Source: Kaistella montana (GTDB lineage Bacteria > Bacteroidota > Bacteroidia > Flavobacteriales > Weeksellaceae). From it: 64,000 nt of DNA. Position 1 is the stretch's first letter. Each line of letters opens with the position of its first letter. Position numbers and translations under genes: made by a program. Under the pieces are notes generated by a model. It made no database searches, was not told the DNA's origin, and was given only the letters and a program-made list of their open reading frames with translations. The stretch is taken from positions 248,001 to 312,000 of the forward strand of contig NZ_JANFQP010000002.1 of assembly GCF_024436175.1 (NCBI RefSeq), in the 5' to 3' direction. Below, one piece after another: positions 1 through 64,000 of this stretch.

Positions 1-339
1 GGGATTGAATATATGATTTATTTGACCGAATGGTATCGTGCGAATTCAGGAGGAAAAGGCGTAGGTTTCTTCCAGATTGGAGGAGGAATTGCTGGAGATT
101 TCCCGATTTGTGTTGTACCGATGATGTATCAGGATTTGGAATGGGAAGATGTGCCTTTCTGGGCTTATTTCTGCCAGATTTCCGATTCTACGACTTCTTA
201 TGGTTCCTATTCCGGAGCTGTACCGAACGAGAAAATTACATGGGGAAAACTCGATGTTGACACTCCAAAATACATTGTTGAAAGTGATGCCACTATTTGT
301 GCACCACTGATGTTTACTTATATTTTAGAGAATTCTTAA
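1..339 (+). CDS. Deoxyhypusine synthase family protein, C-terminal part (cut by window start)
   Basis: The frame is open from base 1 (Gly-Ile-Glu-Tyr precede the first Met at 13), so this is the 3' end of a gene that begins outside the window. The 112 visible residues match the end of the deoxyhypusine synthase fold: GGG-containing nucleotide-binding turn near GFFQIGGGIAGDF, the SDSTTSYGSYSGA segment, and TWGK followed by DVDTPK. In the eukaryotic enzyme the Lys of the equivalent WGK motif carries the butylamine intermediate; here it is encoded at 247-249. Bacteria have no eIF5A, so the substrate is unknown. A strong terminator follows 20 bases after the stop. The family call is firm; the reaction is not known. 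Confidence 0.88.
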   Translation, partial: GIEYMIYLTEWYRANSGGKGVGFFQIGGGIAGDFPICVVPMMYQDLEWEDVPFWAYFCQISDSTTSYGSYSGAVPNEKITWGKLDVDTPKYIVESDATICAPLMFTYILENS

Positions 340-360
340 TCGTATTTTCTTTTACCATAA

Positions 361-395
361 AAAACTCCCGCAATTTTGTTGCGGGAGTTTTTTTT
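361..395 (+). terminator. Rho-independent terminator of the DHS-like gene
   Basis: Perfect stem AAACTCCCGCAA / TTGCGGGAGTTT around a short TTTG loop, followed by a run of T. Confidence 0.9.
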
Positions 396-552
396 GAGTT
401 GATTTGGTAAATCTTTTCTTGTGGAGATTATAAAAAATATTGATGTTTAATTCCATAACAAAAATCAATATATAGACTATAAGAATATAGAGCTAGTGAG
501 GGTTATAGAGCTAATTTTGTAGAATGAACATTTCTTATCAACATTTTTTCTT

Positions 553-751
553 CTGTACTTTTGCCTTAATGCAAAAGTACCAAAAAATCAAGACTGGAAG
601 CTCGACTAAAAATAAATAGCAAGTCCTAAAATTCCCAAAACTCGGGCGGAAGTAAGCTTTGTATACTAATTAGATTATTGCCGCCACTCAAACAGTGGGA
701 ATTTTTTTACGGACTTCCTATTTATTTTCTTAACGTCTCCGCCTCCTTGGT
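553..751. repeat. Palindromic intergenic repeat element of Bacteroidetes type
   Basis: This fills most of the 660-base gene-free stretch 340-1001. It opens with a small inverted repeat, ACTTTTGC/GCAAAAGT (557-578). It then has a long interrupted palindrome: AAAATAAATAG, AAGTCC, ATTCCC and GGCGG (609-649) pair in order with CCGCC, GGGAAT, GGACTT and CTATTTATTTT (681-728). The wording of the element (a 'TTTTGCC..GCAAAAGTACCAAAAAATCAAG' opening and an 'AAACAGTGGGAATTTTTTTACG' core) resembles dispersed repeats that I recall from flavobacterial chromosomes. No second copy was seen in this window. No ORF is supported inside it. The rest of 340-1001 shows only an 18-base-spaced direct repeat ATAGAGCTA (487-495, 505-513) next to a promoter-like TAATTTTG (512-519). 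Confidence 0.7.
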
Positions 752-1001
752 CAATTATTTAAAAGTTGATTTTAGAAGTTTGAATTTAAAGGCTCTGATA
801 TTTTAAAATAAAGACCCAAATTTAGGTTGAGAAATAATTATTTGGATAAGTATTAGTTTGCTATGTAAGACTAAGATGCATTAATAGCTCGAAAGCGGTG
901 GTCAGCTTTTCCACAAGCCCCAGATAAGTAAAATGAATTTTATATTTCAACGGCAGTTCTTCATTAAATTTTCTTATTTTCGTGATTAAAGCTGATACTA
1001 A

Positions 1002-3407
1002 ATGAAAAAAACAATTACAATGGTATTTTTGGCAATGATTGGATTGATCAACGGCCAAGAAAATTTAAATTACCAACAGCCATCTGGAGAAATTCTGAAA
1101 TTAGCAGATTACCAAAGACCACCATCGGTATCTATGGACAGCAAACGAGAATGGATGATTTTCTCTTACCGAGACACCTATAAATCTTTAGAAGAACTGA
1201 ACCAACAAGAAATGCGATTGGGTGGATTGCGAATCAATCCCATTACCAATATTTCAAGCTCAATGACCTACATCACCAATCTGAAAATAAAAAAGGTAAA
1301 GGATAAAGATGAAACTCAGGTGAAGGGACTGCCAAAAGGAGCTAAAATTGCTTATACTACGCTATCACCAGATGAAAAGAAATTGGCATTTACGAATACT
1401 ACCGAAAAAGGTGTAGAACTTTGGGTGATTGATTTAGCTAGCGCATTGGCTACTCGCCTCACCGCTGACCAACTTAATGCCAATCTCGGCATGCCTTACC
1501 TTTGGTACAAAGACTCCAAGAATCTATTAGTCAAAACAATTCCTAAAGACAAACCCAAGTTAATTGATTCCAGCAAAGATCTGCCTACAGGACCAATTGT
1601 TTCAACATCTGACGGCAAAGTTTCACAAAACAGAACCTATCAGGATTTGCTAAAAAATCCGCAGGATGAAATTAATTTTGAAACTTTGACTAAAGCCGAT
1701 CTGAAAAAAGTAAATCTCAATGGAGAAATAACCGAGGAAAAAACTGCCGATATCTATACAGGAATGAGTTTCTCTCCCGACGGTAAATATTTAATGCTTA
1801 CCACCATTAAGAAGCCATTTTCTTACATCGTTCCGCTTAGTCGATTTCCAATGACCACGACCATTTACGACCAAGCTGGCAATTTGGTAAGGACTGTTAA
1901 TGAGGTACCGCTTACTGAAATTATGCCGAAAGGTTTTTCTTCTGTTAGAACCGGAAAAAGAAACATGACATGGCGCGATGATCAGCCGGCAACTTTGGTG
2001 TACGCAGAAGCATTGGACGGAGGCGATCAAAATAAAACAGCGGAGTATAGAGACGAAATTTTCACATGGGAAGCTCCATTTACCACCGATCCGAAAAGCC
2101 TTTTCCGGACTAAACAGCGTTATTCAGGGACAGAATGGTCCAATTCCAATTACGCAGTAATTTCCGAAAGCTGGTATGATTCACGGAATACCAAATCATT
2201 TCTTTTAGATTTGAATAGCGGAAATTCACGAATGATAGAAGATCGGAATTTTCAAGATGTGTATAATGATCCTGGGCAATTTTTTGAAACTAAAAATGAA
2301 TACGGAAGAAATGTAATCGATGTAAAGAAGGACATAGCATACCTCATCGGAGAGGGCTTCACGAAAGATGGGCAAAAACCTTTTATTGATGAGCACAATT
2401 TAAAATCATTAGCAAAGAAAAGACTGTACACCGCCCAAGTAAGCGGAGTGAAAGAAAGCATCATCGATATCATGGACATTGAAAAGGGTGAAATTTTGGT
2501 GCGCCAAGAATCTGCAACCCAATACCCCAACTCCTACAAAAAAAATATTAAAACCGGAAAGGTTGAAGTATTAACCAACTTCGAAAATCCTTTTGCTAGC
2601 TTGGGAAAAGTATATAAAGAAGTGATCAAATACAAAAGAAATGACGGGGTAGATCTCACCGGAACCTTATATCTACCTGCCGGGTACGATAGAAAAAGCA
2701 AAAAAGAAAAATTACCCCTACTAATTTGGGCTTATCCGACAGAGTTTAAAGACAAAAGTACGGCTGGAATGAACACCCAAAATCCCAATGATTTTACATT
2801 TCCAAGTTATGGATCGTTCATTTATTGGGTAACAAAAGGCTATGCTGTTTTAGATGATGCCGCCTTCCCAATCATCGGTGAAGGAAAAGCCGAACCAAAC
2901 GACACCTTTATCCCTCAACTTCTAGCCAACGGAAAAGCTGCGATTGATGCAGTAGATCAACTAGGATATATTGATCGCAAGAAAGTTGCGGTCGGTGGTC
3001 ATTCATATGGGGCATTTATGACTGCTAATCTGCTCACACATGGTAATGATTTTGCTTGCGGAATAGCTCGAAGCGGCGCCTATAATAGAACCTTGACTCC
3101 ATTTGGTTTCCAATCAGAGCAACGAAACTATTGGGACGTCCCCGAAGTATACAACACCATGTCCCCTTTTATGCACGCCGACAAGATGAAAACACCAATG
3201 TTGTTGATTCATGGAGATGCGGATAATAACCCTGGAACTTTCACTTTACAAACCGAACGATATTTTCAGGCACTTAAAAATTTAGGAGCACCTGTTCGAA
3301 TGGTTCTACTCCCGAAAGAATCTCATGGATACGCTGCAAAAGAAAGCATTCTCCACACCTTATGGGAACAAGAGCAATTTCTCGATAAATGCCTGAAAGG
3401 AAAATAA
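1002..3407 (+). CDS. S9 family peptidase (prolyl oligopeptidase fold, glutamyl-endopeptidase-like)
   Basis: 801 aa serine peptidase, predicted to be exported: the first ~19 residues (MKKTITMVFLAMIGLINGQ) form a signal peptide. Residues ~20-560 look like the beta-propeller gating domain; the alpha/beta-hydrolase domain follows. The nucleophile is Ser668 in GGHSYGAF, with Asp in HGDADNNPG (~741) and His775 in ESHGY. The stretches ARSGAYNRTLTPFGFQ and IHGDADNNPG closely resemble chloroplast glutamyl endopeptidase of plants (S9D), so cleavage after Glu is more likely than after Pro. That specificity is inferred from resemblance. The gene stands alone with its own terminator. The start is the only ATG that gives an intact signal peptide. 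Confidence 0.92.
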   Translation: MKKTITMVFLAMIGLINGQENLNYQQPSGEILKLADYQRPPSVSMDSKREWMIFSYRDTYKSLEELNQQEMRLGGLRINPITNISSSMTYITNLKIKKVKDKDETQVKGLPKGAKIAYTTLSPDEKKLAFTNTTEKGVELWVIDLASALATRLTADQLNANLGMPYLWYKDSKNLLVKTIPKDKPKLIDSSKDLPTGPIVSTSDGKVSQNRTYQDLLKNPQDEINFETLTKADLKKVNLNGEITEEKTADIYTGMSFSPDGKYLMLTTIKKPFSYIVPLSRFPMTTTIYDQAGNLVRTVNEVPLTEIMPKGFSSVRTGKRNMTWRDDQPATLVYAEALDGGDQNKTAEYRDEIFTWEAPFTTDPKSLFRTKQRYSGTEWSNSNYAVISESWYDSRNTKSFLLDLNSGNSRMIEDRNFQDVYNDPGQFFETKNEYGRNVIDVKKDIAYLIGEGFTKDGQKPFIDEHNLKSLAKKRLYTAQVSGVKESIIDIMDIEKGEILVRQESATQYPNSYKKNIKTGKVEVLTNFENPFASLGKVYKEVIKYKRNDGVDLTGTLYLPAGYDRKSKKEKLPLLIWAYPTEFKDKSTAGMNTQNPNDFTFPSYGSFIYWVTKGYAVLDDAAFPIIGEGKAEPNDTFIPQLLANGKAAIDAVDQLGYIDRKKVAVGGHSYGAFMTANLLTHGNDFACGIARSGAYNRTLTPFGFQSEQRNYWDVPEVYNTMSPFMHADKMKTPMLLIHGDADNNPGTFTLQTERYFQALKNLGAPVRMVLLPKESHGYAAKESILHTLWEQEQFLDKCLKGK

Positions 3408-3417
3408 ACACACTACA

Positions 3418-3447
3418 AACCGCCTCCTAAAAAAGGCGGTTTTTTAT
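3418..3447 (+). terminator. Rho-independent terminator of the S9 peptidase gene
   Basis: AACCGCCT / AGGCGGTT stem followed by a T run, 10 bases after the stop. Confidence 0.85.
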
Positions 3448-3561
3448 TTAGAAATTCTAAGCATGATTGTTTTTTCACCCAGTATTTGTTTCAGATGAAA
3501 AAAAACACAACATTTTTATATTTATGACCGAAAAAGCTAAAGATTTTCAGAAATTTGCGGC

Positions 3562-4794
3562 ATGCATCCGAAATATTTAAGAATTGAAGATTTCACATAT
3601 GATTTGCCCGCGGAAAAAATAGCGTACAACCCGGTAAATCCACGAGATCAATCCAAATTATTAGTCTTTAAAAACAATATTTTATCCGAAGATACCTACC
3701 GAAATATCAGCGAATATCTCCCTGAAAATGCGGTTTTGGTTTTCAATGATACCAAAGTGGTGAAATCGCGCATCTTTTTCAAGAACGAAAACGGCGCCAC
3801 CATCGAAGTTTTCTGTTTGGAACCTTACGGTGAAGCGATTGATTATGAGAAACATTTCGCCGAGCAAAATTCCGTTACTTGGATTTGTTTTATCGGAAAA
3901 GCTTCCAAATGGCGAGAAAATCAACTTAAGAAAACAATTGATGTTGAAGGACTTTCTGTCGAACTTTCGGCTGAAATCACCGGAAAATTGGAAGATGCTT
4001 ATCTCGTCACTTTCACTTGGTTGCCTCCGGAAATTCCATTTGGGAAAATCATGGATGCAGCGGGCGTTACGCCACTTCCGCCTTATATCAAAAGAATTGC
4101 TGAGAAAGTGGATGAAGATTCCTACCAAACCGTTTATTCAGAAAACGAAGGATCGGTTGCGGCACCAACTGCGGGACTTCATTTTACCCAAAATGTTTTG
4201 GATGATTTAAAGCAAAAAGGCATTTCATCGCTGTTTACGACACTTCATGTCGGAGCAGGAACCTTTAAACCCGTAAAATCCGAAGTGATGGAAGATCACT
4301 TGATGCATGCGGAATATCTCAATATCACGATCGGATTTTTAGAAGATTTAGCGACAAAAATCCATCAACCGATTATCACCGTTGGAACTACTTCTACCCG
4401 AACTTTGGAAAGCATTTATTGGATGGGAAATAAGATTGTACAAAATCCGAAAATTGGTTACGAAGCATTGAAAGTCACTCAATGGCAACCCTACGAAACC
4501 GATGCGATTTGTACTACTGAAGAAGCGATTAATGCTCTTTTAAAATGGATTAAAAACACGCAACAAGACCATCTTTCCATCGAAACGGAGATTATTATCG
4601 CTCCAGGATATTCTTACAAAATGGTAAAAGGTTTGGTCACCAATTTTCATCAACCTCAATCTACGCTTTTGCTGTTGGTTTCTGCATTAATCGGTGATCA
4701 GTGGAAAAATATTTATCAGTACGCTTTGGAAAATAATTTCCGATTTCTGAGTTATGGTGACGGAAGTTTGCTTTTTCCCAACAACGATTTTTAA
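3562..4794 (+). CDS. queA: S-adenosylmethionine:tRNA ribosyltransferase-isomerase
   Basis: 410 aa enzyme of queuosine synthesis. It transfers and isomerises the ribosyl part of S-adenosylmethionine onto 7-aminomethyl-7-deazaguanine at position 34 of tRNA (GUN anticodons), giving epoxyqueuosine. The family signature AAPTAGLHFT is at 200-209, preceded by GxTPLPPYIKR at ~165-176. The N-terminal YDLPAEKIAYNPVNPRDQSKLL segment is also typical. It is longer than the ~345-aa proteobacterial form, as in other Bacteroidetes. The next gene starts 10 bases downstream, so the two are probably co-transcribed. Confidence 0.96.
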   Translation: MHPKYLRIEDFTYDLPAEKIAYNPVNPRDQSKLLVFKNNILSEDTYRNISEYLPENAVLVFNDTKVVKSRIFFKNENGATIEVFCLEPYGEAIDYEKHFAEQNSVTWICFIGKASKWRENQLKKTIDVEGLSVELSAEITGKLEDAYLVTFTWLPPEIPFGKIMDAAGVTPLPPYIKRIAEKVDEDSYQTVYSENEGSVAAPTAGLHFTQNVLDDLKQKGISSLFTTLHVGAGTFKPVKSEVMEDHLMHAEYLNITIGFLEDLATKIHQPIITVGTTSTRTLESIYWMGNKIVQNPKIGYEALKVTQWQPYETDAICTTEEAINALLKWIKNTQQDHLSIETEIIIAPGYSYKMVKGLVTNFHQPQSTLLLLVSALIGDQWKNIYQYALENNFRFLSYGDGSLLFPNNDF

Positions 4795-4804
4795 TTAAAA
4801 AACC

Positions 4805-5110
4805 ATGGATTCATTATTCACCCAACAGGTTTTCGAGATCATTCGACTTATTCCGGAAGGTCGCGTTACGAGTTATGGCGCAATTGCAAAAGCGGTCGGT
4901 TACCCGAATCATTCGCGACATGTGGGAAATGCGTTGAGGAATTATGATGAAGATTTTCCGGCGCACCGAGTTTGCAATTCTTCCGGCCACATTACGGCAA
5001 GTTGTCTTGAAAAATTCACAGAAAAACTAGCGAAAGAAGGCACTGAAGTTCAGGAAAATAAGATTTTGAATTACAAGAATTTGTTTTGGAATCCTTTGGA
5101 AGAATTATAA
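4805..5110 (+). CDS. Alkyltransferase-like (ATL) protein of the MGMT family, no acceptor Cys
   Basis: 101 aa, the size of the DNA-binding domain of O6-alkylguanine-DNA alkyltransferase. Helix-turn-helix residues are visible at ~18-45 (EGRVTSYGAIAKAVGYPNHSRHVGNALRN). The active-site motif PCHRV of true alkyltransferases reads PAHRV (52-56), so the acceptor Cys is replaced by Ala. Known ATL proteins (PWHRV in E. coli YbaZ and yeast Atl1) bind O6-alkylguanine without repairing it and hand the lesion to nucleotide excision repair. That role is inferred here. The gene sits 10 bases after queA. Confidence 0.88.
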   Translation: MDSLFTQQVFEIIRLIPEGRVTSYGAIAKAVGYPNHSRHVGNALRNYDEDFPAHRVCNSSGHITASCLEKFTEKLAKEGTEVQENKILNYKNLFWNPLEEL

Positions 5111-5111
5111 A

Positions 5112-5141
5112 AAAACGGCGGAAACAAAATTCCGCCGTTAC
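5112..5141. terminator. Convergent terminator between the ATL gene and htpG
   Basis: Stem AACGGCGGA (5114-5122) / TCCGCCGTT (5131-5139). The A run on the left gives a U tract on the minus strand, so it best serves htpG; the plus-strand tail is weaker. Confidence 0.8.
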
Positions 5142-5165
5142 TATTTCATCAAGAAAATTACAAAA

Positions 5166-7058
5166 TTATTTCGCTAAATCCTGATAACTTCTTTGAATAA
5201 AATCGGTCAATTCCTTTCCTTTCAAAAGATTTTGAGACAATTTCGCCAAATCTAAAGCGTGTTTAATTTGCGCAGTTTTGTCTTCCGTATCTTCTGTTTT
5301 TAAGATTTTTAAGGCCAAATCGCTGTTGGTATTCACCACCAAATTGTACATTTCCGGGAAACCGCCCATCGCGAACATTCCTCCACCACCGGTTGCTTGC
5401 ATATCTTTCATTCTTCGCATAAATTCCGGTTGGGTAATCACAAATGGTGCGTCAGAACTTTCCAAATCTTCAAGCTGAACAGTGAATTTCGAGTCAGAAA
5501 TCCCTTCTTCAATGCTTTTTTTCAAGGTTTCTTTTTCGGTTTCGTTTAATTTAGAAATTACCGGCTCATCTTTTTTAATCAAATTATTGATGTGATCGGC
5601 ATCTACACGCGCAAACTGGATTTTCTCTTTAGAAGATTCCAATTTTTGGATCAAATGTGGAACAATCGGCGAATCGAGCAATAATACCTCATACCCTTTA
5701 TCCTGAGCTGCTTTGATGTAGCTGTGCTGATCGTGTTCGTTGGTCGCGTACAAGATCACCAAATTGCCGTTCTTGTCGGTTTGGTTGGCTTTAATTTTAT
5801 CTTGAAGTTCATTCCAAAGGAAATATTTTCCGTCCACATTTGGATAAAGCGCAAACTTGTCGGATTTTTCGTAGAATTTCTCTTCAGAAATCATTCCGTA
5901 TTCGATAACGATTTTGATGTCATTCCATTTCTTCTCGTAATCTTCACGGTTTTCGTTGATTAAAGAAGCCATTTTATCGGCCACTTTTTTGGTGATGTAA
6001 GAAGAAATTTTCTTCACCGCTCCGTCCGCTTGAAGATAAGAACGCGAAACATTCAACGGAATATCCGGCGAATCGATCACTCCACGAAGCAACATCAAGA
6101 AATCGGGAACAATTCCTTTCACCTCATCGGTTACGAAGACTTGGTTTTGGTAGAGTTGAATTTTATCTTTTTCAATGTTTAGATTATTCGCCAATTTCGG
6201 GAAGAAAAGAATCCCTGTGAGGTTAAACGGATAATCAACATTCAAATGAATGTGGAACAAAGGATCCTCAAACTGCATCGGATATAACTCGCGATAGAAA
6301 TTCAAATAATCTTCATCTTTCAGTTCTGATGGCGCTTTTGTCCACGCTGGTTCCGGATTGTTGATGATGTTATCAACTTCCTGAGTTTCTGGTTTTGCAT
6401 CTTCAGCTGCATCTTCCGGAAGAGGCAAAGTTTCAGTTTTGGTACCGAATTTAATCGGAACCGGCATGAATTTGTTGTATTTTAAGAGCAATTCGCGGAT
6501 TTTAGCTTCTTCTAAAAATTCGGTTGAATCTTCCGCAATGTGGAGGATAATTTCAGTCCCACGGTCTGTTTTTTCGGTGGTTTCTTCGAGAGAAAACTCC
6601 GGGCTTCCGTCACAAACCCATCTTACGGCAGGTTCGTCTTTGTAAGATTTGGTTAGAATCTCCACTTTTTCTGCCACCATAAAAGCAGAATAAAAACCTA
6701 AACCAAAGTGCCCGATAATTCCGGCATCTTTCGCGCTGTCTTTGTATTTATCGAGAAATTCTTCTGCACCTGAGAACGCAACCTGATTGATGTATTTTTC
6801 AACTTCATCCGCCGTCATCCCGATTCCTTGGTCGATAATGTGAATTTTCTTGTTTTCTTTATCGATTTTCACTTCAATTTTTGGGTTTCCGTAATCTACT
6901 TTGGCTTCCCCGATATTGGTTAAGTGTTTCAATTTCAAAGTAGCATCGGTTGCGTTGGAGATCAGCTCGCGGAGGAATATTTCGTGGTCGCTATACAAAA
7001 ACTTCTTGATCAGCGGAAAAATATTCTCTACCGAAACATTAATTTTTCCTGTAGTCAT
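5166..7058 (-). CDS. htpG: Molecular chaperone HtpG (Hsp90)
   Basis: 630 aa ATP-dependent chaperone. The GHKL ATPase domain is at the N terminus: Asn35 in LISNATDAT, Asp76 in IDQGIGM and the GHFGLGFYS lid motif at ~116-124. A short acidic linker (~225-245, LPEDAAEDAKPETQEVDN) separates it from the middle domain, which carries the conserved SRSYLQADGAVKKI stretch. The C-terminal dimerisation domain ends the protein. Its length is normal for bacterial Hsp90. It is a single-gene unit: recA lies upstream on the same strand but has its own terminator between. Confidence 0.98.
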   Translation of the reverse strand: MTTGKINVSVENIFPLIKKFLYSDHEIFLRELISNATDATLKLKHLTNIGEAKVDYGNPKIEVKIDKENKKIHIIDQGIGMTADEVEKYINQVAFSGAEEFLDKYKDSAKDAGIIGHFGLGFYSAFMVAEKVEILTKSYKDEPAVRWVCDGSPEFSLEETTEKTDRGTEIILHIAEDSTEFLEEAKIRELLLKYNKFMPVPIKFGTKTETLPLPEDAAEDAKPETQEVDNIINNPEPAWTKAPSELKDEDYLNFYRELYPMQFEDPLFHIHLNVDYPFNLTGILFFPKLANNLNIEKDKIQLYQNQVFVTDEVKGIVPDFLMLLRGVIDSPDIPLNVSRSYLQADGAVKKISSYITKKVADKMASLINENREDYEKKWNDIKIVIEYGMISEEKFYEKSDKFALYPNVDGKYFLWNELQDKIKANQTDKNGNLVILYATNEHDQHSYIKAAQDKGYEVLLLDSPIVPHLIQKLESSKEKIQFARVDADHINNLIKKDEPVISKLNETEKETLKKSIEEGISDSKFTVQLEDLESSDAPFVITQPEFMRRMKDMQATGGGGMFAMGGFPEMYNLVVNTNSDLALKILKTEDTEDKTAQIKHALDLAKLSQNLLKGKELTDFIQRSYQDLAK

Positions 7059-7152
7059 AATTTTTTAGATTTAAATTTTGAAAAGATTTTTTCAAAAAAA
7101 ATACCATCATTCATTCAATGACAATTTGGCATTTTTCATGAAATTCAGATAT

Positions 7153-7183
7153 AAAAAAAGGCAACACTATGGCTGCCTTTGAT
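7153..7183 (-). terminator. Rho-independent terminator of recA
   Basis: Read on the minus strand: AAAGGCA ... TGCCTTT followed by a U-rich tail, 16 bases after the recA stop. Confidence 0.8.
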
Positions 7184-7198
7184 CCTATTTTGGGTCGA

Positions 7199-8200
7199 TT
7201 ATTTATTAAGCAAAGCTTCTTTAATTTTCGCTTCCAGTTCATCGGCAAGTTCCGGATTGTCTTTCAACATATCGCGAACTGCATCGCGACCTTGTCCGAG
7301 TTTGGTATCTTCATAGCTGAACCAAGAGCCGCTTTTCTTCACCACTCCGGTTTCTACCGCCATATCCAAAATCTCTCCTACTTTCGAAACACCTTCACCA
7401 TACATGATATCGAATTCCGCCATTTTAAATGGAGGAGCCACTTTATTTTTCACGATTTTCACTTTCACGCGGCTACCAACAGCTTCGTCACCGGTTTTGA
7501 TCGGCGCACTGGCTTTTCTGATATCGATTCTCACAGAAGCGTAGAATTTAAGCGCATTTCCACCGGTTGTAGTTTCCGGATTTCCGAACATTACCCCGAT
7601 TTTTTCTCTTAATTGGTTAATGAAAATCACGGTACATTTAGTTTTAGAAATAGTCGCGGTTAATTTTCTTAAAGCTTGAGACATCAATCTTGCGTGCAAT
7701 CCCATTTTGGAATCTCCCATTTCGCCTTCGATTTCAGCTTTTGGAGTCAATGCAGCCACAGAGTCGATTACTACGATATCGACAGCTCCGGAACGGATTA
7801 AATTATCCGCGATTTCCAAAGCCTGTTCCCCGTTATCCGGTTGGGAAATGATTAAATCATCCAAATTGATTCCCAATTTCGAAGCATAATGTCTGTCGAA
7901 AGCGTGTTCCGCATCGATGAATGCTGCAATACCGCCCGTTTTTTGAGCTTCTGCAATAGCGTGCAGGGTTAAAGTTGTTTTACCAGAAGATTCCGGTCCG
8001 TAGATTTCGATTACTCTTCCTCTTGGATAACCACCCACGCCCAAAGCAAGGTCGAGACCCAAAGAACCGGAAGGAATCACTTCAATGGAAGTATCCACAG
8101 AAGCATCTCCCAAAGTCATTACGGTTCCTTTTCCGTAGGTTTTATCTAGTTTTTCCAGCACCAATGCGAGTGCTTTTTTCTTATCGTCAATACTGCTCAT
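7199..8200 (-). CDS. recA: Recombinase RecA
   Basis: 333 aa DNA strand-exchange ATPase for homologous recombination and SOS induction. Walker A is GPESSGKT at 68-75. The motifs [22 protein letters not shown] (DNA-binding L1 region) and [22 protein letters not shown] (L2 region) follow. The C-terminal tail is short and ends in [11 protein letters not shown], lacking the long acidic tail of E. coli RecA. A promoter with both boxes lies upstream (8219-8253). No SOS box of the E. coli or B. subtilis type was recognised there. Confidence 0.98.
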
Positions 8201-8218
8201 GTGTAAAAATTATTTGTC

Positions 8219-8253
8219 CAAAAATACGGAATTAAAATATTATAAAAGCCAAA
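8219..8253 (-). promoter_or_regulatory. Promoter of recA
   Basis: Minus strand: TTTG (8250-8253), 23-base spacer, TATTTTTG (8219-8226), about 19 bases before the recA start. This fits the Bacteroidetes TTG-N17-23-TAnnTTTG pattern. Confidence 0.65.
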
Positions 8254-8299
8254 GGGAAAATGAAAAATTGAAAATATTTAAAATTATTTTTAAAAAAGT

Positions 8300-8331
8300 T
8301 TTGCTCGATAAGAAAATATTTTTTAGATTTG
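8300..8331 (+). promoter_or_regulatory. Promoter of tRNA-Gln
   Basis: TTTG (8300-8303), 20-base spacer, TAGATTTG (8324-8331), followed by CACC. The tRNA begins 19 bases downstream. Confidence 0.75.
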
Positions 8332-8349
8332 CACCACCAAAATAAGGAC

Positions 8350-8420
8350 AGACCCATGGTGTAACGGTAGCACTTCGGTTTTTGGTACCGCCTGTCGGGG
8401 TTCGAATCCCTGTGGGTCTA
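8350..8420 (+). tRNA. tRNA-Gln (anticodon TTG)
   Basis: 71-nt cloverleaf. Acceptor AGACCCA (8350-8356) pairs with TGGGTCT (8413-8419). The anticodon arm CGGTTTTTGGTACCG shows TTG. The T arm is CGGGG-TTCGAAT-CCCTG. CCA is not encoded. It has its own promoter and terminator. Confidence 0.93.
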
Positions 8421-8431
8421 CATTTTTTTAA

Positions 8432-8464
8432 TTAACGCTCTGATTTTCAGGGCGTTTTTTTTAT
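8432..8464 (+). terminator. Terminator of tRNA-Gln
   Basis: AACGC.CTGA / TCAG.GCGTT hairpin (8433-8455) followed by eight T. A second perfect 9-bp hairpin, AGTCTTTTT / AAAAAGACT (8479-8501), lies just beyond, near the end of the convergent small gene. Confidence 0.85.
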
Positions 8465-8515
8465 TTTAGGACACAGTTAGTCTTTTTAAAACAAAAAGAC
8501 TTAAAAATCACTTTA

Positions 8516-8722
8516 TTAATCTTCCCATTTACATAATGTTCTCCCTATTTCTCTTGCTTCAACAATGCTGACTGAGTAGATATCTGTTGAGCAATTACTT
8601 AAACCTCTACACGATTTTTTAAGATGGTACCTCTCGCTACTTTTCCCTTTACAAATAAATACTTTTGATTGTTTATCTTTTAAAAACAATACAAACGAAA
8701 ATAAAATAATTAAGAATTTCAT
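8516..8722 (-). CDS. Small secreted protein with YHxxxSCRGLxxC motif, function unknown
   Basis: 68 aa. The first ~16 residues (MKFLIILFSFVLFLKD) are a hydrophobic leader. The rest has KVFICKGKSSERYHLKKSCRG and LSNC, then VSIVEAREIGRTLC. I recall short flavobacterial proteins with this spacing of Tyr-His and Cys-Arg-Gly-Leu, which suggests a small metal- or disulfide-stabilised extracytoplasmic domain. That is from memory, and no function is known. The codons look native and the ORF does not overlap anything else. No clear TAnnTTTG box was found upstream. Confidence 0.65.
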   Translation of the reverse strand: MKFLIILFSFVLFLKDKQSKVFICKGKSSERYHLKKSCRGLSNCSTDIYSVSIVEAREIGRTLCKWED

Positions 8723-8861
8723 TTATTGTTTTAATTTCAGTGTGAGTGTTTAATTTATTATAATTTTAAAAGTATAAATATACTATTTTCCTAAAATAAT
8801 AGCGAAATAACCTCGGATTTGGGTAAATTTTCCTTCATAAAGCCCAAATACAAAAACAAAA

Positions 8862-8895
8862 AAAACCGCTATAAATCTAGATTTACAGCGGTTCA
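8862..8895 (-). terminator. Terminator of the SDR gene
   Basis: Minus strand: AACCGCTGTAAATC / GATTTATAGCGGTT stem, then a T run. It lies 67 bases beyond the SDR stop. Confidence 0.8.
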
Positions 8896-8959
8896 AATAT
8901 TTAAGTTTCAGCAATTAATTAGAAATTTTTGCTAACAAAATCTTACTTCAATCCAATTC

Positions 8960-9841
8960 TCAACTCGATTTCTTTGCTTTAATCATCGCTTCGAGCATGT
9001 CCCACATTTCTTGAGGAATTTCTTCGAGCATATTGAATTCTCCCGCTCCTTGAAGCCATTCGCCACCATCGATGGTGACTACTTCTCCGTTCATGTATGC
9101 GGAATAATCGGAAACTAAGTAAGCGGCAAGATTGGCCAATTCCTGATGTTCACCCACTCTTCTTAATGGAACTTTTTTCCTCATATCGAATTTTTCCTGC
9201 AAGTTTCCAGGCAACAAACGATCCCACGCACCTTTTGTAGGGAAAGGTCCCGGCGCGATGGCATTAAAACGAATTCCATATTTTGCCCATTCTACGGCTA
9301 AACTTCTGGTCATTGCCAAAACTCCGGCTTTTGCGCAAGCGGAAGGAACTACATAAGCAGAACCCGTCCACGCATAAGTCGTGACAATATTTAAAACCGT
9401 TCCTGGGATTTTTTGATCAATCCAATATTTACCGATGGATAAGGTGCAATTTTTTGTTCCTTTTAAAACAATATCCAAAATAGAATCAAATGCCGAGTGC
9501 GTCAATCTTTCGGTTGGAGAAATGAAATTTCCCGCAGCATTGTTCAGCAAAATATCAATTTGCCCAAATTCTTTGATCGCGGCTTCTTTCATCGCTTCCA
9601 CTTCGTCCCAATTTCGGACATCACAAGCTACGCAAAGAACTTTTCCGCCTGTTTCATCTTCCAATTCTTTCGCGGTAGTTTGTAGTTTTTCAATATTTCG
9701 AGAAGTGATGACCACCTTGGCTCCGAGTTGGAGGAAATATTTAGTCATCGCCTTGCCAAGACCGCTTCCGCCGCCGGTTACTATTGCTACTTTATCTTTT
9801 AAAGCTCCTTCTTTGAGCATTGGTTGGGTATAAAGATTCAT
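8960..9841 (-). CDS. SDR oxidoreductase of the 2,4-dienoyl-CoA reductase type
   Basis: 293 aa NAD(P)H-dependent Rossmann enzyme. The cofactor loop TGGGSGLG is at 22-29 and NNAAG at 100-104. The usual YxxxK pair is altered: Lys171 is kept but the position four before it is Ser167. A Tyr at 156 (TTYAWTGSAYVVPSACAK) matches the catalytic arrangement of mitochondrial 2,4-dienoyl-CoA reductase. The tail (PGPFPTKGA, ELANLAAYLVSDYSAYMNG, VTIDGGE) also follows that family. The likely job is reduction of 2,4-dienoyl-CoA during oxidation of unsaturated fatty acids. It stands alone, with a TAAATTTG box at 9868-9875. Confidence 0.88.
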   Translation of the reverse strand: MNLYTQPMLKEGALKDKVAIVTGGGSGLGKAMTKYFLQLGAKVVITSRNIEKLQTTAKELEDETGGKVLCVACDVRNWDEVEAMKEAAIKEFGQIDILLNNAAGNFISPTERLTHSAFDSILDIVLKGTKNCTLSIGKYWIDQKIPGTVLNIVTTYAWTGSAYVVPSACAKAGVLAMTRSLAVEWAKYGIRFNAIAPGPFPTKGAWDRLLPGNLQEKFDMRKKVPLRRVGEHQELANLAAYLVSDYSAYMNGEVVTIDGGEWLQGAGEFNMLEEIPQEMWDMLEAMIKAKKSS

Positions 9842-9867
9842 ATTGTTGGTTTTTTGGTAAATTTAAA

Positions 9868-9875
9868 CAAATTTA
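9868..9875 (-). promoter_or_regulatory. Promoter -7 box of the SDR gene
   Basis: TAAATTTG on the minus strand, 26 bases upstream of the start. No clear upstream TTG box. Confidence 0.5.
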
Positions 9876-9942
9876 TGAGCGGAAAATAGGAATTGCTATG
9901 CGGAAAATACAGGATATTGTGGAATTTCCACCAAAATAGTTT

Positions 9943-11280
9943 CTATTTTCTATCAAAAAGCAATCTTTCTCCATGTTTCTTTTCAACAACTTTTCCGTTC
10001 TCGAAAGCCAGATTTCCATTGACAAAAGTGTGGGTAATTTTGGAGTGGAAAGTTGTTCCTTCCAGCGGACTCCAACCACATTTGTAAAGCAAATTTTCTT
10101 TGGAGACCGTGTAAGTTTCATTCAAATCAACCAAAACTAAATCTGCCTTAAAACCTTCTTTAATAAACCCACGTTTCTCGATTTGAAATAGAATTGCGGG
10201 ATTATGACACATTTTCTCCACGATTTTTTCCAGAGAAATTCTATTATTTTTAAAATTCTCGAGCATTACTTGCAAAGAATGTTGCACCAAAGGTCCACCA
10301 GAAGGCGCTTTGGTATACACATTTTGTTTTTCTTCCAAAGTGTGTGGCGCGTGATCGGTGGCAATCACATCAATTCGATCATCCAAAAGCGCTTCCCAAA
10401 GTCCATCTTTATCTTTTTGCGTTTTCACCGCCGGATTCCATTTAATTAAAGTTCCTTTCGTTTCATAATCCGAATCCGTGAAAGTGAGGTGATGAACGCA
10501 AACTTCCGCTGTGATTTTTTTATCTTTTAAAGGAATATCGTTTCGGAAAAGCGAAGTTTCTTTCGCCGTTGAAAGATGAAAAACATGCAGTCGCGCTCCA
10601 GTTTTTTCCGCAAGTTCCACCGCTTTTGAAGATGAAATATAGCAAGCTTCTTCACTTCGAATTAAATGGTGAAACTTCATCGGAATATCGTCGCCAAATT
10701 CGGCTTTATATTTTTCTGTGTTGGCTTTTATTGTCGCTTCATCTTCGCAATGAACGGCGATGAGCATTTTGGTTTTGCTAAAAATATTTTCTAAAGTTTC
10801 AGGATTATCAACGAGCATATTTCCAGTTGAAGAACCAAGAAAAAGCTTAATTCCGGCCACATTTCGAGGATTTGTTTTTAAAACTTCTTCCAAATTATCA
10901 TTCGTTCCGCCCATCATAAATGAATAATTTGCGAAAGATTTCTCGGAAGCGATTTTGTATTTATCCTCCAGAAGTTCTTGGGTAACGGCATTCGGAACGG
11001 TATTCGGCTGCTCGATAAAACTCGTCACACCACCTGCAACTGCAGCTCTGGATTCACTTTCAATATCGCCTTTATGCGTCAAACCCGGTTCACGAAAATG
11101 CACCTGATCATCGATGATTCCGGGTAAAATATACTTTCCGGAAGCATCAATTATTTTTTCAACACCTTCATCGGAAATATTTTTCTCGATTTTGGAAAAG
11201 ATATCGTTTTCGATCAGCAAATCGCTTTCAAAAATTTGATTTTCATTGACGATTTTGGCATTTTTAATAAGGATTTTCAT
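9943..11280 (-). CDS. pyrC: Dihydroorotase
   Basis: 445 aa amidohydrolase of pyrimidine synthesis, interconverting N-carbamoyl-aspartate and dihydroorotate. Metal and substrate motifs are intact: His in DDQVHFREPG (H61, with R63), probable carbamylated Lys145 in GIKLFLGSSTG, His177 in AVHCED, His235 in FHLSTA and Asp309 in ATDHAPH. The length and motif order fit the class I enzyme common in Bacteroidetes. It is transcribed divergently from the flippase gene; a TAATTTTG box lies at 11332-11339. The symbol follows Bacteroidetes usage. Confidence 0.95.
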   Translation of the reverse strand: MKILIKNAKIVNENQIFESDLLIENDIFSKIEKNISDEGVEKIIDASGKYILPGIIDDQVHFREPGLTHKGDIESESRAAVAGGVTSFIEQPNTVPNAVTQELLEDKYKIASEKSFANYSFMMGGTNDNLEEVLKTNPRNVAGIKLFLGSSTGNMLVDNPETLENIFSKTKMLIAVHCEDEATIKANTEKYKAEFGDDIPMKFHHLIRSEEACYISSSKAVELAEKTGARLHVFHLSTAKETSLFRNDIPLKDKKITAEVCVHHLTFTDSDYETKGTLIKWNPAVKTQKDKDGLWEALLDDRIDVIATDHAPHTLEEKQNVYTKAPSGGPLVQHSLQVMLENFKNNRISLEKIVEKMCHNPAILFQIEKRGFIKEGFKADLVLVDLNETYTVSKENLLYKCGWSPLEGTTFHSKITHTFVNGNLAFENGKVVEKKHGERLLFDRK

Positions 11281-11331
11281 GGCATTGAAATTTATAAAAG
11301 GGAAAATTTGAAGTGCAGAATTGAATTTTCA

Positions 11332-11339
11332 CAAAATTA
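11332..11339 (-). promoter_or_regulatory. Promoter -7 box of pyrC
   Basis: TAATTTTG on the minus strand, about 50 bases before the start. No convincing upstream box. Confidence 0.4.
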
Positions 11340-11379
11340 ATACTTAAAACCAAATTTTTCAATCTCAAATCTAATTAAT

Positions 11380-11387
11380 TACATTTG
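11380..11387 (+). promoter_or_regulatory. Promoter -7 box of the flippase operon
   Basis: TACATTTG followed by CA, the canonical Bacteroidetes form. The TTG at 11385 is part of this box and so is unlikely to be a start codon. Confidence 0.6.
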
Positions 11388-11405
11388 CAGAAAATAAACT
11401 TTGTT

Positions 11406-12824
11406 TTGAAAAAACTTCTGAACGAAACCATTATCTACGGAATTGGCGCCATTTTACCCAGAATTATTATTTTCATTCTGAATCCGCTGTACATTCATCA
11501 CATCAACAAGGATGAATTTGCACAGTTTACCAATTTGTATGCACTCATTTCGTTTGTGAATATCATTTTAACTTTCGGATTTGAAACCGCATTTTTCCGT
11601 TTTTCGGCGGAAGAAGAAAATAAAGATAAAACTTTCAACACATCGTTTTGGTTTCTGGCAGGAACTTCCACGTTGTTTTTGGCGCTCTGTTTGCTTTTCA
11701 ATCAACCACTTGCTGATGCGATGGGTTACAACAAAAACCCCGAATTCATCCGATGGTTTGCGTGGATTGCATTTTTCGATACGATTTGCGTAATTCCATT
11801 TGCGTGGCTTCGTTACCACAATAAACCTATCAAATATTCACTCATCCGCGTGCTGCAATCTTTGGCACAAACCGTTATTGTGGTGTTGCTTTTTTTATGG
11901 ATTCCGGCAGAATTCTCCAAGAAATTGGGAATGAACGAGAAAGTTTCTTACCCGTTTTGGAGTAATTTGATGGGCAGTTTTTTGGGCGTTTTAATGCTTT
12001 TACCGATCATTTTTAAGGTTAAATTTCAGTTTGTAAAAGACCTTTTTGTGAGGATGATTTCTTATTCGTGGCCGATTATGGTTGCCGGATTTGCATTTAT
12101 GGTGAATGAAAATTTCGACAAAGCGATTCAATATTATTTCATAGACGAAGGCGACGCCGGAGCTTATGGCGGTTGCTACAAACTTGCTGTTTTGATGACA
12201 CTTTTCGTCACCGCTTACCGAATGGGGATTGAGCCATTTTTCTTTAAACAAATGCAAAATGAGAACGCCAAAATCACTTACGCCAAAGTAACCGAATATT
12301 TTACTTTTTTCGCTTCGATTGTTGCGATGGGAATTATTGCCAATATTTCGTGGCTCAAAACGCTTTTCATCCCCAATAAATCGTACTGGACCGCGATTGA
12401 TATTATCCCAATTATCGTGATTGCAAATTTGTGTTTCGGGATTTATTACAACCTTTCCACTTGGTATAAAGTGACGGACCGAACGAAAATCGGCACCGTA
12501 ATTTCATGGACAGGAGCGCTGATTACCATTGTTTTAAACTTGGTTTTATTGAAAAAATTCGGTTTTATGGTTTCGGCATGGACTACTTTAGCTGCTTATT
12601 TTACGATGATGGTTTTGTCTTATTTTCTTGGTCAAAAATATTATCCGATACCTTATCGAATCAAGAATATTTCGCTTTGTTTGGTACTTTTGACGGTTTT
12701 CAGTTATATTTCTTATGAATTATTTAATGCAAATTTTTGGATCGGGAATTTATTATTTCTCATCTTTACGGGAATAATTCTTTACAGCGAAAGAAAATTT
12801 GTTTTAAACAAAATCAAAAGATAA
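11406..12824 (+). CDS. Oligosaccharide flippase / lipopolysaccharide biosynthesis protein (MOP superfamily)
   Basis: Integral membrane protein, ~472 aa, with about 12-14 hydrophobic segments and the N-terminal pattern KKLLNETIIYGIGAILPRII of Wzx-like polysaccharide flippases. It should move lipid-linked sugar intermediates across the inner membrane. The open frame extends to TTG 11385, but that codon lies inside the TACATTTG promoter box, so I prefer TTG 11406, giving an N terminus of M-KKLLNETIIYG. No ATG is available near either. dut follows after 6 bases and a sugar nucleotidyltransferase comes next, consistent with cell-surface polysaccharide supply. Confidence 0.85.
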   Translation: MKKLLNETIIYGIGAILPRIIIFILNPLYIHHINKDEFAQFTNLYALISFVNIILTFGFETAFFRFSAEEENKDKTFNTSFWFLAGTSTLFLALCLLFNQPLADAMGYNKNPEFIRWFAWIAFFDTICVIPFAWLRYHNKPIKYSLIRVLQSLAQTVIVVLLFLWIPAEFSKKLGMNEKVSYPFWSNLMGSFLGVLMLLPIIFKVKFQFVKDLFVRMISYSWPIMVAGFAFMVNENFDKAIQYYFIDEGDAGAYGGCYKLAVLMTLFVTAYRMGIEPFFFKQMQNENAKITYAKVTEYFTFFASIVAMGIIANISWLKTLFIPNKSYWTAIDIIPIIVIANLCFGIYYNLSTWYKVTDRTKIGTVISWTGALITIVLNLVLLKKFGFMVSAWTTLAAYFTMMVLSYFLGQKYYPIPYRIKNISLCLVLLTVFSYISYELFNANFWIGNLLFLIFTGIILYSERKFVLNKIKR

Positions 12825-12830
12825 AATTTA

Positions 12831-13262
12831 ATGAAAATAAAGATCATCAACCAATCTCGACATCCTTTGCCGAAATACCAAACCGCACTTTCTGCCGGAA
12901 TGGATTTGTATGCCAATATTGAAGAATCCATTGTTTTAAAAAGCCTTGAAAGAAAACTGATTCCAACTGGATTATTCTTGGAACTTCCAGAAGGTTTTGA
13001 AGCACAGGTACGCCCAAGAAGCGGCCTCGCCTTAAAAAACGGAATTACCGTATTGAATTCTCCCGGAACAATTGACGCTGATTACCGAGGTGAAATAGGA
13101 GTTATTTTAGTAAATTTGTCAACCGACGAGTTTGTGATCAATGATGGCGACAGAATCGCTCAAATGGTGATTGCAAAACACGAAACTGCCATTTGGGATG
13201 AAGCTCAACAACTTACCGAAACAGATCGCGGTGCTGGTGGATTCGGAAGCACCTCAAAATAA
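12831..13262 (+). CDS. dut: dUTP diphosphatase
   Basis: 143 aa trimeric dUTPase that hydrolyses dUTP to dUMP and pyrophosphate. All five motifs are present: AGMDLYA, PRSGLA, the catalytic motif III region [22 protein letters not shown], and the C-terminal P-loop-like [11 protein letters not shown]. It starts 6 bases after the flippase gene, so it is translated from the same message. Confidence 0.97.
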
Positions 13263-13302
13263 AAACCACACAATATTAATATAAGTAGTAAAAAACATTC
13301 GT

Positions 13303-14331
13303 ATGAAAATTATAGTTCCTATGGCCGGAAGAGGCTCCAGATTAAGACCTCACACGCTCACCGTTCCAAAACCGCTAATTCCTATCGCTGGAAAACCCAT
13401 TGTACAACGATTGGTAGAAGATATTGCGAAAGTAGCCGGTGAAAAAATTGATGAAATCGCTTTCATTATTGGTGATTTCGGGCCGGAAGTAGAAGAATCT
13501 TTGATTCAAATTGCTGAAAAGCTCGGTGCAAAAGGAAGTGTGTATGTTCAAGACGAACCTCTAGGGACTGCTCACGCGATCAAATGTGCAGAAGCTTCCA
13601 TGCAAGGAGATGTTGTAGTCGCATTTGCCGATACTTTATTTAAAGCTGATTTTATTTTAGATAAAAATTCTGATGGCGTAATTTGGGTGAAAAAAGTAGA
13701 AGATCCGTCCGCATTTGGTGTGGTTAAATTGGATGATTATGGTTTCATCACTGATTTTGTTGAAAAACCAAAAACTTTTGTTTCCGACTTGGCGATTATT
13801 GGGATTTATTACTTCAATTCTGCCGAAAAATTGATGTCGGAAATCAATTATATCATGGAAAATGACATCAAAGTTGGTGGTGAATATCAATTGACTACCG
13901 CTTTAGAAAATCTTCGTCAGAAAGGAGCAAAATTCTCGCTTGGAAAAGTAGATGATTGGATGGATTGCGGAAACAAAAATGCCACCGTAGAAACCAACGG
14001 AAAAGTTCTCAACTACGAAAAAGACAATGTTTCCAATTATCCTGCTTCTGCAAAAATTGAAAATTGCATGATTATTCCACCATGTTTTATTGGTGAAAAT
14101 GTTGAAATTTATAATTCCAAAATTGGACCTTGCGTGTCTTTGGGAAATAATACAAAAATTATCAATTCGAATATCGACAATTCATTAATTCAGGAAAACA
14201 CCTTAATTGACCACGGAAATTTGAGCAATTCCATGATCGGAAATTCTGCACAATACTTCGGAGTTGCGCGCGAAATTTCTTTGGGAGATTACTCTGTTCT
14301 CGATTTCTTATCGAAAAACGAAAGCTATTAA
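13303..14331 (+). CDS. Sugar-phosphate nucleotidyltransferase (NDP-sugar pyrophosphorylase)
   Basis: 342 aa enzyme that joins a sugar 1-phosphate to a nucleoside triphosphate. The N-terminal GT-A-like domain has the signature PMAGRGSRLRPHT, then PKPLIPIAGKP (residues ~6-31) and a DEPLGTAHAI substrate loop. From ~235 onward, repeated I-N-S-x-I and G-x-N patterns form a left-handed beta-helix, as in glucose-1-phosphate thymidylyltransferase-like enzymes. The exact sugar and nucleotide cannot be read from sequence. It lies 40 bases after dut, and a 12-bp hairpin ends the unit. Confidence 0.9.
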   Translation: MKIIVPMAGRGSRLRPHTLTVPKPLIPIAGKPIVQRLVEDIAKVAGEKIDEIAFIIGDFGPEVEESLIQIAEKLGAKGSVYVQDEPLGTAHAIKCAEASMQGDVVVAFADTLFKADFILDKNSDGVIWVKKVEDPSAFGVVKLDDYGFITDFVEKPKTFVSDLAIIGIYYFNSAEKLMSEINYIMENDIKVGGEYQLTTALENLRQKGAKFSLGKVDDWMDCGNKNATVETNGKVLNYEKDNVSNYPASAKIENCMIIPPCFIGENVEIYNSKIGPCVSLGNNTKIINSNIDNSLIQENTLIDHGNLSNSMIGNSAQYFGVAREISLGDYSVLDFLSKNESY

Positions 14332-14355
14332 AAACAGCAATAATACAATTACCGA

Positions 14356-14390
14356 ACAAACCACACAAAACAATTTGTGTGGTTTGGCGT
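14356..14390 (+). terminator. Strong hairpin after the nucleotidyltransferase gene
   Basis: Perfect 12-bp stem AAACCACACAAA (14358-14369) / TTTGTGTGGTTT (14374-14385) with an ACAA loop. The T tract after it is short, so it may terminate only partly; a promoter-like TAATATTG follows at 14391-14398. Confidence 0.6.
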
Positions 14391-14422
14391 TAATATTGCA
14401 AAGTTTCAAGTAAAATTTTAAA

Positions 14423-15217
14423 ATGAAAAAATACATAATAGTCTTACTAAGTGCAATATTTATGGTTTCTTGTAAAACCAAAACTGTTCTTAACCAACCG
14501 ACAAGCACAACAACTCCAATCTCTTCCAATGCTGCGTTTTTCAATAAAATAACTGAAAAACCAAAGTTTGAACAAGTAAAAATCAATTCCAAAGTAAATG
14601 TGGAAACAGGAAGTTTCATCCCCACTTTGGATGCAACTATTTATATCGAAAATGGGCAAAAAGTTTGGATGAATATGATTGCAGTTTTCTTGAATGTTGG
14701 ACGTGGAATCGCCACTCCTGAAGGAATAAAAGGCTATGAAAAATGGAACAAAACCTATATTGAATCGGATTTTTCTTACCTAAATAATTTACTCAACGTT
14801 AATTTCATTGATTATCATTCATTGCAAAATTTATTGACAGGAAAAACTTTTATTCCGGTCAATGAAAAAGATTTTGTTTTGACGAAAAATATGCAGGGCT
14901 ACAACTTAAGTTCATCTAAAAACCTAAAGTTCACCAATGAAGGAAAGGTTTCAGAATATGCCGTTTCGATGGATTACACCAATGATTTCGATTTATCCAA
15001 AGTCAATTTAAAGAATATAAAAACTTCCGACAACTTGGAACTTACCTATTCTGATTGGGTTGATGTTGAAGGAACAAGATTCCCAAAAAATGTTAAAATA
15101 ATTATAAAAGGTTCAAAAACAAGTCAAATTCTACTTGAAAACACGAAATTTGAAAGTTCGAAAATGGATACTCCGTATTCCGTTCCCAATAATTATACGA
15201 AAACAGAGATCAAATGA
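14423..15217 (+). CDS. DUF4292 domain-containing lipoprotein
   Basis: 264 aa. The N terminus has a lipobox (IFMVSC, Cys at 17), so it should be a membrane-anchored lipoprotein. The rest is beta-rich and reads like DUF4292, a Bacteroidetes family with resemblance to LolA/LolB-like lipid-binding folds (family knowledge, not seen directly). Its stop overlaps the start of the EnvC-like gene by 4 bases (ATGA), which indicates translational coupling. The two are neighbours in many flavobacteria, suggesting a joint envelope role. Confidence 0.85.
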   Translation: MKKYIIVLLSAIFMVSCKTKTVLNQPTSTTTPISSNAAFFNKITEKPKFEQVKINSKVNVETGSFIPTLDATIYIENGQKVWMNMIAVFLNVGRGIATPEGIKGYEKWNKTYIESDFSYLNNLLNVNFIDYHSLQNLLTGKTFIPVNEKDFVLTKNMQGYNLSSSKNLKFTNEGKVSEYAVSMDYTNDFDLSKVNLKNIKTSDNLELTYSDWVDVEGTRFPKNVKIIIKGSKTSQILLENTKFESSKMDTPYSVPNNYTKTEIK

Positions 15218-16797
15218 TTAAGAAACTAAGCTTTTTAATAGGACTTTTTTTGTTCGGGATGGTATTTTCCCAGAAAAAGGAACAACTTCAAAAGCAAAAT
15301 GCTGAACTTAAAAAACAGATTGCCTCGATCAACGCAAATTTGGCTAAAACCCAGCAGCAATCAAAACTTTCAGTAGCTTACCTCACCGAAGTACAAAAGA
15401 AAATCCAACTGCGCGAAAAAGTTTATACCAATACTCAAAAAGAAAAACGCCTCATTGAAGATGACATCTATCTTCGTCAATTAGAAATCAACAGACAAAA
15501 CCGCGAATTAGCCGTTTTAAGAAAAAACTACGCAGAGGTTTTAGTAAAAGCTTATAAAAACAAAGGCGTACAAAATAAAGTAACCTTTATTTTATCTTCC
15601 AAAAATTTGGGAGAAGCTTTGCGAAGAGTACAATATTTAAAAGATTATTCTGATTACCAAGACAAAAAAGCGGCAGAAATTTCTGATGCAGCAAAAAAAC
15701 TGCTCCAAAATATCAGTCTAAAACAAAAATCAGTAAAGGACAAACAAACCATCCTTACCAATCAGCAAAAAGACTTGCTCACCATAGAAGCTGAAAAAAA
15801 ACAGAAAGAATTCCTTCTTCAAGAGTTTAAGAAAAACGAAGCTCAACTCACCGTTGAACTCAAGCAAAAACAAACAGAATCTAAGAAACTAGAAGGACAA
15901 ATTCGTTCCATTATTGCTGAAGAAATAAGAATTGCTAAAGCAAAAGAAGAAGAACGTAAAAAAGCGGAAGCCGAAAAAATTCGGCTGGCAAAAATTGCTG
16001 CTGAAAGAGAAAAAGCAAGAATTGAAGCAGAAAATAAAGCAAGGTTAGAAGCATTAGCATTAGAAAAGAAGCGTGCTGATGAAGAAGCCAAAAGGCTGAA
16101 GGATATCGCAGATAGAAAAGCTGCAGAAGAAGCTGAAAAATCTAAAATTGCCGCTGCTGCAGACGCTAAGAAAAACGAAGATGCGAAAAGAGCTGCGGAA
16201 GCCGAAAAAGCTGAAAGCCGAAGACTAGCTGCGGCCAAGGAAGCTGAAATTGCAGCTGCAAATGCAAAAGTAGCAGCAGATAAAGCTGCCAATGCAAAAG
16301 CCGCAGAAGCATCACTTACCAAAAAAAACGAAGCAGATAAAAAGGCAGCCGAAACCAAAGCAATGACCAATTATGGTGTGACGAGCACCGTTGGAAACAA
16401 CTTCGCCGCCAACCGCGGAAAAATGGGAATGCCTGCTTACGGAACCATCACCCACCGATTCGGGAGACAACCACACCCTGTTTTCAAAAATATTATCGAA
16501 GAAAATAACGGGATAAAAATTGCCGTTGCAAAAGGAACCGTTGCGAAATGCGTAGCTCCAGGAACAGTTTCGAGAGTGGTTGCATCAGGAGATGGATCCA
16601 AAATGGTTTTTGTGAAACACGGTGACTATTTTACAATCTATGCCAACTTAGCCAACACGATGGTATCGGCTAATCAACAAGTGTCTGCGGGAACTTCTAT
16701 CGGAACCGTTGGAGCAGATTTCGATGGCACTTACACCCTCGATTTCCAGATTTGGAACGGCACCAATCCGGTAGATCCTATGGGTTGGGTAAATTGA
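15214..16797 (+). CDS. EnvC-like murein hydrolase activator (degenerate M23 domain)
   Basis: 527 aa, exported (signal peptide ~1-19, ending in VFSQ). Residues ~20-250 form a long coiled coil. A Lys/Glu/Ala-rich charged helix with repeats such as KAEAEK and AEKAE runs to ~385. The C-terminal ~403-525 is a LytM/M23 fold starting at MPAYGTITHRFG. The zinc ligands of active M23 peptidases are lost: the expected HxGIDI reads NNGIKI, and YAHL reads YANL. This is the pattern of EnvC-type factors that switch on amidases instead of cutting peptidoglycan. Coupled to the DUF4292 gene. Confidence 0.88.
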   Translation: MIKKLSFLIGLFLFGMVFSQKKEQLQKQNAELKKQIASINANLAKTQQQSKLSVAYLTEVQKKIQLREKVYTNTQKEKRLIEDDIYLRQLEINRQNRELAVLRKNYAEVLVKAYKNKGVQNKVTFILSSKNLGEALRRVQYLKDYSDYQDKKAAEISDAAKKLLQNISLKQKSVKDKQTILTNQQKDLLTIEAEKKQKEFLLQEFKKNEAQLTVELKQKQTESKKLEGQIRSIIAEEIRIAKAKEEERKKAEAEKIRLAKIAAEREKARIEAENKARLEALALEKKRADEEAKRLKDIADRKAAEEAEKSKIAAAADAKKNEDAKRAAEAEKAESRRLAAAKEAEIAAANAKVAADKAANAKAAEASLTKKNEADKKAAETKAMTNYGVTSTVGNNFAANRGKMGMPAYGTITHRFGRQPHPVFKNIIEENNGIKIAVAKGTVAKCVAPGTVSRVVASGDGSKMVFVKHGDYFTIYANLANTMVSANQQVSAGTSIGTVGADFDGTYTLDFQIWNGTNPVDPMGWVN

Positions 16798-16816
16798 AAA
16801 ATATAAATTAACTTTG
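16785..16816 (+). promoter_or_regulatory. Promoter of tatA
   Basis: TTG (16785-16787), 21-base spacer, TAACTTTG (16809-16816), then CA. It lies 15 bases before the tatA start. Confidence 0.6.
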
Positions 16817-16831
16817 CACAAAATTTAGAAC

Positions 16832-17035
16832 ATGAACACACTTACGATAATGGCTCTTTCCTGGCAACATTTGTTAATCGTTGCCGTAATCTTATTAATT
16901 CTTTTTGGAGGAAAAAAAATCCCAGAAATGATGAGAGGTTTAGGTTCCGGAATTAAAGAATTTAAAGATGCGGTAAAGGAAGAGGACAAAAAACCATCCG
17001 AAGACACAAAAAACAATTCCAATTCTGCGCAATAA
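16832..17035 (+). CDS. tatA: Sec-independent protein translocase subunit TatA/TatE
   Basis: 67 aa. One N-terminal transmembrane helix (WQHLLIVAVILLILFGG), the hinge FGGKKIPEMMRGLGSGIKEF, an amphipathic helix and an acidic/charged tail. TatA forms the pore-like assembly that exports folded proteins with twin-arginine signals. No tatC is in this window. A second ATG at 16850 is possible, but ATG 16832 fits the predicted transcript start ~7 bases after the -7 box. Confidence 0.9.
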   Translation: MNTLTIMALSWQHLLIVAVILLILFGGKKIPEMMRGLGSGIKEFKDAVKEEDKKPSEDTKNNSNSAQ

Positions 17036-17044
17036 ATCTTTGGA

Positions 17045-17674
17045 ATGATGAGTTTTTCGAAAAATGCTTGGGAGATTTTCAACCAATCTATCAACGATTA
17101 TCATATCGCTGATCATGTAGATACACCGATAAATAACCCCTTCCAAAAGGACAGTTTGGAACGACTTTTGTATGCTAAGAATTGGATTGATACCGTTCAA
17201 TGGCATTTAGAGGATATAATTCGAGATGAAAATATAGATCCCACCGAGGCATTGAAACTAAAACGCAGAATAGATTCTTCTAACCAGCAAAGAACTGATT
17301 TAGTGGAGTTTATCGACAGTTGGTTTTTACAAAAATATCAAAATATTGTTCCCGCTTCGGATGCAAGGATTAATAGCGAAACACCAGCTTGGGCAATAGA
17401 TCGCCTTTCAATTTTGTCTCTTAAAGTATATCACATGTTTTTAGAAGCTCATAGAGAATCAGCTAGTGAAGAGCATAGAACAGCATGTACTGCAAAGCTC
17501 AATGTGCTACTAGAGCAGAAAGAAGATCTTTTTGAAGCGATAGACCAATTGCTTTATGATATAGAAAACGGTAAAATGAAGATGAAAGTTTACAAACAAA
17601 TGAAAATGTATAATGATGAAAGCCTTAATCCGATTTTATATCAAAATGTGAGAAATGACCAAACTAAACTTTAG
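17045..17674 (+). CDS. DUF4254 domain-containing protein
   Basis: 209 aa, soluble and mostly helical, with no signal peptide. The N terminus MMSFSKNAWEIFNQSINDYH and the WHLEDIIRDENIDP motif mark the DUF4254 family, which is frequent in Bacteroidetes and has no assigned reaction. It begins 9 bases after tatA, and its end overlaps the next lipoprotein gene by 20 bases, so the three are probably one transcript. ATG at 17045 or 17048 cannot be distinguished. Confidence 0.85.
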   Translation: MMSFSKNAWEIFNQSINDYHIADHVDTPINNPFQKDSLERLLYAKNWIDTVQWHLEDIIRDENIDPTEALKLKRRIDSSNQQRTDLVEFIDSWFLQKYQNIVPASDARINSETPAWAIDRLSILSLKVYHMFLEAHRESASEEHRTACTAKLNVLLEQKEDLFEAIDQLLYDIENGKMKMKVYKQMKMYNDESLNPILYQNVRNDQTKL

Positions 17675-18125
17675 TTTCATTTTATTATTATTCCTAATTA
17701 GTTCCTGTTCAGTAGAGAAAATAAATCTTTCACCGATAGGTGATAACGTTTCGGCTATAAACGAACAGAGTCCATCTTACTCTTTTGATCAAAAAAAACA
17801 GCTCATTGTATATTCTTCTGAAATCACCAATTTAATAAGTTCTTTCCCTAAATTTAGAAACGACGCTGTGAATTCCGAAGTTTCTTTGCTTAAATTCAAT
17901 CTTAAAGAATATATTTTTGCAATGCAATCCTATAATTTGACGAACCTATCCGCATCTCACAGAAAGTTCGAAAAGTCATATAAGAAACTTCAGAAATTAA
18001 GAAAATACTTAAATAAAGATGAAGACGAGGTTTTGAACAGATATTTGGTGAGAATAAAAACCAATATGACCTTTATCCACGGTAACATTCCTCAGGATTC
18101 TACTACTATTATTATAAAAAACTAA
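17655..18125 (+). CDS. Hypothetical lipoprotein
   Basis: 156 aa, not recognised. A clear lipoprotein signal is present (FILLLFLISSCSVEK, Cys at 18). The mature part is helical and basic (FEKSYKKLQKLRKYL), possibly a helical hairpin. It overlaps the DUF4254 gene by 20 bases and ends 7 bases before ribA. Confidence 0.75.
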   Translation: MTKLNFSFILLLFLISSCSVEKINLSPIGDNVSAINEQSPSYSFDQKKQLIVYSSEITNLISSFPKFRNDAVNSEVSLLKFNLKEYIFAMQSYNLTNLSASHRKFEKSYKKLQKLRKYLNKDEDEVLNRYLVRIKTNMTFIHGNIPQDSTTIIIKN

Positions 18126-18132
18126 TATTTCC

Positions 18133-18747
18133 ATGTTAAAAATTCAAGCAGAGGCCAATGTTCCCACAGAATACGGGAATTTTCGGATGATTGCATTTTC
18201 TGAAGAAGAAAGCGACTGGATGCCACACATGGCGATTATCGCCGAAAACACTGATTTCACAAAACCCATCAACGTTCGTTTCCATTCAGAATGTATTACC
18301 GGTGAAGTTTTTCATTCAAAAAAATGCGAATGCGGACAGCAACTGGATGCTGCAATGAAATTCATGCACGAAAATGGCGGAATCATCATTTACCTAAGAC
18401 AAGAAGGAAGAAATATCGGAATCATCAATAAACTAAAAGCTTACGCTTTGCAAGAAAAAGGTTTCGACACTGTAGAAGCCAATTTGAAACTAGGACTTCC
18501 CGCTGATGATCGAGATTTTGCTGCAGCAATTGAAATCCTAAAAATGTTGGACGTGAAAGAAGTAAATCTGCTCACCAACAACCCTGAAAAAATGAAAATT
18601 GTAGAAAACAGCAATATCATTTTAAATAAACGCATCCCTTTGCAAATGACCGCTACGAAAGAAAGCGAAAGCTATCTGAAAGTAAAGAAAGATTATTTCG
18701 GTCATCTATTAACTGACGAAACATCCCAAAATAAAAAACCGCTTTGA
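18133..18747 (+). CDS. ribA: GTP cyclohydrolase II
   Basis: 204 aa, first committed enzyme of riboflavin synthesis (GTP to 2,5-diamino-6-ribosylamino-4(3H)-pyrimidinone 5'-phosphate). Zinc ligands Cys54, Cys65 and Cys67 lie in SECITGEVFHSKKCECG. The GTP-binding LRQEGRNIGIINKLKAYALQ stretch follows at ~104-124. It is a stand-alone ribA without the RibB domain. No FMN riboswitch precedes it; it is the last gene of the tatA/DUF4254 run. The stop codon lies inside the terminator stem. Confidence 0.96.
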   Translation: MLKIQAEANVPTEYGNFRMIAFSEEESDWMPHMAIIAENTDFTKPINVRFHSECITGEVFHSKKCECGQQLDAAMKFMHENGGIIIYLRQEGRNIGIINKLKAYALQEKGFDTVEANLKLGLPADDRDFAAAIEILKMLDVKEVNLLTNNPEKMKIVENSNIILNKRIPLQMTATKESESYLKVKKDYFGHLLTDETSQNKKPL

Positions 18748-18770
18748 TTTTTTCAAAGAGGTTTTTGTTT
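18734..18770 (+). terminator. Terminator overlapping the ribA stop codon
   Basis: AAACC.CTTTG / CAAAG.GGTTT hairpin (18736-18765) followed by T-rich sequence. The TGA of ribA (18745-18747) forms part of the left arm and loop. Confidence 0.75.
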
Positions 18771-18786
18771 ATTAAAAATTCAATTA

Positions 18787-19494
18787 TTATAACTGAAAAG
18801 CAGTTTCTAAAGCCAATTCGATCATCGGTTTCAATGCTTTTTCTCTTTGATCAGCCGAGATTTGCTCTCTCGTTGGGATTATATCTGATACGGTAAGAAT
18901 TGTTGCCGCGTTTTTCCCAAAATGCTGTGCATTGGCAAACAATGCAAAAGCCTCCATTTCCACTGCCGAACAATTGTATTTGGTTGCAATCGCAGGAATT
19001 TTTTCGTCTTTTCTATAAAAAATATCACTTGTATGAATATTGGTTGGTTGAAGATTCAATGATAGATTTTTGGCAGTTTGATTAATAGTTTCGAAAACAT
19101 TCCCTTGGCTTTTTAGCAACTCTTCTTCAATTCCCCACGCGAATTTCGCATAAGTAGATTCACTCGCAGAATTTTCAACATTCAGCAGATCGAAAAGTTT
19201 CAAATCGGTTGTGTAAGCGCCACAAGTCCCTATTCTGATGATGGTATCCACTTCGTATTCGGTGTACAATTCAAAAGAATAAATCCCAATACTCGGAATT
19301 CCCATTCCACTCGCACCTACCGAAATTTCTTTGCCTTTATAAAGACCTGTATAATAGAAAATATTTCTCGTCTGGCTCACCAACTTTACGTCATTCAGAA
19401 AGTTATCGGCAATATATTTTGCTCGCAAAGGATCACCAGGTTGCAGTACCGTTTTAGCAATTTCTCCTTTTTTCGCTGCAATATGAACACTCAT
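18787..19494 (-). CDS. deoD: Purine-nucleoside phosphorylase (DeoD type)
   Basis: 235 aa hexameric enzyme that splits purine (deoxy)ribonucleosides with phosphate. Phosphate and nucleoside motifs are QPGDPLRAKYIA (~18-29), GMGIPSIGIYSFEL (~64-77), the RIGTCGAY strand, and VEMEAFALF (~177-185). The Asp in TVSDI (~202-206) sits where the catalytic Asp204 of E. coli DeoD lies. The gene stands alone and converges with ribA. Confidence 0.96.
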   Translation of the reverse strand: MSVHIAAKKGEIAKTVLQPGDPLRAKYIADNFLNDVKLVSQTRNIFYYTGLYKGKEISVGASGMGIPSIGIYSFELYTEYEVDTIIRIGTCGAYTTDLKLFDLLNVENSASESTYAKFAWGIEEELLKSQGNVFETINQTAKNLSLNLQPTNIHTSDIFYRKDEKIPAIATKYNCSAVEMEAFALFANAQHFGKNAATILTVSDIIPTREQISADQREKALKPMIELALETAFQL

Positions 19495-19589
19495 AATTTT
19501 TGTTTTTTGAATTGAATTTTAAAAGTAAGAAATTCTCTACAAACCCGAAATTTTCGAACCATATATTTACAAGTTTAGAAGATAAATCA

Positions 19590-19614
19590 TAAAAAAACCA
19601 CCAAAAGGTGGCTT
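19590..19614 (-). terminator. Terminator of the downstream lipoprotein gene
   Basis: Minus strand: CCACC-TTTT-GGTGG stem and loop followed by seven T. Ends the gene at 19637-20140. Confidence 0.85.
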
Positions 19615-19636
19615 ATTCGTTTGCTAAAGATATTTC

Positions 19637-20140
19637 TTAATCTCGATCCGGAATATTGTAATATTTAATTACACTTTGGTAATCATTATAGTTAACATTT
19701 GCGTTTTTGCCTGTCGAAGCTGGAACCAAAACAATTCGGAATCTTTGATTATTCAAATACGTATTCGCTTCTGCACTGGTAAAAGTGGCTTGATCAAAGT
19801 TAGCTTCGGTATAGATTTCTACATTCGCAGCGTCAAAAAGGAAATTGTAATCCAATTCTCTACCTCCGGATAAATACTCGGTTTTTGGAAGAAGTTGCCA
19901 AACTGCAGATTCAGAAGTATTTGAGTTGACATTACGATAAACAAGCACCACATCGCTGCTTGCAATATTAATTCCTTGAGAAAGTGTATAGTTATTTCCA
20001 CTGCTCAAAGTTCCGGTAACATCTTTCATCACTGAATAGGTGTCGCCATCACCAACTACATTGTCATTTCTGTTATCATCACAGCTTACTACTACAAATC
20101 CGAAAATTGCCAAAAGCAATATTGTAAAATACTTTTTCAT
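19637..20140 (-). CDS. Hypothetical lipoprotein
   Basis: 167 aa, not recognised by family name. Lipobox GFVVVSC (Cys at 20), then an Asp/Asn-rich linker (DDNRNDNVVGDGD) typical of surface or periplasmic lipoproteins in Bacteroidetes. The mature part is beta-rich with hydrophobic-polar alternation (VVLVYRNVN, RFRIVLVPAS). It is a single-gene unit with its own terminator, between deoD and the GH3 gene. Confidence 0.8.
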   Translation of the reverse strand: MKKYFTILLLAIFGFVVVSCDDNRNDNVVGDGDTYSVMKDVTGTLSSGNNYTLSQGINIASSDVVLVYRNVNSNTSESAVWQLLPKTEYLSGGRELDYNFLFDAANVEIYTEANFDQATFTSAEANTYLNNQRFRIVLVPASTGKNANVNYNDYQSVIKYYNIPDRD

Positions 20141-20216
20141 TTTATTTAATTTTAAATTATTTTAAATATCTCAATATGTATGCCAATAAATTTAAAAACG
20201 TAAGTTTTAAAAATTG

Positions 20217-20224
20217 TATTTTTG
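20217..20224 (+). promoter_or_regulatory. Promoter -7 box of the GH3 gene
   Basis: TATTTTTG, 21 bases before the start. No clear upstream box. Confidence 0.45.
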
Positions 20225-20245
20225 TTCTACATCATAGTTTAGATA

Positions 20246-21973
20246 ATGAAAAATATAAAAAGTAAAATCACCTGCATCATAATTTTGGTTTTTTCTTTAA
20301 AAATCTCAGCTCAGTACCAACCGAAAAATCTCAGCACTGAAGACTTGAAAAAAGCCAACGAATGGGTAAACAACACTTATAATTCCCTGTCACAAGACGA
20401 AAAACTGGGACAATTGTTCATCGTCGCGCTTTATACCAACAAAGGCGAAGATTACATCAATAATGTAAGAAATATCGTAACCAACGAGAAAATCGGAGGT
20501 TTGATTTTGATGCAAGACGATGCCGCGAGAGAAATTAATCTCGTCAATGAATTTCAGAAAACCGCAAAAGTTCCTTTAATGATCGGAATGGATGCGGAAT
20601 GGGGCCTTTTCCAAAGAATTGCTACGGCACATAAATTTCCATGGGCGATGACTTTAGGAGCCATTCAAGATAAAAATTTAATTAAAGAAATGTCTGCAAA
20701 AGTCGCGGAAGACTGCAAAAGAATGGGCATCAATTGGGATTTCGCACCGGTTGTTGATGTGAATACGAATCCGGAAAATCCCATTATTGGGAACAGAAGC
20801 TTCGGCTCAGAAGTACAAAATGTGGTTAATTCTGCTTTAGCCTATTCCAATGGGTTGCAAGACAATAAAATTTTAGCGGCGATCAAACATTTTCCCGGAC
20901 ACGGCGATACCAATACCGATTCTCATCTCGATTTGCCGGTGGTTTCCCACGATCTCAATCGACTCAATTCCGTGGAACTTGCTCCGTTCAAAGCATTGAT
21001 GGATAAAGGAATTGGTGGCGTGATGGTTGCTCATTTATACGTTCCTGCGTTAGAAAAAGGCAAAGGGATTCCTGCTTCGGTTTCCAAAAATATCATAACC
21101 GGACTTTTAAAAGAAAAATTGGGCTATAAAGGTTTAATCATCACCGATGCACTGAACATGGGCGCTGTTGCAAAACGCTATAAACCGGGAGAATTGGACG
21201 CACTCGCCTTCAAAGCAGGAAATGACATCATGCTTTTTTCTGATGGCGTGAAAGAAGGAAAACGATTGATTCAGTTGGCAATTGATAATAAAGAAATCTC
21301 GCAAAACCGCGTGGAAGAAAGCGTGAAAAAAATTCTTTTGACCAAATATTTCTTGGGATTGTATGAATATCAACCTCGAAATCCGGAAAATATCAACGAC
21401 GATCTCAATAACGAATCTCATCAAAAACTCGTTCAAAAGCTTTACAGCAACGCTTTAACACTAATTAAAGATGAGCAAAAACTGCTTCCGTTAAATTGCA
21501 AAGAGACTTATTATTATGTTCCATTGGAAGAAGCTCCGTATGAAACTTTCGCCAATCAATTGAATTTAAATACAACCGTTATTGTAAAAAAAGCTACTGA
21601 AATTGCTACAATCCCTGCAAATTCCAAGATAATTGTAGGTTTACATAAAGACAATTCAACCGCGTATAAACCTTATAAAATCTCAGAAAATAGCAAGAAA
21701 ATTTTGGCAGAATTAAGTAAAAATCAAAAAATCATTCTCAATATTTTTGGTTCGGCTTATGCTTTAAAAGATCTTGATATTGCAAACATTTCTACCGTTT
21801 TGGTCGCTTATGAAAACAACGATGATTCGATGAAAGCAACTGCAAATTCCCTCAGTGGAAAGACGCCAATTTTGGGCAGATTGCCCGTTTTGGTGAACAA
21901 TCAACTTAAAGCTGGAGCAGGAATCGACCTGAATTTTTCAGCAGAAACTCAATCTCATAAAAAAATTAAATAA
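20246..21973 (+). CDS. Glycoside hydrolase family 3 (NagZ-like beta-N-acetylhexosaminidase)
   Basis: 575 aa, exported (signal ending ...LKISAQ at ~22). The (beta/alpha)8 domain has IGMDAEWG, then KHFPGHGDTNTDSHLDLP at ~214-231, which holds the Asp-His acid/base dyad typical of NagZ-type GH3 enzymes. The nucleophile Asp is in IITDALNMG (~300). A C-terminal alpha/beta domain (~390-560) follows. It is likely to remove N-acetylglucosamine from muropeptides in the periplasm. bshA begins 6 bases later, so the genes may share a message. Confidence 0.92.
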   Translation: MKNIKSKITCIIILVFSLKISAQYQPKNLSTEDLKKANEWVNNTYNSLSQDEKLGQLFIVALYTNKGEDYINNVRNIVTNEKIGGLILMQDDAAREINLVNEFQKTAKVPLMIGMDAEWGLFQRIATAHKFPWAMTLGAIQDKNLIKEMSAKVAEDCKRMGINWDFAPVVDVNTNPENPIIGNRSFGSEVQNVVNSALAYSNGLQDNKILAAIKHFPGHGDTNTDSHLDLPVVSHDLNRLNSVELAPFKALMDKGIGGVMVAHLYVPALEKGKGIPASVSKNIITGLLKEKLGYKGLIITDALNMGAVAKRYKPGELDALAFKAGNDIMLFSDGVKEGKRLIQLAIDNKEISQNRVEESVKKILLTKYFLGLYEYQPRNPENINDDLNNESHQKLVQKLYSNALTLIKDEQKLLPLNCKETYYYVPLEEAPYETFANQLNLNTTVIVKKATEIATIPANSKIIVGLHKDNSTAYKPYKISENSKKILAELSKNQKIILNIFGSAYALKDLDIANISTVLVAYENNDDSMKATANSLSGKTPILGRLPVLVNNQLKAGAGIDLNFSAETQSHKKIK

Positions 21974-21979
21974 AAACCA

Positions 21980-23137
21980 ATGAAAATAGGAATCCTGTGC
22001 TATCCAACCTACGGTGGTAGTGGAATTGTTGCCACAGAATTAGGAATGTCGCTCGCCAACAAAGGTTACGAAGTGCATTTTATTAGTTCTGCACTTCCGG
22101 CCCGGCTCGATATTACCAATCCAAATATTTTTTTCCATAAAGTAAATGTGCAAACCTATCCGCTTTTCCAGTATCAGCCGTATGATATTGCACTTTCATC
22201 CATGATTTATAGGGTTGTCAATTTATACAAACTCGATATTTTGCATGCTCATTACGCGATTCCTTACGCTTATGCGGCTTTTACAGCAAAACAAATGTTG
22301 AAAGAAGAAGGCAAAGATATTCCATTGGTCACCACGCTTCACGGAACCGACATTACACTAGTTGGTCAACATCCAAGTTACAAACATGCGGTAGAATTCT
22401 CTATCAATCAATCAGATACGATTACTTCTGTTTCTGAAAGTTTAAAAAAAGACACACTGCAATTTTTCAATATAAAAAAGGAAATACAAGTCATCACCAA
22501 TTTTATTGATAATTCGGAGTTTGATGAGTGCATGAATTGCGAAAGAAAACAATTTGCAAATGCTGATGAAAAAATTCTAATTCATGTTTCCAATCTTCGT
22601 CCGGTAAAACGAGTTGAAGATGTTTTGCAGATTTTTAAAAATGTCAATAAAAAAATAAAATCCAAACTGGTGATTATCGGCGAAGGTCCAGATATGGAAA
22701 AAATCAATCAGTTTTTGGAAGAAAATCCTGATTTGATTGGTGAAATCAGGCTTTTAGGAAAGGTGAACGATTTGTACAAAATTCTTCAACTTTCAGATGT
22801 CTTTTTGCTTCCTTCCGAGCAAGAAAGTTTCGGTTTGGCAGCGTTGGAAGCGATGGCAGCAAACACTCCGGTAATCAGTTCAAACGCAGGTGGAATCCCG
22901 GAAGTTAACATTCAGGGAGAAACCGGTTACTTGGCTGAAATCGGGAATGTAGAAGCCATGAGTAATTACACGATAAAGTTGTTGGGTGATGAAAAACTGC
23001 TCGCTCAGATGAAAATTAATGCCAAGCAACAAGCCATTAAATTCGATTTAAAAAATATTTTGCCTATCTACGAACATATGTATCAAGAAACACTTCTTGA
23101 GTTTAAAAACAAACAGAAAGTTGATGTTCTAGAATAA
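21980..23137 (+). CDS. bshA: N-acetyl-alpha-D-glucosaminyl L-malate synthase BshA
   Basis: 385 aa GT4-family glycosyltransferase that joins GlcNAc from UDP-GlcNAc to L-malate, the first step of bacillithiol synthesis. The N terminus KIGILCYPTYGGSGIVATELG is the BshA signature loop. The sugar-nucleotide motif E-x7-E is visible in PSEQESFGLAALEAMAANTPV (~277-297). bshB1, the next enzyme, is 7.4 kb away in this window; bshC is not seen. Confidence 0.95.
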   Translation: MKIGILCYPTYGGSGIVATELGMSLANKGYEVHFISSALPARLDITNPNIFFHKVNVQTYPLFQYQPYDIALSSMIYRVVNLYKLDILHAHYAIPYAYAAFTAKQMLKEEGKDIPLVTTLHGTDITLVGQHPSYKHAVEFSINQSDTITSVSESLKKDTLQFFNIKKEIQVITNFIDNSEFDECMNCERKQFANADEKILIHVSNLRPVKRVEDVLQIFKNVNKKIKSKLVIIGEGPDMEKINQFLEENPDLIGEIRLLGKVNDLYKILQLSDVFLLPSEQESFGLAALEAMAANTPVISSNAGGIPEVNIQGETGYLAEIGNVEAMSNYTIKLLGDEKLLAQMKINAKQQAIKFDLKNILPIYEHMYQETLLEFKNKQKVDVLE

Positions 23138-23162
23138 GTTCCTGTCAAAATTTCCATAAATC

Positions 23163-24443
23163 ATGAACGAAAAGCTCCTTCAATATCTTTGGAATTTCAA
23201 GATTTTCAAGAATTTTGATTTCAAAGATGTGGAAGGAAACCCTTTGGAAATTCTCGATTTCGGAACTTGGAATTTCAATTCTGGGCCGGACTTTTTGTGT
23301 GGGAAAATTAAAACCAAAGATTTAGTTTTAGCAGGAAATATTGAACTTCATGTAAAATCTTCCGACTACATTTTCCACCAACACTCTGGAAATCCCGAGT
23401 TTGAAAATCTTATTCTACATGTCGTTTTCATGCATGATGTGGAAGTTGAAGAACTTAATAAAAAAAATATTCCCACTCTGGTTTTAAAGGACTACATTGA
23501 TGAAAATTTGCTGTGGAAATATGAAGCTTTGCTGAAAGAAAACCAATTTATTCCGTGTGAAGCGCTCATTTCACCTGAAAAAATTCCGTTTTATTTTGCA
23601 GAAGAAACGCTTCTGAAAAAGCTTAATGAAAAATCTGTTGAAATAGAAGATTCGCTGCAAATTAACAAAAACAATTACGAAGCTGTTCTTTTTCAAAATT
23701 TGTCTTACGCTTTTGGATTGAAAGTAAACGCTCCAATTTTTCGTCAATTGGCGGAAAATATCGACTTTTCTATCATCAACAAGATCCGTCAAAATCCGCT
23801 TCAGTTGGAAGCTCTTTTTTTCGGAATGTGCGGCTGGCTGGAAAATCCGGAAGATGAACAAACAAAATTATGGAAACGCGAATTCGATTTTCTGAAGTCA
23901 AAATTTACACTTTCCGATCTTCGCAGTTTTCCTAAATTTTCACGACTTCGGCCTCCGAATTTTCCTACAATTCGTCTTTCGCAACTCGCTTCATTGTATC
24001 ATCTGAATCAAAATCTTTTCTCAAAACTGATTTCTGCAAAAAATAGCAAAGAAATCAATGCGGTTTTTAAGCCCGTAAAAGCCAGCGAATATTGGAACAC
24101 TCGTTTCAATTTTGGGAAAACATCTTCCGTTTCCGGTGAGAAATTTTTGACAGAAGATTTCAAAAATATTATTTTGCTCAATGCCGTTTTACCTTTAAAA
24201 TACACCTATCACAAGCATTTCGACGAAGGTATAGCCGATGAAATTCTTGAGTTTTACCGAACGATTCCAGCAGAAAAAAACTCCATTGTCGATGGTTGGA
24301 AATCTTTTAACATCAAGATCGAAAACGCACTCGAAAGCCAAGCAATGCTGTATCATCACAAGAATTTTTGTGAAAGGAAAAACTGCTTAAATTGCGGAAT
24401 CGGATTTCAACTTCTGAAAGCGGAATCCGATGATATTAAATAA
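23163..24443 (+). CDS. DUF2851 family protein
   Basis: 426 aa cytosolic protein of the DUF2851 family, known mainly from Bacteroidetes and without assigned function. Visible features: the N-terminal motif FGTWNFNSGPDFLCGKIK, then GNIELHVKSSDY with HHSGNPEFENLILHVVF-like residues (~55-90), and a C-terminal CERKNCLNCGIG Cys cluster (~404-415) that could bind metal. The IELHVK...D pattern resembles a nuclease-like fold, but that is only an impression. It starts 25 bases after bshA. Confidence 0.85.
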   Translation: MNEKLLQYLWNFKIFKNFDFKDVEGNPLEILDFGTWNFNSGPDFLCGKIKTKDLVLAGNIELHVKSSDYIFHQHSGNPEFENLILHVVFMHDVEVEELNKKNIPTLVLKDYIDENLLWKYEALLKENQFIPCEALISPEKIPFYFAEETLLKKLNEKSVEIEDSLQINKNNYEAVLFQNLSYAFGLKVNAPIFRQLAENIDFSIINKIRQNPLQLEALFFGMCGWLENPEDEQTKLWKREFDFLKSKFTLSDLRSFPKFSRLRPPNFPTIRLSQLASLYHLNQNLFSKLISAKNSKEINAVFKPVKASEYWNTRFNFGKTSSVSGEKFLTEDFKNIILLNAVLPLKYTYHKHFDEGIADEILEFYRTIPAEKNSIVDGWKSFNIKIENALESQAMLYHHKNFCERKNCLNCGIGFQLLKAESDDIK

Positions 24444-24454
24444 ATTTAAAATGT

Positions 24455-24485
24455 GATAAACTTCACTTCAACACCTCTGTTTATC
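24455..24485. promoter_or_regulatory. Inverted repeat upstream of the transporter gene
   Basis: GATAAAC (24455-24461) and GTTTATC (24479-24485), a perfect 7-bp match with a 17-base gap, 15 bases before the -7 box. Candidate operator or weak hairpin; no protein is known to bind it. Confidence 0.3.
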
Positions 24486-24499
24486 GAGAAATTTAGTAA

Positions 24500-24507
24500 T
24501 AATTTTG
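24500..24507 (+). promoter_or_regulatory. Promoter -7 box of the transporter gene
   Basis: TAATTTTG; the TTG at 24505 belongs to this box, so the gene start is taken as ATG 24523. Confidence 0.55.
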
Positions 24508-24522
24508 TATAAAATAAATGAT

Positions 24523-26211
24523 ATGTTCGACTGGTTAAAAACGCTTCTCCTACCCATTGAAAATCCGAATGTCACCCAATCTATCGTTGCGATTATGCTT
24601 GCCATTGGAGCCGGGATTTTCTTTGGGCGAATAAAGTTGGGCAAAATAACTTTCGGTGTTTCAGCCGTGATGTTTACCGGTTTGTTGATGGGGCATTTTG
24701 GCTACCGAATACAACCCGGAATTTTAGATTTCATCCGAGATTTTGGTTTGATTATTTTCGTTTATGGCATTGGTTTACAAGTTGGTCCTTCGTTCTTTTC
24801 CTCGTTTAGAAATGAAGGTTTAAAATTCAATCTTCTTGCGGTTTCTACCGTTCTTTTCGGTGGAATTATTACGATTATTCTTTTCAAATTTACCGGATTA
24901 AAAATTGAAGATTTAGTAGGAATCATGAGTGGTTCCGTGACCAACACCCCGGGTTTAGGAGCTGCTAAAAATACGATTGAAGAGATTAAAAACACCTTTC
25001 CCGACCGGGATTTCAACGATCCGGCAATTGGCTACGCGATTACTTATCCATTGGGCGTTTTCGGGATTATCAGCGCGATTATTCTTTCTAAATTATTGTT
25101 GAAAATAGATCCTGAAGATGAAATGAAAAAATTCAGGAAATCAAAAATTAATCGAGAGTTGCCTTTAATTCATAAAAAAATGCGGGTGACGAATCCTGAA
25201 TATTTCGGAAAAACTTTGCATCAAATCATTAAAGAATTCGGTCGCGACATCGTAGTTTCCCGCTTGAAACACAGCGGCAGCGAAGCGGTACAATCGCCAA
25301 CTTTAGACACTCATGTTCAGGACAGAGATGTATTGATGATTGTAGGTTTAGAAAGCGATTTGGATGAATTTATTGCTAAAATCGGACGTCCTTCAACCGA
25401 TCTATTTATCGAAACCGATTCGCATATTCATCAGAAAAACATTTTCGTTACCAAACCTTCTGCCATTCATAAAAAACTTTCGCAACTCGATTTATACAAC
25501 ACTTATGATTTGAAAGTTACCCGCGTTTTTCGGGCAGGTAGGGAAATATTGCCGCGTCCTTCGTTGGAGCTTTTTTATGGCGATAAATTAAGGGTAATTG
25601 GTTCTTTGGAAGCGATCGAAGAAGTTGAAAAAATCATCGGAAATTCCGAGAAAAAACTCCTTGAACCCGATTTTCTATCACTTTTCGGAGGATTGCTTTT
25701 GGGAATTATTTTGGGTTCCATTCCTATTGTGGTTCCTAGTTTACCCGTTCCTATCAAACTAGGATTTGCAGCAGGTCCGCTTATCGTAGCACTTTTGATA
25801 TCGAGATACGGCGGAATTTCTTTCATTCATTCGTATATCAATAATGGAGCGATTTATTTCATGAAAGACTTTGGAATTTGTTTGTTTTTTGCCGCAGTCG
25901 GAATCCACGCCGGCGACGGTTTTTACGAAAATTTTATTCAGTACAACGGCTGGAACTGGATGTTTTTTGGTTCTGCAATTACTTTTATTCCGCTTATTTT
26001 CATGGTGATTATCGGACGTTTCTTTATGAAAATCAATTATTTGCAACTTGCAGGAATCATGAGCGGAAGTTATACCGATCCGGCTGCACTATCGTTCAGT
26101 ACCAACTATTTAGATTCTGACATTCCTATTCAAAGTTATGCACAGGTTTATCCATTGGTGACGATTTTCAGAATTTTTGTGGCCAGTCTTTTGATTCTAA
26201 TTTTCAGTTAA
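24523..26211 (+). CDS. Putative transporter of the AspT/YidE/YbjL family
   Basis: 562 aa membrane protein. Two homologous membrane halves (~1-195 and ~385-562, each with ~5 helices and GIMSGSVTNTPGL / GIMSGSYTDPAAL motifs) flank two RCK_C (TrkA C-terminal) domains at ~210-375. This is the arrangement of aspartate:alanine exchanger-like proteins. The substrate is unknown. The frame extends to TTG 24505, but that lies in a promoter box; ATG 24523 (MFDWLKTLL) is preferred. Confidence 0.88.
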   Translation: MFDWLKTLLLPIENPNVTQSIVAIMLAIGAGIFFGRIKLGKITFGVSAVMFTGLLMGHFGYRIQPGILDFIRDFGLIIFVYGIGLQVGPSFFSSFRNEGLKFNLLAVSTVLFGGIITIILFKFTGLKIEDLVGIMSGSVTNTPGLGAAKNTIEEIKNTFPDRDFNDPAIGYAITYPLGVFGIISAIILSKLLLKIDPEDEMKKFRKSKINRELPLIHKKMRVTNPEYFGKTLHQIIKEFGRDIVVSRLKHSGSEAVQSPTLDTHVQDRDVLMIVGLESDLDEFIAKIGRPSTDLFIETDSHIHQKNIFVTKPSAIHKKLSQLDLYNTYDLKVTRVFRAGREILPRPSLELFYGDKLRVIGSLEAIEEVEKIIGNSEKKLLEPDFLSLFGGLLLGIILGSIPIVVPSLPVPIKLGFAAGPLIVALLISRYGGISFIHSYINNGAIYFMKDFGICLFFAAVGIHAGDGFYENFIQYNGWNWMFFGSAITFIPLIFMVIIGRFFMKINYLQLAGIMSGSYTDPAALSFSTNYLDSDIPIQSYAQVYPLVTIFRIFVASLLILIFS

Positions 26212-26218
26212 TTTAAAC

Positions 26219-26250
26219 AAAAAAAGCAACCATTTCTGGTTGCTTTTCTA
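26219..26250. terminator. Bidirectional terminator between the transporter and yajC
   Basis: Perfect 11-bp stem AAAAGCAACCA / TGGTTGCTTTT with a TTTC loop; A and T runs on both sides serve both converging genes. Confidence 0.9.
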
Positions 26251-26266
26251 TTTTAAATTCAAAGAA

Positions 26267-26599
26267 TTATTTTTTGTCGTCCGGCGCTGAATCCGGGAAA
26301 CGTTGTTGTGTAAATTCTCTTGAAATTGCAGCTTTTTCGAACTTCAACTTTCCTGAAAGCGTTTCGATTACCACACCATCTTCTTGAATTTGTGCGATTC
26401 TGCCGTGCATTCCTGAGGTGGTTACTACTCTGCTTCCTACTTTTAAAGTTTCTTGAAAACTCTTTTCTTGTTTTGCTTTTTTCATTTGTGGACGAATCAT
26501 CAGAAAATAAAATCCGACGAACATCAGTCCCATCATGATCATTGTAGGCATCATTGAACCTTCCGGAGAAGCAGCTGCCTGTAAAAATATTGTAATCAT
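26267..26599 (-). CDS. yajC: Preprotein translocase subunit YajC
   Basis: 110 aa. One transmembrane helix (MIMMGLMFVGFYFLMIRPQMKK, ~20-41), then the conserved GSRVVTTSGMHGRIAQI segment. YajC is an accessory of the SecDF-YajC complex. It follows the DUF1573 lipoprotein by 19 bases and nusB beyond, the usual Bacteroidetes order. Confidence 0.93.
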   Translation of the reverse strand: MITIFLQAAASPEGSMMPTMIMMGLMFVGFYFLMIRPQMKKAKQEKSFQETLKVGSRVVTTSGMHGRIAQIQEDGVVIETLSGKLKFEKAAISREFTQQRFPDSAPDDKK

Positions 26600-26618
26600 A
26601 TTTGTTTTGCTTAAAAAA

Positions 26619-27092
26619 TTATCGCTGAATATCTGCCGAGAAAGTCAACACAATTGGAGCTTTTTCTACATTGGCATATACTTCAGCTTGCTTGTTTACT
26701 AATCCATCGAAATTAGAAGAATCGAATTTCAAAGTGATTTGACCTTTTTGTCCTGGTAAAATTGGATCTTTGGTGTAATCTGGAACCGTGCAACCGCAAC
26801 CTGGTTTTACCTGAGAAATAATTAAAGGATTGGTACCAGTGTTGGTCACTTCATAAACATGTTCTACATGTTCTCCTTTTTTAATTTTTCCGAATTCGAA
26901 ATCAGATTCAGAAAGAGCAACTGTAGTTAAAGGTTTTGCCTGAGCTTCTTTCACCAAATCTTCCTGAGTTGGAGCTGCAGCTGCGGCGGCAGTTTGATCT
27001 TCAACGATTAATTGATCTGCTTTTTGATCTTTCTTGCAAGAAGTAATTCCTAATACAGCTACAAGCGGTAATATTTTTACTAAATTTTTCAT
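26619..27092 (-). CDS. DUF1573 domain-containing lipoprotein
   Basis: 157 aa. Lipobox LGITSC (Cys at 19), an Ala-rich linker (TAAAAAAP), then one Ig-like DUF1573 domain (~65-155) with FEFGKIKKGEHVEHVYEVTNTG and the conserved KPGCGCTVP motif. Function unknown. It starts 10 bases after nusB ends, within the nusB-DUF1573-yajC operon. Confidence 0.9.
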   Translation of the reverse strand: MKNLVKILPLVAVLGITSCKKDQKADQLIVEDQTAAAAAAPTQEDLVKEAQAKPLTTVALSESDFEFGKIKKGEHVEHVYEVTNTGTNPLIISQVKPGCGCTVPDYTKDPILPGQKGQITLKFDSSNFDGLVNKQAEVYANVEKAPIVLTFSADIQR

Positions 27093-27102
27093 AAATATTT
27101 TA

Positions 27103-28008
27103 TTAATTTCTGTTCAATTCTTTGGTGTATTTATCTAAAATCCCATTGATAAATATGTTGGAACGATCCGTAGAAAATACTTTGGATATTTCGATATATT
27201 CATTGATAACTACTCGAGCCGGAGTAAGTGGAAAATAATCGAGTTCGCTGATGGCAATAATCAAAATGATTTTGTCCATTAAAGAAACCCTTTCAAGATC
27301 CCAGTTTTCAAGTTTATCCTTGAGTTTCTTTTCGGATTCTTCCCAATGATTTAGGGTTTGCTTGAGTAATTTCTGAGCAAATTCGCTATCAGCTTCATCT
27401 TTAATCATTTTAATTAAAGTATGACTTGGCTCATTTTCTTTGAAAAAACCAATGGTTTTCTGAATCATCGAATTAGAAATATGGAAATCATCTGCCCAGC
27501 TCATTTCTTTTTCTTCCAAATGCTCATGAAAATCTTCATTTTCAGCGATATAACGGAGGAATAATTTCCCAATGAATTTTTGGTCTTCTTCGAAGGAATA
27601 TCCTTCTTCTTTCATGAAATCCTGATATCTTTTTCCGGCAGTCATCCTTTGGAAAGTTTTTACCAGCAAGTCATCATGAAGCTCCCATTTCAATTCCTGA
27701 TGTTTCGAGGTGAAAGAAAGTCTTTCAGTGTTTTCCTCAATTTTATTCAGAACCTGATTATTAATAAATTTTTGGTTGGGGTTGATGTTGTCTTCCGTTT
27801 TGATATACTTATTTTTCCCAATTTCAATTTGTTTTTCTGCCAAATGTTTCAGTGCAACCAAAAAATTGAGTTGATAAATGTAAAGATGATATATCTTCTC
27901 GATTTCGGAAAACATATTTTTCTCTAAAACATCAAATTTTATAGGATTTTGATAATAAGAATATACTGATTCTACAACTTTTTCACGAATTTGTCTTCTT
28001 CCTAACAT
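27103..28008 (-). CDS. nusB: Transcription antitermination factor NusB, long Bacteroidetes form
   Basis: 301 aa, about twice the length of E. coli NusB (139 aa). The canonical NusB fold is at the C terminus (~150-298), with ISELDYFPLTPARVVINEYIEISKVFS matching the E. coli ..VAINEAIELAKxF region. The N terminus MLGRRQIREKVVESVYSY also matches, so the extra ~120 residues are an internal insertion that is charged and helical. NusB works with NusE on rRNA antitermination. First gene of a three-gene operon. Confidence 0.92.
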   Translation of the reverse strand: MLGRRQIREKVVESVYSYYQNPIKFDVLEKNMFSEIEKIYHLYIYQLNFLVALKHLAEKQIEIGKNKYIKTEDNINPNQKFINNQVLNKIEENTERLSFTSKHQELKWELHDDLLVKTFQRMTAGKRYQDFMKEEGYSFEEDQKFIGKLFLRYIAENEDFHEHLEEKEMSWADDFHISNSMIQKTIGFFKENEPSHTLIKMIKDEADSEFAQKLLKQTLNHWEESEKKLKDKLENWDLERVSLMDKIILIIAISELDYFPLTPARVVINEYIEISKVFSTDRSNIFINGILDKYTKELNRN

Positions 28009-28113
28009 TTCAAAGAGCTTTATATGGGTGCAAAGATAGTATTTTTTTGCAAACTCTTCCCTTACAACTTATATTCTGATGAATTAAATACAAAGAATCC
28101 GTTCGCAATTTAT

Positions 28114-28121
28114 TACTTTTG
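28114..28121 (+). promoter_or_regulatory. Promoter -7 box of the ABC transporter gene
   Basis: TACTTTTG, 45 bases upstream of the start; no clear upstream box. Confidence 0.4.
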
Positions 28122-28166
28122 TATCCGAACTCGCTTGTTCCGAAAAAGTAATGTAGAAAGCCCAAT

Positions 28167-29810
28167 ATGAATGCACTAAAAACCTTGAACCCCTATTTCT
28201 GGAAACACAAAACACTCTTGTTTTGGGGTTTTCTTTTCATCATAGCCAGTAATTTTTTTAGCATTTACAAAGTTCAGTTTGTAGGAAAATCGGTTGATGA
28301 AATATCAAAAACCACCAATTTAGGCTTTAATAAACAGGTTTTATTTTATGTAGCGATTATCGTTGTTTCCTCATTACTGACGGGTTTTTTTACGTTTATG
28401 ATGCGCCAAACCATCATTGTAGCTTCCCGAAGAATCGAGTATGAACTGAAAAATAAAATTTACAATCATTACCAAGAATTATCGCTTACCGACTTCAAAA
28501 AAACCACCATCGGCGACTTGATGAACCGCTTGAGCGAAGATGTAGTAGCGGTGAGAATGTATCTGGGACCCGGCGTTATGTATGTGGTGAATCTCCTGAT
28601 TCTACTCATCATCACTAGTATTTATATGCTGAAAACGGATGTTTCGATGACTTTGTGGTCGCTGCTTCCGCTTCCTATACTTTCATTTGTAATTTATAAG
28701 GTAAGCTCAATTATCAATCAGAAATCGAAAATTATGCAAAAAAGCCAATCCGCGATTTCAACTTTCGTACAAGACAGTTTTTCGGGAATTCGGGTGGTAA
28801 AGTTTTTTGCTAAAGAAAAATATATTGAGAAAAATTATGGCATTAAAGTAAAAGATTATCAAGACAAAGCCTTGGATTTAGCGAAAACTGAAGCCTATTT
28901 CTTCACCATCATCCTTTTTGTAATTGGTCTGCTTAATGTTGTAATCCTCTTTATTGGTGGACAAAAATACATGAACAACGAACTTTCAGTAGGGAAAATC
29001 GCGGATTTCTTTCTTTACATTAATATTTTAATTTGGCCATTTTCAATGGTCGGTTGGGTAACTTCGGTGAATCAACGTGCGGAAGCTTCGATGGCGAGAA
29101 TTAATGAGTTTTTGGACATGAAAACCGATATCATCAATACCAATCACGAAAACTATCCTATTTACGGTGAAATCGAGTTCCGCAACGTTTCTTATGTTTA
29201 TCCAAATACCGGAATTAAAGCTCTTGATAATTTAAGTTTCAAAATTGAAACAGGAAAATCGCTCGCAATCATGGGAAAAACCGGAAGCGGAAAATCCACC
29301 ATCGCTCTTTTGCTCTGCCGATTGATTGATCCTACAGAAGGCGAAATCCTTATTGATGGGAAAAATCTGAAAGATCACAACTTAGAAAATTACAGAAAAC
29401 ACATTGGCTATATTCCTCAGGAAAGTTTCCTTTTCTCGGATACGATCGAGAATAACATCGGTTTCGCGATCGACAAACCTTCCTTAAAATTGGTTGAAGA
29501 ATTTGCAAAAAAAGCAGATGTTCATAAAAATATTGTCGAATTTAAAGACCAATACAAAACCTTGGTTGGCGAACGAGGGGTGATGCTTTCCGGCGGGCAA
29601 AAACAAAGAATTTGCATTGCCAGAGCTTTGATTAAGGAGCCGAAGATTCTTATTTTTGATGACTCACTTTCAGCTTTAGATACCGAAACCGAGGAAAATA
29701 TCCTTCAAAATATCGAAAATGAAATCCAGAAAAGCAGCTCGATCATCATTACCCATCGCGAAAGCAGCGCAAAACGCGCTGATAAAATCCTGAATCTCAC
29801 CGATATATAA
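28167..29810 (+). CDS. ABC exporter, fused permease and ATPase
   Basis: 547 aa half-transporter. Six membrane helices occupy ~15-310 (ABC type 1 exporter domain). The ATPase follows: Walker A GKTGSGKST (~371), Q-loop PQES, signature LSGGQKQR (~474), Walker B ILIFDDS (~492) with a Ser where many exporters carry the catalytic Glu, and the H-loop ITHRES. It probably works as a homodimer. The substrate (lipid, peptide or drug) cannot be told. It stands alone with its own promoter. Confidence 0.93.
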   Translation: MNALKTLNPYFWKHKTLLFWGFLFIIASNFFSIYKVQFVGKSVDEISKTTNLGFNKQVLFYVAIIVVSSLLTGFFTFMMRQTIIVASRRIEYELKNKIYNHYQELSLTDFKKTTIGDLMNRLSEDVVAVRMYLGPGVMYVVNLLILLIITSIYMLKTDVSMTLWSLLPLPILSFVIYKVSSIINQKSKIMQKSQSAISTFVQDSFSGIRVVKFFAKEKYIEKNYGIKVKDYQDKALDLAKTEAYFFTIILFVIGLLNVVILFIGGQKYMNNELSVGKIADFFLYINILIWPFSMVGWVTSVNQRAEASMARINEFLDMKTDIINTNHENYPIYGEIEFRNVSYVYPNTGIKALDNLSFKIETGKSLAIMGKTGSGKSTIALLLCRLIDPTEGEILIDGKNLKDHNLENYRKHIGYIPQESFLFSDTIENNIGFAIDKPSLKLVEEFAKKADVHKNIVEFKDQYKTLVGERGVMLSGGQKQRICIARALIKEPKILIFDDSLSALDTETEENILQNIENEIQKSSSIIITHRESSAKRADKILNLTDI

Positions 29811-29826
29811 AATGAAATCTCGGCTT

Positions 29827-29860
29827 AAAATTGTAAAATCGTTATTGATAATACAATTTT
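29827..29860 (+). terminator. AT-rich hairpin after the ABC transporter gene
   Basis: Perfect 9-bp stem AAAATTGTA / TACAATTTT, 17 bases after the stop, with no long U tract. Weak terminator candidate. Confidence 0.35.
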
Positions 29861-29884
29861 CATAAGAAAAAGATAAAAATTTAT

Positions 29885-29914
29885 TTTGCATTTAAAAGAA
29901 ATCTTTTATATTTG
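29885..29914 (+). promoter_or_regulatory. Promoter of the DUF3276/PUR gene
   Basis: TTTG (29885-29888), 18-base spacer, TATATTTG (29907-29914), 30 bases before the start. One of the clearest promoters in the window. Confidence 0.75.
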
Positions 29915-29944
29915 TTACACTAAGATTTCAAAAAATATATACAA

Positions 29945-30280
29945 ATGAGTGATTACAAGGAACGCCATGAAAACGAAATTTTCACAAAGGTGTTAAAAGC
30001 AGGAAGAAGAACATATTTCTTTGATGTGCGCGAGACCAAAGCAGGAGATTACTATCTTACGATCACCGAGAGCAAAAAAAACTTTGGCGAAAACGGTGAA
30101 GCGACTTTCGAAAAGCATAAAATTTATCTTTATAAAGAAGATTTCAAGAGTTTTGAAGAAATGTTTAAAGAATCTACAGACTTTATCATCAGTCAAAAAG
30201 GCGAAGACGTGATCTCTGAAAGACACGATAAAGATTTCAAAAGCAAATCTTTTACAATAGAATCGGACGACGAAGTTTAA
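29945..30280 (+). CDS. DUF3276 / PUR family DNA- and RNA-binding protein
   Basis: 111 aa, cytosolic, single domain. IFTKVLKAGRRTYFFDVRETKAGDYYLTITESKK matches the PUR-alpha-like repeat, which binds single-stranded nucleic acid in eukaryotes and Borrelia. In Bacteroidetes the family is DUF3276, and its cellular role is not settled. It is a single-gene unit with a strong promoter and terminator, which suggests high expression. Confidence 0.88.
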   Translation: MSDYKERHENEIFTKVLKAGRRTYFFDVRETKAGDYYLTITESKKNFGENGEATFEKHKIYLYKEDFKSFEEMFKESTDFIISQKGEDVISERHDKDFKSKSFTIESDDEV

Positions 30281-30288
30281 ATAAATCA

Positions 30289-30322
30289 CAAAAGCACCCA
30301 ATGTCGGGTGCTTTTTTTTTAT
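30289..30322 (+). terminator. Terminator of the PUR gene
   Basis: AAAGCACCC / GGGTGCTTT stem with a run of T. Confidence 0.9.
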
Positions 30323-30382
30323 TTAAGTCATCAAAAATCTCATAAAAATAGAGGAGATAGAGTTTCCTATTTCGTAAAAAAA

Positions 30383-30413
30383 GAAAAACGCATTGATAAT
30401 CAATGCGTTTTAA
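30383..30413 (-). terminator. Terminator of tRNA-His
   Basis: Perfect 11-bp stem AAAACGCATTG / CAATGCGTTTT with an AT-rich loop; a T-rich tail follows on the minus strand. Confidence 0.75.
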
Positions 30414-30417
30414 AGTG

Positions 30418-30492
30418 GGTGAATGAGGGGTCTCGAACCCCCGACCTCCGGAACCACAATCCGGCGCTCTAACCAACTGAGCTACAATCACC
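30418..30492 (-). tRNA. tRNA-His (anticodon GTG)
   Basis: Cloverleaf on the minus strand, including the extra 5' G (G-1) opposite C73 that is specific to histidine tRNAs. The anticodon loop TTGTGGT shows GTG. The T arm is GGGGG-TTCGAGA-CCCCT. CCA is not encoded. Confidence 0.94.
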
Positions 30493-30503
30493 GTTTGAGG
30501 TTG

Positions 30504-30533
30504 CAAATATAAAGCTTTTCGAGAAATTACAAA
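30504..30533 (-). promoter_or_regulatory. Promoter of tRNA-His
   Basis: Minus strand: TTTG (30530-30533), 18-base spacer, TATATTTG (30504-30511). The upstream box overlaps the last codons of bshB1. Confidence 0.7.
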
Positions 30534-31249
30534 ATTATTCCGTCAAAATTTTTCAGTGCAATTAATTTTTCTGTTGTAAAGCCCTCTGCAAAGTCCACTC
30601 CGGACAATCTTCCCAAATCCTGGGCGCGGTAAGTAAGACTTTCCAAGAAATCCTTCGTTGCAATGGGAGTCATTGGTTCCGTTGATTTCGGATCGTAAAA
30701 TTGCGTTTTATAAGCCAAGCAAGCATCAATTTTTTTCTGCATAAAATCGGTTACATCTACCACAAAATCCGGAGTGATATTCTTCCATTGAATGTAGTTG
30801 AAAATATGTTTTGGACGCCAAGTTTGTTGGTTTTCACCTTCCGAGACGGTTTCTATTTTCACCAAACCGGAAAGAAAACAAGCATCGGAAACCAATTTAG
30901 AAGCTTTAGCATGATCAGGATGACGATCGTCGATGGCATTTGAAAGCACAATTTCCGGTTGATATTTGCGAATCATTTTCACGATTTGCATCTGATATTC
31001 TTCTGAATTTTGGAGAAAACCATCTTTCATTTTCAGGTTTTCACGAAATGAAATTCCTAAAATTTTCGAAGCTTCGGCTGCTTCTTCGGCACGGGTAAAA
31101 TTGGTTCCGCGAGTTCCGAGTTCGCCTTGAGTAAGATCTACAATAGCTACTTTTTTTCCTTCGGAAATAAGTTTAGCCAAAGTTCCGCCACAACCCAATT
31201 CTACGTCATCGGGATGCGCTCCTATTGCTAAAACATCTACTTTTTTCAT
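30527..31249 (-). CDS. bshB1: Bacillithiol biosynthesis deacetylase BshB1
   Basis: 240 aa zinc hydrolase of the LmbE/PIG-L fold. It removes the acetyl group from GlcNAc-malate, the second step of bacillithiol synthesis. Metal motif AHPDD at 11-15; His in DDRHPDHAKAS at ~108-114. The stretch LTQGELGTRGTNFTRAEEA is typical of BshB1. It lies 45 bases after a secreted-protein gene on the same strand, the last protein gene before tRNA-His. Confidence 0.95.
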   Translation of the reverse strand: MKKVDVLAIGAHPDDVELGCGGTLAKLISEGKKVAIVDLTQGELGTRGTNFTRAEEAAEASKILGISFRENLKMKDGFLQNSEEYQMQIVKMIRKYQPEIVLSNAIDDRHPDHAKASKLVSDACFLSGLVKIETVSEGENQQTWRPKHIFNYIQWKNITPDFVVDVTDFMQKKIDACLAYKTQFYDPKSTEPMTPIATKDFLESLTYRAQDLGRLSGVDFAEGFTTEKLIALKNFDGIIL

Positions 31250-31294
31250 GATGCAAAGATACGAAAATTGAATTTTTTAATTTAAATAAAACGA

Positions 31295-31975
31295 TTACTG
31301 AAGCGGTTGGTAAATTGTTGCTAAAAAATCAGCATAAGAACGCTCAAGCTTCGTGATATCACCGGATTTCAGATTGATTCCGGCGGTTCCGTAAGGATTT
31401 GAATTTACCGAAAAAGTTGAAAATTGAAAATACTGAACCGGCTGATTCTCTTGCCCAGAAAGTTTGATAGAAGATCCCAAAAGTTTTTTAGTAGAAACAG
31501 TATAAGTTTCTCCTAAATTGAGTGTTTTTTTGGTAAAAGTTCTCGGCTCAAAAACAAAACTTTCATTATTCAGAGCGATGTTTTGTTTTTTAAAAGGCGA
31601 TGCAAAGAAATAAACCACATTATTTTCCTTGGGAAAATTTTCAGGATTTACATAATACAAATTCAATTTATAATGTACCGGATCTAATTTTTGCGTTCCA
31701 ACTTCTTCGATGGTTTCGAAAGGTTGGTAAGAAAATGCGTTGGCACCTACTTCTTTGGCTTTTTTATAAATCATTCCGAAAACTTTTGCATCATCATCCG
31801 AAAAGCCTTGAATTTCAATCTCAGCGAGGTATTCTGAGTTAGTAGATTTCGGATTTATTTTATAAAAAAACTTATCAGAATTGGAATGGGTTTTCACCAC
31901 TTTATTAAGAATTACATTTTGGCCAAAAAGAATTTGACTAAAAATGATCGTTAAAATTGCTATTGTTTTTTTCAT
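31295..31975 (-). CDS. Hypothetical secreted protein
   Basis: 226 aa, not recognised. Signal peptide ~1-18 (TIAILTIIFSQILFGQ). The central stretch DDAKVFGMIYKKAKEVGANAFSYQPFETIEE resembles the alpha/beta YbjQ-like or DUF4156-like 'multiply-copied, redox-neutral' envelope domains; this is a weak impression only. It overlaps the end of rfbD by 4 bases, so it is coupled to it. Confidence 0.7.
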   Translation of the reverse strand: MKKTIAILTIIFSQILFGQNVILNKVVKTHSNSDKFFYKINPKSTNSEYLAEIEIQGFSDDDAKVFGMIYKKAKEVGANAFSYQPFETIEEVGTQKLDPVHYKLNLYYVNPENFPKENNVVYFFASPFKKQNIALNNESFVFEPRTFTKKTLNLGETYTVSTKKLLGSSIKLSGQENQPVQYFQFSTFSVNSNPYGTAGINLKSGDITKLERSYADFLATIYQPLQ

Positions 31976-32838
31976 GAGTTTTTAAGAATTTCGATACATT
32001 CTTGCAATGAATTTTCCCAATGTTTGGGTTCGATTCCGTAGTTTTTTTCAATTTTATCTAAAGCCATTGTGCTTCTTTTAGGCCTTTTTGCGGGCGTTGG
32101 AAATTGTTTTGTAGCAATCGCATTCAATTTAATGGAAGAACCTGAAAATTCAGCAATTTTCTCGGCAAAACCAAACCAACTCGTTTCCGGATAGTTGGAA
32201 AAATGGTAAACTCCATAAGTTTTCGGTTCGGTTTTGATGATTTTCATTACCGCTTCCGCCAAATCGTTAGCATTGGTTGGTTGCCCAAACTGATCTGCCA
32301 CTATTCCCAATTCGTCTTTGGTTGAGAACAAATTGAGCATGGTTTTCACGAAATTTTTATTAAACTCTGAATACAACCAAGATGTGCGAACTACAATCGT
32401 TTTTGGATGAATGTCGAGTGCGAGTTCTTCACCTTTCAATTTTGAAGCTCCGTAAACACCTTGTGGATTGGTGAAATTATCTTCTGAATATGAAATATTG
32501 CTTTCACCGTCGAAAACATAATCAGTGGAAATATGAATGAGTACTGCATTATTTTCCTTGCAAGACTGTGCTAAATTGGCAACACCGTCTGCATTTACCG
32601 CATACGCTTTTTCGGGTTCAGATTCTGCCAAATCAACCGCGGTGTAAGCCGAAGCATTGATGCAAAAATCTGGTTTATAGTCATTAAAAAACTCAGAAAC
32701 CTGATCTTCGTTGGTAATATCGATGGTTGAAGAATCGGTGAAATTAAATTCAAATTCCAATTCAAAATCCGGTGCCAACTTTCTGAAACAGTTTCCTAAT
32801 TGTCCGTTTCCACCGATGACGAGTATTTTCTTTATCAT
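31972..32838 (-). CDS. rfbD: dTDP-4-dehydrorhamnose reductase
   Basis: 288 aa NAD(P)H-dependent SDR of the RmlD type, last step of dTDP-L-rhamnose synthesis. Cofactor loop GGNGQLG at 8-14; STDYVFDGE and GVYGASKLKGE with catalytic Tyr and Lys at ~129-133. rmlA, rmlB and rmlC are not next to it; the nucleotidyltransferase at 13303 is distant. It overlaps both neighbours by 4 bases, so the three genes are translated together. Confidence 0.93.
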   Translation of the reverse strand: MIKKILVIGGNGQLGNCFRKLAPDFELEFEFNFTDSSTIDITNEDQVSEFFNDYKPDFCINASAYTAVDLAESEPEKAYAVNADGVANLAQSCKENNAVLIHISTDYVFDGESNISYSEDNFTNPQGVYGASKLKGEELALDIHPKTIVVRTSWLYSEFNKNFVKTMLNLFSTKDELGIVADQFGQPTNANDLAEAVMKIIKTEPKTYGVYHFSNYPETSWFGFAEKIAEFSGSSIKLNAIATKQFPTPAKRPKRSTMALDKIEKNYGIEPKHWENSLQECIEILKNS

Positions 32839-33323
32839 TTTGATGCTGCTTTATTTTGTTTTCTGAGGTTTGCGACTCTGCTTTGGAAATCTTTCTCCTC
32901 TAAATTTACCAAAAATTTCTGGAAAAGCGCTTTGGTATCTTCCGGATGCGATTCGGAGGAGCGGGTTTTCATGTTGAAATAAATTACTGTAAGCCAAAGC
33001 ACACTGTGAATGGTTTTCCCGTCTTCGCTTTTCATGAGGATTTCCACTTTCGAAAGTCGGTCGCCCAAATCAATCGTTTTGCTGGAAATAATCACTTTTG
33101 CATTGTATCGTACTTCTTTCAGATAGGCGATTTCGTTTTGTATGGTTACCCAGGTACATCCGGTTCGTTTGGTGTATTCTTCATAGGTAAAACCATATCC
33201 GCTTTCTACATGATCTTCCCTTGCATTCAACATGTATTCGAGATATTTCACATTGTTGAGATGCCCAATCGGGTCGCAGTCACTGAATCTTACTTTTTCT
33301 ATGGATGAAAGTTCTTTTTGCAT
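32835..33323 (-). CDS. Acyl-CoA thioesterase (hot-dog fold, 4-hydroxybenzoyl-CoA type)
   Basis: 162 aa. The N-terminal motif VRFSDCDPIGHLNNVKYLEYM (~11-31) is the hot-dog thioesterase signature with the catalytic Asp in DPIGHLNN. It hydrolyses an acyl- or aryl-CoA; the substrate is unknown. First gene of a coupled set with rfbD. A TAATTTTG box at 33328-33335 lies only a few bases before the ATG, which would make the transcript nearly leaderless. Confidence 0.88.
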   Translation of the reverse strand: MQKELSSIEKVRFSDCDPIGHLNNVKYLEYMLNAREDHVESGYGFTYEEYTKRTGCTWVTIQNEIAYLKEVRYNAKVIISSKTIDLGDRLSKVEILMKSEDGKTIHSVLWLTVIYFNMKTRSSESHPEDTKALFQKFLVNLEEKDFQSRVANLRKQNKAASK

Positions 33324-33336
33324 CTTACAAAATTAA

Positions 33337-33366
33337 AAAAACCATCCCGAATAGAGGATGGTTTAG
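33337..33366 (-). terminator. Terminator of the bamA operon
   Basis: AAACCATCC / GGATGGTTT stem (33339-33364), then T run on the minus strand, after the second ompH. Confidence 0.9.
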
Positions 33367-33383
33367 GTTATATGAAAAGGATT

Positions 33384-33878
33384 TTAAAGTCCTAATTCTT
33401 TTTTAACTAATGGAGTTGCATCCGGACCAGCTTTGTAAATCAATGCTGTAGAATCGATGATAAAATCGAAACCGTTTGCTTTAGCCACTTTATTCACTGC
33501 GTTGTTTAGTTTTTCGATAATTGGTTTTACAGCAGCATCTCTTTTCTCAGCTAAATCTTTTTGAGCAGTTTGCTGAAGTTGTTGCAAGTTTTGTTGTTTT
33601 TTTTGCAATTCACCTTCTTTAGCTGTTCTTTGAGCTTCAGTTAATTTTGCGCCTTCAGCTTGGTATTGTTGAACTTCTTTTTGGAAAGCTTCTGCTTGTT
33701 TGTTTAGTTCATCACCTTTAGTTTTACTGAAAGTATCTAGATCTGTGGTCATTTTTTTAGTTTCTGGCATAGCAGATAAAACTGCTTCATAATCCATAGA
33801 TGCAACTTTCTGTGCACTAACCGTTCCGACGGTTACAAACATCATTACTGCTGCAAATAATACGCTTAATTTTTTCAT
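33384..33878 (-). CDS. OmpH/Skp family periplasmic chaperone (second copy)
   Basis: 164 aa. Signal peptide ~1-22 (ending VSAQ), then a short beta segment (KVASMDYEAVLSAMPE), a long helical arm rich in Gln, Lys and Glu (~45-115, e.g. KKQQNLQQLQQTAQK), and a final beta segment. This is the Skp jellyfish-like trimer layout that keeps unfolded outer-membrane proteins soluble. Last gene of the bamA operon; 39 bases after the other ompH. Confidence 0.92.
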   Translation of the reverse strand: MKKLSVLFAAVMMFVTVGTVSAQKVASMDYEAVLSAMPETKKMTTDLDTFSKTKGDELNKQAEAFQKEVQQYQAEGAKLTEAQRTAKEGELQKKQQNLQQLQQTAQKDLAEKRDAAVKPIIEKLNNAVNKVAKANGFDFIIDSTALIYKAGPDATPLVKKELGL

Positions 33879-33917
33879 AATAGGAATAATTGAATAATTT
33901 TTGTTGTTGTTTTAAAT

Positions 33918-34556
33918 TTAATTTGTTTTGTTTCTCATCTCGGCCGGAGCCTCTTTTTTTATTTGTGCATTTTTCAGCTTTCGGTCCCTTTCGTCTCTTG
34001 CGTTATTTGAAGATTTGGCTGGTTGCTCCGTTGTTTTTTTGCCTGAATTTTTCAGCAACAAATCTAATACTTTATCTGTATAGTCATATCTTTTTTCAAG
34101 AAAAATTACACTGATGTTGTTACTTTTATCAAGAATGATGCCTAAACTATTTTTCTCTGAAACAGTTTTTATTGCATTCCAAATTTGATCCTGAAAAGGT
34201 TTGGTGAGATTTGCTCTTGCATTATTGAGTTCTCCCATCGAACCAAAACGGTTATTCACCATTCCTTTGATTTTCTTGTCAAGATCGTCAACTTCTTTTT
34301 GTCTTTGCTTCAATTGATCACCGATTAAAAGTACGCGTTCGTTTTCCAGAAGTGCTTTCTTTTTATCAAGCTCCGTTTGCAAAGTCTGGATTTCGGTTTG
34401 CCAATTATTGATTTGCTCATTCAGGCGGTCTTCAGCATCTTTGTACTGAGGAAGCTTGCTGAGAATATAATTCGTATCCACCACTCCGATTTTCTGGGCA
34501 TTGATAAAGCCTGAAAACAAAATGAAAAGTGCCGCGAATAATTTAATCTGTTTCAT
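33918..34556 (-). CDS. OmpH/Skp family periplasmic chaperone (first copy)
   Basis: 212 aa. Signal peptide ~1-20 (ending INAQ), IGVVDTNYILSKLPQYKDAE start, helical arm ~40-100 (QTELDKKKALLENE), then the conserved ILDKSNNISVIFLEKRYDYTDKVL strand and an unusual basic tail (~165-212, rich in Lys, Arg, Asn, with RDERDRKLKNAQ). The tail is absent from the second copy. 10 bases downstream of bamA. Confidence 0.92.
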   Translation of the reverse strand: MKQIKLFAALFILFSGFINAQKIGVVDTNYILSKLPQYKDAEDRLNEQINNWQTEIQTLQTELDKKKALLENERVLLIGDQLKQRQKEVDDLDKKIKGMVNNRFGSMGELNNARANLTKPFQDQIWNAIKTVSEKNSLGIILDKSNNISVIFLEKRYDYTDKVLDLLLKNSGKKTTEQPAKSSNNARDERDRKLKNAQIKKEAPAEMRNKTN

Positions 34557-34566
34557 TTTTTTACTT

Positions 34567-37104
34567 TTATAAAGATTGATTCATCAAGAAGTGCGTTTTC
34601 CAACCTGCTGGTTCTGTTCCTTGGATTGTTTTATCGAATCCATAAGCAAAATCAAAACCAATTAATCCAAATGCTCCCATGTAAACTCTAATCCCTACAC
34701 CAGCTGAACGTTTCAATTGGAAAGGATTGTAACTTCCAAAGGAATTCCATGCATTCCCTCCTTCCAAGAAAGAAAGTGCATAAATTTTAGCAGTTTGGTT
34801 CATAGAAATTGGATAACGAAGCTCCATTGCAAAACGGTTGTAGATAGTTGCTCCACCATAAGGCGTAACGTCATCGATTTCACCACCAGCAGATGAGGAG
34901 TTTTCGTAACCTCTAAGTGGCACTAATTCACGTCCGTCATATCTTCCACCCATAAGTCCGGTTCCACCTACGTAAAATCTTTCGAAAGGCGGTGCTCCCA
35001 ATTCTTTGTTATAACCATTGAGGAAGCCCATTTCGGCAGTGTTTCTAAGCACTAGTTTTCCTACAATCGTATTGTAAACATCCGCTTTTAATTTCACTTT
35101 ATAGAATTCCAACCATTTGTATTTCTCAATGGCTGTCATGCTGGAATAGTCCTTATCACTAAACAATGAATATGGCGGTGTAAACTTCACTGAAGCTTCC
35201 AAGTTTGAACCTTGAGTTGGGAAAATAGGATCTAAACCAGCAGAATTTCTGCTTAAGCCTACATTAAAACTAAAGTTCTTTGCCGAACCATTGTACTCCG
35301 TTGTATTACCAAACTGGAACGGATAATTGCTAAAATCGTAGCTCTGGTACTGGATTCCAGTATAAAGCGAGAAATAATCATCTGGCCATCTCAATAATCT
35401 ATTTAAACCAACACTTGCGGAGAAAATATTCAATTTTTGTGTGGCACCATATTGATCGGTATATCTAACCAAAGATTGGTTCACCCCAACCGAAAGTGCG
35501 GTAGGTCTTGTTCCGAACAACCATGGCTCGGTGAATGAAATCCCATAATTTTGATAATATTGTCCTGCTTGTGCTTGAATGGAGAAGGTTTGCCCATCAC
35601 CTTGTGGAACAGGTTTGAAATCTTTAAATTTCAAGAAATTTCTCAAAGAGAAGTTGTTGAAAGTAAGTCCCAAAGTTCCGATGAAAGAACCTCCACCATA
35701 ACCTGCTTGAAGCTGCACTTGTGAAGAACCTTTTTCCACCAAAGTCCAATGAATATCAACGGTATTATCTTGTGGATTTGGAGTTAAATTTTGTCCAACT
35801 TGTTGTGGATCGAAGAATTGCATTCCTGCCAAATCGAAATAAGTTCTCTTAATATCACTTTTAGCAAATAAACTTCCTGGTTTTGTTCTTAATGAACGCA
35901 GAATTACGTGGTCATGAGTCGTAGTGTTTCCGCTCCAAGTTACTCTGTTCCAAGTTGCTTTTTCACCTTCGTTGATACGGATTTCCAAATTGATTGAATC
36001 GCCTTCAACCGATTTTTCAATTGGAGTCACGTTGGAGAACAAGTAACCATTGTTCATATAAATTGATTTGATGTCGGAATCGTCTTCTTTACCGCCATCT
36101 TCACCAACTTTTTTGTTGAAACCGACTGCGTCGTAGATGTCGCCGGTTTTATATCCTAAAACTTTTTGCAAATAATCTGTTGAAAACGCTGTATTACCTA
36201 GGAAATTGACATCACCAATGTAATATTTTTTCCCTTCGTTAAGTTTTACATTGATTTCATATTGATTCTTAGGGTTTCTCCATACAGAATCGGATACGAT
36301 TTGCGCATCTCTAAAACCTAAAGAACGGTAATAATTGATCAAATTACCTTTGTCTTCCTCATATTTTTCTTGGATAAATTTGGAAGGTTTCAAAATTCCT
36401 TTGATACCAAATCTTTTTTGTTTGGTGTCTTTAAAAGCCTTATTTCGAAGTTTACTGTCGGAAACATTCTCATTTCCTTCAAATTCGATATGGCTGATTT
36501 TCACTTTTTTCCCTTTCTCTACATTGATCGTCCAGTCAACCAATTCCGGATCTTTAGCGTTCACTTTGTCCTGAATGGTCACTTTAGCATCAGCAAACCC
36601 TTTTTTGATATATTCTTTCGGAATATTGGTTTTTAAGGTAGAAATCAGGTTTTGGGTAATTTTGGTTCCTGGTTTCAAGCCGTTGTCTTTAGCGAGTTTT
36701 TCGCTTTTCGACTTTCCTATTCCTTTTCCTGTAAATTTTACTTCGCCTAAATCTTTGAGATCTTGTAGATTAAATCTCAATATAACTTGATCACCTTCAA
36801 TACTTTGAACGTAAACCTCCACTTCCGAAAAAGATTGAGTTTCCCAAAGTTTTTTGATGGCATTGCTTATTTTTTGTCCAGGTATTTCTACGCTTTCATT
36901 TTTATTAAGGCCGGTAAAACGAAGGATTTGCGCTGGTGTATATTTTTTTACGCCATCTACCACAATATCTTTTAAGATATAGGTTCCTGCTTCGTTTTGA
37001 GCGTATACCGGATTATTATCCTTTGTAGGTTGCTCGGGAGTGATTTGACCATAGAAATGTGCCGAAGCCACAAACATGATGATGGGTAAGAATTTAAACT
37101 TCAT
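34567..37104 (-). CDS. bamA: Outer membrane protein assembly factor BamA
   Basis: 845 aa Omp85 protein, the core of the beta-barrel assembly machine. Signal peptide ~1-18. About five POTRA domains (~35-450) show the repeated G-x-x-x-F patterns and NEGKKYYIGDV / NEGEKATWNRV strands. The 16-strand barrel (~460-845) has the conserved GGTGLMGGRYDGRELVPLRGYEN lid-loop region with the RGYEN variant of the VRGF motif. It ends in SL rather than an aromatic residue. It lies 24 bases after uppS. Confidence 0.96.
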   Translation of the reverse strand: MKFKFLPIIMFVASAHFYGQITPEQPTKDNNPVYAQNEAGTYILKDIVVDGVKKYTPAQILRFTGLNKNESVEIPGQKISNAIKKLWETQSFSEVEVYVQSIEGDQVILRFNLQDLKDLGEVKFTGKGIGKSKSEKLAKDNGLKPGTKITQNLISTLKTNIPKEYIKKGFADAKVTIQDKVNAKDPELVDWTINVEKGKKVKISHIEFEGNENVSDSKLRNKAFKDTKQKRFGIKGILKPSKFIQEKYEEDKGNLINYYRSLGFRDAQIVSDSVWRNPKNQYEINVKLNEGKKYYIGDVNFLGNTAFSTDYLQKVLGYKTGDIYDAVGFNKKVGEDGGKEDDSDIKSIYMNNGYLFSNVTPIEKSVEGDSINLEIRINEGEKATWNRVTWSGNTTTHDHVILRSLRTKPGSLFAKSDIKRTYFDLAGMQFFDPQQVGQNLTPNPQDNTVDIHWTLVEKGSSQVQLQAGYGGGSFIGTLGLTFNNFSLRNFLKFKDFKPVPQGDGQTFSIQAQAGQYYQNYGISFTEPWLFGTRPTALSVGVNQSLVRYTDQYGATQKLNIFSASVGLNRLLRWPDDYFSLYTGIQYQSYDFSNYPFQFGNTTEYNGSAKNFSFNVGLSRNSAGLDPIFPTQGSNLEASVKFTPPYSLFSDKDYSSMTAIEKYKWLEFYKVKLKADVYNTIVGKLVLRNTAEMGFLNGYNKELGAPPFERFYVGGTGLMGGRYDGRELVPLRGYENSSSAGGEIDDVTPYGGATIYNRFAMELRYPISMNQTAKIYALSFLEGGNAWNSFGSYNPFQLKRSAGVGIRVYMGAFGLIGFDFAYGFDKTIQGTEPAGWKTHFLMNQSL

Positions 37105-37128
37105 TTTTTATCTTGCTAACTTTTCTTT

Positions 37129-37893
37129 TTATAAATGTTCGTCAAGCTGCTCGCTTGTTTTACCGAATCTTCTTTCTTTGTTTTGATAATTGTAGATGCA
37201 TTCGAAGAAATCTTCTTTTCCGAAATCGGGCCATAAGATATCTAAAAACTGCAATTCTGCATAAGCAATCTGCCAAAGCAGAAAGTTGCTTATTCTTACT
37301 TCTCCACTGGTTCTTACCAATAAATCTACTGGTGGCAAATCCTTTGTGTATAAGTGATTTTCAAAAACCTTTTCTGTAATTTCCTCTTCTTTCAGCTCGC
37401 CGGTTTTTACTTTATGACTGATTTGCTTTACCGCGTTAAGGATTTCATGTTGGGAGCCGTAACTTAATGCTAAGATCAGATTTCCTCTTTTGTTATCCTT
37501 GGTAATATCAACCAGATGCATCATCTGCTCTTGTACCAACGGTGGTAATTTTTCGATATCACCGATTACATGCATCCTCAAACCTTTAGAAAAAATATCT
37601 TCAGCTTCCAGCAATAATGTCTCGGAAATCAGGCTCATCAAAGTGCCGACTTCTTCCTGAGGTCTGTTCCAGTTTTCTGAAGAAAAAGTATAAAGGGTAA
37701 GATAAGGAATATTGATTTCATTACACGCGTTTACCACATCACGCACTGCTTTGATGGCGTGTTTGTGACCGAAAGTGCGTTTTTCACCTCGGGATTTTGC
37801 CCATCTTCCGTTCCCATCCATGATTATTGCTACATGTTTTGGGAGCTTTTCCTGATTTAATTTATCTTTAAACGACTGCATTTTACTGTTCAC
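37129..37893 (-). CDS. uppS: Isoprenyl transferase (undecaprenyl diphosphate synthase)
   Basis: 254 aa cis-prenyltransferase that makes the C55 lipid carrier for wall and O-antigen sugars. The catalytic Asp26 is in IIMDGNGRWAKSRG. Further signatures: TLYTFSSENWNRP (~74-86) and DLLVRTSGEVRISNFLLWQIAYAE (~200-223). It overlaps the upstream DUF6089 gene by 11 bases if the first ATG is used; the Met at codon 5 (MQSFKDK) would leave no overlap and is also plausible. Confidence 0.95.
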   Translation of the reverse strand: MNSKMQSFKDKLNQEKLPKHVAIIMDGNGRWAKSRGEKRTFGHKHAIKAVRDVVNACNEINIPYLTLYTFSSENWNRPQEEVGTLMSLISETLLLEAEDIFSKGLRMHVIGDIEKLPPLVQEQMMHLVDITKDNKRGNLILALSYGSQHEILNAVKQISHKVKTGELKEEEITEKVFENHLYTKDLPPVDLLVRTSGEVRISNFLLWQIAYAELQFLDILWPDFGKEDFFECIYNYQNKERRFGKTSEQLDEHL

Positions 37894-38770
37894 AATAACA
37901 AGGTGGTCTTCCGAATGAATAGGAAAGTCCCAGTGTCACTGAGTTTACCCAATCCTTCGAGTTGATATTTCCGATTTGTCGGTTTTGTAAGAAATCTGCT
38001 ACTCTTTGCTCTGCAACCTGCAAATAAGGGCTTTCCTGCAAAATCGATTTGGTTCCTCCCGCCACCGGTATCTCTTTATTATAAGTTACTTTCACATTTT
38101 TATCATCAATCACGCTATAATCCACAGAATCAGAGAATGTAGGTCTGAACATGATTTCTCCAAACAGCGCCCAATTGTAATTGAATTTATACTTCAAACC
38201 TGCCCCAAACGGAATAGCCATGGTCATTTTATTACCGTTTTCATATGTTGGAGTAGTTACAAAATCTTGATTATTGGTCGGTGCAATTGCATTTCCACCA
38301 AATCTATTAAAATCATGTACTACAACTAATTTTTCAACATTCATCAACATTGCTCCTACACCACCGAAAACATAAGGACTCAATAGGTTTTTCTGTTCAT
38401 CATTTACTGGAAAAAAGTTGTATTCAAAAATTACATCTGCTTCGAACACTGAGTTGGTTCCCGACAATTTTCTGTTTCTTCGGTATTGCTCTTTTGCACC
38501 CCCGTCCGCAAACTGAATATGGCTATAACCAAGATTAAACCTTATCGTTTGATAAGGATTAAAATTCATCCGGTACAAAACTCCTCCGTAGAACGGAATT
38601 CCATAATCGGACCTATTTCGGAATGGTTTTTGCAAAATATAATTAGTTCTTCCAATATCTCCAACTAAATTACTCATCCCAAATTTCACCCCTATTTCGT
38701 GTCGTTGTCCCTTGAAGGAAACCGACATCAAAAACAGAGTAAATAGACAATAAATAATCTTTTTCTGCAT
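37883..38770 (-). CDS. DUF6089 family protein, predicted outer-membrane beta-barrel
   Basis: 295 aa. Signal peptide MQKKIIYCLFTLFLMSVSFKG, then alternating strands typical of small barrels (IGVKFGMSNLVGDIGRTNY at the start, VNSVTLGLSYSFGRPP near the end). DUF6089 proteins regularly precede uppS-bamA in flavobacteria, which suggests an envelope-assembly role. The open frame reaches ATG 38794, but the promoter box TATATTTG (38806-38813) is only a few bases further up, and the signal peptide starts at Met 38770; I use that start. Confidence 0.85.
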   Translation of the reverse strand: MQKKIIYCLFTLFLMSVSFKGQRHEIGVKFGMSNLVGDIGRTNYILQKPFRNRSDYGIPFYGGVLYRMNFNPYQTIRFNLGYSHIQFADGGAKEQYRRNRKLSGTNSVFEADVIFEYNFFPVNDEQKNLLSPYVFGGVGAMLMNVEKLVVVHDFNRFGGNAIAPTNNQDFVTTPTYENGNKMTMAIPFGAGLKYKFNYNWALFGEIMFRPTFSDSVDYSVIDDKNVKVTYNKEIPVAGGTKSILQESPYLQVAEQRVADFLQNRQIGNINSKDWVNSVTLGLSYSFGRPPCYCEQ

Positions 38771-38805
38771 GAATGACTGAACATCAATATTCATATATAA
38801 TTTTG

Positions 38806-38813
38806 CAAATATA
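38806..38813 (-). promoter_or_regulatory. Promoter -7 box of the DUF6089-uppS-bamA-ompH operon
   Basis: TATATTTG followed by CA on the minus strand. Confidence 0.55.
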
Positions 38814-38976
38814 AAACATTTTTGCTTTAAGGAAATTCTTAATTTTTAGTTAAATACCCTCAAAAAAGCATAATTTTTTTATCTAATAAATTAAATTATT
38901 GGCATTTCTAAATAAAATCCAAACTCAATCATACAAAAAAGATAATAAACAGAAAAGCTCAACTCATTAAATACAA

Positions 38977-40053
38977 TCAATTTTTCATAAAACGCCTATC
39001 GAGTCGGCCGCGTTTTGCTTCTTCGTATTCTAATCGAGAACACGGAATGAGATTTTGGAGATTATCTCCTTCACCGAAATACCATAATCCGCTGAAACTA
39101 TCTCGCTGAAACGCATATTCGCCATCATCAATCATTACCCAAAATGTTTCAAATTGTCGCTCTTTTGGATGCGATTTCTGAATATTGATACCTTCAATTA
39201 AATGCCAAATCATTTGCGCCAGAAGTTGGTGATTCAAAAACTCTTGCGAATACACATTGAAATTAAAAATCCCGACTGATTTTAGGTTTTCGCTCAGGCC
39301 AATTTCTTTCATGTAAGCGCAAATTTCCCTTTTATTCAGCCCATTTACTTGAGGATTTATAGAAAAACCATCACCGATACTTTCCACCGCATCGCAATTT
39401 ACCGTCACCAAATCCGCACGACGGAAAAAAGGTTCCGTTTTCTCGGTAGAATTCATCATTTCGGCAAGTCGGATGATTTCAAACTCTACTTCTTTCATCA
39501 ATTTCACCGAATCCAATTCGTTCAAATGCTTTTGATAACCGAGATGGTGATAATTTTTAATGCTGAAATTTTTAGAACTTAAAATTTTAGACAAGAAATT
39601 CAGATCTGAAATATTCTCACCTTCATTAATCAAAGAAATGATATTCGAAATCTGAGTATAATTAATGTTTTTCTGATGAAAATTTAAAGCAGAAAACAGC
39701 GAAAAGGAAAGGTCGTTGCTTCCACCGATGATAACGGGAATTGCATTTTTGTAATGACAAGTCGAAAGCAATTCCTGCAAAACATAGTGCGTATCCTGAT
39801 GTGAACGCCCCGAAACAAGGTCGCCAAAATCACAAACCGGAACATCAAAATCGAGCTTGGAAAGCTTGTACAACTCTTTTCTGATGTTAGCAAAATCTTG
39901 GATTTCGGCGTTTCCGTTTTTTACTCCTCGATAATCTGAACAAAAAATAAGCACAATCCCATTTTCTTTAATTTCGTGGGAAATGAGGTTGCCGAGTTGC
40001 CAATTTTCAGTTTTGATTTCTTTAGGAGGGATCATTATATCTTCTATGTTCAT
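38977..40053 (-). CDS. Arginase-fold protein (annotated family: formimidoylglutamase), metal site degenerate
   Basis: 358 aa with the ureohydrolase fold: PVIIGGSNDLSFSLF aligns with motif 1 (GGDHS/GGGHD) and ADLVTVNCDAVES with motif 3 (DxDxxDP). The manganese ligands are largely missing: the motif-1 His is Asn, motif 3 reads N-C-D, and a DAHxD motif is not visible between ~130 and 150. Hydrolysis of formimidoylglutamate is therefore doubtful. A protein of this type next to topA is, as I recall, common in flavobacteria. It has its own promoter after the topA terminator. Confidence 0.8.
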   Translation of the reverse strand: MNIEDIMIPPKEIKTENWQLGNLISHEIKENGIVLIFCSDYRGVKNGNAEIQDFANIRKELYKLSKLDFDVPVCDFGDLVSGRSHQDTHYVLQELLSTCHYKNAIPVIIGGSNDLSFSLFSALNFHQKNINYTQISNIISLINEGENISDLNFLSKILSSKNFSIKNYHHLGYQKHLNELDSVKLMKEVEFEIIRLAEMMNSTEKTEPFFRRADLVTVNCDAVESIGDGFSINPQVNGLNKREICAYMKEIGLSENLKSVGIFNFNVYSQEFLNHQLLAQMIWHLIEGINIQKSHPKERQFETFWVMIDDGEYAFQRDSFSGLWYFGEGDNLQNLIPCSRLEYEEAKRGRLDRRFMKN

Positions 40054-40085
40054 ATTTGAAAAAGAGGTTTGTACTAGTTAAGATG

Positions 40086-40102
40086 CGAAAGTAACAAAAG
40101 TA
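40086..40102 (-). promoter_or_regulatory. Promoter region of the arginase-fold gene
   Basis: Tandem GTTACTTTT/GTTACTTTC on the minus strand gives two overlapping boxes, TACTTTTG (40095-40102) and TACTTTCG (40086-40093), 33-49 bases before the start. Confidence 0.45.
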
Positions 40103-40103
40103 A

Positions 40104-40134
40104 CAAAAAAAGCACAACCAAAAGGCTGTGCTAT
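40104..40134 (-). terminator. Terminator of topA
   Basis: Minus strand: AGCACAGCC-TTTT-GGTTGTGCT followed by seven T. Confidence 0.9.
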
Positions 40135-40183
40135 GAGGTAAATATTAATTCCTTTTCCTACTTAGTAAAAAAGTTCACCCTAA

Positions 40184-42727
40184 TTATTTCTTCTTCGCAA
40201 CCGTTTTTTTGGCTGTAACTTTCTTAGCAGCAGCTTTTTTCGGTTTTTCTTTGAAAGCATTTTTATCCTGAGCCGAAATCCATTTTTTCACTTCATCTAA
40301 ACTTACTTCAGCAAGTTCTTCGGCGGTATATTTTTCATCTTTCTTGTTTTTTGGAATTTTAAACATCGCTTTCCCGAATTTGATGAAAGGTCCCCATCGC
40401 CCATTTTCAATAGAAATTTTTTCTTTTTCCCATTGCTGAATGTAGCGGTTGGCTTCTTTTTCCAACTTTGCATCGATGAGTTCGTTGATGTCGTTTTGCG
40501 ACAAATTATCGAAATCGTAACGCTTAGGAACATTGATGAAAAGCGACTGATATTTAATGAACGGCCCAAATCTACCGGTTCCTTTTGTTACAGGTTCGCC
40601 TTTGTAAGTGGCAATTGGAGCATCCGCAATTTTCTTCTCATTAATGATTTCTTCTGCTCTTTCTTGAGTAATCGAAAGCGGTTCTTCGCCTCTAGGAATA
40701 CTGATGAAAGTATCACCCCATTTCACATAAGGTCCGAATCTTCCGACTCCCACAGAAACCGGCTGTCCTTCGAATTCCTTTAAATCAAACGGAACTTTAA
40801 ACAACTCCAAAGCTTCTTCCAAAGTAATGGTCGCGATATTTTGAGATGTCATCAAACTTGCGAAAATCGGTTTTTCCTCATCATCTTGCTCTCCAATTTG
40901 TACCATCGGACCGAATCTTCCAATTCTGGCGAGCACATTTTTACCTGTTTTTGGATCTACTCCTAATATTCTTTCACCATTGGCGCGTTCTGCATTTTCT
41001 TCTACATCTTCAATTTTCGGGTGGAAATCCTTGTAAAAACCTTGCAAAACTTCTTTCCATTTTTCGGAACCGTTAGCAATATCATCAAAATCTTGCTCTA
41101 CTTTGGCCGTAAATCCGTAATCTAAAATTTCTGCAAAATTTTGGGTTAAAAATTCATTCACCACTTCGCCAATATCGGTTGGAACAAATTTATTTTTATC
41201 GCCTCCAAATTTTTCTACTACAACTTGTTTTTTCACACCGCTTTTACTCAAAGAAATCTTCATGATTTCTCTTTCCTGCGGCTGAATTTCTTTTTTATCC
41301 ACATATTCGCGGTTCTGAATCGTCTGAATGGTCGGCGCATAAGTTGAAGGTCGTCCAATTCCCAATTCCTCCAGTTTTTTCACCAATCCGGCTTCGGTAT
41401 ATCGAGCGGAAGGTTTGGTGAATTTTTCTGTGGCTTCGATTTTTTTATAATTTAAAACTTCACCAATTGTTACTTTCGGCAAAAGTTTTTCGTTGTTTTC
41501 TTCATCGTCATCCTCGGTTTTGGCAATTCCGTAAACTTTAAGGAAACCATCGAAAACAATTACTTCACCTTGCGCTTCAAAATGCTGTGGAAGTTTAGGA
41601 TTTCCGATTTCAATGACGGTTTTTTCAATTTTGGCATTCGCCATTTGACTTGCCAAAGTTCTTTTATAAATTAATTGATATAATTTATTAAGTTGTTCAT
41701 CTCCAATTCTTTTCACTGAAAAATCAGTCGGACGAATCGCCTCGTGAGCTTCCTGTGCAGATGCAGATTTCGTGGTGAAATTTCGTGGGTTTGAATATTC
41801 ATCACCGAATTCCGTAACAATATGAGATTTCGCAGCGTTGATCGCTTCCTGAGAAAGGTTCACGGAATCGGTTCTCATATAAGTAATGTATCCTTCTTCG
41901 TACAATCTTTGCGCAACACGCATTGTAGTGGTCACTCCGTATCCGAGGCGATTACTCGCTTCCTGTTGCAAAGTAGAAGTCGTAAAAGGCGCTGAAGCAG
42001 AACGAGTTCCGGGCTTTTTTTCTACATTCAGAACTTTGAATTCTGTATTTTGAGATTGCGTAAGAAAATCTTCCGCTTCGTTTTCTTTAGCAAAATCTTT
42101 TTTCAGTTTTGCGGCAATTTCCTGTTGATTTTCATTTAAGAAAACACCATCAACTTTAAAACTCGATTTAGGTTCGAACGCTCTGATTTCCAGCTCACGT
42201 TCTACCACCAAACGTACCGCAACTGATTGTACACGACCTGCGGAAAGTCCGGTTTTCACTTTTTTCCAAAGAACCGGCGACATTTCGAAACCTACAACTC
42301 GATCCAAAATTCTTCTCGCTTGCTGAGCATCCACTAAATTCTGGTCGATTTTTCTTGGATTTTCAACGGCTTTTAAGATGGCATTTTTGGTAATTTCGTG
42401 GAAAACGATTCTTTTGGTATTCTCTTCTTTAAGTTTTAATTCTTGAGCAAGATGCCATGCAATTGCCTCTCCTTCGCGGTCCTCATCGGAAGCGAGCCAT
42501 ACCATATCGGCTTTTTTCACTGCTGCTTTCAGTTCGGAAACCAATTTCTTTTTATCAGCAGAAACTTCATAATCCGGAGTGAAAGTGGCCAAGTCGATTC
42601 CCATTCCTTTTTTAGGTAAATCTCGGATGTGTCCGAAGCTGGATTTCACTTCAAAATCTTTACCTAAATACTTTTGGATGGTCTTTGCTTTTGCCGGAGA
42701 TTCGACGATAACTAAATTTTTTGACAT
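40184..42727 (-). CDS. topA: DNA topoisomerase I
   Basis: 847 aa type IA topoisomerase that relaxes negative supercoils. The TOPRIM domain opens with LVIVESPAKAKTIQKYLG and carries DEDREGEAIAWHLA (~80-94). The active Tyr is in YITYMRTDSVNLS (~280-292). Instead of zinc fingers, the C terminus has four repeats of the GRFGP(F/Y)(I/V)K type (~600-815). It ends in a Lys/Ala-rich tail (AAKKVTAKKTVAKKK) likely to bind DNA. The open frame includes a TTG at 42730; ATG 42727 (MSKNLVIVES) is the natural start. Confidence 0.97.
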   Translation of the reverse strand: MSKNLVIVESPAKAKTIQKYLGKDFEVKSSFGHIRDLPKKGMGIDLATFTPDYEVSADKKKLVSELKAAVKKADMVWLASDEDREGEAIAWHLAQELKLKEENTKRIVFHEITKNAILKAVENPRKIDQNLVDAQQARRILDRVVGFEMSPVLWKKVKTGLSAGRVQSVAVRLVVERELEIRAFEPKSSFKVDGVFLNENQQEIAAKLKKDFAKENEAEDFLTQSQNTEFKVLNVEKKPGTRSASAPFTTSTLQQEASNRLGYGVTTTMRVAQRLYEEGYITYMRTDSVNLSQEAINAAKSHIVTEFGDEYSNPRNFTTKSASAQEAHEAIRPTDFSVKRIGDEQLNKLYQLIYKRTLASQMANAKIEKTVIEIGNPKLPQHFEAQGEVIVFDGFLKVYGIAKTEDDDEENNEKLLPKVTIGEVLNYKKIEATEKFTKPSARYTEAGLVKKLEELGIGRPSTYAPTIQTIQNREYVDKKEIQPQEREIMKISLSKSGVKKQVVVEKFGGDKNKFVPTDIGEVVNEFLTQNFAEILDYGFTAKVEQDFDDIANGSEKWKEVLQGFYKDFHPKIEDVEENAERANGERILGVDPKTGKNVLARIGRFGPMVQIGEQDDEEKPIFASLMTSQNIATITLEEALELFKVPFDLKEFEGQPVSVGVGRFGPYVKWGDTFISIPRGEEPLSITQERAEEIINEKKIADAPIATYKGEPVTKGTGRFGPFIKYQSLFINVPKRYDFDNLSQNDINELIDAKLEKEANRYIQQWEKEKISIENGRWGPFIKFGKAMFKIPKNKKDEKYTAEELAEVSLDEVKKWISAQDKNAFKEKPKKAAAKKVTAKKTVAKKK

Positions 42728-42741
42728 CAAGAAAATTTTTG

Positions 42742-42749
42742 CAAAAGTA
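42742..42749 (-). promoter_or_regulatory. Promoter -7 box of topA
   Basis: TACTTTTG followed by CA on the minus strand, 14 bases before the start. Confidence 0.55.
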
Positions 42750-42906
42750 GGAATTTTTAGTTATAATAGAATTTTGCTAAAGTTTTAGGTTTTTCATGAA
42801 GCCGTTTTTTGTATATTCCTCCTGTTATTCTTCCTGTTTTTTCTTTAAAATTCATTATATTCGCAAACTTAAATAATTAGGACAACTCTTATTGAACCGA
42901 CTGACA

Positions 42907-45900
42907 ATGAAGAAGTTTAACGAATATAAAAATCTAGACCTTACCGCTGTTGCCGACCAGGTTTCAAAATTCTGGAATGAGCACGAAACCTTTAAAAAAT
43001 CCGTGGAAACGCGCGCCGGAAAACCGGAATACGTTTTCTACGAAGGACCGCCTTCCGCCAACGGAATGCCGGGAATTCACCACGTGATGGCGAGAGCGCT
43101 GAAAGATATTTTCTGCAGATACCAAACTCAAAACGGAAAACAAGTTTTCCGAAAAGCAGGTTGGGACACTCACGGTTTACCAATAGAATTGGGCGTTGAG
43201 AAAGAATTGGGAATCACCAAAGAAGATATTGGAAAGAAAATTTCGGTGGAAGATTATAACCAAGCTTGTAGAAATGCGGTCATGCGCTACACCGATGTTT
43301 GGAATGATTTAACTGAAAAAATTGGTTATTGGGTAGATCTCGACGATCCTTATATTACCTACGAACCAAAATATATGGAAACCGTTTGGTGGCTTCTGAA
43401 GCAACTTTACGACAAAAAATTATTGTACAAAGGGTACACTATCCAGCCTTATTCTCCCGCTGCAGGAACCGGTTTGAGCTCCCACGAACTCAACCAACCG
43501 GGAACCTATCGCGATGTTTCCGACACCACTGTTGTTGCGCAGTTTAAAGTGAAAAAATTATCAAACGCTTTAAACGAAAAACTGAAAAGCGGAAGCATCA
43601 ATACTGATGAAATTGCCGGTGCTACTTGTGGCGGCGCACTTCATTGGGCAGAATTTGATCAGGAAAACCAACAACCAATTCACATTTTAGCATGGACCAC
43701 AACTCCTTGGACTTTACCTTCCAACACTGCTTTGGCAGTTGGACGAGATATTGAATATGTTTTGGTAAAAACCTTTAATCAATACACTTTCGAGCCGATT
43801 ACTATTATTCTTGCGAAAGTTCTTTTGCAGAAAAATTTTGGTAAAAAATATGCATTGGGGACGGATGAAGATTTCCAAAATTACACTTCGGAATCCAAAG
43901 TTATTCCATATCAAATCTTAGCCGAATTCACCGGGGAGGATCTTGCCGGAACTGAATACGAGCAATTGATTCCGTGGTTTTTACCGGCGGAAAATCCTGA
44001 AAATGCTTTCAAAGTAATTATCGGAGATTTCGTAACCACCGAAGACGGAACCGGAATTGTACACATCGCTCCAACTTTTGGTGCAGACGATGCGCGTGTT
44101 GCCAAGGAAAATGGAATTTCGCCAATGCTCATCAAAGACGAAAACGACAATCTCGTTCCGTTGGTTGATCTGCAAGGAAAATTCATTACAGGAGGGAACA
44201 CACCGGAATTATTTGCCGGAAAATACATCAAAAATGAATATTACGACGCCGGAACCGCTCCCGAAAAATCTTGGGATGTGGAACTCGCAATCCTTTTAAA
44301 AACCGAAAACAAAGCATTTAAGGTTGAAAAATACGTTCACAGCTACCCACATTGCTGGAGAACCGATAAACCAGTTTTGTATTATCCTTTGGATTCTTGG
44401 TTTGTGAAGATGACCGCGGTGAAAAACCGTTTGGTAGAACTCAACGAAACCATCAATTGGAAACCAAAATCTACCGGAGAAGGAAGATTTGCAAATTGGT
44501 TGGAAAACGTGAATGACTGGAATCTTTCCCGTTCAAGATATTGGGGAATTCCGTTGCCAATTTGGCGTAGCGAGGATTTAAAAGAAGAAAAAATCATTGG
44601 ATCTGTAGAAGAATTGATGAAAGAAATTGAAAAATCGATTTCCGCAGGTTTGATGAGCAAAAATCCTTTTGAAGGATTCGAAATCGGAAATATGTCCAAA
44701 GAAAATTATGCGAAAATTGATTTGCATAAAAATATTGTGGATGAAATTACTTTGGTTTCAGATTCAGGAAAAGCAATGAAACGCGAATCTGATCTAATCG
44801 ATGTTTGGTTCGATTCTGGTTCAATGCCTTATGCGCAATTGCATTATCCGTTTGAAAACAAGGAACTTATCGACAACAAAAAAGCCTTCCCGGCCGATTT
44901 TATTGCGGAAGGAGTTGACCAAACAAGAGGTTGGTTTTACACGCTTCACGCGATTGGAACTGCAGTTTTCGATTCTGTAGCTTATAAAAATGTGATGTCG
45001 AACGGTTTGGTTTTGGACAAAAACGGACAGAAAATGTCCAAACGTTTAGGAAATGCCGTGGATCCGTTCACCACTATAGAAAAATATGGTCCTGATGCAA
45101 CGCGTTGGTACATGATTTCGAACGCTAATCCTTGGGAAAACCTGAAATTCGATGTGGAAGGAATCGATGAAGTGAGAAGAAAATTCTTCGGAACTTTATA
45201 CAACACGTATTCGTTTTTCGCGCTTTATGCGAACGTTGACGGATTTAATTATTCGGAAAAAGAAGTTGAGAACCGCCCGGAAATCGACCGTTGGATTCTT
45301 TCTGAACTCAATCTTTTGGTAAAAGAAGTTACTGAATTTTACAATGATTACGAACCGACGAAAGTAGCAAGAGCGATCAATAATTTCGTGAACGATAACT
45401 TAAGCAATTGGTATGTAAGACTTTGCAGAAGACGCTTCTGGAAAGGCGAATATACTGATGATAAAATTTCGGCTTACCAAACTTTATATACTTGCCTTGA
45501 AACAATTGCGAAAATTTCGGCGCCGATTGCTCCGTTTTTCATGGATCAACTTTTCCAAGATTTAAACAAAATTACAGGGAAAGATGCGGCAGAATCTGTG
45601 CATTTAACCAATTTCCCGATTGCTGATGAAAGTTTAATCGATCAAGATTTGGTAGAAAAAACGCATTTGGCACAACAAATCACTTCGATGGTGTTCTCTT
45701 TAAGAAAGAAAGAAAACATCAAAGTTCGTCAACCATTGCAAAAAGTGATGATTCCTGTTTTGGATGCGAAAACGGAAACTCAAATTTTGGCGGTTTCTGA
45801 ATTGATTAAACAAGAAGTAAACGTAAAAGAACTCGTTCTCATCAATGCTGATGAAGCTTCGCACTTGATCGTAAAACAAATTAAACCGAATTTCAAAACT

Positions 45901-46380
45901 TTAGGTTCCCGACTCGGAAAAGACATGAAAACCGTTGGTGCGGAAATTTCCAATTTGGATTCAGCGCAAATTTCTACTTTAGAAAAAGAAGGAAAAATAA
46001 CCATTCAAGGTTACGAAATCACGACAGATGATGTAGAAATCTTCACCAAAGATATTCCGGGATGGACAGTTGCCAACGAAGGAAAAATGACTGTGGCATT
46101 AGATTTGACAATAACTGCCGAACTGAAAGCTGAAGGAATCGCAAGAGAATTCATCAACCGAATTCAGAATTTAAGAAAAGACAAGAATTTCGATTTAACC
46201 GACAGAATTTCCATTGAAATAGAGGCAAATTCTCCTTTCGAAACAGAACTTATTAACAATAATGCATATATTTCGGAAGAAGTATTGTCAGATAAAATAG
46301 AAATTGTAAATTCACTATCGATTTTTGACGAAATTGAAATCGATGATGAAAAATTCAAAATAAATATTAATAAAATATGA
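42907..46380 (+). CDS. ileS: Isoleucine--tRNA ligase
   Basis: 1157 aa class I synthetase. The HIGH-type motif is PSANGMPGIHH at ~45-57, and the KMSKS-type motif is NGQKMSKRLGN near residue 703. The CP1 editing domain (~185-400) with TTPWTLPSNTALAV lies between. A C-terminal anticodon-binding and extension region follows; no zinc finger was evident. The frame extends to TTG 42892, but ATG 42907 (MKKFNEYKNLDL) fits known starts. First gene of the ileS-dksA-like-lspA run. Confidence 0.97.
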   Translation: MKKFNEYKNLDLTAVADQVSKFWNEHETFKKSVETRAGKPEYVFYEGPPSANGMPGIHHVMARALKDIFCRYQTQNGKQVFRKAGWDTHGLPIELGVEKELGITKEDIGKKISVEDYNQACRNAVMRYTDVWNDLTEKIGYWVDLDDPYITYEPKYMETVWWLLKQLYDKKLLYKGYTIQPYSPAAGTGLSSHELNQPGTYRDVSDTTVVAQFKVKKLSNALNEKLKSGSINTDEIAGATCGGALHWAEFDQENQQPIHILAWTTTPWTLPSNTALAVGRDIEYVLVKTFNQYTFEPITIILAKVLLQKNFGKKYALGTDEDFQNYTSESKVIPYQILAEFTGEDLAGTEYEQLIPWFLPAENPENAFKVIIGDFVTTEDGTGIVHIAPTFGADDARVAKENGISPMLIKDENDNLVPLVDLQGKFITGGNTPELFAGKYIKNEYYDAGTAPEKSWDVELAILLKTENKAFKVEKYVHSYPHCWRTDKPVLYYPLDSWFVKMTAVKNRLVELNETINWKPKSTGEGRFANWLENVNDWNLSRSRYWGIPLPIWRSEDLKEEKIIGSVEELMKEIEKSISAGLMSKNPFEGFEIGNMSKENYAKIDLHKNIVDEITLVSDSGKAMKRESDLIDVWFDSGSMPYAQLHYPFENKELIDNKKAFPADFIAEGVDQTRGWFYTLHAIGTAVFDSVAYKNVMSNGLVLDKNGQKMSKRLGNAVDPFTTIEKYGPDATRWYMISNANPWENLKFDVEGIDEVRRKFFGTLYNTYSFFALYANVDGFNYSEKEVENRPEIDRWILSELNLLVKEVTEFYNDYEPTKVARAINNFVNDNLSNWYVRLCRRRFWKGEYTDDKISAYQTLYTCLETIAKISAPIAPFFMDQLFQDLNKITGKDAAESVHLTNFPIADESLIDQDLVEKTHLAQQITSMVFSLRKKENIKVRQPLQKVMIPVLDAKTETQILAVSELIKQEVNVKELVLINADEASHLIVKQIKPNFKTLGSRLGKDMKTVGAEISNLDSAQISTLEKEGKITIQGYEITTDDVEIFTKDIPGWTVANEGKMTVALDLTITAELKAEGIAREFINRIQNLRKDKNFDLTDRISIEIEANSPFETELINNNAYISEEVLSDKIEIVNSLSIFDEIEIDDEKFKININKI

Positions 46381-46446
46381 CGGGGTAAAATGTGATGGCG
46401 TGATGAAAATAGCGCAATATGATCCTCCAATAAACACATTAAAATT

Positions 46447-46827
46447 ATGGCAGACGAAAGACAACGTTATAGTGACGAAGATTTGAAAGAGTTCAAAGAA
46501 CTTATTCAGCAAAAAATAGAAAAAGCAGAAAGAGATTTAATGCTGATCCGAGAAAGTTTTATCAACGACCAAAATAATGGGACTGATGATACTTCGCCTA
46601 CCTTCAAAGCGTTTGAGGAAGGTGCAGAAACATTGAGCAAAGAACAAAACGCCATTTTAGCAGGAAGACAAGAAAAGTTTGTCCGCGACCTAAAAAATGC
46701 GCTAATCCGCATCGAAAATAAAACTTACGGAATCTGCAGAGTAACCGGAAAACTAATCGGAAAAGATAGATTGAGAGCGGTTCCTCACGCAACATTAAGC
46801 ATTGAAGCAAAGAATTTACAAAGATAA
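46447..46827 (+). CDS. TraR/DksA family protein without the full zinc finger
   Basis: 126 aa. A helical coiled-coil (~10-85) leads into YGICRVTGKLIGKDRLRAVPHATLSIEAK (~96-124). DksA of E. coli has four Cys here; this protein keeps one, the others being Thr, His/Ala and Ala-like positions. The acidic tip residues of E. coli DksA are replaced by ESFINDQNNGTDDTSP (~37-52). DksA acts on RNA polymerase in the secondary channel with ppGpp; whether this variant does is unknown. It sits 66 bases after ileS. Confidence 0.88.
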   Translation: MADERQRYSDEDLKEFKELIQQKIEKAERDLMLIRESFINDQNNGTDDTSPTFKAFEEGAETLSKEQNAILAGRQEKFVRDLKNALIRIENKTYGICRVTGKLIGKDRLRAVPHATLSIEAKNLQR

Positions 46828-46828
46828 T

Positions 46829-46900
46829 ATTGTACATCGTACCCACTAAATTGTGCAAGGCGCCATGTTTTTCAAAGAACATTGTACCTTGTACATTTTA
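46829..46900. repeat. Degenerate TTGTACA-type repeats between the DksA-like gene and the 66-aa gene
   Basis: Imperfect direct and inverted copies of TTGTAC(A/C) (46832, 46882 and 46893 regions) in a 93-base gap. Similar simple TGTACA-rich stretches occur between flavobacterial genes as far as I recall. No known function. Confidence 0.4.
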
Positions 46901-46920
46901 TATGTCATAAAAACTGAAAA

Positions 46921-47121
46921 ATGGAATCATTAGTAGTTCACCCAAAAAATCAAATGGAGCTCAACGCACTGAAAAGTACGCTGAAGGAAATGGGAATCCG
47001 ATTTGAAAAATTTCATACCAGAAATACCAAAACTGCTCCAAAGCAAGACCCGAAAGCCGCTCCGAGAAAAGAATCGAAACCTGCGAGAAATTTTAAAGAA
47101 AAACCAAAGACGGATTTGTAA
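46921..47121 (+). CDS. Small hypothetical protein, basic tail
   Basis: 66 aa. The N-terminal half MESLVVHPKNQMELNALKSTLKEMGIRFEK looks like the short beta-alpha unit of antitoxin-like DUF2683 proteins. The C-terminal half is Lys/Pro/Arg-rich and probably disordered. No toxin gene is next to it. Its TAA shares a base with the lspA ATG (TAATG), so lspA is translationally coupled to it. Function not known. Confidence 0.7.
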   Translation: MESLVVHPKNQMELNALKSTLKEMGIRFEKFHTRNTKTAPKQDPKAAPRKESKPARNFKEKPKTDL

Positions 47122-47759
47122 TGAAGAAAATAGCATTCATCACTTTAATCATCTTATTAATCGATCAGATCTCCAAATTCTACATCAAAACCCATTTCCA
47201 ATTGGGTGAAAGTGTGGATGTTTTCCCTGGTTTTAAACTGACTTTCGTAGAAAATCCGGGAATGGCTTACGGATTTCATTTCGGTGGATTGATCGGGAAA
47301 TATTTCCTTGTGATTGTAAGGATATTTTTAATCGGCGGAATGGTTTATCTCTTCATAAAATGGTTGAAAGAAGGCGCTTCCAACTACCTCATCATTCCTA
47401 TGGCAATAATTTTCGCCGGCGCTATCGGGAATCTGATTGACGGAATGTTCTACGGAATGATTTTCGACAGCGGAACCGTTTTCGACGAAAGTGTAGGAAG
47501 ATGGATTGATTACGGCGGCGTTTCGAAAGTGGTGGAATTCGGCAACGGTTACTCTACTTTCATGAAAGGTTGCGTAGTTGATATGCTGCATTTTCCGCTT
47601 GTAAATTGGAATGTACCGGAAAGTTGGCCACTGATCGGTGGTAAACATATCGAGTTTTTCAAATACATTTTCAATGTTGCAGATTCTGCAATTACAGTAG
47701 GCGCTTTGCTTTTACTTATTTTCAGAAAGAAAGCTTTCCCTGACGGATTTGAACTTTAA
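47121..47759 (+). CDS. lspA: Lipoprotein signal peptidase with an extra loop
   Basis: 212 aa, inner-membrane aspartic protease that removes signal peptides from prolipoproteins. Catalytic Asp154 (CVVDMLHFP) and Asp188 (FNVADSAIT) are present, as are DQISK (~15-19) and ENPGMAYG (~44-51). It is ~50 residues longer than E. coli LspA because of an insertion at ~109-150 between GNLIDG and VVD, rich in Gly, Asp and Val. The window contains several lipoproteins that it would process. Confidence 0.94.
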   Translation: MKKIAFITLIILLIDQISKFYIKTHFQLGESVDVFPGFKLTFVENPGMAYGFHFGGLIGKYFLVIVRIFLIGGMVYLFIKWLKEGASNYLIIPMAIIFAGAIGNLIDGMFYGMIFDSGTVFDESVGRWIDYGGVSKVVEFGNGYSTFMKGCVVDMLHFPLVNWNVPESWPLIGGKHIEFFKYIFNVADSAITVGALLLLIFRKKAFPDGFEL

Positions 47760-47781
47760 ATAAAATCATTCACCAATATTT

Positions 47782-47812
47782 GAAACTTCAGCCAATTGTC
47801 TGGAGTTTTTTA
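47782..47812 (+). terminator. Terminator of the lspA operon
   Basis: AAACTTCAG / CTGGAGTTT stem (one G-U pair) followed by six T. Confidence 0.75.
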
Positions 47813-47826
47813 ATTCCCTATTTTTG
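47796..47826 (+). promoter_or_regulatory. Promoter of trpS
   Basis: TTG (47796-47798), 20-base spacer, TATTTTTG (47819-47826). The upstream box overlaps the lspA terminator loop. Confidence 0.55.
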
Positions 47827-47880
47827 TTGAGTTTTTTAATGAAAACCAATTAACAGAAATTTATCCCTGAAATACACAAC

Positions 47881-48849
47881 ATGTCAAGAATACTTACCGG
47901 AATACAGGCAACAGGAACACCACATTTGGGAAACCTTTTGGGAGCAATTATCCCTGCAATAGAACTCTCCAAACAATCTGAAAACGAATCGTTTTTGTTC
48001 ATCGCCAACATGCATTCTTTAACCCAAATAAAAAATGCAGAAGAACTAAAGAAAAACACTTACGAAATCGCTGCAGCGTGGCTTGCTTGTGGTTTAGATA
48101 CTGAAAAAACCTATTTCTACCGTCAAAGCGACATTCCGGAAGTTTGCGAACTTTCTTGGTATCTTTCGTGTTTTTTCCCTTATCAAAGACTTACTTTGGC
48201 GCATTCATTTAAAGATAAAGCCGATCGTTTGGAGGATGTGAATGCCGGACTTTTCACTTATCCGGTTCTGATGGCTGCAGATATTTTGCTTTATGATGCG
48301 GAAATTGTTCCCGTAGGAAAAGACCAACTCCAACATTTGGAAATGGCGAGAGATATGGGAGCGAGATTTAATCACCAAATGGGAGAAGTTTTCGTGTTGC
48401 CGAAAGCCGAGCTGCAAGAAGACACGAAATACGTTCCCGGAACCGATGGCAATAAAATGAGCAAATCGAGAGGGAACATCATCAATATTTTCCTTCCGGA
48501 AAAAGAACTAAAAAAACAGGTAATGGGAATTGAAACCGATTCCAAATCTTTGGAAGAGCCAAAAGATCCTGAAACCGACAAAGTTTTTGCTTTGTATGAA
48601 CTGATCGCAAGTCCTGAAGAAACCGAAGTTTTAAGACAAAAATATCTTGTCGGAAATTTTGGTTACGGACATGCTAAAAATGAACTTTTAAGCTTAATTC
48701 TCACCAAATACGCAAAGGAAAGAGAACTCTTCAGTTATTACATGAATAACCTGAACGAACTTGAAGAAAAACTGCAGCAAGGCGCTGAAAAAACTAGAAA
48801 AATTGCTTCAGATACTTTGAAAAAAGCAAGAGAAAGTCTAGGCATGTAA
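47881..48849 (+). CDS. trpS: Tryptophan--tRNA ligase
   Basis: 322 aa class I synthetase. HIGH-type motif GTPHLGN at 12-18; KMSKS in DGNKMSKSRGN at ~190-200. Normal length. Single-gene unit. No T-box or trp leader peptide is visible in the 120 bases upstream. Confidence 0.97.
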   Translation: MSRILTGIQATGTPHLGNLLGAIIPAIELSKQSENESFLFIANMHSLTQIKNAEELKKNTYEIAAAWLACGLDTEKTYFYRQSDIPEVCELSWYLSCFFPYQRLTLAHSFKDKADRLEDVNAGLFTYPVLMAADILLYDAEIVPVGKDQLQHLEMARDMGARFNHQMGEVFVLPKAELQEDTKYVPGTDGNKMSKSRGNIINIFLPEKELKKQVMGIETDSKSLEEPKDPETDKVFALYELIASPEETEVLRQKYLVGNFGYGHAKNELLSLILTKYAKERELFSYYMNNLNELEEKLQQGAEKTRKIASDTLKKARESLGM

Positions 48850-48891
48850 TTTCTATACGAATTACGCGAATTTTTTCGAATTTCACGAATT
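48850..48891. repeat. Degenerate ACGAATT repeats
   Basis: Four imperfect units in a row between 48857 and 48891: ACGAATT, GCGAATT, TCGAATTT, ACGAATTA. Simple arrays of this kind are, as I recall, frequent in flavobacterial intergenic DNA. Confidence 0.45.
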
Positions 48892-48931
48892 AAAAACCCT
48901 TTCGAACATTGATTCTGAAAGGGTTTTTGTT
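48890..48931. terminator. Convergent terminator between trpS and the HAD gene
   Basis: Perfect 12-bp stem AAAAACCCTTTC / GAAAGGGTTTTT with A and T runs on both sides. Confidence 0.9.
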
Positions 48932-48932
48932 T

Positions 48933-49628
48933 TTATAATAAATCTTTGAGTTCGGATAATTTTTTGATGACTTCCACCTCTTCTGCTTGGTAATTATCAT
49001 TAAAAACATCAAAGAAAACAACCTTCAAACCGAAAGATTTTCCACCTTCGACGTCCGCAATCCAATCGTCGCCGATCATCATGCTTTCTTCTTTTTTCGC
49101 ACCGGCTTTGTTCAAAGCGTATTCGTAAACTTCTGGGTGAGGTTTTCGAACATTAATTTCATCGGCACTGGTGATGGTTTTAAAATAATTTTGAATGCCG
49201 GAAAGTTCACATTTTCGGGCGGTAACTTCTTTGAAACCATTAGAAAGAATATGAAGTTGATAATTTTTCCCCAAAAGATATTCTAACAAATCGAATGCAC
49301 CTTCTACAAGATCATTGTAATTGAGGATTTCATCGAGGAAATTGTCTTCAAAAAGTTGCGCCAATTCAAAATCATCAATCCCAAAAAACAGGAAAGAATC
49401 GTAGAATCGATGTTTTCTGAGGTATTCTTTATCGATTTCTCCGTCTCGAATTTGCTCCCAAAGTCTTTCATTAATAGTGAAATACTCTCGGTGAAAATCT
49501 TCGAAATTGAGGTTGTATTTATCGCTTACGTTTTTTCTTGCGAAAATATCTTTTAGGGTAAGATAGGCATTGCGGCGGTGATCCCAAAGGGTATTGTCGA
49601 GATCAAAAAAAATGTGCTGAATTTTCAT
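48933..49628 (-). CDS. HAD hydrolase, YjjG-type noncanonical pyrimidine nucleotidase
   Basis: 231 aa. HAD motif I FFDLDNTLWDH at 6-16 (nucleophile Asp8, acid Asp10), motif II ILSNG (~118), motif III Lys in NVRKPHPEVYEYAL, motif IV MIGDDWIADVEGG. The layout follows YjjG, a 5'-nucleotidase that removes odd pyrimidine nucleotides. The open frame begins at TTG 49637, but that codon is part of the TAAATTTG box (49635-49642), so ATG 49628 (MKIQHIFFDL) is used. Confidence 0.88.
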   Translation of the reverse strand: MKIQHIFFDLDNTLWDHRRNAYLTLKDIFARKNVSDKYNLNFEDFHREYFTINERLWEQIRDGEIDKEYLRKHRFYDSFLFFGIDDFELAQLFEDNFLDEILNYNDLVEGAFDLLEYLLGKNYQLHILSNGFKEVTARKCELSGIQNYFKTITSADEINVRKPHPEVYEYALNKAGAKKEESMMIGDDWIADVEGGKSFGLKVVFFDVFNDNYQAEEVEVIKKLSELKDLL

Positions 49629-49634
49629 ACAGCA

Positions 49635-49642
49635 CAAATTTA
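49635..49642 (-). promoter_or_regulatory. Promoter -7 box of the HAD gene
   Basis: TAAATTTG on the minus strand, immediately upstream of the chosen start. Confidence 0.5.
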
Positions 49643-49654
49643 AGTAAATTAAGA

Positions 49655-49789
49655 TTAGTTCTTGGAAACAATTTGATTTTTGGTTTTGGTTTTCAAAACC
49701 GCCATACTTTTAGAGTAACTCAATAAGAAATCGATGGTTTGTTTTTTTGGTTTCAAAAGTTTTTCGTTTAAAATGTCATTTTTTTTCAT
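49655..49789 (-). CDS. Small ORF, 44-aa basic protein
   Basis: ATG at 49789 to TAA at 49655; starts MKKNDILNEKLLKPKKQTID and continues FLLSYSKSMAVLKTKTKNQI to VSKN. Rich in Lys, one amphipathic helix in the middle (TIDFLLSYSKSM). It lies 46 bases after the sigma-factor gene on the same strand and could share its transcript. It fills a gap that would otherwise be empty, and the codons look native. I recall similar short proteins in Chryseobacterium, but not by name. Function unknown. Confidence 0.6.
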   Translation of the reverse strand: MKKNDILNEKLLKPKKQTIDFLLSYSKSMAVLKTKTKNQIVSKN

Positions 49790-49835
49790 AGGCGAAAAAA
49801 GTTATTTCCCTAAAAACGAAAGTTTATTTAAAATA

Positions 49836-50429
49836 TTATGATCTTGTTAAAATAATCTTATGTTCATCCATTATTTTTCTTAAGTTGATTAGAGCATATC
49901 TTACTCTTCCTAGTGTTGTGTTGATGCTGGTATTAGTTTGATCGGCAATTTCCTTAAAACTAAGTCCATCGAAAAACCTTAATCTGATGACTTCTTGTTG
50001 GTTTTCAGGAAGGTAAACGAGCATTTTCATCAGATCACTTTCAATTTGTTGACTCACCATTTTTTCTTCGATGTTTTCTTCTTTCCCTGCAATAAGGTCG
50101 AAAATCGAATATTCTTCATAATCATAAGAAGTTTCAGAAACTTTAATGTGCTTCGATTTCAGACGGAAGTGATCGATGATGAGATTATGAGCAATTCTTT
50201 TAGCCCAGAGAATAAATTTGCCTTCTTCGTTGTAGCGGCCTTCTTTCAGGGTAATGATAATTTTCATGAAAGTATCCTGGAAAATATCGTTGGCCAAATC
50301 TTCATCCATTAATTTATAATAGATAAAAGAAAAAAGATCTTTTTGGTGTCTTTCAATCAATACATGGAGGGCTCTTTCGTTTCCCTCCCGATATTCCGTG
50401 ATCAACCAGCTATCAGTTTTATAATTCAT
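49836..50429 (-). CDS. RNA polymerase sigma factor, sigma-70 family (ECF type)
   Basis: 197 aa. Region 2 at ~20-95 (HVLIERHQKDLFSFIYYKLMDEDLANDIFQDTFMKI, then WAKRIAHNLIIDHFR) and region 4 at ~135-190 (LPENQQEVIRLRFFDGLSFKEIADQTNTSINTTLGRVRYAL). No regions 1 or 3, so extracytoplasmic-function size class. No anti-sigma gene follows; a 44-aa ORF does. A secreted small barrel-like protein lies upstream on the same strand. Confidence 0.93.
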   Translation of the reverse strand: MNYKTDSWLITEYREGNERALHVLIERHQKDLFSFIYYKLMDEDLANDIFQDTFMKIIITLKEGRYNEEGKFILWAKRIAHNLIIDHFRLKSKHIKVSETSYDYEEYSIFDLIAGKEENIEEKMVSQQIESDLMKMLVYLPENQQEVIRLRFFDGLSFKEIADQTNTSINTTLGRVRYALINLRKIMDEHKIILTRS

Positions 50430-50605
50430 AACTCTTCTGTTTTTACCTAAACTTTATTCCCAATTGTTATAATCAGGTTTTTACAATTTTGGTGGAGAAT
50501 AAGAAGTAGAGTTTTGTTTGATAATTCTGGTTTTGTAAAGGATTGTAAAAATAGTAAAAAAGTTAATACTTTATCAAAAAGATTGAAATATTTACTGAAA
50601 ACTAC

Positions 50606-51094
50606 CTATTTCAATAAATCATGTAACATGACTAATGGCAAATTGATGGTGAAATTGAAATTCAATCCTTTCAATTCTTTCCCATTAATACCCGATTGGT
50701 CAATAGGAAAAGCGTATCCGCCGGTAAGATCGATAATTCCGAATAAGGAGGCTCCGATCTTAGGAGCTGCGTATTTGGTAGTGATTTCCGCACCTGCAAG
50801 GAAGTAATAAGAGTGATAAAGATCTACATTTCTTTCAAAATTGATCAAAATATCCCCTTGAACTTTCGGCATGATTGCAAAATCGCTGTTAGCAACTCCC
50901 ATCAATGCAGATGCTCCTAAACGGTAAATCATATCATCATTATTCAAAAAAAGCAGTCTTCCACCAATTTCTCCGAAGCTTTGGTTTTGGTAAACATATC
51001 CGGCATGAATCATTTTATGCACCGTCATTTGTGCTTTCGCTGAAGTTGTCGAAAGAATCATCATTAAAATTGAAAAAACCAAAATTTTCTTCAT
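50606..51094 (-). CDS. Hypothetical secreted protein, beta-rich
   Basis: 162 aa. Signal peptide MKKILVFSILMMILSTTSAKA, cleaved near AQ. The mature part has short amphipathic strands (IHAGYVYQNQSFGEIGGRLLFL, YYFLAGAEITTKYAAPKIGASLFGIIDLTGGYAFP) that suggest a small outer-membrane barrel. Not recognised by name. An in-frame ATG 9 bases upstream (51103) is possible; Met 51094 gives the cleaner signal peptide. Confidence 0.78.
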   Translation of the reverse strand: MKKILVFSILMMILSTTSAKAQMTVHKMIHAGYVYQNQSFGEIGGRLLFLNNDDMIYRLGASALMGVANSDFAIMPKVQGDILINFERNVDLYHSYYFLAGAEITTKYAAPKIGASLFGIIDLTGGYAFPIDQSGINGKELKGLNFNFTINLPLVMLHDLLK

Positions 51095-51123
51095 AAGTTC
51101 CATTTATCGCTGCGGTAAAGTTA

Positions 51124-51162
51124 AAAAAAACTGCTTTATCGTTTTGGATAAAGCAGTTTAAA
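51124..51162 (-). terminator. Terminator of metK
   Basis: Perfect 13-bp stem AAACTGCTTTATC / GATAAAGCAGTTT followed by a T run on the minus strand. Confidence 0.9.
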
Positions 51163-51176
51163 TATTTTTAAAAAAA

Positions 51177-52457
51177 TTATATTCCGAATTCTTTTTTGAT
51201 TTCCTCAACTTTGTCGAGTTTTTCCCAAGTGAAAAATTCTAAATTATCAATCTTAAGTTCGTTGCTTTTTCCTTTATTAAAAGTTTTGCTTCCAACATAA
51301 TAATCTCTTCCCATGTGGCCATAAGCAGCGGTTTCCTGGTAAATTGGATTTCTCAATTTTAAGTTCTGCTCGATTGCATAAGGTCTTAAATCAAATAATT
51401 TTTGGACTCTTTTTGCTAAATCTCCATCAGAAATTCCCACTTTGGAAGTCCCGTAAGTATTAATAAAAAGTCCACAAGGTTCCGCCACACCAATTGCGTA
51501 AGAAACCTGTACCAAAACCTCATCTGCAACTCCTGCAGCAACTAAATTCTTAGCGATATGTCTAGTTGCGTATGCCGCACTTCTATCTACTTTCGATGGA
51601 TCTTTCCCTGAAAATGCACCTCCACCATGAGCTCCTTTTCCTCCGTAAGTATCTACGATGATTTTTCTTCCTGTCAAACCTGTATCACCGTGAGGTCCGC
51701 CGATTACAAATTTACCGGTCGGATTGATATGATATTTAATTTGATCATTGAAAAGCTCCTGTATTTCTAATTTTTGAGCAGCTTTCACTTTCGGAATAAG
51801 AATTTCGATGATATCTTTTTTAATTTTGGCAAGCATCGTATCTTCGCTTCCGAAATCATCATGTTGAGTAGAAACCACAATAGAATCTATTCTGATTGGC
51901 TTGTGATCATCAGAATACTCAATGGTAACCTGTGATTTTGCATCGGGACGAAGATAAGGTATCGCATCCCCTGCTCTTCTAAGTGCTGAAAGTTCTCGTA
52001 AAATAGTATGTGCCAAATCCAATGCAAGCGGCATATAATTTTCAGTTTCGTTGGTGGCATATCCGAACATCATACCTTGATCTCCTGCACCTTGCGCGTT
52101 GGCTTTCGTTTCGAAATCTGCATTTTCACCAGCTCTGTCAACACCTTGGTTGATATCCGGTGACTGCTCATGAATAGCGGAAATTACTCCACAAGAATCA
52201 CCATTGAACATATATTCGCCTTTGGTATAGCCAATTTCGTTGATTACTTTTCTGGCGATATCCTGTACGTCAAGATAAGCTTCCGATTTTACTTCTCCCG
52301 CCAAAACCACTTGTCCGGTTGTTACCAATGTTTCGCAAGCAACTTTCGATTTGGGATCGTAGGCTAGAAAATTATCGATTAGAGCATCAGAAATCTGATC
52401 TGCTACTTTATCAGGATGTCCTTCCGAAACGGATTCAGACGTAAATAAATATGACAT
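51177..52457 (-). CDS. metK: S-adenosylmethionine synthetase
   Basis: 426 aa. Makes SAM from methionine and ATP. Signatures: [20 protein letters not shown] at the N terminus, [12 protein letters not shown] (~120-131), [18 protein letters not shown] (~285-302). Longer than the ~384-aa E. coli enzyme, as usual in Bacteroidetes. A ~140-base leader separates its promoter from the start codon and holds a SAM-II-like aptamer (52528-52580). Confidence 0.98.
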
Positions 52458-52515
52458 TTCTTTTGTATTTTATTAATTAAAAAATAAAGAAAATAGGAAG
52501 TGATTACAAAAGAAA

Positions 52516-52538
52516 CTAAAATAGAAATTCTGTTTTAG
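52516..52538 (-). promoter_or_regulatory. Possible alternative hairpin in the metK leader
   Basis: CTAAAA and TTTTAG (6 bp, 11-base loop on the minus strand), followed by TTTCTTTTG. The 5' arm is also part of the SAM-II-like pseudoknot, so the two folds exclude each other. Weak stem; role uncertain. Confidence 0.3.
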
Positions 52539-52580
52539 CATTTTTTATGGAGGTTGCAATCAGTTCAAATTTTTCCTCAT
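52528..52580 (-). ncRNA. SAM-II-class riboswitch candidate in the metK leader
   Basis: Minus strand. P1 is GAGG (52578-52575) with CCTC (52553-52550). The P1 loop carries CTG-ATT-GCA, which pairs with the downstream TGC-TAAAA-CAG to make an H-type pseudoknot. The landmarks TTGCAA before the P1 3' arm, AAAAATG before GC, and GCTAAAA after it match the SAM-II aptamer as I remember it (Sargasso-sea metX RNA). The adjacent gene is metK, the right target. The spacing from P2 to the start codon is about 73 bases, more than in proteobacterial examples. Confidence 0.7.
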
Positions 52581-52595
52581 GAAATTATTCGTCTG

Positions 52596-52626
52596 CAAAT
52601 TTAAAGAGTATTTGTTGAACCGCAAA
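52596..52626 (-). promoter_or_regulatory. Promoter of metK
   Basis: Minus strand: TTTG (52623-52626), 19-base spacer, TAAATTTG (52596-52603), followed by CA. The transcript would start just before the riboswitch. Confidence 0.7.
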
Positions 52627-52646
52627 ATTTATTTCATGGAATAAAC

Positions 52647-53591
52647 CTATTGAGGTTTTACACTAACAAAATCCTCCGGATTTTTGTTATAACTGAGTTT
52701 TGCATGAAGTGAATTTTGAATAGACTGCGTCATTTCATCCAAAATTTTCTGTTTATAGGTAGGTTTGTAATAAATCAAACTGATTTCTCTAAAAGGAAAT
52801 GGCTTTCGGAATCTGACAATTTTAGATTTCTGTTCATCCGATAATTGGGGAATCGCCAACTCTGGAAGAATGGTAATTCCGCCCACTTTATCTACCATTT
52901 GAATTAAAGTATTGATATTGGAAGCCAAAAAATCAAGGTTTTTAGGTTTCAATGAGTTTTCTTTGAGCATGCAAATGTTCTCGAACTGGGTTCTCAAACA
53001 GTTTCCTTCCTCGAGTAACCAAACTTTATTGCTGTCAATATCTTCCGGAACTACGAAAGAATCTTTCTTCAAATCTTCCGACGAATAAATCATCAATTCT
53101 TCATTAAAAAGATGCTGTTGGTAAAATTCGCCTGCTGCATCGTAAGGAGTAGCGATAATTCCTGCGTCCAGCTCACCAGATTTCAATGCTTTGATGATGC
53201 TGTCGGTAGTCATTTCTTTTACATTCAACTCAATTTTAGGGTTAAGTTTTAAGAAATCAAAAATTTCTGAAGGGAGAATAAAACTTGAAATCGTTGGGAT
53301 GATTCCGAGGTTTAATTTTCCGGCCAAAACATTATTAAGAAGGTTGGCTTTATTTTTCAGTTCATTCACAGCATCAATCACTCTTTTGGATTCTTCGATG
53401 ATCTGAATACCAACATCAGTGGTACGAATAGGGTGAGTAGTACGATCAAAAACCTTCACATCCAACTCATCTTCAAACTTCTGGATCATTGCGCTGAGCG
53501 TGGGCTGAGTAATAAAGCAGGCCTGTGCTGCCTTACCGAAATGTTTATATTTATCAACTGCGATAAGATATTCTAATTGCTGAATGTTCAT
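52647..53591 (-). CDS. oxyR: Hydrogen peroxide-sensing LysR regulator OxyR
   Basis: 314 aa LysR-type regulator. The N-terminal winged helix (MNIQQLEYLIAVDKYKHFGKAAQACFITQPTLSAMI) is followed by the effector domain. Cys198 and Cys207 in LLEEGNCLRTQFENICM reproduce the C-x8-C redox pair of E. coli OxyR (Cys199/Cys208). It is divergent from katA. A TATCT-N7-AGATA inverted repeat lies on its own -7 box, so it may repress itself. Confidence 0.95.
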   Translation of the reverse strand: MNIQQLEYLIAVDKYKHFGKAAQACFITQPTLSAMIQKFEDELDVKVFDRTTHPIRTTDVGIQIIEESKRVIDAVNELKNKANLLNNVLAGKLNLGIIPTISSFILPSEIFDFLKLNPKIELNVKEMTTDSIIKALKSGELDAGIIATPYDAAGEFYQQHLFNEELMIYSSEDLKKDSFVVPEDIDSNKVWLLEEGNCLRTQFENICMLKENSLKPKNLDFLASNINTLIQMVDKVGGITILPELAIPQLSDEQKSKIVRFRKPFPFREISLIYYKPTYKQKILDEMTQSIQNSLHAKLSYNKNPEDFVSVKPQ

Positions 53592-53602
53592 CTGATTAAT
53601 TT

Positions 53603-53619
53603 TATCTATTACAAAGATA
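53603..53619. promoter_or_regulatory. Candidate OxyR operator over the oxyR promoter
   Basis: TATCT-N7-AGATA inverted repeat, LysR-like spacing. It covers the minus-strand -7 box TATCTTTG (53612-53619). Confidence 0.4.
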
Positions 53620-53645
53620 CTTATGTTTTCCTTAATTTAACCAAA
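53612..53645 (-). promoter_or_regulatory. Promoter of oxyR
   Basis: Minus strand: TTTG (53642-53645), 22-base spacer, TATCTTTG (53612-53619), 20 bases before the start. Confidence 0.6.
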
Positions 53646-53654
53646 AAACAAGAG

Positions 53655-53681
53655 ATTCCTGTGGGGAATTTCATAAATTTG
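53655..53681 (+). promoter_or_regulatory. katA promoter with adjacent inverted repeat
   Basis: -7 box TAAATTTG (53674-53681), 19 bases before katA. No TTG box; instead ATTCC-N5-GGAAT (53655-53669) takes that place, as expected for an activator-dependent promoter. Confidence 0.5.
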
Positions 53682-53700
53682 TTAACCTAAATACAGACTC

Positions 53701-55200
53701 ATGGACTCTAAAAAACTTACCTCCAGTTCCGGCGCCCCTTATTTCGAACACGAAGATTCCCAAACCGTGGGAGCAAGAGGCCCAGTTTTACTACAAGATT
53801 TTATTTTACAAGAAAATTTGGCGCATTTCGTACGCGAAAGAATCCCAGAAAGAATAGTTCACGCCAAAGGAAGCGGTGCTTACGGAAAATTTACCGTTAC
53901 ACACGATATTTCTAAATACACAAAAGCAAAATTATTTTCTAAAGTGGGAAACCAGTGTAAAATGTTTGCCCGATTCTCAACAGTTGGTGGCGAAAAAGGA
54001 AGCGCAGATACGGAAAGAGATCCACGAGGTTTTGCCTTAAAATTCTATACCGAAGACGGAAATTGGGATCTTGTTGGAAATAACACGCCAGTTTTTTTCA
54101 TTAAAGACGCTAAAAAATTCCCAGATTTTATTCATACCCAAAAAAGAGTACCGAAAACCAACCTGAAAAGCGCAACCATGATGTGGGATTTCTGGAGTTT
54201 AAATCCGGAATCGCTTCACCAAGTTCTTATTCTAATGTCGGACCGTGGAACACCTTATGGATATAGACACATGCATGGTTTTGGATCCCATACTTTCTCC
54301 ATGATTAATACTGAAAACGAAAGAGTTTGGGTAAAATTCCATTTCAAAACACAGCAACAAATTAAAAATTTCACCAATGATGAAGCAGTGAAAATGAAAG
54401 GTGAAAACCCCGATTTCGCACAAGAAGATTTGGTAAATGCCATCGAAAACGGCGACTTCCCGAAATGGACGATGTATATCCAAGTGATGACCGAAGAACA
54501 AGCCAAAGAATTCCGTTGGAATCCTTTTGATGTGACGAAAGTTTGGTTTCAAGACGAATTTCCATTGATAGAAGTGGGCGAAATGGAACTCAACAAAATT
54601 CCAAATAATTATTTTGCTCATGTGGAACAATCTACTTTTTCACCAAGCAATTTGATCAACGGAATTAGTTTTTCACCCGACAAAATGTTACAAGGAAGAT
54701 TATTCTCCTATCCCGATGCTCACCGATATAGAGTTGGCGTAAATTCACATCAACTCGAAGTAAATCGTTGCCCGTTTGCGGTAAATAATTATCAAAGAGA
54801 TGGTTTCATGGCAGACTCGAGCATTTATAAAGATGCACCCAACTATTATCCAAATAGCTTCGATGAAATCAAACCAGATTCGGCTTACAAGAGTTTCGAA
54901 TATGATTTAGATAACTCATCAGTCGCTCATTTCAACCGAAACGAAAACGATGACGATCACTACACCCAACCCGGATTATTGTACACCAAAGCTATGAATC
55001 CTCAGGATCGCGAAAATTTGGTTTCAAATATTATCGGAGCAATGAAAGGAATCAGTGGTCCTAAAAGAGATGAAATCATCAACCGACAACTTTGCCATTT
55101 TTTCAGAGCCAATATTGAACTCGGAATGAAAGTAGCGATGGGACTACAAGTGAATATCGATATGAACATGATGAATCATAGCAAAAACGGTGATTCATAA
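53701..55200 (+). CDS. katA: Catalase (heme, small-subunit type)
   Basis: 499 aa monofunctional catalase that splits hydrogen peroxide. Distal His54 in [12 protein letters not shown], Asn in GNNTPVFF (127-128), proximal heme Tyr337 in [12 protein letters not shown]. Length fits the small-subunit clade. No signal peptide, so cytoplasmic. Divergent from oxyR, which likely controls it. A strong terminator follows. Confidence 0.97.
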
Positions 55201-55222
55201 ACCTCAGCATTCCTTATTTTAT

Positions 55223-55254
55223 CTGGAGAAATCATCAGGATTTCTCCTTTTTTA
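55223..55254 (+). terminator. Terminator of katA
   Basis: Perfect 9-bp stem GGAGAAATC / GATTTCTCC, five-base loop, six T. Confidence 0.92.
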
Positions 55255-55310
55255 CTTTTAAAGAAAAAAATGCTAATTTGCACATTCAGAAAAGAATTTT
55301 CACAAACATT

Positions 55311-56078
55311 ATGAATTACAACACGATTATCATAGAAACCGACAGCAAAGTCGCAACCATCACTATCAACCGCCCACAAAGCCTTAATGCACTTAATTCG
55401 CAAACCATTCAGGAATTAAGCGATGCGTTTTCTGAATTAGAAGCAGACACAAATATTCGAGCTATCATTCTTACAGGAAGTGGAGAAAAATCTTTCGTAG
55501 CGGGTGCCGACATCAAAGAATTCTCAGATTTCGGAACTGCCGCTGCTGAAGAACTCGCAAGAAATGGGCAAAATATTTTGTTTAATAAAATCGAAAACCT
55601 TTCCAAACCAGTCATTGCAGCTGTAAATGGTTTTGCACTTGGTGGTGGTTTAGAGCTTGCGATGGCTTGCCACATCCGATACGCATCAGAAAATGCACGA
55701 TTGGGATTGCCAGAAGTTACTTTAGGATTAATTCCAGGTTATGGCGGCACCCAAAGATTACCAAAATTAGTCGGAAAAGGTCTTGCCAATGAGTTAATTT
55801 TCTCCGCTAAAATGATTCCGTCACAAAGAGCAAAAGAGATTGGGCTTGTAAACGAGGTTTTTAGTTTAGAAGAGCTTTTACCAAAAACCAAGGAATTAGC
55901 CACTTTGATTTCACAAAATTCACCTTTAGGAATTGCTAAAGCGATTGCTGCAGTGAATCAATCTGAGAATGAAAATGGTTTTGAAACTGAAATAAAATCT
56001 TTCGGAGAATTATTTGAAATGGAGGACAAAAAAGAAGGGGTAGCCGCATTTTTAGAAAAAAGAAAACCTTCTTTTTAA
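55311..56078 (+). CDS. Enoyl-CoA hydratase/isomerase family protein
   Basis: 255 aa crotonase-fold enzyme. Oxyanion-hole segments SFVAGADIKEFSDF (~62-75) and NGFALGGGLELAMACHIRYAS (~103-124), with catalytic Glu in the GLPEVTLGLIPGYGGTQRLPK stretch (~132-152). Probably hydrates enoyl-CoA in fatty-acid oxidation. The frame extends to TTG 55278, which is inside a TAATTTG box (55274-55280); ATG 55311 (MNYNTIIIETD) fits the family. Followed by the dCMP deaminase gene. Confidence 0.92.
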   Translation: MNYNTIIIETDSKVATITINRPQSLNALNSQTIQELSDAFSELEADTNIRAIILTGSGEKSFVAGADIKEFSDFGTAAAEELARNGQNILFNKIENLSKPVIAAVNGFALGGGLELAMACHIRYASENARLGLPEVTLGLIPGYGGTQRLPKLVGKGLANELIFSAKMIPSQRAKEIGLVNEVFSLEELLPKTKELATLISQNSPLGIAKAIAAVNQSENENGFETEIKSFGELFEMEDKKEGVAAFLEKRKPSF

Positions 56079-56107
56079 TTAAATAAATAATCTTTAGAAA
56101 ACACAAT

Positions 56108-56530
56108 TTGGAATCTACAAAATTTGATAAAGCCTATCTGAAAATGGCCTTGGAATGGGCTAAACTATCGTATTGTGAACGCAAAAAAGTGGGTGCACTG
56201 ATTGTGAAAGATCGAATGATTATTTCCGACGGATACAACGGCACACCTTCCGGTTTTGAAAACTGCTGCGAAGATGGTGCCGGAAAAACCCATTGGTTTG
56301 TCTTGCATGCCGAAGCCAATGCGATCCTAAAATTAGCCGGTTCTACCCAATCTGCAAAGGATGCAACCCTTTATCTTACGCTTTCTCCGTGCAAAGAATG
56401 TAGCAAATTGGTCTTGCAAGCGGGCATTAAAAAAGTCGTTTTTATGGATGATTATTCCGATAATGATGGTATTGATTTTTTAAAAAACCATGGTATTGAA
56501 ATTTTAAAAATTTCAAAAGAAAATTTATAA
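56108..56530 (+). CDS. Deoxycytidylate (dCMP) deaminase
   Basis: 140 aa zinc deaminase converting dCMP to dUMP. Zinc motif HAEANAI (His67, catalytic Glu69) and PCKEC (Cys95, Cys98). The start appears to be TTG at 56108: it keeps the conserved FDKAYLKMALEWAKLSYCERKKVG N terminus, no ATG lies upstream in frame, and the next Met (codon 13) would cut into the domain. Works in the same dUMP supply route as dut. Confidence 0.92.
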   Translation: MESTKFDKAYLKMALEWAKLSYCERKKVGALIVKDRMIISDGYNGTPSGFENCCEDGAGKTHWFVLHAEANAILKLAGSTQSAKDATLYLTLSPCKECSKLVLQAGIKKVVFMDDYSDNDGIDFLKNHGIEILKISKENL

Positions 56531-56553
56531 AAAAACTAAAACACCATAACACA

Positions 56554-57459
56554 ATGACCTGGGATGAAAAAATTAAAGATTTTGAAAACTTTCTAAGGTT
56601 TGAAAGAAATTTTTCAGAAAACACATTGGATGCCTATCTTCGGGATGTCCGGAAACTTCGTGATTACAGCGAATTCGAACTCGAAAATACCGGTCCGCTT
56701 GAGATTACTTACGAAAATATTCAGGAATATATTTTTCAGCTTTCCAAGCAAAAATTCAGTGAACGCTCTCAAGCCCGTTGGATTTCTTCGATCAAAGCTT
56801 TTTTCAAATACCTTTTAGACGACGAGGTGCGCGCCGATAATCCCGCAACACTGATAGAAGGACCTAAACTTGGGCTTTATCTTCCGGATACTTTAAGTTT
56901 CGATGATGTAAACAGAATCATCAAAGCAATAGATCTTTCTAGCGATTTGGGCAGAAGAAACCAATGCATGATCGAAGTTTTGTATGGTTGCGGCTTACGT
57001 GTATCCGAATTAATCGACCTTAAAATTTCGAATATCAATTTCAAAGAATCTTATCTGAAGGTAGACGGAAAAGGCGACAAATCCCGTTTTGTTCCTCTGG
57101 CAAATTACACTGCCCACCTGATCAAAGATTACATCAACGAAGTTCGTTCGAAATATAAAATCAATAAAAAATGTGAAGATATCCTCTTCCTCAACAGCCG
57201 CGGATCAGCCATGTCGCGGGTGATTGTCTTCATCATCATTAAAGAACTTACCGAAAAAGCAGGCATAAACAAAAAGATCTCACCACATACTTTTCGACAC
57301 TCATTTGCGACACATCTATTACAAAATGGAGCGGATTTACGTTATATTCAGGAAATGCTTGGACATTCCAGCATTACAACCACCGAAATTTATACGCATC
57401 TGAAAAACGAAGAACTTCGGGATGTGATTCTCAATTTTCATCCGAGAAATAAAGTTTAA
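56554..57459 (+). CDS. xerD: Tyrosine recombinase XerD
   Basis: 301 aa. N-terminal SAM-like core-binding domain (~5-88), then the catalytic domain with Arg149 (CGLRVSELIDL), Lys in GKGDKSR (~171-178), His245 and Arg248 (SPHTFRHSFATHLL), His271 (LGHSSITTT) and Tyr280. Resolves chromosome dimers at dif. No neighbouring mobile-element genes, so this is the housekeeping recombinase, not an integrase. The next gene starts directly at 57460. Confidence 0.94.
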   Translation: MTWDEKIKDFENFLRFERNFSENTLDAYLRDVRKLRDYSEFELENTGPLEITYENIQEYIFQLSKQKFSERSQARWISSIKAFFKYLLDDEVRADNPATLIEGPKLGLYLPDTLSFDDVNRIIKAIDLSSDLGRRNQCMIEVLYGCGLRVSELIDLKISNINFKESYLKVDGKGDKSRFVPLANYTAHLIKDYINEVRSKYKINKKCEDILFLNSRGSAMSRVIVFIIIKELTEKAGINKKISPHTFRHSFATHLLQNGADLRYIQEMLGHSSITTTEIYTHLKNEELRDVILNFHPRNKV

Positions 57460-57969
57460 ATGAAAGACCTTAAATTCTGTCCAAAATGCGGGCAACAAAG
57501 CCTAAAATGGGACGGCGAAAAAAAATGGAACTGCTCCGAATGCGATTATGTGCTTTTTCATAATGTTGCAGGTGCAGTTGCTGTGCTGATAAAATGGGAC
57601 GATGAAATCCTTTTCACGCGCAGAAACCAAGATCCAAAGAAAGGAAAACTCGATTTAGCGGGCGGATTTGTGGATCCGAAAGAAAGCGCCGAGGAAACTT
57701 GTGTACGAGAACTTTTTGAGGAAATGAAACTTAAAGTTGATATTTCCCAGTTGAAATATTTGGCTTCTTTACCCAACATTTACGAGTATAAAAACATTCT
57801 TTACAATACTTTAGACCTATTTTACGAATATCAAGTTGGTGAAAAATTCGAAGTAAATCTAGAAACTTCTGAAATCTCAGAAGCAGTTTGGCTTAAAAAG
57901 GAAAATATCAATTTGGAAGATATCGCATTTGATTCTCAAAAGATATTTTTAGAAAAATATTTGAAGTAA
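57460..57969 (+). CDS. NUDIX hydrolase with zinc ribbon
   Basis: 169 aa. N-terminal zinc ribbon with Cys7, Cys10, Cys25, Cys28 (FCPKCGQQ ... WNCSECDY), then the NUDIX box GGFVDPKESAEETCVRELFEEM (~67-88). The arrangement recalls NudC-type NADH pyrophosphatases but the protein is shorter and lacks the SQPWPFPS motif, so the substrate is open. Starts on the base after the xerD stop. Confidence 0.9.
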   Translation: MKDLKFCPKCGQQSLKWDGEKKWNCSECDYVLFHNVAGAVAVLIKWDDEILFTRRNQDPKKGKLDLAGGFVDPKESAEETCVRELFEEMKLKVDISQLKYLASLPNIYEYKNILYNTLDLFYEYQVGEKFEVNLETSEISEAVWLKKENINLEDIAFDSQKIFLEKYLK

Positions 57970-58012
57970 TTTACCCTAAATCGCCACGAATTTTAATTCC
58001 CTTTTTTTATTG

Positions 58013-58020
58013 TAATTTTG
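58013..58020 (+). promoter_or_regulatory. Promoter -7 box of the pseudouridine synthase gene
   Basis: TAATTTTG; the TTG at 58018 is part of it, so translation is taken to start at ATG 58039. Confidence 0.5.
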
Positions 58021-58038
58021 GAATTCGAAAATTCACAC

Positions 58039-58740
58039 ATGCGCGAATCTGAAAATAATCTCGATCAACAAATTGTTTTTGAAGACAATCATCTATTAAT
58101 CATCAACAAAAAAGCCGGCCAGCTCGTACAAGGCGACAAAACCGGTGATGCCTCACTACTCGATCTGATCAAAGATTTCATTAAAAAAAGAGACCAAAAA
58201 CCTGGAAATGTTTTCCTAGGATTGGTTCACCGAATCGACCGACCGACTTCTGGATTGGTGATTTATGCGAAAACTTCGAAAGCTTTGACGAGACTTACGC
58301 AAATGGTGAAAAACCGCGAAATCAAGAAAACATATTGGGCTGTTGTTGCAAAAGAAATGATTCCGCAGAGCCAAAGACTCGTACATTATCTTCAAAAAAA
58401 CGAGAAAACCAACAAGGCAACGGTTTTCATTAAACCAACAGATAACGCAAAAGAGTCAATCCTCAATTACCAAATCATTAAAGTTCTCGATAATTTTCAA
58501 CTTCTGGAAATCGATCTCGAAACGGGAAGACATCATCAAATTCGCGCTCAACTGTCTAAAATAGGCACACCGATAAAAGGCGATTTAAAATACGGAGCTG
58601 CCCGATCCAATCCCGATGGTGGAATTCATCTTCATGCAAGAAAGTTGGAATTCATACATCCTGTAACGAAGGAAAACTTAGAAATCACAGCTCCTGTACC
58701 GCAAAATGATGCGGTGTGGAAAGCCTGTGAAAATTCTTAA
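58039..58740 (+). CDS. RluA family pseudouridine synthase
   Basis: 233 aa. Catalytic motif HRIDRPTSGLVIYAKT at 64-79 with Asp67. The GRHHQIRAQLSKIGTPIKGDLKYGA stretch (~168-192) is the RNA-binding motif III region. No S4 domain. Converts uridine to pseudouridine in rRNA or tRNA; the site cannot be told. The upstream TTG of the open frame (58018) lies in a promoter box. Confidence 0.92.
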   Translation: MRESENNLDQQIVFEDNHLLIINKKAGQLVQGDKTGDASLLDLIKDFIKKRDQKPGNVFLGLVHRIDRPTSGLVIYAKTSKALTRLTQMVKNREIKKTYWAVVAKEMIPQSQRLVHYLQKNEKTNKATVFIKPTDNAKESILNYQIIKVLDNFQLLEIDLETGRHHQIRAQLSKIGTPIKGDLKYGAARSNPDGGIHLHARKLEFIHPVTKENLEITAPVPQNDAVWKACENS

Positions 58741-58745
58741 AAATA

Positions 58746-58782
58746 AAAAAACCGCTCAATTTCTTGAACGGTTTTTTTTTGA
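58746..58782. terminator. Convergent terminator between the pseudouridine synthase gene and acn
   Basis: AAACCG.TCAA / TTGA.CGGTTT hairpin with A run on the left and T run on the right. Confidence 0.85.
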
Positions 58783-58794
58783 TATTAAAAAGAA

Positions 58795-61071
58795 TTACGC
58801 ATTCTTTCTAGCTTCTTCAGCGATCAAATTCAGAGCAGAACCTGCTTTGAACCAACCGATTTGTTGCTCATTATAAGTATGATTTGCCAAGATGATATCT
58901 TTGGTTCCATCAGCATGAACAAATTCCAATTGCAATGGACGAGCTGGTGCAAACTGATCTAAATCTAAGAAGTTTACCGTATCATCCTCACGGATTTTGT
59001 CATATTCTTCAGCATTAACGAAGGTAAGACCTAACATCCCTTGTTTCTTCAAGTTGGTTTCGTGGATTCTTGCGAAAGATTTCACTAAAACTGCTTTTAC
59101 TCCAAGATGTCTTGGCTCCATTGCCGCATGTTCTCTTGAAGAACCTTCACCATAATTTTGGTCACCCACAACGATGGAAGGAACTCCGGCTGCTTTGTAC
59201 GCTCTTGCTACTGCAGGAACTTCGCCGTATTCTCCGGTTAATTCATTTTTCACTTTGTTGGTTTCCATGTTGTAAGCATTTACAGCTCCGATCAACATGT
59301 TGTTTGAAATATTATCAAGGTGACCTCTGTATTTCAACCAAGGACCTGCCATAGAAATATGGTCAGTAGTACATTTTCCGAAAGCTTTAATCAAAACTTT
59401 AGCCCCAGAAATATTTTTCCCGTCCCAAGGTTGGAAAGGCTCCAACAACTGAAGTCTATCCGAATCAGGATTAACAACTACCTGAACTCCAGAACCATCT
59501 TCTGATGGTGCTTGGTAACCGTTATCATCAACTGCAAATCCTTTAGCAGGAAGTTCAGATCCTTTCGGTTCATCCAATTTGATTTGTTCACCGTTTTGGT
59601 TGGTTAAAGTATCTGTAATTGGGTTAAAATCTAATCGACCAGAAATTGCAACAGCAGCAACCATTTCAGGTGAAGCTACGAAAGCGTGAGTATTTGGGTT
59701 ACCATCAGCTCTTTTTGCGAAGTTTCTGTTGAAAGAGTGGATGATGGAGTTTTTCTCGCCTTTGTCAGCACCTTCTCTATCCCACTGTCCGATACATGGT
59801 CCACAAGCGTTGGTAAAGATTCTTGCAGATTCGAATTTTCTGAATGAATCTAAGAAACCATCTCTTTCTGCAGTGAATTTAACTTGCTCAGAACCAGGGT
59901 TGATTCCTAAGATTGCTTTTGGTTTTACACCTTTAGCAACAGCATCTTCTACGATAGAAGCTGCTCTTGAAAGATCTTCATAAGAAGAGTTGGTACAAGA
60001 ACCGATCAACGCCCATTCTACATCAAGTGGCCATCCGTTTGCTTCAGCTTTTGCTCTGAATTCAGAAACCGGAGTCGCCAAATCTGGGGTGAAAGGACCG
60101 TTTAAGTGAGGCGCCAATTCATCTAAATTAATCTCAATAACTTGATCGAAATATTGTTCTGGATTTGCATAAACTTCTGCATCTCCTGTTAAATGTTCTG
60201 CGATTTTATCAGCTGCATCTACAACATCTTGTCTTCCGGTAGCTGCCAAATATCTTCTCATCGAATCATCATATCCGAAAGTAGAAGTAGTAGCACCGAT
60301 TTCTGCACCCATGTTACAGATAGTTCCTTTTCCTGTAGCAGAAAGGTTTTGAGCACCTTCACCGAAATATTCAACGATGCATCCTGTTCCACCTTTTACG
60401 GTTAAGATTCCAGCAACTTTCAAGATGACATCTTTTGCAGAAGTCCATCCGTTGAGCTTACCTGTTAATTTTACCCCGATTAGTTTAGGCATTTTAAGTT
60501 CCCATGCCATTCCTGCCATTACGTCAACAGCATCAGCACCACCAACACCGATAGCTACCATTCCTAATCCACCTGCGTTTACAGTGTGAGAATCGGTACC
60601 GATCATCATTCCTCCAGGGAAAGCATAGTTTTCTAAAACCACTTGGTGAATAATCCCTGCTCCTGGTTTCCAGAAACCGATTCCGTATTTATCACAAACT
60701 GAACTTAAGAAATTGAATACCTCAGAGTTTTTGTTGATACCTTCTTGCAAATCCGCTTCAGCACCTACTCTCGCTTGAATAAGGTGATCCGCGTGAGCAG
60801 TAGAAGGAACCGCTACTTTGGATTTACCAGCTTGCATGAACTGTAGAAGCGCCATTTGGGCAGTTGCATCCTGCATCGCCACACGATCCGGAGCAAAATC
60901 TACATAAGAGTTTCCTCTTTCGTAACTTTGGGTAGCATTCCCTTCCCAAAGGTGAGTGTAAAGAATTTTTTCTGATAATGTAAGAGGTTTCCCCACTACT
61001 TCACGAGCTTTCGCAACTCTTTCTGGGTAACGCTCATACACTTTTCTGATCATATCAATGTCAAAAGTCAT
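58795..61071 (-). CDS. Aconitate hydratase (mitochondrial-type)
   Basis: 758 aa [4Fe-4S] enzyme of the TCA cycle, citrate to isocitrate. Cluster ligands Cys359 (IGSCTNSS), Cys423 and Cys426 (NACGPCIGQ). Substrate-binding [11 protein letters not shown] (~89-99), [13 protein letters not shown] (~158-170), and the swivel-domain [13 protein letters not shown] near ~650. Length and wording match the mitochondrial aconitase branch rather than the ~890-aa AcnA. Usually called acnA or acn; I leave the symbol open. A TATTTTTG box at 61110-61117 could be its promoter. Confidence 0.95.
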
Positions 61072-61109
61072 ATTCGTATATTTTTTTTTAATTGAAAAAT
61101 TAAGGAGTT

Positions 61110-61117
61110 CAAAAATA
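61110..61117 (-). promoter_or_regulatory. Promoter -7 box of the aconitase gene
   Basis: TATTTTTG on the minus strand, 38 bases before the start. Confidence 0.45.
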
Positions 61118-61260
61118 CGAAATTTTAAATTTAAAGATGACTAAAATCATTTAGATTTAATATAAATATGATGCTTACAATCTATTTTTTATTATTTTTA
61201 GAAAAAAAATCAATTAAAATAACTGAAAACGAAGGTTTTTACGAATAAAGAACAACACTC

Positions 61261-61638
61261 ATGATGATGAAAAAGCATTTAAAATTAGCAATATTTGTTC
61301 TAATTTTCATTGGTTTGGGCGTGGTTTATTATAGCTTTAATCCTCAAAACAGCAGCTATTTTTTGAAGTGTCCGATTCATTACTTCACCGGATATCTTTG
61401 TCCCGGATGTGGTTCGCAGCGCGCGATTCATGAGTTATTACATTTGAATTTCAGGAAAGCATTCGAGTACAATGCCCTGTTTGTAGCTTCGATTCCGTAC
61501 CTCATTTCGGCAATTGCATTGAATACCCAACCATTGAGTGATCGATTTCCTAAAACTCGGAAATTCCTCTTTCATCCGAAGGCAATCCTCATTCTTTTGG
61601 GCATCGCGGTGGTGTTTTCCGTTTATAGAAATATTTAA
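61261..61638 (+). CDS. DUF2752 domain-containing membrane protein
   Basis: 125 aa. Three hydrophobic segments (~9-27, ~68-88, ~104-121) and the family motif CPIHYFTGYLCPGCGSQRAIHELLHLNFRKAFEYNALF (~37-74), with Cys residues that may bind metal. Function unknown. Start could be any of three successive ATGs (61261, 61264, 61267). Confidence 0.85.
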   Translation: MMMKKHLKLAIFVLIFIGLGVVYYSFNPQNSSYFLKCPIHYFTGYLCPGCGSQRAIHELLHLNFRKAFEYNALFVASIPYLISAIALNTQPLSDRFPKTRKFLFHPKAILILLGIAVVFSVYRNI

Positions 61639-61655
61639 AAGCTTATTTTTGGCTT

Positions 61656-61663
61656 TAAGTTTG
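61656..61663 (+). promoter_or_regulatory. Promoter -7 box of the WG-repeat gene
   Basis: TAAGTTTG followed by CA, 13 bases before the ATG; an overlapping TATTTTTG lies at 61644-61651. Confidence 0.45.
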
Positions 61664-61676
61664 CAAAAAGAAAATC

Positions 61677-62420
61677 ATGAAGAAAGTTTTAAGTTTGATT
61701 CTCATCAGTATCGCACTTATTTTATCGGCACAAAAACAAAACGTTGCAAAAAAAACAACGGTTAAAAAAAAGGTTTCAGTAAAACCCAATCCGGATCTTA
61801 TAAAGATTAATGATTCAATTCCCGCGTTGATTCCTCAAAAAACCAATGGAAAATATGGTTTCATCAATCAAAAAGGGAAAGTGATAATACCTCATCAATA
61901 CAGCAATGTTGGCTTTTTTACCGAAGATTGCAACCTGCTGAATTCTCCCAACGAAAAAGTTAGAAAATACGGTTCTAGCAAATACGCATCGGTTCGAATC
62001 AACAATTTGGATTTCAGAATAGACATGGGCGGAAAACGTGTTTATCAATTCAAAGACAGCGACTTGGGAAAGTGTAATTTACCGTTCGTTACCCAACTTT
62101 TCCACGCCTATATCCTCAACAATTACTATGGAATTATTGAAGATTCAAAGTTTGAAAACCCCGGAGATTACCGACAATTCTCGATTTATCCGCAATACGA
62201 TTACCTCCACATTATGGAAGGTGACGATTTGAAAAAACCAATGATTATCGCGGTAAAGAATAATCAATTCGGGGTGATTGATGTGAACAACAAAACCATC
62301 ATTCCTTTTGAATACAGCGATATCAAACGAAATTTCAGTTGGAAACTCGCTCGGTTATTCGAAGTGACCAAAGACGGAAAAAATTATTTTTATATTGATA
62401 TCAATAATAAAGCATATTAA
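61677..62420 (+). CDS. WG-repeat-containing secreted protein
   Basis: 247 aa. Signal peptide ~1-20 (ending LILSAQ), a Lys-rich linker (KKTTVKKKVSVK), then WG-like beta repeats: NGKYGFINQKGKVIIPHQYSNVGFF (~56-81) and NNQFGVIDVNNKTIIPFEYSDI (~197-218). The middle units are degenerate. Such repeats form propeller-like surfaces; function unknown. Single-gene unit before the TPP riboswitch. Confidence 0.85.
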   Translation: MKKVLSLILISIALILSAQKQNVAKKTTVKKKVSVKPNPDLIKINDSIPALIPQKTNGKYGFINQKGKVIIPHQYSNVGFFTEDCNLLNSPNEKVRKYGSSKYASVRINNLDFRIDMGGKRVYQFKDSDLGKCNLPFVTQLFHAYILNNYYGIIEDSKFENPGDYRQFSIYPQYDYLHIMEGDDLKKPMIIAVKNNQFGVIDVNNKTIIPFEYSDIKRNFSWKLARLFEVTKDGKNYFYIDINNKAY

Positions 62421-62450
62421 TTAAATATTTTGTATTTTCGCCACTGAAAT

Positions 62451-62520
62451 TAAAGGGGTGCTGTAAAAAGCTGAGATTATACCCAATGAACCTGGAACAG
62501 GTAATGCTGTTTAGGGACGC
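62451..62520 (+). ncRNA. TPP riboswitch (THI element)
   Basis: Contains the consensus blocks in order: GGGGTGCT (62455-62462), CTGAGAT-(TAT)-ACCC (62471-62484), GAACCTG-GAACAGGTAATGCTG (62488-62509), TTAGGGA (62511-62517). It senses thiamin pyrophosphate. The receptor gene starts 124 bases after its 3' end. Between them lies a hairpin (62547-62577). Confidence 0.95.
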
Positions 62521-62546
62521 GTTGCAAATGTAGCAATGTGAAAATA

Positions 62547-62577
62547 TAACAGTTGACCAATGATTGGTACACTGTTA
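62547..62577 (+). promoter_or_regulatory. Hairpin in the thiamin-receptor leader
   Basis: Nested stems TAACAG/CTGTTA and ACCAA/TTGGT. No T run follows, so it is not a classic terminator. A direct repeat TGTTACATT (62573-62581, 62590-62598) overlaps its 3' arm. Possible expression platform. Confidence 0.4.
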
Positions 62578-62643
62578 CATTGACCCAATTGTTACATTAA
62601 TTTATCTCCCCCTTTTATTCAATTAATCTTCAAAATTAAAAGA

Positions 62644-64000
62644 ATGAAAGGATTTATTTTTTTAGGACTGTTCGCTGGTTCTTTTTACCTTGCACAAAGT
62701 TCGCAAGACACCTTGAAAGTTCACCAAATCGAAAGTGTGAATTTCACAAAAAGACTACCTGTTTCCAAAGAAATCATCAACGTAGAAAAAGATTTAGAGA
62801 ACAAAAACCTCGGTCAGGATTTACCCATTTTGCTGAAAAACCAAACTTCGGTTATTTCCACTTCAGATGCCGGAAATGGTGTTGGATACACCGGTTTTAG
62901 GATTCGTGGTGTGGGCGGAAACGGAATTAATGTGATGATGAACGGCGTTCCGTACAACGATTCGGAATCGCAGGGAACTTTTTTCGTGGACGTTCCGGAT
63001 TTAACCAGTTCGGCTTCACAAATCATCATTCAACGCGGTGTGGGAACTTCTTCGAATGGAGTTTCTGCTTTTGGAGCGAGTGTGAATGTGATTTCCAAGA
63101 ATCCGGAGAAGAAATTTTATGTGAAATCGGATAACAGTTACGGATCGTGTAACACTTACAAATATTCCGCGGAGATCGGTTCGGGAAAATTCTGGAAAGA
63201 TCGACTGTCATTGATGGGACGATACACTAAGATTCATTCCGATGGTTATATCGACCGTGCGTTTTCGGATTTAGACTCTTATAATTTAACTGCGCTTTTT
63301 GAAGAGGGAAAAACAAGACTTCGGGTAATGGCTTTTGGTGGAAAAGAAAAAACCTACCAAGCGTGGAACGGCATCGACAAAGCGACTTGGGAAACCAACC
63401 CAAAATTCAATTATTCCGGTGCTATTTATGATGCCAACTGGGAAAATATTGTTGAATTTTACGACAACGAAACCGATAATTACCGACAAAATCACTATCA
63501 ACTTTTGTGGGAACAAGGTCTGGATGACCGTTGGAATCTAGAAACTACGTTCCACTACACCCAAGGAAAAGGTTATTATGAAAACTACAAGCAAGACGCC
63601 AAATTTTCAAAATACAACCTTCCCAATATTTTCGAAAACGGAACGGAAATTAAAAAAAGTGACTTCATCCGAAAAAAATGGTTGGATAACGATTTCTATG
63701 GCGTAGTTTCAACTTTATATGGCAAATTTGATAATCTTGATTTGAATTTTGGTTTGGTTGGAAATCAATACTATGGAAGACATTTTGGGAATGTGACCGG
63801 AGTTGTTTACCCGGAAATCGATGAACACGAATATTACAGAAACCGCTCTGTGAAAAATGAAGTAGCGGGTTTTGCGAAGTTCATCGTTACCAAAAACCGT
63901 TTCGAGTTTTTCGGAGATTTGCAACTCAGAAACATCACCTACGACACCAAAATCTTGCAACAAGGCGATGATGAAGGCGCCAGTATCGATAAGAAATGGA
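62644..64000 (+). CDS. TonB-dependent receptor, TPP-riboswitch-controlled (runs off window end)
   Basis: 452 codons visible, no stop before base 64000. Signal peptide MKGFIFLGLFAGSFYLAQ, then the plug domain: LPILLKNQTSVISTSDAGNG, YTGFRIRGVGGNGINVMMNGVPYND and VPDLTSSASQIIIQRGVGTSSNGVSAFGASVNVI (~57-155). Barrel strands follow. No carboxypeptidase-like N-terminal domain (not a SusC type). Since a thiamin pyrophosphate riboswitch precedes it, import of thiamin or a thiamin precursor across the outer membrane is the likely role. Such OMP genes under THI elements are known in Bacteroidetes. Confidence 0.93.
   Translation, partial: MKGFIFLGLFAGSFYLAQSSQDTLKVHQIESVNFTKRLPVSKEIINVEKDLENKNLGQDLPILLKNQTSVISTSDAGNGVGYTGFRIRGVGGNGINVMMNGVPYNDSESQGTFFVDVPDLTSSASQIIIQRGVGTSSNGVSAFGASVNVISKNPEKKFYVKSDNSYGSCNTYKYSAEIGSGKFWKDRLSLMGRYTKIHSDGYIDRAFSDLDSYNLTALFEEGKTRLRVMAFGGKEKTYQAWNGIDKATWETNPKFNYSGAIYDANWENIVEFYDNETDNYRQNHYQLLWEQGLDDRWNLETTFHYTQGKGYYENYKQDAKFSKYNLPNIFENGTEIKKSDFIRKKWLDNDFYGVVSTLYGKFDNLDLNFGLVGNQYYGRHFGNVTGVVYPEIDEHEYYRNRSVKNEVAGFAKFIVTKNRFEFFGDLQLRNITYDTKILQQGDDEGASIDKKW

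Follow-up and report, generated by a model that had tools for sequence, protein, structure and literature searches.

Riboswitches of the SAM-II class have been on record in Bacteroidetes for some time. It was reported from the Bacteroides group as early as 2005 (PMC1273637), and Table 1 in the main text of Weinberg 2010 (PMC2864571) carries the entry 'SAM-II long loops, Bacteroidetes, marine, RF01726'. The platforms described for SAM-II riboswitches act through intrinsic terminators or by hiding the Shine-Dalgarno sequence (PMC2258182, PMC9373788, PMC6061858). Flavobacterium johnsoniae belongs to a phylum without Shine-Dalgarno sequences, and in this organism structure in the start region tunes initiation (PMC6847099). 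No description of a flavobacterial SAM-II platform was found in the SAM-II literature consulted, which included the main article PMC2864571. Riboswitch control of translation in Bacteroidetes, which lack Shine-Dalgarno sequences, seems little studied, hence the interest of the platform considered here.

The leader of metK was characterized in a 64 kb window, the whole stretch of Kaistella montana DNA analysed. A SAM-II candidate had been predicted at this position and presented as a new flavobacterial variant. That novelty does not hold, because the 2005 and 2010 records precede it and RF01726, as entered in Table 1 of PMC2864571, already is the flavobacterial version. The aptamer is not new, and by itself amounts to routine annotation. 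What may be new is the expression platform, which formed no part of the original prediction: a predicted strand swap that would conceal the start codon at high SAM levels, in organisms that do without Shine-Dalgarno sequences.

The metK leader and its SAM-II aptamer

The metK reading frame (51177-52457, minus strand) encodes an S-adenosylmethionine synthetase of 426 aa, 65-83% identical to its relatives in named genomes, nearly all of them Bacteroidota. Just upstream lies an OxyR-like LysR regulator (52647-53591, minus strand), divergent from a catalase-like gene (53701-55200, plus strand); judged by eye from the translations, gene content suggests a peroxide-response pair. The Bacteroidetes-type promoter proposed for metK (52596-52626, minus strand) was found as described, with TTTG (52626-52623), a spacing of 19 nt and the -7 box TAAATTTG (52603-52596), which lies a short way before the aptamer. 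Of 214 related leaders, 204 had a TAnnTTTG box in the 60 nt before P1 (median distance 15 nt), whereas shuffles predict 7%. The putative transcript start is near 52590.

The sole riboswitch found in the window by the Rfam covariance models was RF01726, SAM-II (long loop), at 52525-52584 on the minus strand. The match reached 63.5 bits, where the gathering score is 44 (E 7e-10, calculated over all 64 kb), and was aligned over the full length of the model, positions 1-60 of 60. P1 is formed by GAGG (52578-52575) and CCTC (52553-52550); stem and long loop together occupy 52550-52578, and the loop holds the 5' strands of P2, CTG (52563-52561) and GCA (52557-52555). These pair with TGC (52540-52538) and CAG (52532-52530) in TGCTAAAACAG (52530-52540), with TAAAA between the two. 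All of these elements had been named in the original prediction. Its span, 52528-52603, was too long at one end: given the limits of the covariance-model match, the aptamer begins slightly inside 52603, and 52596-52603 is the promoter -7 box. The aptamer end lies 67 nt from the metK ATG (52457), or 72 nt when counted from CAG; the original prediction had given 73 bases. A short reading frame of six codons, ATGAGGAAAAATTTGAACTGA, runs across P1 at 52559-52579 (minus strand); its ATG is found in just 14 of 214 leaders, and it was taken as a chance occurrence.

The pairing of P1 was then followed in the 214 related metK leaders. These had been gathered by a sequence pattern that fixed part of the core, so the near-invariance of the core among them is not independent evidence. 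The pattern set the letters G[AT]GG and CC[AT]C without requiring the two A/T letters of P1 to pair. There the change was cleanly compensatory: 165 leaders had GAGG/CCTC, 48 had GTGG/CCAC and one had a mismatch. The two outcomes named beforehand as speaking against the original prediction, a missing covariance-model match and stems not upheld by compensatory changes, were not observed. We conclude on these sequence grounds that the metK leader carries a genuine SAM-II riboswitch, a predicted binder of SAM.

Conservation and distribution of the aptamer

The SAM-II aptamer was present in all 35 other genomes of the genus searched, in 85 of 100 relatives and in 341 of 393 genomes of the order, in which it is near-universal. 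One apparent absence (G067) reflected a contig edge and no true loss. The gene downstream was metK at 84 of the first 85 aptamer loci, and the remaining locus lay at a contig end. Four complete Flavobacteriales genomes (G050, G292, G051 and G071) had no SAM-II aptamer before metK; inspection of these leaders (L276-L279) by eye revealed none of the platform elements described below, pointing to joint loss or absence of aptamer and platform.

Among 41 leaders from the genus and its near relatives, 96.6% of P1 and P2 cells were paired, as compared with 20-49% in slid controls, with one double change. Across the 214 leaders the GCA/TGC part of P2 was near-invariant, its letters being partly set by the search pattern, and the lower part, CTG/CAG, was looser. 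In one clade (L054, L055, L060-L063, L065, L066, L069 and L071) the letters following GCTAAAA are CCGA and not CAGA, so that lower P2 loses its middle pair (column 17/49); the score of the aptamer nevertheless stays above the gathering threshold. In another family of the order (L083, L084 and L085, from G062, G077 and G088) some aptamers span 103-108 nt, with about 45 added bases between P1 and the A-rich strand that look able to form a hairpin of their own. Candidate second copies in four Chryseobacterium-like genomes were below threshold (30.9-31.8 bits) and were rejected: one (L272, 1501-1554) is a chance match inside the ffh reading frame, and the others (L273-L275) are likely the same.

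A candidate expression platform downstream of the aptamer

In the unconstrained minimum free energy (MFE) fold of the leader the aptamer did not appear; instead, TGATTGCAA (52562-52554) in the P1 loop was paired with TTGTAATCA (52509-52501), hereafter the anti-aptamer strand. This helix encloses an anti-P2 hairpin (52515-52539) formed by GCTAAAA (52539-52533) and TTTTAGT (52521-52515), which occupies the SAM-binding strand and is mutually exclusive with P2. In the 41 leaders from the genus and its near relatives the hairpin core CTAAAA/TTTTAG was invariant, and 97% of cells in the anti-aptamer helix were paired, as against 17-52% in slid controls (p=0.017 versus shuffles for this leader's helix). 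The RNAalifold consensus independently picked both the anti-aptamer helix and the anti-P2 hairpin.

A second helix of 12 bp is predicted between the start-masking strand GTTTCTTTTGTA (52516-52505; p=0.010 versus shuffles) and the A-rich start region TACAAAAGAAAT (52467-52456), which runs into the ATG (52457-52455). It was 83% paired in the 41 leaders, with six double-change cells; slid controls reached 45-54%, and the paired percentage exceeded that of all 500 shuffles. The anti-aptamer and start-masking strands share five bases, TTGTA (52509-52505), so the two helices are mutually exclusive. The start helix joins A/U-rich stretches, and some genomes of the genus (G004, G016, G026 and others) have it shortened or broken. 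Changes in the anti-aptamer helix at the genus level were one-sided (for example, G-U to G-C), with no double-sided covariation there, and nearly all lay on the free strand. This is as expected if the loop side is held by ligand binding, and double-sided covariation therefore calls for a wider comparison.

For this comparison the 214 leaders were clustered at 70% identity of the sequence from aptamer to ATG, giving 110 clusters. A complement to the P1 loop beat dinucleotide shuffles (p<=0.05) in 41 of them, where 5.5 were expected and control targets gave 4 (upstream bases) and 10 (coding bases); a complement to the start region did so in 20 of 110. When partners were exchanged among 102 leaders, pairing became weaker in both helices (z -7.9 and -7.4; permutation p 5e-5). 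The pairing partners themselves vary by lineage, as in TGTGCTGATTG/CAATCAGTGCA, GGATTTGGC/GCCAAGTCC and ATGATTGCAA/TTGCAATCAT. In two genomes of family f8 (G091 and G099), the strand ATCGGCTATCTT has two possible partners, the loop sequence TGGCTGAT and AAGATGGCT, which covers the start codon. Sharing of one strand by the two helices was not above chance over the 110 clusters (21% versus 19%). It was accordingly rejected as a general feature and is proposed solely for this genus and the few other lineages in which it is clear, namely G060, family f8 and L240. Neither pairing was strong in the largest other cluster (L019), which comprises 29 Chryseobacterium-like leaders. Taken as an expression platform, these pairings are a well-supported prediction.

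Proposed control of metK and comparison with described SAM-II systems

Coupling between the aptamer and the start region was examined in silico. When the aptamer was forced in ViennaRNA, the start region lost more accessibility than it did in shuffled leaders (Wilcoxon p=1.6e-6). In this leader accessibility fell from 0.54 to 0.25, or from 0.66 to 0.26 when folding began at the putative transcript start, in a calculation that excludes pseudoknot, ligand and metal energies and does not give the balance between states. These results are consistent with a feedback OFF switch in which the riboswitch represses translation of metK by masking the start site when SAM is abundant, a reading drawn from sequence and modelling to which we assign a probability of roughly 0.65. 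In the absence of SAM, the strand at 52501-52509 would bind the P1 loop, and the SAM-binding strand would be locked in the CTAAAA/TTTTAG hairpin; the aptamer would be undone and the A-rich start region left open (ON). In the presence of SAM, the P1/P2 pseudoknot would form first during transcription and withhold its loop. The freed strand at 52505-52516 could then form 12 bp with 52456-52467, covering the region from -10 up to the AUG, and initiation would be blocked without any Shine-Dalgarno sequence. By the time the anti-aptamer strand emerges, the aptamer has been complete for about 30 nt, and ligand binding in the course of transcription could thus settle which fold forms.

The pseudoknot might instead control translation or mRNA stability alone, with the anti-aptamer and start pairings merely shaping the ligand-free fold. 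Such an arrangement would fit the lineages in which the pairings are weak or absent, and the SAM-II riboswitch of Sinorhizobium meliloti also stabilizes mRNA (PMC9373788). However, the pseudoknot ends 67 nt upstream of the ATG, too far for direct masking, and the excess of complements, the partner swaps and the accessibility coupling all favour a linked platform; we regard control by the pseudoknot alone as unlikely. The same distance argues against covering of a Shine-Dalgarno sequence by the bound aptamer, and no GGAG-like site was seen by eye before the ATG (AATACAAAAGAAATG).

Control of transcription by SAM is distinctly unlikely. The U-rich stretch beyond the CTAAAA/TTTTAG hairpin would act as an intrinsic terminator, or Rho would act once translation stops. 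Alphaproteobacterial SAM-II platforms are mostly predicted terminators (PMC2258182, PMC1273637), and TTTCTTTT does follow the hairpin in this genus. However, the hairpin stem is almost entirely A-U, the stretch behind it is not U-rich in G066, G098 and G073, and terminator-like sites were absent from this leader and occurred in 3 of 110 leader clusters, as compared with 1.5 expected, on which a terminator platform was rejected. Moreover, because the hairpin is built from aptamer bases, termination would take place in the absence of SAM, the opposite of what metK would need. It is very improbable that the fold has been kept for another ligand or as a degenerate relic, since the core positions persist over 214 leaders and the gene is a SAM synthetase throughout, even though one P2 base is unpaired (column 17/49) in 11 of the 41 genus-level leaders.

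Start-site masking may extend beyond this genus. A shared platform in flavobacterial SAM-II riboswitches would consist of a leader strand that co-varies with the P1 loop and swaps between loop and start region, so that SAM sets start accessibility in mRNAs without Shine-Dalgarno sequences; the strand would be spelled differently in each lineage, for example as GTTTCTTTTGTA here, AGGCAT in G060 and GGCTATCTT in G091. We put forward this generalization tentatively, at a little under an even chance. The setting is a central metabolic gene with an aptamer found across most of the order, and the leader offers short, exactly mutable elements with which to ask if control by a metabolite can run through start-site structure alone.

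The closest described system is RF01726 itself (PMC2864571), also from Bacteroidetes: the aptamer here is the same from end to end, and no difference between the two was found. The SAM-II/metA element RF00521 (PMC1273637) and its S. meliloti representatives before metA and metZ (PMC9373788) are likewise H-type pseudoknots attached to a gene of the SAM pathway and expected to act as OFF switches. SAM-V (RF01826; PMC6061858) has a related pseudoknot and binding core and acts on translation, but membership in that family was rejected, as the element here reached only 18.1 bits, far under the gathering score of 41. In its proposed level of control the metK leader resembles S. meliloti metA, which is also under translational control (PMC9373788). 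The difference lies in the platform: whereas proteobacterial SAM-II riboswitches use terminators or a hidden Shine-Dalgarno sequence, neither of which was found here, the metK leader would mask its start region, 67 nt beyond the aptamer, with a separate strand.
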